Assembly (NCBI GenBank): GCA_936920195.1
Contig: CAKZHE010000116.1
Location: 1-35,298 of the forward strand
Source of the DNA: an uncultured cyanobacterium
Lineage (GTDB): Bacteria; Cyanobacteriota; Cyanobacteriia; Cyanobacteriales; FACHB-T130
DNA length: 35,298 nucleotides
Reading direction: 5' to 3'
This document shows positions 1 to 35,298 of the stretch, one piece after another. Position numbers and translations under genes: made by a program. Under the pieces are notes generated by a model. That model saw only the letters and a program-made list of their open reading frames with translations. It searched no databases and was not told the DNA's origin. Positions within the stretch are counted from its first letter, which is position 1; every line of letters starts with the position of its first letter.

Positions 1-186
1 GAGGCTCTGCCTCGTATGAGCGCCAAGCGAGGCAGAGCCTCTGGATATCGGTTCCCAGGCAGAGCCTGGGAACCAGTTAGGGGATGCTAGATACAGTTAT
101 TGCATGAAAAATTTCCTGAAGAACTTGCAAAGTCAACAGCCTAGGCACAGCCTCTCGTAGGCATTCCTAGGCTCTGCCTAGGAATG
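1..186. repeat. cluster of three palindromic repeats with a GGCTCTGCCT core
   Basis: Three perfect inverted repeats lie side by side: 1-14 with 28-41, 50-60 with 64-74, and 162-172 with 176-186. All share a core reading AGGCTCTGCCT or its complement, so they look like members of one dispersed palindromic family rather than independent terminators. No coding frame was recognised before moeA. Such families are common between genes in filamentous cyanobacteria; their role is unknown. The last hairpin ends about 75 bases before the preferred moeA start. Confidence 0.75.
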
Positions 187-259
187 AGTGATTAATCATG
201 GTTGTTCGACCGGGCATGATATTAGAAAGAAATCCAAATTTATTTTTCCAGATCGCCCT

Positions 260-1519
260 ATGTTATCAGTCCAAGCAGCCGAAGAAATCATCTTAAATTC
301 AGTTCAACCCCTAGACAACCAAATAGATACTGAAATTGTCAATTTAACCTGGGCGGCTCGCCGCATCCTCGCCACTTCTGTCACTAGCGAATTAGATTTT
401 CCCCATTGGGATAATTCGGCAATGGATGGTTATGCCGTTCTCTATCAAGATGTCCAGAATTGCAGCAATGAACAACCCGCAATTTTATCCATTGTTACGG
501 AAATTCCGGCGGGGGGAATTCCCGAAATATCGCTACAACCAGGGCAAGCTGCCAGAATTCTCACTGGAGCGATGATGCCGGGGGGAGCAGATACGGTAAT
601 CATGCAAGAAAGAACTCGACGAGAAGGCGATCGCCTTTTCATTTTAGCGCCACCGGAAACACTTGGAGCCTTTGTCCGCCGCCGCGCTAGTTTTTATCAG
701 GCAGGCAATCCCCTCTTAGAGTCAGGAATCATTTTAAATGCTCCAGAAATTGCCATTTTAGCAGCCGCCCAACGTCCCCAATTAACTGTTTATCGCCGTC
801 CTCGCGTGGCAATTTTATCCACCGGAGATGAATTAGTGACTCCAGAGCAACCATTACAACCAGGACAAATAGTTGATTCCAATCAATATGCTTTAGCAGC
901 CTTAGTTGCCCAAACTGGAGCCATACCAGAAATGTTGGGGATTATTCCCGATCATCCTAGCAAAATTGAACAGGCGATCGCTCAAGCCGTTGCCAATGCC
1001 GATATGGTGCTATCTACTGGCGGGGTATCCGTAGGAGATTATGATTATGTCGCCGAAATTTTAGGGAAATTAGGTGCAGAAATCTCGATTACTTCCGTTG
1101 CCGTTAAACCGGGCAAACCCCTCACCGTTGCCAATTTTCCCAATCCTAAAACCGGGCGCTCCGTACTTTATTTTGGTTTACCGGGAAATCCCGTTTCCTC
1201 ATTAGTTAGTTTTTGGCGCTTTGTCCAACCCGCCTTAAAAAAGTTAGCTGGTTTAAAAACAGGTTGGCAACCGCAATTTGTCCAAGCCCAATCTGCCGTA
1301 ACTCTTCGTGGCAATGGTAATTTAGAAACCTATTTTTGGGGAAAATTGCAGTTAATTGATGGCACATATCAATTTCATCCCGCTGGTGGCAGTCACAGTT
1401 CTGGCAACTTAATTAACTTAGCTCAAACCAATGGTTTAGCGGTTATCCCAGTTGGGCAAACCACCATTCTTCCCGGCGAAATAGTCCAAATATTAGTGGG
1501 AATTGGAGAATATATTTAA
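260..1519 (+). CDS. moeA: molybdopterin molybdenumtransferase MoeA
   Basis: MoeA inserts molybdate into adenylylated molybdopterin in the last step of molybdenum cofactor synthesis, which nitrate reductase needs in cyanobacteria. About 419 residues from the ATG at 260. The family landmarks are visible: DNSAMDGYAV (about 51-60), TGAMMPGGADTV (about 102), STGDELV (about 187), GGVSVGDYDYV (about 254) and GLPGNPVS (about 306). The frame stays open upstream to a GTG at 188, but those 24 residues are unlike MoeA N-termini and overlap the palindromic repeat cluster, so I prefer 260, where the LSVQAAEEIIL helix begins. No other molybdenum genes are in the window. It is convergent with the cyclase gene and separated from it by two hairpins. 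Confidence 0.95.
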   Translation: MLSVQAAEEIILNSVQPLDNQIDTEIVNLTWAARRILATSVTSELDFPHWDNSAMDGYAVLYQDVQNCSNEQPAILSIVTEIPAGGIPEISLQPGQAARILTGAMMPGGADTVIMQERTRREGDRLFILAPPETLGAFVRRRASFYQAGNPLLESGIILNAPEIAILAAAQRPQLTVYRRPRVAILSTGDELVTPEQPLQPGQIVDSNQYALAALVAQTGAIPEMLGIIPDHPSKIEQAIAQAVANADMVLSTGGVSVGDYDYVAEILGKLGAEISITSVAVKPGKPLTVANFPNPKTGRSVLYFGLPGNPVSSLVSFWRFVQPALKKLAGLKTGWQPQFVQAQSAVTLRGNGNLETYFWGKLQLIDGTYQFHPAGGSHSSGNLINLAQTNGLAVIPVGQTTILPGEIVQILVGIGEYI

Positions 1520-1558
1520 TTATGATTATAATCGAATACACTTCAGTTAACTAAGTTT

Positions 1559-1605
1559 GTAGTTGGGCTTCAGCCCTTTCCGGATTAGGGCTGAAGCCCA
1601 ACTAC
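1559..1605. terminator. bidirectional terminator-like hairpin
   Basis: Perfect 19-base arms (1559-1577 and 1587-1605) separated by a 9-base loop, followed by a T-rich stretch. It lies between the convergent moeA and cyclase genes, which suits a bidirectional terminator. The arm core (GGGCTTCAGCCC) is also a typical cyanobacterial dispersed palindrome, so it may be a repeat doing double duty. Confidence 0.65.
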
Positions 1606-1651
1606 GAACTTTTGCGTTCTTTTATTTATGACCACCTACTTACTCAGTGCC

Positions 1652-1690
1652 GCTATATTTAGGGCGAATGGCATTCGCCCTAAATATAGC
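1652..1690. repeat. perfect 19-base palindrome near the cyclase 3' end
   Basis: Arms 1652-1670 and 1672-1690 are perfect complements around one central base. It lies just beyond the cyclase stop codon. It could act as the cyclase terminator, or be a dispersed palindromic repeat; the sequence alone does not decide. Confidence 0.6.
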
Positions 1691-1730
1691 AGCATATAGA
1701 TTGAAGATTTGCGTAAGTCCTGCCAACATT

Positions 1731-4067
1731 TTAGCGCCTGCCCACTAACCAATAAGTTAGCATTTCCCCTCGTCCCTTGACCTCAATCGTTCCCCTAGGT
1801 TCCAACAGATAACGATCTTTTAAGTGGGCATAGGTGGAACCTGTCACCTGAATACAATCAGGTTTACCATGAGATTCCATCCGAGAAGCCACATTCACCG
1901 CATCTCCCCAAAGATCGTAGATAAACTTCTTAATCCCAATTACTCCGGCAATTACTGGCCCAGTATTAATCCCAATCCGAATTTTCAACGCTTCGCCAAA
2001 ATCACAGTCTAATTTGCGGATATAATCCTGCATATCCAAAGCCATATCTGCGATCGCTGTGGCATGATCCGGACGAGAAATTGGTAATCCTCCCACCACC
2101 ATATAGGCATCGCCAATCGTTTTAATCTTTTCCAAACCATACTTCTCTGTCAACTCATCAAAAGCTGAAAAAATCTGGTTTAGTCCTGCCACCAATTGCA
2201 TCGGTTCCATTTGGGCAGATAAACTGGTAAAACCGACAATATCTGCAAACAGAATTGTCGTCTCATCAAAGTGTTCTGCTGGAGATTCATTGGATTCTTT
2301 CAAACGGTCGGCAATCTCAGCAGGTAACACATTTAATAATAGTTGTTCCGACCGTTCTTTTTCCTGACGCAATTGCGCCGTCCGCTGTTCCACCCGCTGT
2401 TCCAACTCCTCATTCACCAGACGGAGAGTTTCCTCTGCTTGCTTGCGTTTCGTGATATCCCGTACTATAAATAAAGCCGAGCGATCGCCTGCTGCCACCA
2501 CCCGCGATTCATAGGTTTGTAAAAACCCTTCTACGAGCAATTCATACTCCAAAGTTTGAGTTTCCTGAGTAGTCAGCGCTCGGTCAATTGCTTGCAAATA
2601 ATCCCGTACCAAACTCTCTGGTAATAGTTCCTGAATCCGCTTGCCAATCAAATCTTGGGGTTGATACCGATGAATAATGGTGATTTCCTTGGCTTCAATA
2701 CAATCTAAATAAAACCCATCTCGGTCAATTTCCAGCATCAAATCGGGAATCGCTTCCAACAAAGCCCGATTCCGCGCTTCACTTTCCCGCAAAGCCGCAA
2801 AAGAATCCTTTAATTGTCCCGTCATATTATTAAAAGATTCGCTCAAACTGGCAATTTCGGCAATCGGACTGGCATAAACCTGTTGAGTGAGATCTCCCTG
2901 AGCAATCTTTTTAGATGCCTTAGACAACTGTAATAAGGGTTTTGTAATCCAATTTGATGTCTGAATTCCCAGGGCGATCGCGATCCCCAAAGCTCCCACG
3001 CATAATAAAATCGTATTGCGAGTATTTTGGGTGATTTGCGCCATAAAATCGCTTTGGGGAACCACCACCACTGTCAACCAATCAATCCCTCGTCCATCCT
3101 GAATCGGCAACACTTGGGCGTAGTACCAGTCCCCATTAATCGGAAATTTCAGTTGCTGACTGCCATTAATCGCCTGCAAACTGCCAAATCTTTTCAGCAA
3201 ATATTCCGCTGTGGCTTTGACAATCGGACTATCGCTTTTATCCGCCTGAATCCGCTCAATTTCCCGTTGATCCCCCTCCCCCAACACCTGAAAGGGTTGG
3301 GGAATCGTGGAACTCGCCACCAAATTCCCCGACCGCTCCATAATAAAGCTTTGTCCATTCGGACTGATAAATAGGTGATTAATAAAATCAGTAATCCTAG
3401 TCAATCGAACATTGATACATAATACCCCCAACAATTTATTCTCAGCGTCAAAAACGGGATAAACTGGAGAGATCCCCAAAACGGTATTTTTGCTAGAAAA
3501 GAAAGGATAGATTTCGCTCCAAGTCGGTTTACCCGCTTGGACTGCCGCCTTGTACCAGGGACGAGTCCGAGGGTCATACTCCGCCGCCTTTAAAAGTTTT
3601 TGTCGTTCCCCTCGCTCATTCAACAGATAGGTTTCTCGGATAGGCGCGCGATCGCTAGTCCGAATTTTTAATTGTACTGTCCCATCATCCTGATAATCCA
3701 CCCCCACAAATTCCCCTTGCTCATTGCCATAGGAAAGATAACCCTCAAACTCCCCTTGATGAACCACTTGCCAAAAATAGCGCCGCCAGCCCTCAAAATC
3801 CTTCAGGTTTAAGTTCCCGCTGGTCACGCCCGCATTAAGCAGCCATAAAGTATTCTGAGATTTATTGAGATAACCGATCGCCTGTTGTTCAATTCTGGTG
3901 CTAATCTCCTGGTTCAACTGATTGGCGAGGTCATCCACCGCCAACTGTCCATTCCGAAAAGACAGATAACCCACCAATCCCACAGCGGCGACAATTTGCA
4001 GGACAAAGGGTAGCACCAGGGTTGTCCGGAGACGGAATTTGCGGACTGGGGCGTTAGCAACGCGCAT
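1731..4067 (-). CDS. membrane-bound Cache-HAMP-PAS class III adenylate/guanylate cyclase
   Basis: A 778-residue sensor that makes a cyclic nucleotide in the cytoplasm in response to an extracellular signal. Order: TM helix about 15-35; extracytoplasmic dCache-like sensor about 37-345; second TM about 352-373; HAMP about 373-425; PAS about 430-555; coiled coil about 560-600; catalytic domain about 601-775. In the cyclase domain the metal aspartates (609 in FADIVGFT, 653 in IGDAYM) and the transition-state Asn725 and Arg729 (NVASRM) are present. Substrate-selecting Lys647 and Asp718 match the adenylate cyclase pattern, so cAMP is the likely product; this is inferred from family rules. The gene stands alone, is convergent with moeA, and resembles cyanobacterial CyaA-type enzymes. 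Confidence 0.92.
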   Translation of the reverse strand: MRVANAPVRKFRLRTTLVLPFVLQIVAAVGLVGYLSFRNGQLAVDDLANQLNQEISTRIEQQAIGYLNKSQNTLWLLNAGVTSGNLNLKDFEGWRRYFWQVVHQGEFEGYLSYGNEQGEFVGVDYQDDGTVQLKIRTSDRAPIRETYLLNERGERQKLLKAAEYDPRTRPWYKAAVQAGKPTWSEIYPFFSSKNTVLGISPVYPVFDAENKLLGVLCINVRLTRITDFINHLFISPNGQSFIMERSGNLVASSTIPQPFQVLGEGDQREIERIQADKSDSPIVKATAEYLLKRFGSLQAINGSQQLKFPINGDWYYAQVLPIQDGRGIDWLTVVVVPQSDFMAQITQNTRNTILLCVGALGIAIALGIQTSNWITKPLLQLSKASKKIAQGDLTQQVYASPIAEIASLSESFNNMTGQLKDSFAALRESEARNRALLEAIPDLMLEIDRDGFYLDCIEAKEITIIHRYQPQDLIGKRIQELLPESLVRDYLQAIDRALTTQETQTLEYELLVEGFLQTYESRVVAAGDRSALFIVRDITKRKQAEETLRLVNEELEQRVEQRTAQLRQEKERSEQLLLNVLPAEIADRLKESNESPAEHFDETTILFADIVGFTSLSAQMEPMQLVAGLNQIFSAFDELTEKYGLEKIKTIGDAYMVVGGLPISRPDHATAIADMALDMQDYIRKLDCDFGEALKIRIGINTGPVIAGVIGIKKFIYDLWGDAVNVASRMESHGKPDCIQVTGSTYAHLKDRYLLEPRGTIEVKGRGEMLTYWLVGRR

Positions 4068-4192
4068 AGACTTTGGGTAATTTTATTGATTTGATCGTAA
4101 TTTTAAGATTCCAGGCGATCGCTTCCCAGCGGAACATTTTTGGGGAAACGGATACCCCATTGGCATCTTAACTCAGTAAATTTACTCGTTGC

Positions 4193-4304
4193 CCGCCAGG
4201 GACTGAAGTCCCTGTCTAATCAATCAAGTCCTCTAAAGAGGACTGAAAATTTGACGATTATTAGTCCTCTTCAGAGGACTTAAGCTTTGAGACAGGGACT
4301 TCAG
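4193..4304. repeat. nested inverted-repeat element (MITE-like)
   Basis: Perfect 25-base outer arms (4193-4217 and 4280-4304). Each arm contains its own palindrome (GGGACTGAAGTCCC). Two further hairpins with an AGTCCTCT core lie inside (about 4226-4244 and 4263-4281). The whole could fold into a four-hairpin cruciform. There is no coding capacity. It sits in the 646-base gap between the divergent cyclase and rpsL genes. Confidence 0.75.
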
Positions 4305-4412
4305 TCCCTGGCGGATTAATGGTCGGAGTTAAAGTCAATTAATCCTAAATTTTGAATTGATTTGACCGCAGATGCACGCAGATGGAATATCTACAATTAT
4401 CCCTATTAGTAG

Positions 4413-4438
4413 GGTGTGTTAGCGCAGCGTAACGCACC
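4413..4438. repeat. imperfect palindrome GGTGTGTT...AACGCACC
   Basis: Short imperfect inverted repeat with one mismatch in 8-base arms. The rest of the 4305-4630 stretch holds no gene. A TGCGTAAGTCCT motif near 4462 recurs near 1712 and 16845, suggesting small dispersed repeats. Confidence 0.45.
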
Positions 4439-4632
4439 ATAAGCGCTATATGCGGAGCAACTGCGTAAGTCCTATCAAAGTTTCTGCGATCGCTCGTTTG
4501 ACTTATTCATTCCAGCAACATTAGGCCGATTGTAACAGACACCCCATCCCCCCAGCGGGACACTTCGCCCAAACCACACTACTCAGTAAATTTACGCAAA
4601 AACCTACCAGTCAATCAATTTTAAATTTATAA

Positions 4633-4662
4633 TTGACAACCGTCCCTAAAACTTGATATATT
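4633..4662 (+). promoter_or_regulatory. sigma-70 type promoter for the str operon
   Basis: A consensus -35 TTGACA (4633-4638) and a near-consensus -10 TATATT (4657-4662) are 18 bases apart, about 50 bases before the rpsL start. This is the only strong match in the long gap upstream of the ribosomal cluster and points the right way. The transcription start would be near 4669. Inferred from sequence only. Confidence 0.6.
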
Positions 4663-4713
4663 TGGAATTTGTCACCAGTTGGAAAACCTAGGGAGCTGTA
4701 CGCTTTGTAACTC

Positions 4714-5085
4714 ATGCCCACTATCCAGCAGCTCATTCGTCAAGAACGCCAGCAAGCTAAACAGAAGACCAAATCACCCGCGCTGAAAAGTTGTCCTCAG
4801 CGCCGTGGCGTTTGCACAAGAGTATACACGACAACACCCAAAAAGCCGAACTCTGCCCTACGGAAAGTAGCGAGAGTCCGTCTGACCTCTGGATTTGAAG
4901 TTACCGCTTACATTCCAGGCATCGGTCACAATCTCCAAGAACACTCAGTTGTGATGATTCGGGGCGGTCGGGTAAAAGATTTGCCTGGAGTTCGCTATCA
5001 CATTATTCGGGGAACGCTAGACACAGCCGGAGTGAAAGATCGGCGGCAAGGTCGTTCCAAATACGGAACCAAGCGCCCTAAATAG
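4714..5085 (+). CDS. rpsL: 30S ribosomal protein S12
   Basis: Small-subunit protein at the decoding centre that takes part in proofreading of codon-anticodon pairing. 123 residues, the usual length. The highly conserved core is intact ([25 protein letters not shown], written here from its two halves [11 protein letters not shown] and [13 protein letters not shown], and [16 protein letters not shown]), including the lysines where streptomycin-resistance changes occur in other bacteria; nothing here suggests a resistance allele. First gene of the str cluster, followed by a 132-base spacer and rpsG. Confidence 0.98.
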
Positions 5086-5217
5086 GCGAAAGCATTATGG
5101 AAGCATGGGGAAAAGTGGTCAAAGCAGCCGAACTGTTTTTCGCTCTCCCTATCTTACCGGAGCGATCGCCTGCGAATTATTCCCACTATTTCACCCGTCT
5201 GTTTTTAAAGGCTTACT

Positions 5218-5688
5218 ATGTCTCGTCGCACTGTTGTTAAAAAACGTCCCATTCCGCCAGACTCGGTATACAACAGCCGCCTCCTCAGCATGATGACGCG
5301 GCGGATTATGCGGAGTGGCAAAAAATCAATTGCCGCTAGAATTATTTACGATGCCCTCAAAACCATTGAGGAACGGACAGGTAACGACCCCCTACCCACC
5401 TTTGAAAAGGCAGTGAGGAACGTTACCCCCCTGGTCGAAGTGAAAGCTCGCCGAGTTGGTGGGGCAACTTACCAAGTGCCAATGGAAGTCCGTTCCGAAC
5501 GGGGAATCGCTCTGGCATTGCGGTGGTTAATCCAATTTTCGCGTTCCAGACCAGGCCGGACAATGGCAGGGAAACTGGCCAACGAACTGATGGATGCCGC
5601 CAACGAAACTGGCAATGCCATTCGCAAGCGCGAAGAAACCCACCGAATGGCAGAAGCCAACAAAGCTTTTGCTCATTATCGGTATTAA
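5218..5688 (+). CDS. rpsG: 30S ribosomal protein S7
   Basis: Primary 16S rRNA-binding protein that organises the head of the small subunit and contacts E-site tRNA. 156 residues, the normal bacterial/plastid length. The N-terminus ([20 protein letters not shown]), the [12 protein letters not shown] segment and the [15 protein letters not shown] end are typical of cyanobacterial S7. The start at 5218 follows a weak AAAGG. Second gene of the cluster; the spacer from rpsL carries a HIP1 site and no separate gene. A 98-base spacer leads to fusA. Confidence 0.98.
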
Positions 5689-5786
5689 TTTTCAGCCTTG
5701 GCACAAACAACCAGTTTTAAATAAAGTATAGAATCTTAACAGAGAGTTAAGAATATTTTTCGGCTGCACATTTGAAGGAGGTAGCT

Positions 5787-7868
5787 GTGGCACGTAACGT
5801 CCCGCTGGAAAGAGTACGCAATATCGGGATTGCGGCCCACATTGATGCGGGCAAAACAACAACAACTGAACGAATCCTGTTTTATTCCGGTATTGTTCAT
5901 AAAATTGGTGAAGTCCACGAAGGCACAACCGTGACCGACTGGATGGATCAAGAGCGGGAGCGGGGAATTACCATCACTGCTGCGGCAATTAGTACCAGTT
6001 GGAAAGACCACCAAATTAACATCATTGATACGCCCGGTCACGTGGACTTCACCATCGAAGTCGAACGTTCCATGCGCGTCCTCGATGGCGTAATTGCGGT
6101 TTTTTGCTCTGTAGGCGGCGTACAACCCCAATCAGAGACAGTCTGGCGGCAGGCCGATCGTTACAAAGTGCCTCGGATTGCCTTCATCAACAAAATGGAC
6201 AGGACGGGAGCGAACTTCTATAAAGTTTTCGATCAGATCAAAGACCGTTTGAAAGCTCCTGCCGTCGCCATCCAATTACCCATTGGGGGCGAAAATGACT
6301 TTCCTGGAATCATCGACTTGGTGACGATGACTGCCAAGATCTCCAAAGACGACCAAGGGAAAGAAATTGCGGAAGAAGAGATTCCGACCGATCTCCAAGA
6401 AATTGCCGAAGAGTATCGTCTCAAGCTGATTGAAGCGATCGCCGATACCAGTGACGAGTTTACCGAAAAGTATCTCGAAGGCGAAGAATTCACCAACGAG
6501 GAAATTAGGCAGGGGCTGCGGATCGGCACGCTTAAAGGCAAAATTGTTCCAGTCATCTGCGGATCGGCCTTTAAAAACAAGGGAGTCCAAATGCTGTTAG
6601 ATGCAGTCATAGATTACCTCCCCGCCCCAATTGACGTAGCCGCCATCCAAGGAACCCTCCCGAATGGGGAACCTGTGGAACGGAAAGCCAGCGATGACGA
6701 ACCCATGTCAGCCCTAGCCTTTAAAATCATGGCTGACAAGTTTGTGGGACGCTTGACCTTCATCCGGGTCTATTCTGGGGTACTCAAAAAAGGCAGCTAC
6801 GTCCTCAACTCCACCAAACGCAAGAAAGAACGGGTTTCGCGCTTGATCGTACTCAAGGCAGACGAGCGGATTGACGTAGACGAACTGCGAGCGGGGGATT
6901 TAGGGGCGATTCCTGGTTTGGCAAATACCTTGACTGGGGATACCCTCTGCGATGAAAATGCTCCCGTAATTCTGGAGTCTTTGTTTGTCCCAGAACCTGT
7001 GATTTCAGTGGCGGTTGAACCCAAAACTAAACAGGACATGGAAAAACTCTCGAAGGCACTCAAGGCGCTTTCAGAAGAAGACCCCACTTTCCGCGTTCAC
7101 ATTGATGCGGAAACCAACCAAACCGTGATTGCCGGGATGGGAGAACTGCACCTAGAAATCCTGGTAGACCGGATGCAGCGGGAGTTCAAGGTAGAAGCCA
7201 ACGTGGGCGCACCCCAGGTAGCTTACCGAGAAACCATCCGCAAACCCACCAAAGGTGAAGGCAAATACATTCGCCAAAGTGGTGGTAAAGGCCAATACGG
7301 TCACGCCGTGATTGAAGTCACGCCAGGGGAACCTGCCAGCGGCTTTCAATTTGTCTCCAAGATTGTTGGGGGGACTGTTCCCAAAGAATACATTGGGCCA
7401 ATTGAACAAGGGATCAAGGAGACTTGCGAATCTGGGGTCTTGGCAGGTTATCCCCTGATTGACCTGACAGTGACGCTGGTAGATGGGTCTTTCCACGACG
7501 TGGACTCCTCCGAAATGGCCTTTAAGATCGCGGGATCGATGGCAATTAAGGATGCAGTCATGAGGGCTTCCCCCGTACTGCTAGAACCGATGATGCAAGT
7601 TGAGGTCGAAGCCCCAGAAAACTTCCTAGGGGATGTGATGGGCGACCTCAATTCTCGTCGGGGTCAAATCGAAGGGATGGATTCCGAACAGGGATTAGCC
7701 AAGGTAACTGCAAAAGTACCGCTGGCACAAATGTTTGGATATGCTACGGATATCCGCTCTAAAACCCAAGGTCGGGGCAGCTTCACGATGGAGTTTAGCC
7801 AATACGATGAAGTGCCTCGCAATGTGGCAGAAGCGATCATTGCCAAAAACAAAGGTAGCGACGAATAA
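5787..7868 (+). CDS. fusA: elongation factor G
   Basis: Translocase GTPase that moves tRNAs and mRNA through the ribosome after peptide-bond formation and helps recycle ribosomes. About 693 residues from GTG at 5787. GTP-binding motifs are clear: AHIDAGKT (17-24), DTPGHVD (81-87) and NKMD (135-138), followed by EF-G domains II to V ending in a typical FSQYDEVP. I chose the GTG because a strong Shine-Dalgarno AAGGAGGT (5775-5782) lies four bases before it and the protein then starts [21 protein letters not shown], as in cyanobacterial homologues (quoted segment shown in part: [11 protein letters not shown]). An upstream in-frame TTG at 5772 would place the ribosome site inside the gene. Followed by a repeat-filled 98-base spacer and tufA. 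Confidence 0.97.
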
Positions 7869-7888
7869 ATTGCTTGGAAGTCAGCGGT

Positions 7889-7950
7889 CAGTTGTCAGAA
7901 GTTTGCTGACAACTGAACAACTGAACAACTGAACAACTGAACAACTGACA
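7889..7950. repeat. hairpin plus 8-base tandem repeat in the fusA-tufA spacer
   Basis: A perfect 10-base stem (7889-7898 with 7906-7915, 7-base loop) runs straight into four copies of AACTGAAC and one shortened copy (7911-7950), ending about 16 bases before the tufA start. The repeat shares bases with the right arm of the stem, so alternative foldings are possible. It could affect fusA-tufA transcript processing or be a neutral expandable repeat. Confidence 0.8.
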
Positions 7951-7966
7951 AAGGACAAAATAATTC

Positions 7967-9304
7967 ATGGCACGCGCAAAGTTTGAACGGAATAAACCCC
8001 ACATCAATATCGGGACAATTGGTCACGTTGACCACGGCAAAACGACTTTAACGGCGGCAATCACGATGACTTTGGCAGCCCTAGGTCAAGCCAAGGCCAG
8101 AAAGTATGATGAAATTGATGCGGCTCCCGAAGAAAAAGCTCGCGGGATCACGATTAACACCGCTCACGTGGAATATCAAACCGAAGGTCGGCACTATGCC
8201 CACGTGGACTGTCCGGGACACGCAGACTATGTGAAAAACATGATCACTGGTGCTGCCCAAATGGACGGCGGGATTCTGGTGGTTTCGGCGGCAGATGGTC
8301 CGATGCCCCAAACTCGCGAACACATCCTATTGGCTAAACAGGTCGGGGTTCCCAGCCTGGTAGTCTTCTTGAACAAAGAAGATATGGTCGATGACGAAGA
8401 ACTACTAGAGTTGGTGGAATTGGAAGTTCGCGAACTGCTAAGTTCCTATGATTTCCCAGGGGATGATATTCCCATTATCAAAGGTTCGGCGCTGAAAGCG
8501 TTGGACAAGATGGTGGCTGACCCCAAAACTATCCGAGGTGGAGACCCTTGGGTAGACAAGATCTACGCCCTGATGGATGCGGTGGACTCCTACATTCCAA
8601 CTCCAGAACGGGATGTGGATAAGGCATTCCTGATGGCAGTGGAAGACGTATTTACCATCACTGGTCGGGGAACGGTGGCCACTGGTCGGATTGAGCGGGG
8701 TAAAGTCAAAATCGGCGACACCGTGGAAATTGTCGGTCTGAAGCCTACCCGTAGCACTACAGTGACGGGGATTGAAATGTTCCAAAAACTGCTAGACGAA
8801 GGTCTGGCTGGGGATAACGTCGGGGTGTTGCTCCGAGGGATTCAAAAGACTGATGTGGAAAGAGGGATGGTAATTGCCAAACCTGCTTCCATTACTCCTC
8901 ACACCAACTTTGAAGGGGAAGTGTATGTGTTGCTGGAAAAGGAAGGCGGACGGAAAACCCCATTCTTTTCTGGCTATCGTCCCCAATTCTACGTCCGGAC
9001 AACCGACGTGACTGGCACGATTGTTACTTTCACTTCTGATGAAGGTAAGGCGGTAGAAATGGTGATGCCGGGAGACCGGATTAAGGTGACGGTGGAGCTA
9101 ATTCACCCCATTGCCATTGAACAGGGGATGCGCTTCGCCATTCGCGAAGGTGGTCGGACTATCGGTGCTGGCGTGGTTTCTAAAATCCTGGCAGATAGTA
9201 AGCCAGCCGATAAGAAAGGTGATAAGAAAGGCGCTGGCGATAAGAAAGGCGCTGGTGAGAAGAAACCTGCGGCTGAGAAGAAACCTGCTAAGGGTAAGAA
9301 GTAG
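7967..9304 (+). CDS. tufA: elongation factor Tu with a lysine-rich C-terminal extension
   Basis: GTPase that delivers aminoacyl-tRNA to the ribosome. 445 residues against the usual 409 in cyanobacteria. GTP-binding motifs are intact: GHVDHGKT (19-26), DCPGH (81-85), NKED (136-139) and SAL (174-176). Domains 2 and 3 are normal through GAGVVSKIL at about residue 408. It then continues in frame for 37 residues (9191-9301) with 14 lysines and an imperfect repeat of DKKGAG or EKKPA. A frameshift is unlikely because the canonical domain is complete and the tail is a regular repeat at the DNA level too (copies of GATAAGAAAGGCGCTGG). The tail resembles lysine/alanine-rich histone H1-like tails; its role is unknown. 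fusA lies upstream and rpsJ downstream. Confidence 0.97.
9191..9301 (+). repeat. coding repeat of the EF-Tu lysine-rich tail
   Basis: Imperfect repeats built on GATAAGAAAGG(C/T) and GAGAAGAAACCTGC encode the 37-residue tail. The pattern suggests local duplication by slippage at the 3' end of tufA. Confidence 0.75.
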
Positions 9305-9415
9305 TTCCAGCAGCTAATGGAGGAGTAGAAAGGCGATCGCTTCCACTCTAGGAGGATTGACTTTTCTACTCTTCTTTGTCCAAAAAAATTTGTCCCCGAA
9401 CCTAGAAAATTGAAC

Positions 9416-9739
9416 ATGGCTACCATCCAGCAGCAAAAAATTCGCATCCGCCTGAAAGCATTTGACCGCCGCTTGCTCGATTCTTCCTGTGAGAAGATTG
9501 TTGATACCGCCAGCCGCACCAATGCTACCGCCATTGGCCCCATTCCTCTCCCCACCCGCCGGAAAATTTATTGTCTCCTGCGATCGCCCCACGTAGATAA
9601 AGATTCCCGGGAACACTTTGAAACCCGCACCCATCGCCGGATTATTGATATTTATCAACCTTCTTCCAAAACCATTGACGCGCTGATGAAATTAGATTTG
9701 CCAGCCGGGGTTGACATTGAAGTGAAGTTAGGTTCTTAA
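9416..9739 (+). CDS. rpsJ: 30S ribosomal protein S10
   Basis: Head-domain ribosomal protein, also NusE in transcription antitermination complexes. About 107 residues from ATG at 9416 ([19 protein letters not shown]), the usual cyanobacterial start; an in-frame TTG two codons upstream is not needed. Conserved GPIPLPTRR and the [12 protein letters not shown] region are present. Its place right after tufA is the standard cyanobacterial arrangement, where S10 ends the str cluster instead of starting the S10 operon. A hairpin follows immediately. Confidence 0.97.
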
Positions 9740-9748
9740 GCGGGTTGA

Positions 9749-9771
9749 TTGATGGGGCAATCCCCCATCAA
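9749..9771 (+). terminator. terminator-like hairpin after rpsJ
   Basis: Perfect 9-base arms TTGATGGGG (9749-9757) and CCCCATCAA (9763-9771) with a 5-base loop, starting 10 bases after the rpsJ stop. No strong T-run follows, so termination may be partial; the GNAT gene starts 16 bases later. Confidence 0.55.
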
Positions 9772-9786
9772 TAAATTATCGGCAAA

Positions 9787-10293
9787 ATGGAAATTAGACC
9801 CGAAACACCACCGGATATTGCCGCTGTTCGCCAAGTCAATATGGCGGCCTTCCAACGAGAAAACGAGGCGAATTTAGTCGATCGATTGCGGGGAGGGACA
9901 GCAACATTTGCTTTGGTGGCTGTCCAATCTCAGCAAATTGTGGGACATATTTGTTTCAGTCCAGTTTCCATCCTAGGAGAGCAGGGTGAAAATTTGTTGC
10001 TGTTGGGTTTAGCACCAATTGCCGTGCTACCTGAGTATCAACGACAAGGAATCGGCACGTTGTTAATTCAACATGGTTTAAAAGCTTGTGTGGAATTTGG
10101 CTGTCAGGCAGTAGTAGTCCTGGGCGATCCCCAGTATTATATGCGCTTTGGCTTTATTCCAGCGATACAGAAAGGGCTGAAATGCCAGTATGACGTGCCG
10201 GAAGAAGCATTTATGATTTTGGAATTGGTCGGTGGAGCCTTGACAGGTGGCAGCGGCACTATACAGTATCGACCAGAATTTATGAATGTCTGA
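9787..10293 (+). CDS. GNAT family N-acetyltransferase
   Basis: A 168-residue single-domain acetyltransferase that would use acetyl-CoA; the substrate is not evident. The fold is recognisable from the start IRPETPPDIAAVRQV, the strand pair before it reaches LGLAPIAVLPEYQRQGIGTLL, and the acetyl-CoA pyrophosphate loop RQGIG (86-90). The later VVVLGDPQYYMRFGF stretch matches the YhbS-like subgroup, many members of which are annotated only as putative acetyltransferases. It lies close behind rpsJ on the same strand but after a hairpin, so it is probably a separate gene. Confidence 0.88.
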   Translation: MEIRPETPPDIAAVRQVNMAAFQRENEANLVDRLRGGTATFALVAVQSQQIVGHICFSPVSILGEQGENLLLLGLAPIAVLPEYQRQGIGTLLIQHGLKACVEFGCQAVVVLGDPQYYMRFGFIPAIQKGLKCQYDVPEEAFMILELVGGALTGGSGTIQYRPEFMNV

Positions 10294-10375
10294 ATTTATT
10301 AGGTTGCTCTTTTACCAAAGTGCCACCTAATCATTTAGAGTAAGTAAAGAAGCGCAATAATTTGACTAAGGGACA

Positions 10376-11017
10376 ATGGCCTCCTCTTCATCAATCGCGG
10401 TTCGCGAACTTCCCCTATTTCCGCTGCCAGAAGTAGTTCTCTTCCCTGGAAGACCCCTACCTCTGCAAATTTTTGAGTTTCGCTACCGAATCATGATGAA
10501 TACGATTCTGGAGAGCGATCGCCGTTTTGGAGTTTTGATGTGGGATCAATCTCAAGGCAAATCGGCGTTGATTGGTTGCTGCGCCGAAGTTATCCACTAT
10601 CAGCGCTTGCCCGATGACCGGATGAAAATTTTGACTTTGGGACAGCAGCGATTTCGCGTCCTAGAGTATGTTCGGGAAAAGCCCTATCGGGTTGGGTTGG
10701 TGGAGTGGATTGAAGACCAACCCACATACAAAGATTTAAGACCTTTGGCGGTGAATGTGGAACAGTTGTTGCGGGATGTTGTCCGCCTTTCTGCCAAGTT
10801 AACCGATAAAGAGATTGAATTGCCCGATGATTTGCCGAGTTTGCCCCGGGAATTATCCTATTGGGTAGCCAGCAATCTCTATGGCGTGCCTTTAGAACAG
10901 CAGCATTTATTGGAAATGCAAGATACGGCAACTCGGTTAGAAAGGGAAGCCGAAATTCTCACTTCTACCCGCAATCATTTAGCAGCACGAACGGTTTTGA
11001 AAGATGCTTTGCAATAG
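10376..11017 (+). CDS. Lon N-terminal domain (LON/substrate-binding) protein
   Basis: 213 residues made of the Lon protease N-terminal substrate-recognition domain without the ATPase or protease parts. The family signature is near the start: ELPLFPLPEVVLFPGRPLPL followed by IFEFRYRIM and FGVLMWD. The C-terminal half is helical (LPDDLPSLPRELSYWVASN...LLEMQDTATRL). Free-standing LON-domain proteins are conserved in cyanobacteria and plants; a role in recognising unfolded proteins or assisting proteolysis is inferred from the domain only. It is followed within about 70 bases by the Uma2 gene on the same strand. Confidence 0.9.
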   Translation: MASSSSIAVRELPLFPLPEVVLFPGRPLPLQIFEFRYRIMMNTILESDRRFGVLMWDQSQGKSALIGCCAEVIHYQRLPDDRMKILTLGQQRFRVLEYVREKPYRVGLVEWIEDQPTYKDLRPLAVNVEQLLRDVVRLSAKLTDKEIELPDDLPSLPRELSYWVASNLYGVPLEQQHLLEMQDTATRLEREAEILTSTRNHLAARTVLKDALQ

Positions 11018-11086
11018 TTAAAAATATTGCGATATTCTGGTGCGATCAAAAACTTTGTCCCGATCTCAGCCATTCTTGCCCAAGCT

Positions 11087-11983
11087 ATGGTTAATCTCGC
11101 TTACAGCAAAAACCGCATTCTTCCCACCGCCGAAGAATTGCCATCATCTGACGAAACGCCAGTGGATAATCAGCTACAAAATGACATCCCCAATCTACTC
11201 CTGGGCTTATTAGCCTTAATTTGGGCAAATCGGGATGACTGGTACTTCGGTGTAGATATGGGGGTGTATTACAACCCTGATGAACCTGCGATAGTTCCCG
11301 ATGGCTTTTTAGCAATGGGGGTAAAGCATAATACTGGGGAAAAAGGTAGGTTGAGCTATTTGCGGTGGGCAGAAAATAATATTATGCCGATTTTGTCTTT
11401 GGAAGTGGTTTCAGAGACATATAACAGTGAATATGAGGAGAAGTTAGAAGATTACCAAAAATTAGGAATTCTCTATTATGCGATTTACAATCCCTTGACT
11501 GGCAGAAAAGGGCGATTTAAAAATAGACAAAGATTGGAAGTGTATCGGTTGATAGAGGGAAAATATGAACTTTTGCCAAGTGAAAATAATCGAGTTTGGC
11601 TGCCGGAAATTGAGTTAGCGCTGGGATATGAACAGGGAGAACATATTGCTTGGAAGCGAGAATGGCTCTATTGGTATGATGCGTCAGGAAATCGGTATTT
11701 AACGGCTTATGAAAGAGCAATTAACGCCGAAGCGATCGCCAATCAAGAACGGTTAGCCAAACAAGAGGCGGAAGCGATCGCTCATCAAGAACGTCTTGCC
11801 AAACAAGAGGCAGAAGCGATCGCTCATCAAGAACGTCTTGCCAAACAAGAGGCAGAAGCGATCGCTCATCAAGAACGTCTAATCGCCAATCAAGAACGTC
11901 TTGCCAAACAAGAGGCCGAAAAAAAAGCCCAACAGCTGGCTGAAAGGCTCAGAGCGCTGGGAATTAACCCCAATGAAATGTAG
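11087..11983 (+). CDS. Uma2 family putative endonuclease with C-terminal coiled-coil repeat
   Basis: About 298 residues from ATG at 11087 (MVNLAYSKNRILPTAEELPS), the usual family start; an upstream in-frame TTG at 11027 adds unrelated residues. The Uma2 core has a PD-(D/E)XK-like fold, with EPAIVPDGFLAMGV and ILSLEVVSETY carrying the probable acidic and glutamate residues, and YQKLGILYYAIYNP after them. Uma2 proteins are abundant in cyanobacteria and their function is unproven. From about residue 215 the protein becomes a charged coiled coil of EAIAHQERLAKQEA repeats encoded by a 42-base tandem repeat. The end (LRALGINPNEM) is typical of Uma2 proteins with such tails. Confidence 0.88.
   Translation: MVNLAYSKNRILPTAEELPSSDETPVDNQLQNDIPNLLLGLLALIWANRDDWYFGVDMGVYYNPDEPAIVPDGFLAMGVKHNTGEKGRLSYLRWAENNIMPILSLEVVSETYNSEYEEKLEDYQKLGILYYAIYNPLTGRKGRFKNRQRLEVYRLIEGKYELLPSENNRVWLPEIELALGYEQGEHIAWKREWLYWYDASGNRYLTAYERAINAEAIANQERLAKQEAEAIAHQERLAKQEAEAIAHQERLAKQEAEAIAHQERLIANQERLAKQEAEKKAQQLAERLRALGINPNEM
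11729..11917 (+). repeat. 42-base in-frame tandem repeat with HIP1 in every unit
   Basis: Three full 42-base units start at 11729, 11771 and 11813, followed by a fourth that is broken into two partial units up to 11917. Each full unit and the fourth begin with GAAGCGATCGC, so HIP1 octamers recur exactly every 42 bases (11732, 11774, 11816, 11858). Units 2 and 3 are nearly identical, pointing to recent expansion. Confidence 0.9.
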
Positions 11984-11985
11984 GA

Positions 11986-12828
11986 TTAAATCGGTAAGAG
12001 GTTGTAACTGCCAAAGATTTTGAGGATTTCTGTATGAGTTTTCAGTTCATCTAAAGCTGATTGGACAAAAGCTTCTGTAGCATTCGCTTCTAAATCGATG
12101 AAAAATACATAGTCTCCAAGCGATCGCTTAGTTGGACGAGATTCAATTCGACTGAGATTAATTCCCCGATGAGCAAATATTTGCAGCGTTTTTACTAGCG
12201 CTCCCGGCACATTTGCCGGAACACTGAAAGCCAGAGAAGTGCAATTGCCACCGGGAGAAGGTTGCAAACTTAATACCCAAAACCGGGTGTAGTTGTCGGG
12301 ATAGTCATTAATTGGGCAAGCAATCACAGGTAGATTGTAGAGTTGGGCGGCTCGCTCCGAAGAGATGGCGGCGGCTTGGGGTTCTTCGGTCAGATGTTGC
12401 AATGCCTCGGTGGTAGAATTAGCTGGAATGACTTGAGCCGCAGGTAAAAATTGTTCTAACCAGTATTGGCACTGAGCTAAGGCTTGGGGATGGGAATAAA
12501 CTTGGCGAATGGCAGCCAAATTGTCAGCTCGCGATATTAAGGCATGGAAAATTGGTAAAATTAGAGCCTGCTGCACTTTCAAAACTTCTAATTTCCAAAT
12601 CGCGTCCATCGTCATCGTGACGCTGCCTTCAATAGAATTTTCGGCTGGGACTACCACCAAATCGGCTTTCCCTTCCGCAGTAGCATACAACGTCTTAGGG
12701 ATACTGGGGTAGGGATGCAATTCTAGCTCTTGTCCGGTTTCCTTGGCAAACCAGTCCCTATAGGCTAGCGCGGCAGATTCGGCATGAGTACCGGGGGGGC
12801 CTAAATGTGCAATGGATTTAAACATCAA
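11986..12828 (-). CDS. pheA: prephenate dehydratase with ACT domain
   Basis: Converts prephenate to phenylpyruvate in phenylalanine synthesis and is usually feedback-inhibited by phenylalanine. 280 residues. The catalytic domain runs to about 190: HLGPPGTHAE (8-17), the VVPAENSIEGSV region (about 59-70) and the catalytic TRF at 181-183. A regulatory ACT domain fills about 198-278, with the phenylalanine-binding GALVKTL (209-215) and ESRP (229-232) motifs intact, so feedback control is expected. There is no chorismate mutase domain, as is usual in cyanobacteria. Two ATG codons lie at the start; either is possible. It ends two bases past the Uma2 stop, on the opposite strand. Confidence 0.95.
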   Translation of the reverse strand: MMFKSIAHLGPPGTHAESAALAYRDWFAKETGQELELHPYPSIPKTLYATAEGKADLVVVPAENSIEGSVTMTMDAIWKLEVLKVQQALILPIFHALISRADNLAAIRQVYSHPQALAQCQYWLEQFLPAAQVIPANSTTEALQHLTEEPQAAAISSERAAQLYNLPVIACPINDYPDNYTRFWVLSLQPSPGGNCTSLAFSVPANVPGALVKTLQIFAHRGINLSRIESRPTKRSLGDYVFFIDLEANATEAFVQSALDELKTHTEILKIFGSYNLLPI

Positions 12829-12975
12829 GTCTGAGTCCTCAGATCCTCAATATTTCATCATCGCAGAAAATAAGAGTGAAAATTCCAGATTTTTTTTCTG
12901 AGAATTTACTAGATTTTTTTGAATAAATGTAAACTAAAATTAAGATCGTTAATTTCATCTACGCTGTGACTCCTG

Positions 12976-13572
12976 ATGCACGTTCGCTTTGTTGCTAGCC
13001 AATCTGTGCAAATGACTGTTCTGGAACAGCCCGTTCCAATTCAGCACTATTTACGCCAACCCCAGCGCCTAGTCCGCGCTTTGGTAGATCCTAGTCGCAT
13101 TCAGCCCTTGAATGGCGAGGTATTTCGCTTGCAAATGAGACCGCTATCATTTTTAATGTTGAGCATTCAACCAACGGTAGATTTAAAAGTTTGGGCAGCA
13201 CCGAGCGGCACTGTCTATTTGAAATCAGTTGGTTGCGAGATTAGAGGAGTTGAATATATTAACCAACGCTTTGCCCTAAATTTGGCGGGTAAGTTGGCAA
13301 CTTGCCATGATGACAGCGGTACTTATTTACAAGGGCGAGCGGATTTGGCAGTAGAGGTGGAATTACCGCCGCCTTTGTGGTTAACTCCCAAGCCTTTGTT
13401 AGAAGCGACTGGCAATGGCTTGTTAAAAAGTGTTTTGCTGACTATTAAGCAAAGATTGATGCACCAGTTATTATTAGATTACCAGGATTGGGCAAATGAG
13501 GGCGCGATCGCTAGTGCGGCTTTTCAATCCTCAGTTAGACCAGCTTTTAGCAGTCCAGAATCTTCCTTCTAA
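12976..13572 (+). CDS. DUF1997 family protein
   Basis: 198 residues, a conserved cyanobacterial and plastid-lineage family of unknown function. Recognised from the pattern HYLRQPQRLVRALVDPSR, FRLQMRPLSFLMLSIQPTVDLKVW, and ADLAVEVELPPPLWLTPKPLLEATGNGLL (given in parts: ADLAVEVELPPPLWL and LEATGNGLLKSVL). It has no signal peptide or TM helix. The beta-rich middle suggests a ligand-binding or START/polyketide-cyclase-like fold, which is my inference. It is divergent from pheA, with an AT-rich 147-base gap between them, and convergent with cobH, whose stop is 4 bases away. Confidence 0.8.
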   Translation: MHVRFVASQSVQMTVLEQPVPIQHYLRQPQRLVRALVDPSRIQPLNGEVFRLQMRPLSFLMLSIQPTVDLKVWAAPSGTVYLKSVGCEIRGVEYINQRFALNLAGKLATCHDDSGTYLQGRADLAVEVELPPPLWLTPKPLLEATGNGLLKSVLLTIKQRLMHQLLLDYQDWANEGAIASAAFQSSVRPAFSSPESSF

Positions 13573-13575
13573 CCA

Positions 13576-14220
13576 TCACTGCTCCCACGCCAGAACAATT
13601 AAAGCGTTAATAATTGCAGCGGCTACGGGAGAACCACCTTTTCTGCCTTCAATCCGAATTTGCGGCACGGAGGTTTGGGATAACGCTATTTTTGATTCCA
13701 CAACCGAAATAAATCCCACTGGCGCACCAATCACTAAAGCTGGTTGGATGGCAGAAACCGATAATTGCTGACATAAAGCTAGCAAGGCAGTAGGAGCATT
13801 GCCGATGACATAGATGGCTTGGGGAAATTCCTGCCAGCAATTTAATAAACCTGTTTCGGTGCGAGTTTTTCCCGGCAGAGCAACCGAGGCTCTGTCTACT
13901 GCCGCCATGAGGGGATTGTGGAAGGTTTGGGCCACTAAATTAGCAATTCCTTGCTTCACCATCCCCACATCGGTGACAATGGGAACTTGTTTTTGGAGGG
14001 CAGCGATCGCACTGGCAATTGCCCCTGGACTAAACTTAATTAATTGGGCAAATTCAAAATCAGCCGTACTGTGAATTATCCGGCGCACAATGGCATATTC
14101 TTCGGCAGTAAAGTGGTGATTTCCTATTTCTTGGTCAATGACAGCAAAACTCTGCTCCATAATCGGATGCAGAGCAATTTTAGCTGGGAAACTTTGACTT
14201 TCTGATGGTTGGTACGCCAT
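13576..14220 (-). CDS. cobH: precorrin-8X methylmutase
   Basis: Cobalamin-pathway enzyme that moves a methyl group from C-11 to C-12 of precorrin-8x to give hydrogenobyrinate (or the cobalt form in anaerobic-type pathways). 214 residues. The family pattern is clear: ALHPIMEQSF at 16-25, RRIIHSTADFEF with the catalytic histidine at 50, VTDVGMVKQGI, and the end GAPVGFISVVESK, GRKGGSPVAAAIINAL. The family often shows HPIE; here it is HPIM, followed by E. The DUF1868 gene lies 11 bases upstream on the same strand, so they may be cotranscribed. The next cobalamin gene, cobI, is about 7 kb away. Confidence 0.93.
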   Translation of the reverse strand: MAYQPSESQSFPAKIALHPIMEQSFAVIDQEIGNHHFTAEEYAIVRRIIHSTADFEFAQLIKFSPGAIASAIAALQKQVPIVTDVGMVKQGIANLVAQTFHNPLMAAVDRASVALPGKTRTETGLLNCWQEFPQAIYVIGNAPTALLALCQQLSVSAIQPALVIGAPVGFISVVESKIALSQTSVPQIRIEGRKGGSPVAAAIINALIVLAWEQ

Positions 14221-14231
14221 TGATACCTATT

Positions 14232-15020
14232 TTAAAACTCTAGCTGAGGCCAATCAGGTTGACGATAATAGCGAGTCATATCGTCAAACTTCCGCAATTC
14301 GGCTTTTTTAATTAGCAGTTCCGGGGGAGGAAATTCTAAATCCTGCTGATTAATATTAGTGAGCAGCGAACAAAAGCGATCGCGGTCTAATTCCGGCGGA
14401 ATATCGCCAAAATAGCCTAGAGTAATGTGGGCATTAAAACCGTACTGTTGTTCAATTCCCAAACCAATCAATCGTTGATTTTGATAGAGAGATCGCCGCA
14501 ATTGAACTACTCGCTCGTAACTTTCCTCATCCTTGGGGAGCAAACTAATCCCCAAGGCTCTGGGCATAATAATCAATCCTAACAACTGCCAGCGAATTTC
14601 ATAGCTGCTGGCGATCGCCGCTTGGGATTGCTGAAAAATTTCCCCAATAGTATCCCGCAATTCTGCTTCAAAATTGGGCTTCTCTTGACTAGCGTGCCGA
14701 TAGGCGCTATCCCAAATTAAATCTGCTAAGGTTAAATGAAAACTGGCAGTTGGGACTGGAATTAATAATCCCGGCTCTAACTGCTGTAAAAGTTGGGTTT
14801 GAATGGCGGTTAATTTTTCATAGAAAGATTGATTTTCGGGATCTTCCTCCCCAGGAGGAGTAATGACTGTATAACCAGGAAACAACACTGGCTGTCTTTT
14901 CCCCCCAGCATCAGGCTGGAATTTGGGAGAATCCTGGATGTGGGACACTTGGGAATGGTAAGTTGCTGGAATCGTCAGCCGTGCCATCCGGTTTAAATAA
15001 GCAAGATAGTTTTCGTCCAA
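14232..15020 (-). CDS. DUF1868 family protein (2H phosphoesterase-like)
   Basis: About 262 residues from a TTG at 15020. Recognised as DUF1868 from LDENYLAYLNRMARLTIPATY, VSHIQDSPKF, FPGYTVITPPGEEDPENQSF (in parts: FPGYTVITPPGEED) and two short H-x-T/S elements: SFHLTLADL and NAHITLGYFG. Those HxT motifs match the 2H phosphoesterase (2'-5' RNA ligase-like) superfamily, so cyclic phosphodiesterase activity is plausible but unproven. The frame is open upstream to an ATG at 15092, which would overlap holA on the other strand by 40 bases; family alignments from memory begin near LDENY, so I chose the TTG, with a GAGG about nine bases before it. ATG at 14987 is the other option. Confidence 0.75.
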   Translation of the reverse strand: MDENYLAYLNRMARLTIPATYHSQVSHIQDSPKFQPDAGGKRQPVLFPGYTVITPPGEEDPENQSFYEKLTAIQTQLLQQLEPGLLIPVPTASFHLTLADLIWDSAYRHASQEKPNFEAELRDTIGEIFQQSQAAIASSYEIRWQLLGLIIMPRALGISLLPKDEESYERVVQLRRSLYQNQRLIGLGIEQQYGFNAHITLGYFGDIPPELDRDRFCSLLTNINQQDLEFPPPELLIKKAELRKFDDMTRYYRQPDWPQLEF

Positions 15021-15052
15021 TCTCAATCGCCTCGCGCTAATGGTGTGCTGTA

Positions 15053-16048
15053 ATGCCAATTTACCTCTATTGGGGAGAGGATGACTTCTCAATGTCGCAA
15101 GCAGTTCGCGCCCTGCGCGATCGCACTCTTGACCCCAACTGGCAAAGTTTTAACTATGATAAAATTTCCCCCGATCGTCCAGATGCGGTCATTCAAGGAT
15201 TAAATCAGGCCATGACACCCCCCTTTGGGTTTGGAGGGCGGTTGGTATGGCTAGCGGACACTACTGTTTGCCAGCAATGTTCGGAGGAGTTACTCTCGGA
15301 ATTAGACCGCACTTTCCCAGCCATTCCCGATTCTTCGGTTCTCTTGTTCACAAGTTCGACTAAACCAGATGGTCGTCTTAAGTCTACCAAGCTGTTGCAG
15401 AAATATGCCGATATTCGAGAATTCTCTCCCATTCCGCCCTGGAAGGCAGAACAGCTAGTCCAGCAGGTGCAACAGGTGGCGCAGGAGGTGGGAGTCAAGC
15501 TGACTCACTCAGCGGCGGAATTGCTGGCAGAAGCCGTGGGCAATGATACCCGGCAGTTATGGAATGAACTAGAAAAGTTGCGCCTTTATGTCAGTACCTC
15601 CTCTAGTCCGACAGGGGTGGTGGAAAAAGCTGCTGTGTTGGCACTGGTGACAGCTAGCACTCAAAATAGCTTGCAGCTTGCAGCGGCAATTCGTCAAGGA
15701 GACACTGCCCAAGCTTTAACTTTGGTGGCGGAATTGTTGGCGCGCAACGAACCAGCGTTGAAAATTGTGGCTACCCTGATCGGACAATTTCGGACTTGGT
15801 TGTGGATAAAATTGATGGTAGAAAGTGGAGAAAGGGATGAAAAGGCGATCGCTACTGCCGCCGAAATTGCCAATCCCAAGCGAATTTACTTTCTCCGTCA
15901 AGATGTTGCTCGCTTGAAACTGCCCCAACTGGCGGCGGCTCTGCCACTATTGCTGGAGTTGGAATTTAGTCTCAAACGAGGCGCTGAACCAATTTCTACC
16001 TTGCAAACCAAAGTAATTGAGTTGAGCCAGCTTTGTCGTCCAATTTAG
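15053..16048 (+). CDS. holA: DNA polymerase III subunit delta
   Basis: Clamp-loader subunit that opens the beta clamp during replication. 331 residues, standard length. It begins MPIYLYWGEDDF, matching the family start where delta subunits have xxYLLxGxD, then shows FGFGGRLVWLADT, LLFTSSTKPDGRLKSTKLL (AAA+-like N-terminal domain), EAVGNDTRQLWNELEKL (hallmark of the family) and a C-terminal helical collar ending ELEFSLKRGAEP...LETKVIELSQLC-like (here LQTKVIELSQLC). It is divergent from the DUF1868 gene with little or no spacing and convergent with the universal stress gene, overlapping it by 4 bases at the stops. Confidence 0.93.
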   Translation: MPIYLYWGEDDFSMSQAVRALRDRTLDPNWQSFNYDKISPDRPDAVIQGLNQAMTPPFGFGGRLVWLADTTVCQQCSEELLSELDRTFPAIPDSSVLLFTSSTKPDGRLKSTKLLQKYADIREFSPIPPWKAEQLVQQVQQVAQEVGVKLTHSAAELLAEAVGNDTRQLWNELEKLRLYVSTSSSPTGVVEKAAVLALVTASTQNSLQLAAAIRQGDTAQALTLVAELLARNEPALKIVATLIGQFRTWLWIKLMVESGERDEKAIATAAEIANPKRIYFLRQDVARLKLPQLAAALPLLLELEFSLKRGAEPISTLQTKVIELSQLCRPI

Positions 16049-16575
16049 GAAGCAATTTCCACTGGCACTTCTGGCTCGATTTGAGCTACCACGGCTCCAG
16101 GACGATTGATAATCAGCACCGAACAAGGGGCGCGGTGCATGACATAATTGCTAACACTACCCAACAGCAATTCGCTTAACCCAGAACGTCCCCGCCGTCC
16201 CACTACAATCAAATTAGCGCCCCAATTGCTGGCTAATTTACAAACTATTGCCCCAATGCTGCCAGGGGTTTGAGTAAATTCCGTGGGGATGCCTTGGGCA
16301 TTAGCTTGATTGGCGAGCGATCGCAAGTATTCTAGAGATTGTTTTTCAAACTCATCCCACTGATGCCGATAGCGAATCACAGCCGCTTCATGCAAGCCGG
16401 AATAATAATCGGAACTAGCAAAACCATCAATTTCTGGACAGTTCTCTTCTTCTAGGGACAAGACATGGAGCAGCATCAAACTGGCTTGCTTGGCCTTAGC
16501 TAAATCTAAAGCTGATTCAAAAACATATTTACTGTCTTCGGAGACATCAACAGCTACTAAAATTTTATCAAACAT
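16045..16575 (-). CDS. universal stress protein (UspA family)
   Basis: 176 residues, a single Usp domain. It starts MFDKILVAVDVSEDSKYVFE, the usual Usp beginning, and carries the ATP-binding motif G-x2-G-x9-G-S at VVGRRGRSGLSELLLGSVSN (126-140 region), so an ATP-binding type is expected. An insertion at about 43-65 and a short C-terminal tail (VVAQIEPEVPVEIAS) are the only departures. Role: cytoplasmic stress-response protein, precise function unknown. Its stop overlaps that of holA; upstream is a repeat-bearing gap. Confidence 0.92.
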   Translation of the reverse strand: MFDKILVAVDVSEDSKYVFESALDLAKAKQASLMLLHVLSLEEENCPEIDGFASSDYYSGLHEAAVIRYRHQWDEFEKQSLEYLRSLANQANAQGIPTEFTQTPGSIGAIVCKLASNWGANLIVVGRRGRSGLSELLLGSVSNYVMHRAPCSVLIINRPGAVVAQIEPEVPVEIAS

Positions 16576-16749
16576 AACCCATTCCTCGGCGACAAAATGA
16601 AGAGTAAAAACTTGATTATTGTTTTTTTAACGATTGGTTAACGATCTGCGGCTGATGGAATTTTCTAAAACTCCAGCAGATTAGTCAATAAATACAGTCC
16701 TATAGCTGACTATATCTATATTACTCCTTATAAAGACCGAAAGTGAATA

Positions 16750-16872
16750 TTTTGTGAAACTCAAACAAGACTTACCCAGACCATCTACATATAGTGTTTT
16801 GTAGGGGCAATCCCCCCGTGGTTGCCCCTATTCCTAGGATAGTTGCGTAAGTCCTGTTTGAGTTTCACAAAA
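16750..16872. repeat. MITE-like element with 26-base inverted ends and an internal palindrome
   Basis: Outer arms 16750-16775 and 16847-16872 are inverted repeats over 26 bases with one mismatch (core GTGAAACTCAAACA). An internal palindrome TAGGGGCAA...TTGCCCCTA (about 16802-16830) surrounds a CCCCCCGTGG loop. It lies in the 383-base gap between the universal stress gene and the DUF2887 gene, which has no other gene. The internal palindrome recurs in the opposite orientation near 25168-25195. Confidence 0.75.
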
Positions 16873-16958
16873 GGGGAGCAGTAGAGCCAGCTAGGATTTA
16901 GGCAGCTAGGCAATTTGGTCTAGCCGCTGGTTGCCTAAGTCCTCTCAGCAAACCCTAA

Positions 16959-17819
16959 CTACATCTCCGCAACTTTTATAACAGTTTCTACATCCAAATC
17001 TAATAAATTTGCCACTTCCTGAATCCCGAAACCTTTGGCTAGTAATTTGGCGATTGTTTCTAGTCTGTTTTCTAATTTGCCCTCTAATTTGCCCTCTAAT
17101 TTGCCTTCTAATTTGCCTTCTAATTTGCCTTCTAATTTGCCTTCTAATTTGCCTTCTTCCTTGGCTTCTCGGTAAACTCTGGTATGTTTAATCAGGTCTA
17201 GATTCAACATCGCTTTTATCTCCTCTGCACTTAAATTTGGAAATTTGTAGAGAACTATTGTTTGGATAAACTGTAAAACCTGGTCTTGTAGAATCGGATC
17301 AGTTAACTCTGCTTGGGCTTTGGCAACCAATTGCTGGGCAATTTCTTTGGCTTGCGATCGCCTTTCGACAATTAATTTCACTATACCTACACCCAAGGAA
17401 GATTCTAATCCGATTTTTTTTAGCTCGTCAAGGTAAATTAGACGTAGATGGGGTTCTACCAAGGAGCGGTAGCGGGGGTGGATAGTGTTCTGATGGCGGC
17501 GACGGCGGCGTTTGTAAATAACGATGGCGTACCAGTCGGGATGGGGCGGTTGATATTGGCTAAAGTACAGGAAAATGCTAGTAAATAGCCGTTCATAAAA
17601 TCTGGGATCGTTGTAGAATTGAATTTCTACGAAGTAAAGTGGTTGGTTTGTAAATTCGGCTAGGGGGCAAAATACTCCATCCAGTCTAAAAGCTAACTGT
17701 TTGATTTCTGGGGCTTGGAATTGGTAGGTGAGAGGATCGATCTCTGGTTTACCAATTAATTCAAAGAAAATGTTGGGAAACTCTTTAAATATTTCGTAAA
17801 AAATCGTGTCGGTTTTCAT
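16959..17819 (-). CDS. DUF2887 (Rpn/PD-(D/E)XK nuclease-like) protein
   Basis: 286 residues. The start TDTIFYEIFKEFPNIFFEL, then QLAFRLDGVFCPLAE, YFVEIQFYNDPRFYERLF and WYAIVIYK, matches DUF2887, a cyanobacteria-rich family related to Rpn/PDDEXK_2 transposase-like nucleases. The D (RLDG), the E of VEIQ and the Q/K pattern suggest the nuclease core. Function is unproven; a link to mobile DNA or recombination is from the superfamily. The C-terminal part has seven KLEG units, encoded by a 12-base tandem repeat, then a predicted helix-turn region LLAKGFGIQEVANLLDLDVETV typical of this family (quoted core FGIQEVANLLDL). Free-standing. Confidence 0.87.
   Translation of the reverse strand: MKTDTIFYEIFKEFPNIFFELIGKPEIDPLTYQFQAPEIKQLAFRLDGVFCPLAEFTNQPLYFVEIQFYNDPRFYERLFTSIFLYFSQYQPPHPDWYAIVIYKRRRRRHQNTIHPRYRSLVEPHLRLIYLDELKKIGLESSLGVGIVKLIVERRSQAKEIAQQLVAKAQAELTDPILQDQVLQFIQTIVLYKFPNLSAEEIKAMLNLDLIKHTRVYREAKEEGKLEGKLEGKLEGKLEGKLEGKLEGKLENRLETIAKLLAKGFGIQEVANLLDLDVETVIKVAEM
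17071..17154 (-). repeat. 12-base tandem repeat encoding KLEG
   Basis: Seven in-frame copies of a 12-base unit (plus strand TCTAATTTGCC with C or T last) in the 3' part of the DUF2887 gene. The last five copies are identical, indicating recent slippage. The unit length keeps the frame, so copy number can vary without breaking the gene. Confidence 0.9.
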
Positions 17820-17867
17820 CGATCTTAGCTTATTTGCGGCTAAAGAAAAACTGTATGTACATCTGAG

Positions 17868-18983
17868 TTAAACCCGCTTGGGTGGGCGCAATCGCCTAGA
17901 ACCTAGGGGACTTAAGATCTGATTTAGGCTGCGGAGTTGTTCGGCAGTTCCCATACAAATGAGCAAATCTCCCGAAATTAATTCCGTATCCGCCGTTGGT
18001 CCACCGATCAGCGTACCATCAGCCCGACGGATTGCCAAAACTAATGCCCCAGACTGCGATCGCAATCTGGCTTCCCGGAGAGTTTGCCCCGTCGCCGGAC
18101 AATGTTGGGGGTCAATTAGAAACTCTTCCATGTAAAATGCTCGGTCAGTACCTGTGAGAATCCCATCCACAAAATCCATCACCTGGGGGCGCAGGGCGGC
18201 GGCTGCCATCCTTCTACCTCCGGTAATATAGGGAGAAACTACCGCATCAGCTCCTGCCCGTTGCAGCTTTTTTAGGGCTTCTTCATTACTAGCACGAGCG
18301 ATCGCCCGAATTTCTGGATTCAAGGTTTTGGCTGACAGCACCGCATACAAGTTTTCCGCATCGGAAGGCAGCGCCGACACCAAACAATCGGCTCGCTCAA
18401 TCCCTGCCTGATAAAGAATGCTATCTAGAGTGGCATCCCCCAGGATGGCAATATATCCTAGTTGTTGTGCCTCTTCTACCTGTTCCTCTTGGGAATCAAT
18501 AATCAGAAATGGACTGCCCTCAGCCTGGAATTCAATGGCAATTTGTCGCCCAATCCGTCCAAAGCCGCACAGAATACTATGATTAGTTAAAGAATCCACC
18601 AAACGCCACCGCTGCCTTAGTCGTCTTCCTTCTTGAAAGTAGCCTTGAACCAGGGCTTCTGTAAAGCGATTCAGAATGTAGCCGATGCTAATTACCCCCA
18701 TCAAAATTAAAATGATGGTGAATAATCGACCGCGATCGCCCAAGGGATGAATTTCGCCAAACCCCACCGTGGCTAGGGTGCTGACAGTCATATAAGCCGA
18801 ATCTAGCCAGCGCCAGCCTTCCACAAACCGATACCACAGTGTTCCAATTAAAAATACCCCACCGAGAGCGATCGCACCTCCAATCAACTCTCTGTGCAAG
18901 CGGCGATACCTGTTTTCCAGGTCAAGTTTAGTCTTAAAAAGCTCCTTAGAAGTCAATTCGCTTTGCTCCAATTCAAAGTTCAA
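17868..18983 (-). CDS. two-TM potassium channel with RCK/TrkA domains
   Basis: 371-residue inner-membrane channel subunit. TM1 about 33-51, a pore helix and selectivity filter TVGFGE at 72-77, TM2 about 86-106, then a cytoplasmic RCK N domain with the nucleotide-binding loop GFGRIG (140-145) and acidic LIIDSQ, and a TrkA-C domain near the end (SGALVLAIRRADG...GDLLICMGT). The filter differs from the canonical TVGYGD by Phe and Glu, a variation seen in many bacterial channels. It would conduct K+ as a tetramer gated by a ligand on the RCK ring; gating ligand unknown. Its start lies inside an AT-rich heptad repeat, divergent from the pentapeptide gene. Confidence 0.93.
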   Translation of the reverse strand: MNFELEQSELTSKELFKTKLDLENRYRRLHRELIGGAIALGGVFLIGTLWYRFVEGWRWLDSAYMTVSTLATVGFGEIHPLGDRGRLFTIILILMGVISIGYILNRFTEALVQGYFQEGRRLRQRWRLVDSLTNHSILCGFGRIGRQIAIEFQAEGSPFLIIDSQEEQVEEAQQLGYIAILGDATLDSILYQAGIERADCLVSALPSDAENLYAVLSAKTLNPEIRAIARASNEEALKKLQRAGADAVVSPYITGGRRMAAAALRPQVMDFVDGILTGTDRAFYMEEFLIDPQHCPATGQTLREARLRSQSGALVLAIRRADGTLIGGPTADTELISGDLLICMGTAEQLRSLNQILSPLGSRRLRPPKRV

Positions 18984-19090
18984 AATTCAAAATTAAAGAC
19001 AATTTCATTTTGAATTCAAAAGGCGGGGGCTTGTACCCAGAATTAATTCCATTCTTCATTTTGAATTTTGAATTTTGAATTTTGAATTCA
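18972..19090. repeat. TTTTGAA heptad repeats in inverted arrangement
   Basis: TTCAAAA-type units on the left (about 18972-18994) and four direct TTTTGAA units on the right (19059-19086) form a loose inverted repeat. A similar AATTCAAAATT stretch occurs at about 32831-32877. Typical low-complexity cyanobacterial intergenic repeat between divergent genes. Confidence 0.7.
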
Positions 19091-19169
19091 AAACAAGTAT
19101 TTTTTTGACCCCAGATCGCGGTAAATTTTTCTTGGGGGCGATGCAGGATTTTAGAAAGGAAACTGATTG

Positions 19170-19961
19170 ATGACCAATATCGAGCATCTGGCACTATTGC
19201 GGCAAGGCGCTGTCAAATGGATTGAGTGGCGGCTGGCAAACCCGCAAACGGAACCAGATTTGAGCGCCGCTGACTTGGCAGGCGCTAACCTGCGCGGAGC
19301 GGATTTAAAAAATGTTAATCTCAGACACGCCAACCTATCCCAGAGTAAGTTAATTGCTGCCAATCTCAGTCAGGCTAATCTCAGTTTGGCGAACCTCCAG
19401 CAAGCAGAAATGATTGATGTGGTGCTTGTGGGAGCAGATTTGATTGGCACCAACTTAATTGGGGCTAATCTTCAGGGAGCAGACCTGACTGGTGCTAATC
19501 TGATTGGGGCAGAACTGCGCGGGGCAAATTTGAGAGATGCGGATCTTGGCAATGCAGTATTGAGAGGTAGTAGTTTAATTAGCGCTAACCTCACGGATGC
19601 TAATCTTAGCCATAGCGACCTCAGTGATGCCCAACTGCACGAAGCAGAATTAATTGGAGTTTACCTAGCTCAGGCTAATCTCTCGAACGCTAATTTGCAT
19701 CAAGCGCACTTGAATGGCGCTTATCTATTCCGCGCTAATCTGAGGGCGGCAGAACTTGTCAAAGCTGATTTTCGGTGGTCAAATCTCAGTAAGGCTGATT
19801 TGAGCGGAGCCAATTTAACTGCAGCAATTTTAGCTGGGGCGAATCTCCGGGGGGCAAACCTGGCGGGAGCAGATTTAACTGGAGCCAATGTCCGAGGCAC
19901 AGATTTACATAAAACTAATTTGCAGGGAACGATTATGCCCGATGGGACGGTTCACTATTAG
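19170..19961 (+). CDS. pentapeptide repeat protein
   Basis: About 263 residues from ATG at 19170, with AAGGA some ten bases before it; the adjacent in-frame TTG at 19167 is the alternative. After a short N-terminal helix (NIEHLALLRQGAVKWIEWR) nearly the whole chain is A(D/N)LxG/x repeats, about 45 pentapeptides, which fold into a right-handed quadrilateral beta helix. No signal peptide, so cytoplasmic. Such proteins are very numerous in cyanobacteria; the biochemical role is unknown, and the gyrase-protecting activity of the Qnr subgroup should not be assumed. Its stop overlaps that of the convergent metal-binding protein gene. Confidence 0.93.
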   Translation: MTNIEHLALLRQGAVKWIEWRLANPQTEPDLSAADLAGANLRGADLKNVNLRHANLSQSKLIAANLSQANLSLANLQQAEMIDVVLVGADLIGTNLIGANLQGADLTGANLIGAELRGANLRDADLGNAVLRGSSLISANLTDANLSHSDLSDAQLHEAELIGVYLAQANLSNANLHQAHLNGAYLFRANLRAAELVKADFRWSNLSKADLSGANLTAAILAGANLRGANLAGADLTGANVRGTDLHKTNLQGTIMPDGTVHY

Positions 19962-20152
19962 GTTACTGGATAACCAGCAGCGGCGATCGCCCCTTTTACC
20001 GCTGTTTCATCTTGTTGGGTTTCCACTGTCACCAGTTTAGTTTTAGTATCTGCTGCTACTATCGCATGAGGATCGATGTTCTGCACGGCTTTGGTAATGG
20101 TATCTACACAGGCAGAACAAGCCATACTAGGAACGGTCAATTGTAAAGTCAT
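19958..20152 (-). CDS. small heavy-metal-associated (HMA) domain protein
   Basis: 64 residues, one HMA domain. The metal-binding loop is PSMACSACVDTI with CxxC (Cys12 and Cys15), and the second half LVTVETQQDETAVKGAIAAAGYPV is the usual beta-alpha-beta end. The family includes Atx1/CopZ copper chaperones; a copper-carrier role is the likely one, but no copper ATPase gene is nearby. Most likely cytoplasmic, as no signal peptide is seen. Convergent with the pentapeptide gene, with stops overlapping by a few bases. Confidence 0.88.
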   Translation of the reverse strand: MTLQLTVPSMACSACVDTITKAVQNIDPHAIVAADTKTKLVTVETQQDETAVKGAIAAAGYPVT

Positions 20153-20206
20153 CAGCTTTCCTCAACGATAATGTCAAAATAATTTCAGTTTCACTCTAGC
20201 TCAAAT

Positions 20207-20911
20207 CTACTCATGCAAATAACCCACCCAGGACGGCAATACCTCTGGGGAACCATACCATAATCCGGTTGATTTTGGGGAATGGGTAACGCCTGCGATG
20301 GTAATATTTTCTGCCCCCTCCAAATGAGCCGCCTCAATTGGAACAATGCCATCACCCCAAGTATGGCCTTCTCCACAGGTTAATTGATAACTGCTGTAGG
20401 CAAGCCAATTACCCAAACGGCGATCGCCATAAATGGCCTTGCCAGCGACGCAAACATACCGGACACTAGGATAAAATGCCCCTGGATAAAAATCCTTGAC
20501 AAAATCTAGATTCTTGCGCGTCCACCTTTCTTGACTGACATGGGGAGTTCCCAAGGTGGTTAATGTGGCAATATGGGGATGGGCGTGCCACAAACCAGCC
20601 TCTTCGGTGACATCGCCGTGGATGACATAGGGTTTTTCTCCCAGGTAAATTCGGGCAATCCAACCGCCAGCAGAATGTCCAATCAGGTTAATTTGAGTGG
20701 TCTGGAATTGCTGTAAAGCTTGTTTTACGGTACTGTCTAACTGCCGTAAAATTGGGATCATCGAACGTCCGCCCACTGTCGGCAACCAATCCCACTTCCG
20801 TAACGGCACAATCAGAGTTGGAAAACCTAGCTGTTCTAAAGATTGGGCTAGGGGACGATAGGCGATCGCGCCTTCCAAATAACCAGGTAAGATCACAGTT
20901 GGTAATGGCAT
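20207..20911 (-). CDS. alpha/beta hydrolase, lipase-like
   Basis: 234 residues. The start MPLPTVILPGYLEGA is the first strand and oxyanion loop of a lipase-like hydrolase, the nucleophile elbow is GHSAGG with Ser80, and the likely acid and base are Asp187 (GDGIVP) and His210 (GVTHSP). TLGTPH (119-124) is the usual strand after the elbow. No signal peptide, so cytoplasmic or membrane-peripheral. Homologues occur in cyanobacteria and in plant chloroplasts as predicted lipases; the substrate is not evident. It is divergent from cobI with a 42-base gap. Confidence 0.88.
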   Translation of the reverse strand: MPLPTVILPGYLEGAIAYRPLAQSLEQLGFPTLIVPLRKWDWLPTVGGRSMIPILRQLDSTVKQALQQFQTTQINLIGHSAGGWIARIYLGEKPYVIHGDVTEEAGLWHAHPHIATLTTLGTPHVSQERWTRKNLDFVKDFYPGAFYPSVRYVCVAGKAIYGDRRLGNWLAYSSYQLTCGEGHTWGDGIVPIEAAHLEGAENITIAGVTHSPKSTGLWYGSPEVLPSWVGYLHE

Positions 20912-20953
20912 GAAATCCTTCTTTGAACTAAGCGATCGCTAGAGTATTTTAAC

Positions 20954-21673
20954 TTGACAACAGGTACGCTTTACGGTATTAGCGCTGGCACAGGAGATCC
21001 AGAATTACTCTCTATCAAGGGACTAAAAATTCTCCAAAGCTCTCCAGTAGTAGCTTTTCCCGCCGGGATTGGTGGCAAACCGGGCATTGCCCAAACCATT
21101 GTGGAACAGTGGTTGCAGCCCCAGCAACTCCAATTAGCGCTAGAATTTCCCTACGTCCAAGATGAAGAAATTCTACTTCAGGCTTGGCAAGTTGCCGCCA
21201 AACAGGTTTGGGAATATCTCTCCCAGGGGCAAAATGTGGCTTTTGTCTGCGAAGGCGATGTCAGCTTTTACAGCACCTTCACTTATTTAGCCCAAACCTT
21301 ACAACAGCTACATCCTGAAGCCACAGTGCAGGCAATCCCAGGAGTTTGTTCTCCCCTCGCCGCCGTCGCTGCCTTGGGGTTGCCCCTGACAGTTCGCGCC
21401 CAAAGGCTGGCTGTACTGCCCGCTTTATACCAAGTTGGAGAATTGGAGCAAGTCCTGGATTGGGCAGATGTAGTAGTGTTGATGAAAGTTAGTTCAGTTT
21501 ACCCCCAAGTCTGGGCGGTACTGCAAGAACGAAAGTTGCTAGAATCTGCTTATGTAGTAGAACGGGCAACTACTGCCCAACAAAGGATTTATCGAGGATT
21601 AAGCGATCGCCCCAACCTAAAATTACCCTATTTCTCCCTGTTAATTGTCCAAGTCCGCGAATCCCATAATTAG
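20954..21673 (+). CDS. cobI: precorrin-2 C(20)-methyltransferase
   Basis: SAM-dependent methyltransferase that adds the C-20 methyl group to precorrin-2 (or its cobalt form, CbiL) in cobalamin synthesis. 239 residues, standard length. Family marks: LYGISAGTGDPELLSIKG (6-23), FPAGIGGKPGIA, VAFVCEGDVSFYSTF with CEGD at 99-102, and AIPGVCSPLAAVAALGLPL. The start is a TTG at 20954; no ATG lies near the N-terminus and the TTG places the conserved LYGI strand at the right distance. No cobalamin riboswitch was recognised in the short upstream gap. Partner cobH is about 7 kb away. Confidence 0.92.
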   Translation: MTTGTLYGISAGTGDPELLSIKGLKILQSSPVVAFPAGIGGKPGIAQTIVEQWLQPQQLQLALEFPYVQDEEILLQAWQVAAKQVWEYLSQGQNVAFVCEGDVSFYSTFTYLAQTLQQLHPEATVQAIPGVCSPLAAVAALGLPLTVRAQRLAVLPALYQVGELEQVLDWADVVVLMKVSSVYPQVWAVLQERKLLESAYVVERATTAQQRIYRGLSDRPNLKLPYFSLLIVQVRESHN

Positions 21674-21922
21674 TAGCGCCAATGGCAACTTTTGAAGTGG
21701 TTTGACCGTCTGAGTAAATTAGCTCAGACAACCGAGAAACTGGCTAAATAGATATTTCAGATGTCTGGCGATCGCTTTAAAATTGAAATCTAACCATTGT
21801 ATACAGCGATCCTAAATCAATTGCCCTATTTCTGGCTCTCTTCGCCCGCCTTGGTTGAGAGCAGTAATCTAAAACCTAAAATCCCAACTTGACAGACTGA
21901 AGCGGAGAGTGCTTAACAGACC

Positions 21923-23104
21923 ATGTTTAACCTACTTTTTCTAAAACAATTCTCCAAAAAGTTAATCCAGCCAGCCGCGATTGGTGTAGTCGCCTCTTTC
22001 GGGTTGCATGGAATTCTGGCAATTAATCTGCCCAGTTTGTCTGCCCCCAAAAAGGACGATGCTGATAAACAGCAAAAAGTTAAAATTGTCCAACTGAGTC
22101 CAGATGAACAAAGTCGGATTCCGGCGCTTTCCCAAGCCCAAGTTCCTTATTCACCCTCATCACCCCTATCCCAAGTACCTACTAATCCGGGAGGATTGCA
22201 GTCATCTCCCTCCAACTCCTACACCAACCCTAACTCCAACTCCTACACTAATCGTTATCCAACTAGCTACATCCCTTCTAGCCCCTACCGCTATCCCACC
22301 AACAGCTACGCCCAAAACTATCCCCGCAATTCTTCTCAGTATCAGCAACCCCGGACACGCCCTACGCTGCCCACCGTTAAGCTGTCTGGATTGACCTATA
22401 ACACATCAGAAAGCAATAGAAACCAGTCCAATGCTAATACTTTTTTGAATTCTAATTCTCTAGCCATTGTTGGAAATTCTCCTTCCCCTGGTTCTTTTAG
22501 CATTTCTACTGGTCAAAATCCGTCTCCTTTGCCAAGTTCCTCACCTATACCAAGTTCCTCACCTATACCAAGTTCCTCACCTATACCAAGTTCTTCCCCT
22601 ACACCAAGTTCTTCCCCTACACCAAGTTCTTCCCCTACACCAAGTTCTTCCCCTACACCAAGTTCTTCCCCTACATCTAATGGTGGCGGTAGACAGCAGC
22701 CACTTGCAGCGCAGACTCAGCAGTTGCGGCAGGATTTAACTTATAACGGCACTGGCACTTCCCAAGGCGATTATCAAAAGGGTTCGGCAAAATGGTATGA
22801 AAGCAATGCTGGTGAACTAGACGAAAAAGATATCAAAAAGCAATCTATTTCTACTGGTTATCCCCCAGATGCTTGCTACAAAAAGGTTGAAAATGCCAAA
22901 GCCAAAATTGGGGCGGTGGTTGATAAGAACGGTAATGTAAACAGCTTGGATTTACTGCAAAGTTCTGGTTACAGACTATTTGATGAACAGGCAAAGGAAG
23001 CAGTCAAAAGCTTTTCCTTCCCCAAAGGCAAAAAACTAATTTACTCAGTTGAAGTGAATTTTGGAGACAGAAGTAAAGTTTGTCCTAAAAATTCTATTTC
23101 TTAG
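21923..23104 (+). CDS. TonB-like energy transducer with PSSSP repeats
   Basis: 393 residues. A single N-terminal membrane anchor about 16-36 (AAIGVVASFGLHGILAI), a long Pro/Ser/Asn/Tyr-rich periplasmic spacer about 45-255, and a TonB-type C-terminal domain about 290-385 (YPPDACYKKVENAKAKIGAVV, then FDEQAKEAVKSFSFPKG). TonB links inner-membrane ExbBD to outer-membrane receptors for iron chelates, cobalamin or sugars. No exbB, exbD or receptor gene is in the window, so the partner is unknown. The spacer includes eight PSSSP(I/T) units coded by an 18-base tandem repeat. The 249-base gap before the gene has no other recognised feature. Confidence 0.85.
   Translation: MFNLLFLKQFSKKLIQPAAIGVVASFGLHGILAINLPSLSAPKKDDADKQQKVKIVQLSPDEQSRIPALSQAQVPYSPSSPLSQVPTNPGGLQSSPSNSYTNPNSNSYTNRYPTSYIPSSPYRYPTNSYAQNYPRNSSQYQQPRTRPTLPTVKLSGLTYNTSESNRNQSNANTFLNSNSLAIVGNSPSPGSFSISTGQNPSPLPSSSPIPSSSPIPSSSPIPSSSPTPSSSPTPSSSPTPSSSPTPSSSPTSNGGGRQQPLAAQTQQLRQDLTYNGTGTSQGDYQKGSAKWYESNAGELDEKDIKKQSISTGYPPDACYKKVENAKAKIGAVVDKNGNVNSLDLLQSSGYRLFDEQAKEAVKSFSFPKGKKLIYSVEVNFGDRSKVCPKNSIS
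22532..22675 (+). repeat. 18-base tandem repeat encoding PSSSP(I/T)
   Basis: Eight in-frame units of 18 bases: three of CCAAGTTCCTCACCTATA type, one transitional, and the rest CCAAGTTCTTCCCCTACA. The two unit types form blocks, showing two rounds of expansion. It sets the length of the TonB spacer. Confidence 0.92.
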
Positions 23105-23225
23105 GGGAGAGGGGAGAGGGGAGAGGGAACAGGGAACAGGGAACAGGGAACAGGGAATGGGGAACAGGGAATAGGGGAATAGGGGAATAGGGAATAGGGG
23201 AATAGGGGAATAGGGGAATTGGGAT
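23105..23225. repeat. G-rich heptanucleotide repeats (GGGAACA/GGGAATA)
   Basis: Runs of GGGGAGA, GGGAACA and GGGAATA-type heptads start right at the TonB stop codon. Similar tracts lie at 31743-31860 and, in complement, at 33340-33395. They match the short tandem repeats known from heterocystous and filamentous cyanobacteria. No function known. The remaining 23226-23461 holds no recognised gene. Confidence 0.85.
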
Positions 23226-23461
23226 GAAACCATAACCTATGATAATTTGACGGTGGCGCATCGTTTTGTCTATTCGTCGGTAGTCTTTATTACTAAATTC
23301 TTGTTTATTACCTTAGTCATACAAAATCTTTAAAAATGCGATCGCAATTTAAAGATTAAGCGATATTACCGAGGGCTTACTAGCAATTCTATAGGGAAAT
23401 ACTTATAGTAGCTGAAAGCTTGACTAAGCATGGATTTATAGATTGAGAGACTCTAAAAACG

Positions 23462-24157
23462 ATGTTTAATAGACTAGACATATCTACATATCTATGGGAT
23501 ATATCCCCTGAAGTTGACTCCTACCAGGTGGCATTGCCCTCAGATTTATTGCATCCCTCGGTTAACAGCAAAATCAAACGCCTGATTGACATTTTGGGTG
23601 CTGTGGTGGGGTTAGTAGTGACGGCGATACTGACAATTCCGATTGCGATCGCGATGCAACTTGACGATCCTGGGCCAGTCTTTTATAGTCAGACTCGCTG
23701 CGGCTGGCACGGCAGGCAATTTAAGATCTGGAAGTTTCGCTCGATGGTGGTGGATGCGGACAAACTAAAGCATTTAGTTGTTAACCAAGCCCAAGGTCAT
23801 ATTTTTAAAAACGAAGCCGATCCTCGGATTACGCGGGTAGGGAGGTTTTTGCGCTCCACCAGTCTAGACGAACTCCCGCAACTCTGGAATGTTTTCATCG
23901 GAGACATGAGTCTGGTGGGAACTCGTCCGCCAACTTTGGATGAAGTCGCCAAGTATGAATCCCACCACTGGAAAAGGTTAAATGTCAAGCCGGGAATTAC
24001 TGGGGAGTGGCAAGTTAATGGGCGATCGCAAGTGAAAGATTTTGAAGAAATTGTCCAGATGGATGTGGCGTATCAGAGCAAGTGGTCAATTTTTTACGAT
24101 TTGAAATTGCTCCTGCGAACCTTCCAAGTCGTTGTCACCAAAAATGGGGCTTGTTAG
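23462..24157 (+). CDS. bacterial sugar transferase (polyisoprenyl-phosphate hexose-1-P transferase)
   Basis: 231 residues. It starts a lipid-linked polysaccharide by moving a hexose-1-phosphate from a UDP-sugar to undecaprenyl phosphate at the inner membrane. One membrane helix at about 41-66, then the catalytic domain: [10 protein letters not shown] (91-100), [20 protein letters not shown] (120-139), SLVGTRPP (150-157) and KPGITGEW. The four-helix N-terminal half of WcaJ/WbaP-type enzymes is absent; this is the short PglC/EpsL-like form with a 38-residue N-terminal segment. No other exopolysaccharide gene is near. Sugar specificity cannot be read. Confidence 0.92.
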
Positions 24158-24188
24158 GAGTAGAGTAATAGTACAAGAGTCCTGTGGG

Positions 24189-24344
24189 CTAAACGTCGGA
24201 ATGAGAAATGCCAGCTTCTGAACGTTGGACAGTGCCGATAAAAGCATCTTCAATTCTTTCGATACTCATCAATCGCAAATATTTATCCCGCCGTTGCTCG
24301 AATTGTTCGGCAGGAACTTGTCGCAATCCGGCACTATAGCTCAA
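24189..24344 (-). other. 51-codon open frame of unknown origin downstream of the broken PIN toxin
   Basis: From a TTG at 24344 the frame reads LSYSAGLRQVPAEQFEQRRD and goes on to a stop at 24189-24191. It has protein-like composition (charged amphipathic helices) and is open a little further upstream, so it may be the tail of a decayed gene. I do not recognise the family. It lies just after the sugar transferase, on the other strand. Confidence 0.3.
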
Positions 24345-24508
24345 ATAATGGCAAAGACAAGGTTAATTTACCCATACTCTGTTTTATTCCCATTTCCCAA
24401 ACACTAGCCAAGCTAATTAATTTTATGTGCATCATAGCTCAGTTTAGGATCGCCAGAAAAGAACCAGATTAAGCTATGAGTATCTAATAACAATCTTCTT
24501 TCTGTCAT
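24334..24508 (-). pseudogene. broken PIN-domain (VapC-like) toxin
   Basis: The ATG at 24508 overlaps the stop of the antitoxin gene (TAATG). The first frame reads MTERRLLLDTHSLIWFFSGD then PKLSYDAHKIN and stops at 24413. A second frame resumes with LISLASVWEMGIKQSMGKLT and stops at 24334-24336. Both parts fit the PIN toxin family (LLDTHTxIWF with the first catalytic Asp; SLASLWEMAIKxSLGKL). The join lacks roughly ten residues and changes frame, so a small deletion is likely, and everything after SLPLFEL is missing, including later acidic residues. Certainly non-functional as an RNase. Confidence 0.8.
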
Positions 24509-24759
24509 TACATATACTCCTCAAAATCTTCTAATGGTTCATCAAAATCATCGCTAATTGAAATGATATCTCGATCGCTTCCAAACAGAGGTTTACGTTT
24601 GGTTGAGGCTTCAACTGATATTGTATCGCGCTGTAATGCTTCATCTGGGGTAGGCAATGAGTTTTTTTGCTGAAGAAATGTACTGAAATCTAACACTTCC
24701 TGTTGTTGCGCTGGGGGAAGTTGTCTGATTTTTTCTAAGATGGCTTGTTCAATGTTCAT
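24508..24759 (-). CDS. DUF2281/VapB-like antitoxin
   Basis: 83 residues. The start MNIEQAILEKIRQLPPAQQQ followed by EVLDFSTFLQQK is the DUF2281-type helix pair common in cyanobacterial antitoxins; the acidic C-terminal part (ISISDDFDEPLEDFEEYM) would be the toxin-binding tail. A good Shine-Dalgarno (AAAAGGAGG) precedes it. It overlaps the ATG of the PIN toxin remnant, the classical antitoxin-toxin arrangement. The antitoxin looks intact while its toxin is broken, making it an orphan; it could still neutralise related toxins elsewhere in the genome or act as a regulator. Confidence 0.82.
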   Translation of the reverse strand: MNIEQAILEKIRQLPPAQQQEVLDFSTFLQQKNSLPTPDEALQRDTISVEASTKRKPLFGSDRDIISISDDFDEPLEDFEEYM

Positions 24760-24814
24760 AATTTCCTCCTTTTAGCAATAAGTGAAAATTCTGGCGATCG
24801 CCTTGATCGGCTTG

Positions 24815-24910
24815 TTAATCGTACATACTATCGCGATGTAAAGCTTCATCGGGTAGATTAGCACTTGTTTTTGGTAAAGTCGCTATAAAATCTAGCCAAT
24901 TTTTTGCTCT
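24815..24910 (-). pseudogene. C-terminal fragment of a second antitoxin
   Basis: Open frame RAKNWLDFIATLPKTSANLP followed by DEALHRDSMYD and a stop at 24815. The ending (LPDEALxRxxMYD) is typical of short antitoxin proteins in cyanobacteria, but no start codon or N-terminal domain is present; a stop precedes the fragment. It begins exactly where the Doc remnant breaks off, so a deletion has probably fused the two. Confidence 0.55.
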
Positions 24911-25120
24911 TTAAAAGGGTGATTTCGGGAAATATAGAAGAGGTAAGCTGCTGCTTGTTCGTAAATTGTCGAGTGTAGAAGTTCTCCCCCAAAAGTCTGC
25001 TGTGGCATTGCCAAAGCTGAATTTAGCAATCCGATATCCCTCACGCCACTAACCACCCAACGGCCTAATTTGGTCGTGATGCAATTCCAAAACCAATTCT
25101 ATTGCGGAAATTCTTCCGGT
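24892..25120 (-). pseudogene. broken Doc (death-on-curing, Fic-fold) toxin
   Basis: Two frames together read as Doc. The first gives ISAIELVLELHHDQIRPLGG and a stop; the second gives GVRDIGLLNSALAMPQQTFG, GELLHSTIYEQAAAYLFYIS and RNHPFKEQKIG, then a stop at 24892. Intact Doc proteins have EVLELHxxQIxxxGG, GIRDxGLLxSALAxPxxTFGG and AAAYLFHIxxNHPFxDGNKR. Here the sequence is lost right after HPF, so the Fic motif that binds the substrate nucleotide is gone, and a frameshift lies after LGG. There is no start codon. Non-functional. Confidence 0.82.
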
Positions 25121-25165
25121 TTAGAGTGTAGATTAGGATATAGCGCGTCTGAATCATAAGTTAAG

Positions 25166-25195
25166 TCGGGGCAACCACGGGGGGATTGCCCCTAC
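25166..25195. repeat. copy of the GGGGCAA-CCACGGGGGGA-TTGCCCC palindrome
   Basis: The same palindrome that forms the centre of the element at 16750-16872 occurs here in the opposite orientation, without the long outer arms. It is about 75 bases upstream of the CheA-type kinase start, in the gap that follows the Doc remnant. Confidence 0.7.
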
Positions 25196-25269
25196 AAAAA
25201 CTATTCGATTTATTGAGATGCGCTATATATGATTAATTTAGCTACTCAGCGAGGGATTGTCAATCAACA

Positions 25270-28089
25270 ATGAACCAAGATGATTTTAATGAGTTAATAG
25301 GTGTATTTGTTGCCGAGACTCAGGAATTTTTGCAATCCTTGGAGAAAAACCTGCTGGCAATTGAAGAAAATAATGGGGCAGAGTTTCGCGCTAAAGTAGT
25401 CAAAGAACTATTTCGTGCCGCTCATTCCATTAAAGGCTCGGCATTAATGTTTGGGTTTAATAATCTGGCGGAAGCAGCCCATAGTTTAGAAGATTGCTTT
25501 GCGATTCTCCGGGATAAAACCGATGTCACTCAACTGCATGGAGAAACAATTAACGAGTTACTACGGGGAGTTGACAATCTCAAAATTATTACCGATCGAG
25601 TTTGCCAAGGGAATAATGAAGTTGCGGCAGAAATTGCCGCCATTGAATCAATTAAAAGTCACTTCGATCGCCAATATAATCAACCAGCAATAGCTAGTAA
25701 TTCTGGACAAAAAACTGCGCCACCATCGCCAGTAGTTAAAGCAATTTTTGAAAGAGATTTGCCAGCAGTTTTTAGTCAATTGGAAGCGGAATTATCCCAG
25801 GTTAAACCGGAAACTTTGACAGAGGCGATCGCCGCCATTAACAAAATTTATTATCAGCTTTCGGGACTCTCGGCAATGCTGCAATTACCGGAGTTGGGAC
25901 AGATTGCCGAACAAGTGCGATCGCTGATTGATACCCCCGAATTAACAGTGGAAAAATTGCAGGCGGGAGGATGGGCGATCGCCCAAAATTTACAATCGGC
26001 TCGCGATCAAGTATTGCGGGGAGAAACGATTACTGTCCAGCCTTTAGAATTAGATCGCAAACCAGAAATTGTTAGCAGTCAATTACCAGATCTTCCCGCA
26101 GAAACACCAGAAATAGTTCCCCCACAATTAAAGCCCGATTTGCCACCAACCGCCAATTCAACTAACTGGCAAAATGCCACAATTCGAGTAGATTTAGAAC
26201 GTTTAACCGAATTAGTCAACTTAGTCGGAGAATTAGTTATTAACCGTACCAATTTGGAATTGCAAGAATCACAATTGCGGGCAGAAGTCAAGCGGATGCG
26301 GCGGACAATTACCGAATTAAATCATTTTGGCATTCATTTACGAGAAGAATATGACCGTCTTAGCACCGAAGAAGGACAAAGCAAACAGGTAAAAAGAAAT
26401 CAACAACGAATTAATTGGGAAACGAAAACTTTAACTAATACAACTTTTGATTTATTAGAACTAGACGAATACACCGAATTTCATAGCACTGCTCAATCTG
26501 CCATTGAAGCAACTCAAACCATCGCCCAATCTGCCATGCAAATTGAAGAAATAGCGATTAAGTTTGAGCGTAGCAGTGACTTAATGCGGCGAATTACTAA
26601 CCAATTACGAAACCGCGTTTTACAGTTGCGAGTGGTTCCTTTTAATCGGGCAGTAGACCACTTGCCGAGAGCTTTGCGAGAACTTTGCCGCACCTTCAAT
26701 AAAGAAGTAAATTTACTATTATTAGGTCGAGAAACATTAATTGATGAAAGCTTATTAGATGCTTTGCGCGATCCTTTAGTCCATTTAGTTCGTAATGCTT
26801 TCGATCATGGCATTGAAAGGCCAGAAGAACGGTTAGCCCTTGGCAAATCTAGCAGCGGACAAATTGAAATTGAGGCGCGGCATCAAGGCGGACAAACTAT
26901 TATTACTATTACCGATGACGGCAGGGGAATCGATCCTGAAAAAATTCGCCAACGAATTATTACTGGCAATTTTATGGCGGAGGAAGAAGCTAGGGAACTT
27001 TCTATTATTGAAATCTATGAATTCTTATTTTGGCCTGGATTTAGCACCGCTAGCGAGGTGACAAATTTATCTGGAAGGGGAGTAGGATTGGATGTAGTGC
27101 GAGCTAATTTGCGTCAGGTACGGGGGACAGTCAAAGTTGATTCTCGTCTCGGTAAAGGGACTAGCTTTATCCTCAAATTACCCCTGTTACTTTCCATTAC
27201 CAATGCCTTGATGGTAAAGGTAGAACGCCAGACAATTGCAGTTCCCCTAGATGCAGTAGAAGAATTACTCAATATCCCCGCCGAAAAAGTTCATGTAGCT
27301 GGCAATCAATCGATGTTGGAATGGCGGGGAGAATTTGTCCGTTTAGTCCGATTGCAGGAATTATTACACTACAGCATACCCGATCCCGATGGTCTTTCTC
27401 CCGATCCTTTGGCACAGGATTTTATTCCGGTGATGGTGTTAGGAGCGGGGGATGGAATTTTGGCAGTGGCAGTGGAAAGATTGTTAGGACAACAGGAAAT
27501 TGTGGTGAAAGCAGTGCCGCCGCCAATGTCGAAACCCAAGGGGATTTTAGGCAGTACCATTTTGGGAGATGGAAGAGTGGTAATGATTTTGGATATTGAT
27601 GATTTAATTGGAGAATTTCATACCCAAACTAGCACGCCAATATCTTTAGACGATCAACATATTTTTGGTGCTGGTAGCGCGGCATTGCTAAGAAATGCGG
27701 GAGTAAATTCTCAAGCCCAAATTTTGGTGGTAGATGATTCCTATACAATTCGGCAATTGTTGGCGCTGACGCTGACGCGATCGCGTTATCGAGTCGTTCA
27801 GGCCAAAGATGGGCAAGATGCTTTGGTACAATTAGAGAAAATGGGAGTTTGCAATTTAGTGATTGCGGATATTGAAATGCCTCGAATGGATGGGTTTGAA
27901 TTAGTGCGATCGCTCAAATCTCAACCTAAGTTCGCTCATATTCCCATCGCCATGTTAACTTCCCGCAGTGGCGTGAAACACCGTCAAATGGCGATGGAAT
28001 TGGGAGCCGTCCAGTATTTTACCAAACCCTATAATGAGGCACAGTTATTAGCAGCGATCGCCCAAATTTTGCATCCAGATCCCAACTAA
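25270..28089 (+). CDS. CheA-type hybrid histidine kinase/response regulator
   Basis: 939 residues, cytoplasmic. Order: Hpt domain about 1-115 with phospho-accepting His52 (RAAHSIKGSA); a second helical, Hpt-like stretch about 160-250 with no obvious phospho-histidine; proline-rich linker; CheA dimerisation/P3 region about 300-460 with an insertion; ATPase with N box HLVRNAFDHG (505-514), DDGRGID (549-555) and GRGVGLD (602-608); CheW-like domain about 640-785; receiver about 818-935 with phospho-Asp867 (IADIEMP) and Lys919. This layout matches the cyanobacterial CheA/PilL-like kinases of phototaxis or pilus Che clusters, but cheW, cheY and MCP genes are missing here, so its input is unknown. 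Its stop abuts that of the next gene on the other strand. Confidence 0.93.
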   Translation: MNQDDFNELIGVFVAETQEFLQSLEKNLLAIEENNGAEFRAKVVKELFRAAHSIKGSALMFGFNNLAEAAHSLEDCFAILRDKTDVTQLHGETINELLRGVDNLKIITDRVCQGNNEVAAEIAAIESIKSHFDRQYNQPAIASNSGQKTAPPSPVVKAIFERDLPAVFSQLEAELSQVKPETLTEAIAAINKIYYQLSGLSAMLQLPELGQIAEQVRSLIDTPELTVEKLQAGGWAIAQNLQSARDQVLRGETITVQPLELDRKPEIVSSQLPDLPAETPEIVPPQLKPDLPPTANSTNWQNATIRVDLERLTELVNLVGELVINRTNLELQESQLRAEVKRMRRTITELNHFGIHLREEYDRLSTEEGQSKQVKRNQQRINWETKTLTNTTFDLLELDEYTEFHSTAQSAIEATQTIAQSAMQIEEIAIKFERSSDLMRRITNQLRNRVLQLRVVPFNRAVDHLPRALRELCRTFNKEVNLLLLGRETLIDESLLDALRDPLVHLVRNAFDHGIERPEERLALGKSSSGQIEIEARHQGGQTIITITDDGRGIDPEKIRQRIITGNFMAEEEARELSIIEIYEFLFWPGFSTASEVTNLSGRGVGLDVVRANLRQVRGTVKVDSRLGKGTSFILKLPLLLSITNALMVKVERQTIAVPLDAVEELLNIPAEKVHVAGNQSMLEWRGEFVRLVRLQELLHYSIPDPDGLSPDPLAQDFIPVMVLGAGDGILAVAVERLLGQQEIVVKAVPPPMSKPKGILGSTILGDGRVVMILDIDDLIGEFHTQTSTPISLDDQHIFGAGSAALLRNAGVNSQAQILVVDDSYTIRQLLALTLTRSRYRVVQAKDGQDALVQLEKMGVCNLVIADIEMPRMDGFELVRSLKSQPKFAHIPIAMLTSRSGVKHRQMAMELGAVQYFTKPYNEAQLLAAIAQILHPDPN

Positions 28090-28662
28090 TTATCTATTTC
28101 TAGCTCTCCCTTCGGGACTATTAATTAGTTCATTGCGAACCTGTTCAAATGACATTCTGCCCTCTTGAACTGCATCGGAGTAGTTTTTCAAGCCATTACT
28201 ATCAGGATTGCGCCCCAGAATTTCTTGATAATATCGACTAATCTCAGCTTCAATTTGACCGCGATTATTCCGATTATTGTAGCCGGAGCGATTGTAGTTA
28301 TTGTTGTTATAACCTCTGTTTCTAGCTTCCTGACTATTAATTAATTCATGGCGAACCTGTTCCAACGACATTCTGCCATCTTGCACCGCATCAGTGTATG
28401 TCCTCAATCCATTACTATCAGGATAGCGACCCAGAATTTCTTGATAATACTCACTAATCCGATCTTCAATGCGCCGCCGATTATTGCTGTTGTTGTAACG
28501 ACGATTGTTCCGGTTGTAGCGCTGTGCAATCTGATAGGTAGGAGAGGAAATTACACCGCCTGAGCGATCGCGATTAATGCCCTGGGCGGCTGCTTCCACA
28601 GGGATGCTGCTAATCGTTAATAAAGCGATACCAGCCAGAAAGTTAAACTTCATAGTTTTCAT
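28090..28662 (-). CDS. secreted protein with two DUF4214-like repeats
   Basis: About 190 residues from ATG at 28662. A signal peptide (MKTMKFNFLAGIALLTISSI, cut near AAAQG at about 26-28) precedes an Asn/Arg-rich low-complexity region, then two copies of a 50-residue unit: ISEYYQEILGRYPDSNGLRT and ISRYYQEILGRNPDSNGLKN, each followed by (T/S)DAV(Q)(D/E)GRMS(L/F)EQVR(H/N)ELINS. The LGRxPDxxGL pattern matches DUF4214, found in secreted and surface proteins; its function is unknown. An upstream in-frame ATG (28668) exists, but the paralogous relic next door keeps only the second start, and AGG spacing favours it. Confidence 0.82.
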   Translation of the reverse strand: MKTMKFNFLAGIALLTISSIPVEAAAQGINRDRSGGVISSPTYQIAQRYNRNNRRYNNSNNRRRIEDRISEYYQEILGRYPDSNGLRTYTDAVQDGRMSLEQVRHELINSQEARNRGYNNNNYNRSGYNNRNNRGQIEAEISRYYQEILGRNPDSNGLKNYSDAVQEGRMSFEQVRNELINSPEGRARNR

Positions 28663-28870
28663 CTGCATACCTCAGTCAAACGACCATTTGGGAATTTTTC
28701 ATGTGTTGTGCTGCAATTAAATAGTCTACAACTTTCTTAAAATAGTTCCCGATTGTCAAGTAAATTAATCATAACTGACACAAATCGTTGCAAAAGTAGG
28801 GACAATTGATGAATTGCCCCTACTTTTCCATCGCGGAGTAGGCAGTCCTCAGTCAAGCACCGCCTAGCGA

Positions 28871-28966
28871 TTATCTATTCCTGGCTCTAGCTTCAGGACT
28901 ATTACTTATTTCGTTGCGAACCTGATCCAAGATACCAGCCCAAAAACTAAACTTCATGGTTTTCAT
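28871..28966 (-). pseudogene. collapsed DUF4214 paralogue (31-codon remnant)
   Basis: Open frame MKTMKFSFWAGILDQVRNEI followed by SNSPEARARNR and a stop. Its first dozen residues match the signal-peptide start of the neighbouring DUF4214 protein, and the rest matches that protein's last 19 residues (EQVRNELINSPEGRARNR). Everything between is missing, yet the frame is kept. The 5' flank is also duplicated: AATAGTTCCCGAT and nearby bases occur upstream of both copies (about 28743 and 29043). So a tandem duplicate lost its middle. Probably non-functional; a tiny peptide could still be made. Confidence 0.8.
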
Positions 28967-29078
28967 TTGAATACCTTGGTCACAACCATTTAAAAAATTT
29001 AATGTTTTGTGCCGTAATTAAATTGTCTATAACTAGCTTAAAATAGTTCCCGATCGGTCACTAAATTTAAAGTCGAAA

Positions 29079-30383
29079 ATGGTTTTTCTGCAATCCAAAA
29101 TTAAACATCCCACATCGGACGGAGATCGCCGCCCAGTGGCAGTAGATCTTTTTGCTGGAGCGGGAGGTTTTTCTTTGGGACTAGAACAGGCAGGATTTGA
29201 TATTTTGGTGGCGGCGGAAATCGATCCCATTCATGCTGCCGTTTATGCCTTTAATTCTCCCCAAACCAAGGTACTGCCAGGGGATCTGTCTCAGCTTTCT
29301 CCTGAACTCCTCCGGGAAGCCGTCAAGCAGAGATACCAGGCTCAAACTAGAAGCATCTGGAATGGTGAAATCGATCTAATTGCTGGGGGTCCCCCTTGTC
29401 AGGGTTTTTCGTTGATGGGACATCGCCGTTTAGATGACGATCGCAATGATTTAGTCTTTCATTTTTGCCGATTGGTGAAAGATTTGCAACCCCGCTATTT
29501 TGTGATGGAAAATGTGCCGGGAATGGCGCAGGGAAAACATATTAGTTACCTGGAGGAATTGATCGCCCAATTTGCAGCAGCGGGATATCAGATTACTTAT
29601 CCAGTACAAGTGTTAAATGCGGCAGATTTTGGCGTTCCCCAAACCCGCAGGCGGCTATTTTTATTGGGAGCGCGACAAGGGGAAAAGCGTTTTTTATATC
29701 CCCCTGTGCAGACAAACCGCGCCCCGACAGTGAGAGATGCGATCGCCGATCTTCCTAATTTAGACGATTTTCTGGAACTGGAAACTACCGATTGGGTATG
29801 CTTATCCAACAATCTGTATCAGCAAATGCAGGCGGAAGCTAGTCCATATACCCGCCAACTATTAGGCATAACTTTCGATCCCCATAACTTCGCTCATCCT
29901 CGCTTGTGGAATCCCCAGTTACTCACCAGTTCCCTCCGAACTCACCACTGCGAAACCTCAATCCAACGGTTTAGCGAAACCAAACCCAGGCAACTCGATC
30001 CCATTAGCAGGCTGCGCCGTTTAGACTGGGAGGCAACTTGCCATACTTTACGCGCTGGTACGGGTTCTGGGCGAGGCAGGCACACTTCTCCCCGCCCGAT
30101 TCATCCCCAATATCCCCGGACAATTTCGGTACGGGAGGCGGCGCGACTGCACTCATTCCCGGACTGGTTTCGCTTTCATACCACTAAGTGGCACGGATTT
30201 CGCCAAGTTGGTAATGCCGTTCCCCCGCTACTGGCTAGGGCGGTAGGCAGACAAGCGATCGCGGCTCTGGGACTCAATCCTACCGCTCCCCAATCATCCC
30301 TAGACCTGAGCAATCCAGACCTACTAACATTTAACCGATGGGATGCCACTCGGTATTGGGTATCCCAAGCCAGACAGGAGTAG
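29079..30383 (+). CDS. DNA (cytosine-5-)-methyltransferase, orphan
   Basis: 434 residues. C5-methyltransferase motifs in order: I VDLFAGAGGFSLGLEQAGF (23-40), IV GGPPCQGFS with catalytic Cys107, VI FVMENVPG (141-148), VIII DFGVPQTRRRLFLLG, a target-recognition region about 225-350, IX ISVREAARLHSFPDWF and X FRQVGNAVPP. No restriction endonuclease or specificity gene is adjacent, so it looks like a solitary methylase. In cyanobacteria solitary C5-methylases of this kind include M.Ssp6803I-type enzymes that recognise CGATCG, the centre of HIP1; given the abundance of HIP1 here that is a good candidate specificity, but the recognition region cannot be read by eye. Divergent from the DUF4214 relic. 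Confidence 0.93.
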   Translation: MVFLQSKIKHPTSDGDRRPVAVDLFAGAGGFSLGLEQAGFDILVAAEIDPIHAAVYAFNSPQTKVLPGDLSQLSPELLREAVKQRYQAQTRSIWNGEIDLIAGGPPCQGFSLMGHRRLDDDRNDLVFHFCRLVKDLQPRYFVMENVPGMAQGKHISYLEELIAQFAAAGYQITYPVQVLNAADFGVPQTRRRLFLLGARQGEKRFLYPPVQTNRAPTVRDAIADLPNLDDFLELETTDWVCLSNNLYQQMQAEASPYTRQLLGITFDPHNFAHPRLWNPQLLTSSLRTHHCETSIQRFSETKPRQLDPISRLRRLDWEATCHTLRAGTGSGRGRHTSPRPIHPQYPRTISVREAARLHSFPDWFRFHTTKWHGFRQVGNAVPPLLARAVGRQAIAALGLNPTAPQSSLDLSNPDLLTFNRWDATRYWVSQARQE

Positions 30384-30593
30384 GTTTTTCAGCTTCCGGA
30401 ATTGAACCTTGTAATCTTTATTGAGAAATATTTCTAAAACAGTTGATAAGTATTTGCAATAGGCTCAAAATAAAAATCGCCATGGATTGCAACTAAATCA
30501 AGGCCAAAAGCTGCTGTGGAGAAACCCCAAGCAGTTAAAATTGGCAATTTGCCTATCAATAGCCACTAATAATGTAGCTAAAGAATTAACCCC

Positions 30594-31226
30594 ATTCTCC
30601 ATTCCCCAGGATTATGTTTCGTTTCCCATCCGCTAGTTGCCAAAGAACTGCTGGATCTCCAAAAGCCCGAACAAGCCGAACCCCATATTGGGCATCCAGT
30701 CGAAGAAATTTACGTCGATGTAGAGGATCAGCTGAAAGAGCGCCAAGTCAAAGAATTTAAAACCAATTTAATCAGCTTGCAAGATTTGCTGAAATCCAAA
30801 CCCAAAGATTCCCAGGTGAAAACCAACTTTGACGTAGCAATGCAAGCCGTAGACGGGGCAATTCAGAAATTACCAGAAACTCAGCGCCAGTCTCCAGCCT
30901 TTATTCTCAAAGCGATCGCTTCCCTCTTAGATGCCGCCAACTCCGAGTATGGAGCCGCCGTTTCTAATGGCAAAATTACCGCTGCCATTGAATATCAAGA
31001 TTCCAGAGGATTTGTCCTCTATGCCGATGCACTTTACCAGAGCATTTCTGAGAAAATGGTAAAGGAGTACCCTACTGTTCATAAAGGCATTTCTGAGAGC
31101 ATAACCCAATTAAAAACTACTTGGCCTGCACCCATCCCGCCCAATGCACCAGTAAAGACTCCCGAACAAGTTTCAAAGCTGATTCAAACAATTGAAAAAA
31201 ATACGCAAGAAGTGGGAAATAAGTAG
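30594..31226 (+). CDS. helical protein of unknown function, 5' end uncertain or lost
   Basis: The coding-like frame runs from about 30594 to a stop at 31226, but the first usual start codon is a TTG at 30777 with no ribosome site. Upstream residues look protein-like (HPLVAKELLDLQKPEQAEPH, then IGHPVEEIYVDVEDQLKERQ), so the gene is probably longer and may have lost its start and signal peptide. The remaining chain is almost all helix (LQDLLKSKP, FILKAIASLLDAANSEYGAA, ALYQSISEKMVKEYP) and ends in a charged tail. I do not recognise the family. It lies 81 bases before a ferritin-like gene on the same strand, so a link to metal handling is possible but only by position. Confidence 0.5.
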   Translation: MLHSPGLCFVSHPLVAKELLDLQKPEQAEPHIGHPVEEIYVDVEDQLKERQVKEFKTNLISLQDLLKSKPKDSQVKTNFDVAMQAVDGAIQKLPETQRQSPAFILKAIASLLDAANSEYGAAVSNGKITAAIEYQDSRGFVLYADALYQSISEKMVKEYPTVHKGISESITQLKTTWPAPIPPNAPVKTPEQVSKLIQTIEKNTQEVGNK

Positions 31227-31307
31227 TGGTTAATGGGGCATAGGTAATCAGCGAACACCTCATTAACTACCACCCACTACCTATCACCCACCAGCCACTC
31301 AATAATC

Positions 31308-31742
31308 ATGAAAGACCTCGATCAACCAAAAACCATCAGCTTGCTCACTACCATCATGGAATTTGAGCTAGCAGGCGTTGTCCTCTATACCCACTATTCC
31401 TTAATGGTGACAGGACCAAATCGGATTCCCATTGTGGCTTTTTTTAAAGCCCAGGCAACTGAATCTCTACTCCATGCCCAACAAGCCGGAGAAATTCTCA
31501 CAGGTTTAGAAGGACACCCCAGCCTGCGAATTGCCCCCATGGAAGAAACTTACAAGCATTCAGTCAAAGACATTTTGCAAGAGAGTTTTAACCACGAAAA
31601 AAAGGCATTGGATCTCTACAAAGACTTACTAGATGTGGTAACTGATGCTAGTGTCTATCTAGAAGAATTTGCCCGGACAATGATCGGTACAGAAGAGTTA
31701 CACACCATCGAAATTAAAAAGATGTTGCGCGACTTCATTTAG
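31308..31742 (+). CDS. ferritin-like (bacterioferritin-type) protein
   Basis: 144 residues forming one four-helix bundle. Helix A carries EFELAGVVLYTHYS (Glu20), helix B ATESLLHAQQAGEILTGLEG (Glu52, His56), helix C NHEKKALDLYKDLL (Glu97) and helix D TEELHTIEIKKML (Glu129, His132 as ExxH). These are in the places of the di-iron ligands of bacterioferritins, although the helix B pair is spaced ExxxH instead of ExxH. The LEGHPSLRI turn is typical of a bacterioferritin-like subgroup. A role in iron storage or oxidation is likely; cage assembly is not provable. It may be cotranscribed with the helical protein upstream; G-rich repeats follow its stop. Confidence 0.88.
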   Translation: MKDLDQPKTISLLTTIMEFELAGVVLYTHYSLMVTGPNRIPIVAFFKAQATESLLHAQQAGEILTGLEGHPSLRIAPMEETYKHSVKDILQESFNHEKKALDLYKDLLDVVTDASVYLEEFARTMIGTEELHTIEIKKMLRDFI

Positions 31743-31860
31743 ATAGGGAATAGGGAACAGGGAACAGGGAACAGGGAACAGGGAACAGGGGGGAGAAAGG
31801 GAGAAAGGGAGAAAGGGAGAAAGGGAGAAAGGGAGAAAGGGAAGTGAACAGGGAATTGGG
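31743..31860. repeat. tandem GGGAACA and GGGAGAAA repeats
   Basis: Starting right after the ferritin-like stop, about five GGGAACA heptads are followed by about seven copies of an 8-base GGGAGAAA unit. Same family of low-complexity repeats as at 23105-23225. It lies between the convergent ferritin-like and gpsA genes. Confidence 0.85.
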
Positions 31861-31897
31861 AACAAAAGGAGTTCTTGCTAATTCTCCACTCCCCATC

Positions 31898-32827
31898 CTA
31901 TTCTGGCTTCACGTCTCGCAGCATGAGCGCGGCTACAGCGGCTTGGGGGGTGATTTCTCCTTGGAGTAACTGGTAGACGTGGTGGGAGATGGGGGTAGGA
32001 ATGTTAAATTGTTGGCATCGACGATGGAGGACTTGGGCGGTATTAATCCCTTCGGCTGTGCCTTCTATCGCTGCCAGGACTTCTGTTAAACTTTTTCCTT
32101 GGGAGAGAGCATAGCCCACCTGATAGTTGCGACTGAGGGGGCTGTTGCAGGTGGCGAGCAAGTCTCCTAAGCCAGATAAACCATAGAAGGTTTCGGTTTT
32201 TGCGCCCCAATGGTTGCCGATGCGAATGATTTCGGCTAATCCGCGAGTGAGTAAAGCGGCTTTGGCATTAGTGCCTAATTGTAAACCGTCGCAGGCTCCG
32301 GCGGCGATCGCCATAATATTCTTTAGAGTTCCCCCTAGTTCTACGCCCAAGGGGTCAGAATTGGTATATACCCGAAACTGGGAAGAAGAAAATACCGCCT
32401 GTACTGCTTGGGCAGCATCGGCATTGCGACTTGCCACCACTGTCGCGGCGGGCAATCCCTGTTCAATTTCCTTAGCTAAATTCGGCCCAGACATGACCGC
32501 AATGGGATGATGGGGAAATGCTGCCTGCCAAATTTGGGAAGGGGTATCGGTAGTAACAGGATCTAATCCTTTGGTGGCGGTGACAATAATGGCTTGGGGA
32601 GGAATGGCTGATTGGACTTGCTCCACTAGCCATCTCACCCCGGACATGGAAACCGCTGACAGTACAATATCAGCATCTTTTAAAGTCGTTTGCCAAGTGT
32701 CGTGACTGTGGCGCGATTGGGCTACGCCCAGGCGGCGCGATCGCAAGCGTACCTGATGTCCAGTTTGGCTGGCAAGATGGGCGAGAACATTTCCCCAAGC
32801 TCCCGCACCTAAAATAGCAATGGTCAT
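31898..32827 (-). CDS. gpsA: glycerol-3-phosphate dehydrogenase [NAD(P)+]
   Basis: Cytoplasmic enzyme that reduces dihydroxyacetone phosphate to sn-glycerol-3-phosphate, the backbone for phospho- and glycolipids. 309 residues. Nucleotide-binding loop GAGAWG at 7-12, ATKGLDP, SGPNLAKEI with the conserved lysine region, GGTLKNIMAIAAGACDGL with the catalytic Lys, and FYGLSGLGDLLATC. A little shorter than the usual 330 residues but all core motifs are there: the distance between the first loop and the LSAVSM strand is reduced. Free-standing, upstream of a MITE-like palindrome. Confidence 0.94.
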   Translation of the reverse strand: MTIAILGAGAWGNVLAHLASQTGHQVRLRSRRLGVAQSRHSHDTWQTTLKDADIVLSAVSMSGVRWLVEQVQSAIPPQAIIVTATKGLDPVTTDTPSQIWQAAFPHHPIAVMSGPNLAKEIEQGLPAATVVASRNADAAQAVQAVFSSSQFRVYTNSDPLGVELGGTLKNIMAIAAGACDGLQLGTNAKAALLTRGLAEIIRIGNHWGAKTETFYGLSGLGDLLATCNSPLSRNYQVGYALSQGKSLTEVLAAIEGTAEGINTAQVLHRRCQQFNIPTPISHHVYQLLQGEITPQAAVAALMLRDVKPE

Positions 32828-32877
32828 AATAATTCAAAATTCAAAATTATCAATTCAAAATTGTTTTCTGAATTTTG

Positions 32878-32994
32878 ATATCATGTCCGATCGATTAGTT
32901 GTCATCCTGAGCAAAGCGAAGGATCTCGGAGATCCTTCGCTTTGCTCGGGATGACAAAAACCAGTTATCACAAGTGATTGAACGGACATGATAT
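32878..32994. repeat. MITE-like nested palindrome upstream of gpsA
   Basis: Outer inverted arms ATATCATGTCCG (32878-32889) and its complement (32983-32994) enclose a large palindrome of 29-base arms (32899-32927 and 32929-32957) with one mismatch. The inner arm (GTCATCCTGAGCAAAGCGAA...) resembles a hairpin family I recall from many bacterial genomes. No coding capacity. AT-rich AATTCAAAATT repeats (32831-32877) lie between it and gpsA. Confidence 0.8.
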
Positions 32995-33001
32995 GAATTC
33001 A

Positions 33002-33220
33002 TCAAGAGGCAGTTAAATTGCGAATGAAGTAACCAATAGCAATCCCAATCAACATTGCCCAAACTTGTCCAGACTGGACAAAGTTTTGAAAAGCTCGCTG
33101 CATATCTCCCAAAACATCGGTATGGAATTCCTGTGCCAAGAAAAGCCAATTCAGGGGAATCTGAGCGATTAATCCGTTGGCAGTAGTGGCGATCGCACTC
33201 AAAGCATTAGCAAATATCAT
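33002..33220 (-). CDS. small membrane protein of unknown function
   Basis: 72 residues from ATG at 33220 (MIFANALSAIATTANGLIAQ); a GAGG lies about ten bases before it, better than the upstream TTG at 33235. It has a hydrophobic N-terminal segment (about 1-30) and a C-terminal helix QVWAMLIGIAIGYFIRNLTA (about 50-70) that looks membrane-spanning. Glycines and small residues in the last helix could pack with another helix. No family recognised with certainty; the composition and start look like a real gene. It stands alone between repeats. Confidence 0.6.
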   Translation of the reverse strand: MIFANALSAIATTANGLIAQIPLNWLFLAQEFHTDVLGDMQRAFQNFVQSGQVWAMLIGIAIGYFIRNLTAS

Positions 33221-33326
33221 ACTCGTTATCCTCAAACAGTTTTAACTAAGGAATAGGAATGGAAGGAATTGAACAAGCTACCAATTTCGTATTCTACTGC
33301 TAAACCCCACCATTCCCTATTCCCCA

Positions 33327-33395
33327 TTCCCCATTCCTTACCTGTTCCCTGTTCCCTGTTCCCTGTTCCCTATTCCTGTTCCCTGTTCCCTATCC
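33327..33395. repeat. CCCTGTT/CCCTATT heptad repeats
   Basis: Tandem heptads CCCTGTT and CCCTATT, the complement of the G-rich tracts at 23105-23225 and 31743-31860. They fill most of the gap between the small membrane protein and the transposon end. Confidence 0.8.
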
Positions 33396-33424
33396 CGACG
33401 ATTTTACCAAAAAACTGGGTGTAG

Positions 33425-33556
33425 CGCCCCGTCCTTCTAGGACGGCTTTCTGATAGAATGTTGGAAGCAGGCAGGGCATTGTCTGTTGGGCGAGATAGTG
33501 TAAGACGAGGCTCTGCCTGCAACTGTTGTTTGAACCCAGAATCCCCGCACTTTTAG
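33425..33556 (+). pseudogene. 3' remnant of an IS200/IS605-family tnpB gene
   Basis: A 43-codon frame, preceded directly by a stop, reads RMLEAGRALSVGRDSVRRGS, then ACNCCLNPESPHF and a TAG at 33554-33556 inside the right-end hairpin. TnpB proteins of cyanobacterial IS200/IS605 elements often end in a Cys/Ser-rich tail reading ESP just inside the right end. Nothing of the nuclease domain remains. Assignment rests on the tail pattern plus the hairpin and terminus described next, so it is moderately sure. Confidence 0.55.
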
Positions 33557-33573
33557 GGCGGGGAGTATGTCAA
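33543..33573 (+). mobile_element. IS200/IS605-type right end
   Basis: Hairpin stem CCCCGC (33543-33548) with GCGGGG (33558-33563), then AGTATGTCAA ending at 33573. This hairpin-plus-terminus resembles the right ends of cyanobacterial IS200/IS605 elements, which have subterminal hairpins and no inverted ends. The same terminus occurs on the opposite strand at 35165-35174. In intact elements the segment also forms the 3' part of the TnpB guide (omega) RNA. Confidence 0.6.
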
Positions 33574-34998
33574 CTGCATCACGACCAAAGTCATATCATC
33601 GCCGTTTTGGTTGGCTTCGCCAATAAACTGCTGTACCTGCTCGAACAGGTATTCTAAAATCGCTTGGGGATTTGGGCAATGCTCGCACGCCCATTGGAAG
33701 GCAGTGCTGAGATTATCCTCGTCAAAGCGATCGCCGTTTTTATTGGCAGCGTCGGTAAACCCATCAGTAAAATAGATAATCGTATCCCCACTTGCTAGCT
33801 GAATTTGGGCATCCTCATAGTGGGAATCCGCATCTAAACCAATCAGCATTCCCAAGGTATCCAACCGTTGAATTGAACGGTTGGCGGCTTGCCACAGTAA
33901 AGGCGGGTGATGAGCAGCATTGCTGTATGAGAGCAGCCGCGTTTTGGGGTCATACTCAGAATAAAACAAAGTGACGAACCGATGGGAATTTTCCAAATCG
34001 GCATACATGACTCGGTTTAAGTGTTGCAGAATTTTGGCGGGAGAGTGACCATTGAGAACTTCGGCTCGGAGCATTCCCCTCGTCATGGTCATAATTAAAC
34101 CAGCGGGAACACCTTTGCCCATCACATCCCCGATTACCACGCTCCACCGCCCAGTATCGGCGGAATCGGGGTCGTTTTTCTGGGATTTAACTTGATCGTA
34201 GCTGGCGGAAATAAAATCGTAATAATCTCCTCCCACCCGGCTAGCCGTTTGGCAGCAAGCCGCTAATTCCACCCCAGCAATTTGGGGACATTGGCGGGGG
34301 AGCAGCCGTTGTTGGATATCTGCGCCAATTTCCAATTCTCGGTCAAGACGTTCTTTTTTACGTAATTCTACGGTTAATTCGTCGTTGGCGATCGCTACTG
34401 CGGTTTGATCTGCCACTAAGCGAACTAATTTTTGTTTGGTTTCTGTCCAAGTGTATTCCGGATCGCGGCTAAAAATATAGAGTCTGCCCCGTTCCGAATT
34501 TTTCATTAAAATTGGCGTGGCAAAAAACTGCATTTCTGTCCCTAGGGAACTAACCACCTGTTCGTCTAGAGAGGCTAAAGTTGATTCTACGGGGATAACC
34601 GTGGTGGCAATTACTTCACTGGGATGATGGCGCACGCTTAGTTGTCGCAATGCTATTTCTAAGGCTTGGCGAATTTGTTGACTCTTTTGAGTTTCTTGGC
34701 AGTAGAGTCTTTCTAACCTCATTTGACCATTGGGCTTGCAGAGGATCAAGGCACTGCCATCGGCATCGCTGACTCGCGTTGCCATTAGGGGAATCAGTTC
34801 CAGAAACTGATTCAAATTGTTGAAACTGCGGAGGGCAAAACCCAAAGAACTGAGCAAATCTTGAATTTTATTTTGTTCGCGATGCAATCGCGCCACCAAT
34901 TCTTTGAGTGCTGCCACTGGGGTTACATCTATGGGAGAAGTACCGCTGTTAATGTCTGGCGATTTAGAGGATTTGCGGGGGAGAGGCACAGCCGTCAT
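33553..34998 (-). CDS. GAF-SpoIIE (PP2C-like) serine phosphatase
   Basis: 481 residues. N-terminal disordered stretch, coiled coil about 28-50, GAF domain about 55-205, helical linker about 206-235, then the SpoIIE/RsbU-type phosphatase about 240-477. Metal-binding motifs are present: VGGDYYDF (255-262), GDVMGKG (290-296), TDGFTDA (411-417) and GDDMT (466-470). It would dephosphorylate a serine/threonine phosphoprotein, such as an anti-sigma-factor antagonist, in response to a GAF ligand; no such partner is nearby. The last six residues (LTYSPP) and the stop are encoded by the right end of a transposon (33553-33573), so the native 3' end was replaced or shortened at most by a few residues. 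The catalytic motifs are intact, so it is probably active. Confidence 0.92.
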   Translation of the reverse strand: MTAVPLPRKSSKSPDINSGTSPIDVTPVAALKELVARLHREQNKIQDLLSSLGFALRSFNNLNQFLELIPLMATRVSDADGSALILCKPNGQMRLERLYCQETQKSQQIRQALEIALRQLSVRHHPSEVIATTVIPVESTLASLDEQVVSSLGTEMQFFATPILMKNSERGRLYIFSRDPEYTWTETKQKLVRLVADQTAVAIANDELTVELRKKERLDRELEIGADIQQRLLPRQCPQIAGVELAACCQTASRVGGDYYDFISASYDQVKSQKNDPDSADTGRWSVVIGDVMGKGVPAGLIMTMTRGMLRAEVLNGHSPAKILQHLNRVMYADLENSHRFVTLFYSEYDPKTRLLSYSNAAHHPPLLWQAANRSIQRLDTLGMLIGLDADSHYEDAQIQLASGDTIIYFTDGFTDAANKNGDRFDEDNLSTAFQWACEHCPNPQAILEYLFEQVQQFIGEANQNGDDMTLVVMQLTYSPP

Positions 34999-35103
34999 GA
35001 TAAAAAGTTAAGGTTCAGGATATACAAAGTTTCAAAGATAAAGTTTGATATTCTCTCAGATTGACTTGGGATCTTTTTCGTCGCGCTTGAGAAGCAATTT
35101 CCT

Positions 35104-35298
35104 CTATTTCCAAAGAATTAGAGGCGATATTTGATCTGAACTGCGCTGTCTTGAGCTATGAGGTTTGACATACTCACCAGGCTGAAGCCACGGGGAAACA
35201 CTTGACGCTTCACTGACTGACGCTACCGAGGTAGTCTTACTCTGTCTCTGCGTCCGTTTAGAGTCGTGGCAATGCCCTATCCCGACTTTTTCTATATT
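35104..35298 (-). pseudogene. possible 3' end of a second IS200/IS605 tnpB, cut by the window edge
   Basis: An open frame enters from the window edge: KVGIGHCHDSKRTQRQSKTT, then SVASVSEASSVSPWLQPGEY, and runs through the presumed transposon end at 35165 to a stop at 35104-35106. SP lies at the same phase and position relative to the hairpin as in the remnant at 33425-33556, and the tail style fits cyanobacterial TnpB proteins. The body of the gene, if any, lies beyond the window. It may be a full element or another relic. Confidence 0.45.
35165..35298 (-). mobile_element. second IS200/IS605-type right end, running off the window
   Basis: On the minus strand, CCCCGTGG-CTTCAG-CC(T)GG(T)G followed by AGTATGTCAA (35165-35174 in complement) is a slightly decayed version of the hairpin-plus-terminus expected for this family. 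The element would extend to the right past the window. The 35000-35160 stretch between it and the phosphatase start has no other recognised feature. Confidence 0.5.

Follow-up and report, generated by a model that had tools for sequence, protein, structure and literature searches.

The window, which is the whole of contig C116 (35,298 bp) in a 5.7-Mb draft genome of 326 contigs, carries on its minus strand a gene for a SpoIIE/PP2C-type phosphatase of 481 amino acids (33553–34998). The SpoIIE domain (Pfam PF07228) is present at residues 282–476, with a score of 193.1 bits (E = 6.2e-57) and a match to profile positions 2–191 of 192. The protein now ends in ...DDMTLVVMQ-LTYSPP, and the final 21 nt of its gene, TTG ACA TAC TCC CCG CCC TAA (33553–33573, minus strand), lie inside the right end of a non-autonomous IS200/IS605-type element, a MITE of 166 nt that extends from left to right end over 33408–33573 on the plus strand. 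The last six phosphatase codons and the stop codon derive from this element, as judged from the sequence and from comparison with orthologues. The sequence-only reading of this DNA had already attributed them to a transposon end, and the open reading frame at 33553–34998 does close inside a right end that terminates in TCAA. That reading placed the feature at 33543–33573, which locates the right end correctly but falls short of the true unit, the whole element; the assignment to IS200/IS605 held, but what had been taken for a right end is more than a scar, being a MITE that has both its ends and, next to the left one, a TTAC target.

The boundaries of the element are defined by its copies elsewhere in the genome. 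A TTAC target (33404–33407) abuts the left end, recognized from the sequence, the flanks of sister copies and the likeness to IS608. Imperfect subterminal hairpins are found at both ends. The left-end hairpin, CCGTCCTTCTAGGACGG (33429–33445), was picked up by a terminator-type scan and is common to sister copies, and the right-end hairpin (33542–33564) is defined by folding and by a right-end alignment. The element closes with TCAA (33570–33573), the right cleavage-site sequence by likeness to IS608, which reads TTGA on the minus strand. All members of the family found by similarity, the window copy and its sisters alike, end in TCAA; sites picked by pattern contain this motif by construction and are not counted as support. 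GAAT lies directly before the right-end hairpin, and the left-guide position holds AAAG in sister copies (TATAAAGCCCC) and AGCG in the window copy and in the longer copies on C28 and C193. A tnpB C-terminal remnant of about 19 codons plus TAG (SVRRGSACNCCLNPESPHF, then the stop) occupies 33497–33556 on the plus strand, as identified by eye against the ending NVRRTDVRNCCLSLESPCL-stop of C28. Its TAG (33554–33556) and the minus-strand TAA of the phosphatase (33553–33555) have two bases in common, at the apex of the right-end hairpin, as had been claimed from the sequence. The element, at 166 nt, has no room for a Y1 (HUH) transposase gene and is thus classed as a non-autonomous derivative, not an autonomous IS; no Y1 match was found in contig C116.

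Full-length copies of the 166-nt element are present on contigs C231 and C99, both at 93% identity. A third copy, on C276, has its left end interrupted by an insertion and is 97% identical over positions 26–166; the ends of contigs C275 and C190 carry partial copies. TTTAC flanks the copies on C231, C99, C275 and C276. At the 12 sites that combine the window's right-end type with a left-end match at E 0.01 or better, TTAC stands at the computed place in 11, and the twelfth, the C276 copy with its split left end, shows TTTAC. The last 60–80 nt of the element match the 3' end of longer, tnpB-bearing copies. In five of the ten longer copies compared (C28, C138, C233, C254 and C305) the tnpB frame runs to the same hairpin TAG, which bears out the earlier identification of the plus-strand TAG as the tnpB stop. 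The frame reaches TAG in C228 in a degenerate reading, stops earlier in C87 and C193, and meets an apex without a stop in C71 and C174. It ends in LESPCL-stop in tnpB-bearing copies, compared with NPESPHF-stop in the window element. By sequence comparison, the element is a MITE that descends from a tnpB-bearing IS200/IS605 element or is related to one; the sequence-only reading's "tnpB-like remnant" was right about origin, but the unit is better described as a copy of a 166-nt MITE family. The genome has ten Y1 matches (PF01797), nine to part of the domain (some with an internal stop or at contig ends) and one near full length but borderline; none is tied to the element.

Two further groups of ends were observed in the same genome. 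The right ends on C281 (L014) and C282 (L015) carry the hairpin apex in inverted orientation compared with the window copy (CCCTAAAAGTGC versus GCACTTTTAGGG), and element query positions 138–160 match there on the opposite strand at 100%. An apparent second MITE family, of 167–169 nt, is marked by GAGGAGTATGTCAA right ends and by TTAC preceding the left end; its members are on C29, C130, C218, C265 (position 17768) and C278 (position 16046), with weak left-end matches for C29 and C218.

We considered what the right-end hairpin does at its present position. As single-stranded DNA it folds strongly (39 nt, −11 kcal/mol, z −4.3, with none of 200 shuffles as good), as expected for a transposase recognition site. 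The sequence-only reading had proposed that it may also serve as a terminator, and this found no support. No T-run follows the hairpin on either strand, and a scan of 33300–33800 gave no terminator-like match on the phosphatase strand, its single match being the left-end hairpin on the plus strand. As minus-strand RNA the right-end stretch is unexceptional, with z −1.1 and 27 of 200 shuffles as good. The same results bear on the broader idea that the phosphatase gene has taken over the element as its functional 3' end, as terminator or mRNA stabilizer, and that selection keeps it there. A GC-rich hairpin does sit at the very 3' end of the coding sequence, and the IS605 stem loops at Borrelia lipoprotein gene ends are reported as conserved (PMC2775950); against this stand the lack of a T-run or phosphatase-strand terminator match and the ordinary stability of the RNA, and the insertion is known from a single genome, too few to judge conservation by. 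We regard such recruitment as unlikely. The most apt reading of the hairpin is a transposition signal within which a stop happens to fall. The two convergent frames do share overlapping stops, as first described, but no second gene meets the phosphatase here, the plus-strand frame being the remnant of about 19 codons.

The sequence displaced by the element can be read on its far side. Joining the two flanks gives CAG GTA AAA TCG TCG GGA TAG, so that the phosphatase would end ...VMQ-VKSSG-stop at 480 amino acids, and the stranded ancestral 3' end, GTAAAATCGTCGGGATAG, encoding VKSSG and a stop, lies at 33390–33407 on the minus strand. The join restores an in-frame, family-like tail with no extra base, and there is no target-site duplication. 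VMQ-VKSSG is a typical ending of the orthologue type (VMQVKS, VMQVKSSE and similar). We compared both versions of the protein with 85 orthologous loci, comprising five from a search of family genomes and the best 80 of 393 from a scan of genome contigs; the 80 named loci from the scan are all labelled cyanobacteria. At least one pair among the 85 (L031 and L046) looks like a single record, and two loci with alignment gaps near the end (L058 and L090) are still counted. Eighty of the 85 loci score higher with the joined protein and five with the present tail. The first 8 nt of the stranded tail, GTAAAATC, occur at the same codons in eight of the 85. The empty site is a reconstruction from the flanks rather than a direct sighting: the search within the genus, which covered only the window's own genome, gave no conspecific strain without the element, and the nearest orthologue found shares 78% identity.

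These comparisons also bear on whether the junction is real. The draft consists of 326 contigs, several of which end in repeats of the element's type, and a false join at a repeated element is conceivable on that account. The left flank, however, carries an in-frame tail typical of the phosphatase gene family, and because both flanks fit each other in frame we consider an assembly artefact very improbable. The notion that LTYSPP is simply the native tail, its likeness to a transposon end a coincidence, can draw on the variability of orthologue tails and on residue 476, which is V, I, M, A or L in all 85 loci and L here, but it is hardly credible given that none of the 85 loci has the tail, that the element recurs in the genome and that a family-like tail lies at the other flank. 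Neither an LTYSPP ending nor TYSP in the tail occurs at any of the 85 orthologous loci, so that orthologues without the element end differently, as the sequence-only reading required. The borrowed tail is no chance likeness, since the 166-nt unit recurs in the genome and the tail is absent from all 85 loci.

We therefore favour, with a probability of about 0.95 for the account as a whole, a MITE insertion at TTAC that replaced the phosphatase tail VKSSG by LTYSPP. In the event that we propose, a Y1 transposase would have moved the 166-nt non-autonomous element in trans, and the element would have inserted without target duplication 3' of TTAC, opposite phosphatase codons Val476–Lys477. The right end of the element faces the phosphatase gene, and translation now runs 21 nt into the element; LTYSPP and the TAA in the hairpin apex replace the native VKSSG and TAG, and the latter are left stranded on the far side of 166 nt. 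Survival of the insertion would be explained by two things: the residues lost come from a part that is variable in orthologues, past the final strand of the domain, and the right end closes the phosphatase frame with a stop after six codons. In an AlphaFold2 model (29 sequences, mean pLDDT 79.2) the last predicted strand comprises residues 469–476 and is followed by coil. Val476 is replaced by Leu in the present phosphatase; the residue at this position is V in 57 of the 85 loci, I in 21, M in three, A in two and L in two, and beyond residue 475 the orthologues have between 2 and 20 further residues. As the domain match and the last predicted strand both stop at residue 476 and orthologue tails vary, the tail change is probably close to neutral for the phosphatase.

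Several other repeats lie near the gene. A second, different IS200/IS605-like right end (GGTGAGTATGTCAA) is present upstream of the phosphatase on the minus strand (35165–35298), where it is cut by the contig end; it is 89–98% identical over all 134 nt to five other copies, among seven loci compared. The phosphatase gene is bracketed by these two inward-pointing right ends. Nested inverted repeats occupy 32875–32997, with inner arms of 29 nt (32899–32927 and 32929–32957, 97% complementary) and outer arms of 31 nt (32875–32905 and 32967–32997, 81%). Short tandem repeats of the GGGAACA and GAGAAAGG type were seen by eye at approximately 31744–31845 and at 33340–33396, the latter array lying immediately downstream of the native phosphatase stop left stranded there.

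The right end also has a candidate RNA structure. When 18 right ends are aligned, a helix lying on the upstream side of the terminal hairpin is seen to be kept through two-sided changes at two of its six pairs, with four distinct sequences at each, and slid versions of this helix pair far worse. Three of five measures, including the covariation score and the number of cells paired, beat all 500 shuffles, while the two-sided pair count was reached by 87 of 500 shuffles and the number of pair types by 376 of 500; the structure was derived from the same 18-sequence alignment used to score it, and a single inherited change would suffice to produce the counts. A search of the window against Rfam gave nothing at gathering scores. 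In ISDra2, the tnpB 3' end and the right end yield a guide RNA (PMC8612924), and on this precedent the MITE lineage may keep a guide-RNA-like fold. What links the MITE to the ISDra2 TnpB/reRNA system is that it retains some of the right-end structure seen in the tnpB copies; a transcript of the MITE, or a use for one, would be hypothetical.

We next consider how the right ends of this element type relate to the stop codons of convergent genes. The right-end-like sites listed in the genome number 63, of which 37 have the TTAC-type end, and 33 of these were kept by the rule that the stem have at least five pairs (C84, C85, C242 and C269 were dropped). For a gene running into such an end, in convergent frame 2 a TGA is met 4 nt in at all 33 sites, which is imposed by TCAA in the search pattern. 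In frame 1 a stop lies at 21 nt in 24 of the 33, and in frame 3 the stop is most often at 38 nt (14 of 33). Three of the 33 sites, on C116, C265 (position 17768) and C281, lie within a convergent ORF of at least 80 codons in frame 1 or 3. Among the 30 other sites, six have a convergent ORF of at least 80 codons that ends at T-TGA: those on C7 (Uma2, L115), C71 (DUF305, L118), C254 (YGGT, L138), C180 (a DHHA1 match below cut-off, L290, ending at C180:5731), C185 (L130) and C120 (L126), with no Pfam match for the last two. One further case concerns another right-end type (GGGGAGGATGTCAA): at C54:64–77 (L189) a Uma2-family gene reads in frame 3 into this end and gains approximately 17 residues, ending ARGFLNLTI.

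The count of six in 30 compares with 27 in 436 for non-interior TTAC sites over 435 kb of this genome (p = 0.009). That null is rough, with ORFs called by a crude rule, and selection removes insertions that fall inside genes. The C7 ORF would natively stop one codon earlier if its target were TTAC, and without it the count is five of 29 (p = 0.03). Other genomes contributed at least 39 sites, 38 of them with the TTAC-type end, of which 30 were kept and eight dropped by the stem rule; three of 26 are at the stop of a putative gene (p = 0.22). Pooled, nine of 56 sites are at a stop (p = 0.007), or eight of 55 without C7 (p = 0.02). The excess of TTAC-type right ends at convergent stop codons is suggestive, not established. 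If the target was TTAC, the six at-stop ORFs are possibly insertions at native stops that changed NNG-TAA to NNT-TGA. No credible left end was found for any of the six, with 282 nt examined for C254 and approximately 1.5 kb for each of the rest; their TTAC target is therefore an assumption based on other copies. For C180, an orthologue at threshold was found in one of five other family genomes (G001); it has the same last residues, INADG, and ends GGT-TAA, which does not confirm a GGG-TAA ancestor, and the C180 insertion was possibly a silent one at the stop codon. For C185, the alignment extends to residue 220 of 223 in three of five family orthologues (L295–L297), whose own ends are only a few residues away, and the other two (L293 and L294) end earlier.

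A tentative generalization is that TTAC/TCAA-type IS200/IS605 ends act as built-in stop menders and so collect near-silently at the 3' ends of convergent genes. TTAC is GTAA on the opposite strand, where the right end reads TTGA; an insertion would then rewrite an NNG-TAA stop as NNT-TGA at the same position and leave the protein nearly unchanged, and frames other than the stop frame would usually be closed some codons on. We hold this to be doubtful, the more so as no left end displaying the target was seen in any of the six at-stop cases. The stops that such ends offer to convergent genes may help explain why TTAC-type elements are tolerated at gene ends. On the stop-mender view, any RNA made from the MITE would also carry a guide that is antisense to the 3' end of its host gene. 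No description of stop restoration by TTAC/TCAA ends was found among titles and abstract openings of the open-licence literature.

A close parallel is IS608, which is described as inserting 3' of TTAC, with a right cleavage site TCAA and the guides GAAT on the right and AAAG on the left (PMC5934647). The window element resembles it in the TTAC 5' of the element, the TCAA end, the hairpins at both ends, the GAAT and the lack of target duplication; it differs in being 166 nt long without tnpA, in having only approximately 19 codons from the 3' end of tnpB and in carrying AGCG for AAAG (PMC5934647). Insertion at the end of a gene, as seen in the phosphatase, is already known from Borrelia IS605 and the Coxiella QMITEs. 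Coxiella QMITE1 and QMITE2 overlap gene 3' ends and supply C-terminal residues, and the likeness is that a miniature element donates the end of a protein; the main text of that paper does not contain the word IS605, and the two are likened by the described effect and not by element sequence (PMC5896051). In Borrelia, IS605B stem loops lie at the ends of lipoprotein genes and 8 nt form the last coding nucleotides, so that there, as here, an IS605 end provides the last coding nucleotides of a host gene (PMC2775950). The Borrelia sequences are described as a left-end stem loop with a short adjacent sequence, whereas the cyanobacterial element is complete and two-ended and is read from its right end, and, unlike in Borrelia, the ancestral tail is still present beside it (PMC2775950). 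This locus is a clean example of a mini-transposon rewriting a protein C-terminus: a single sequence displays both tails, borrowed and lost, together with the target and the limits of the element.
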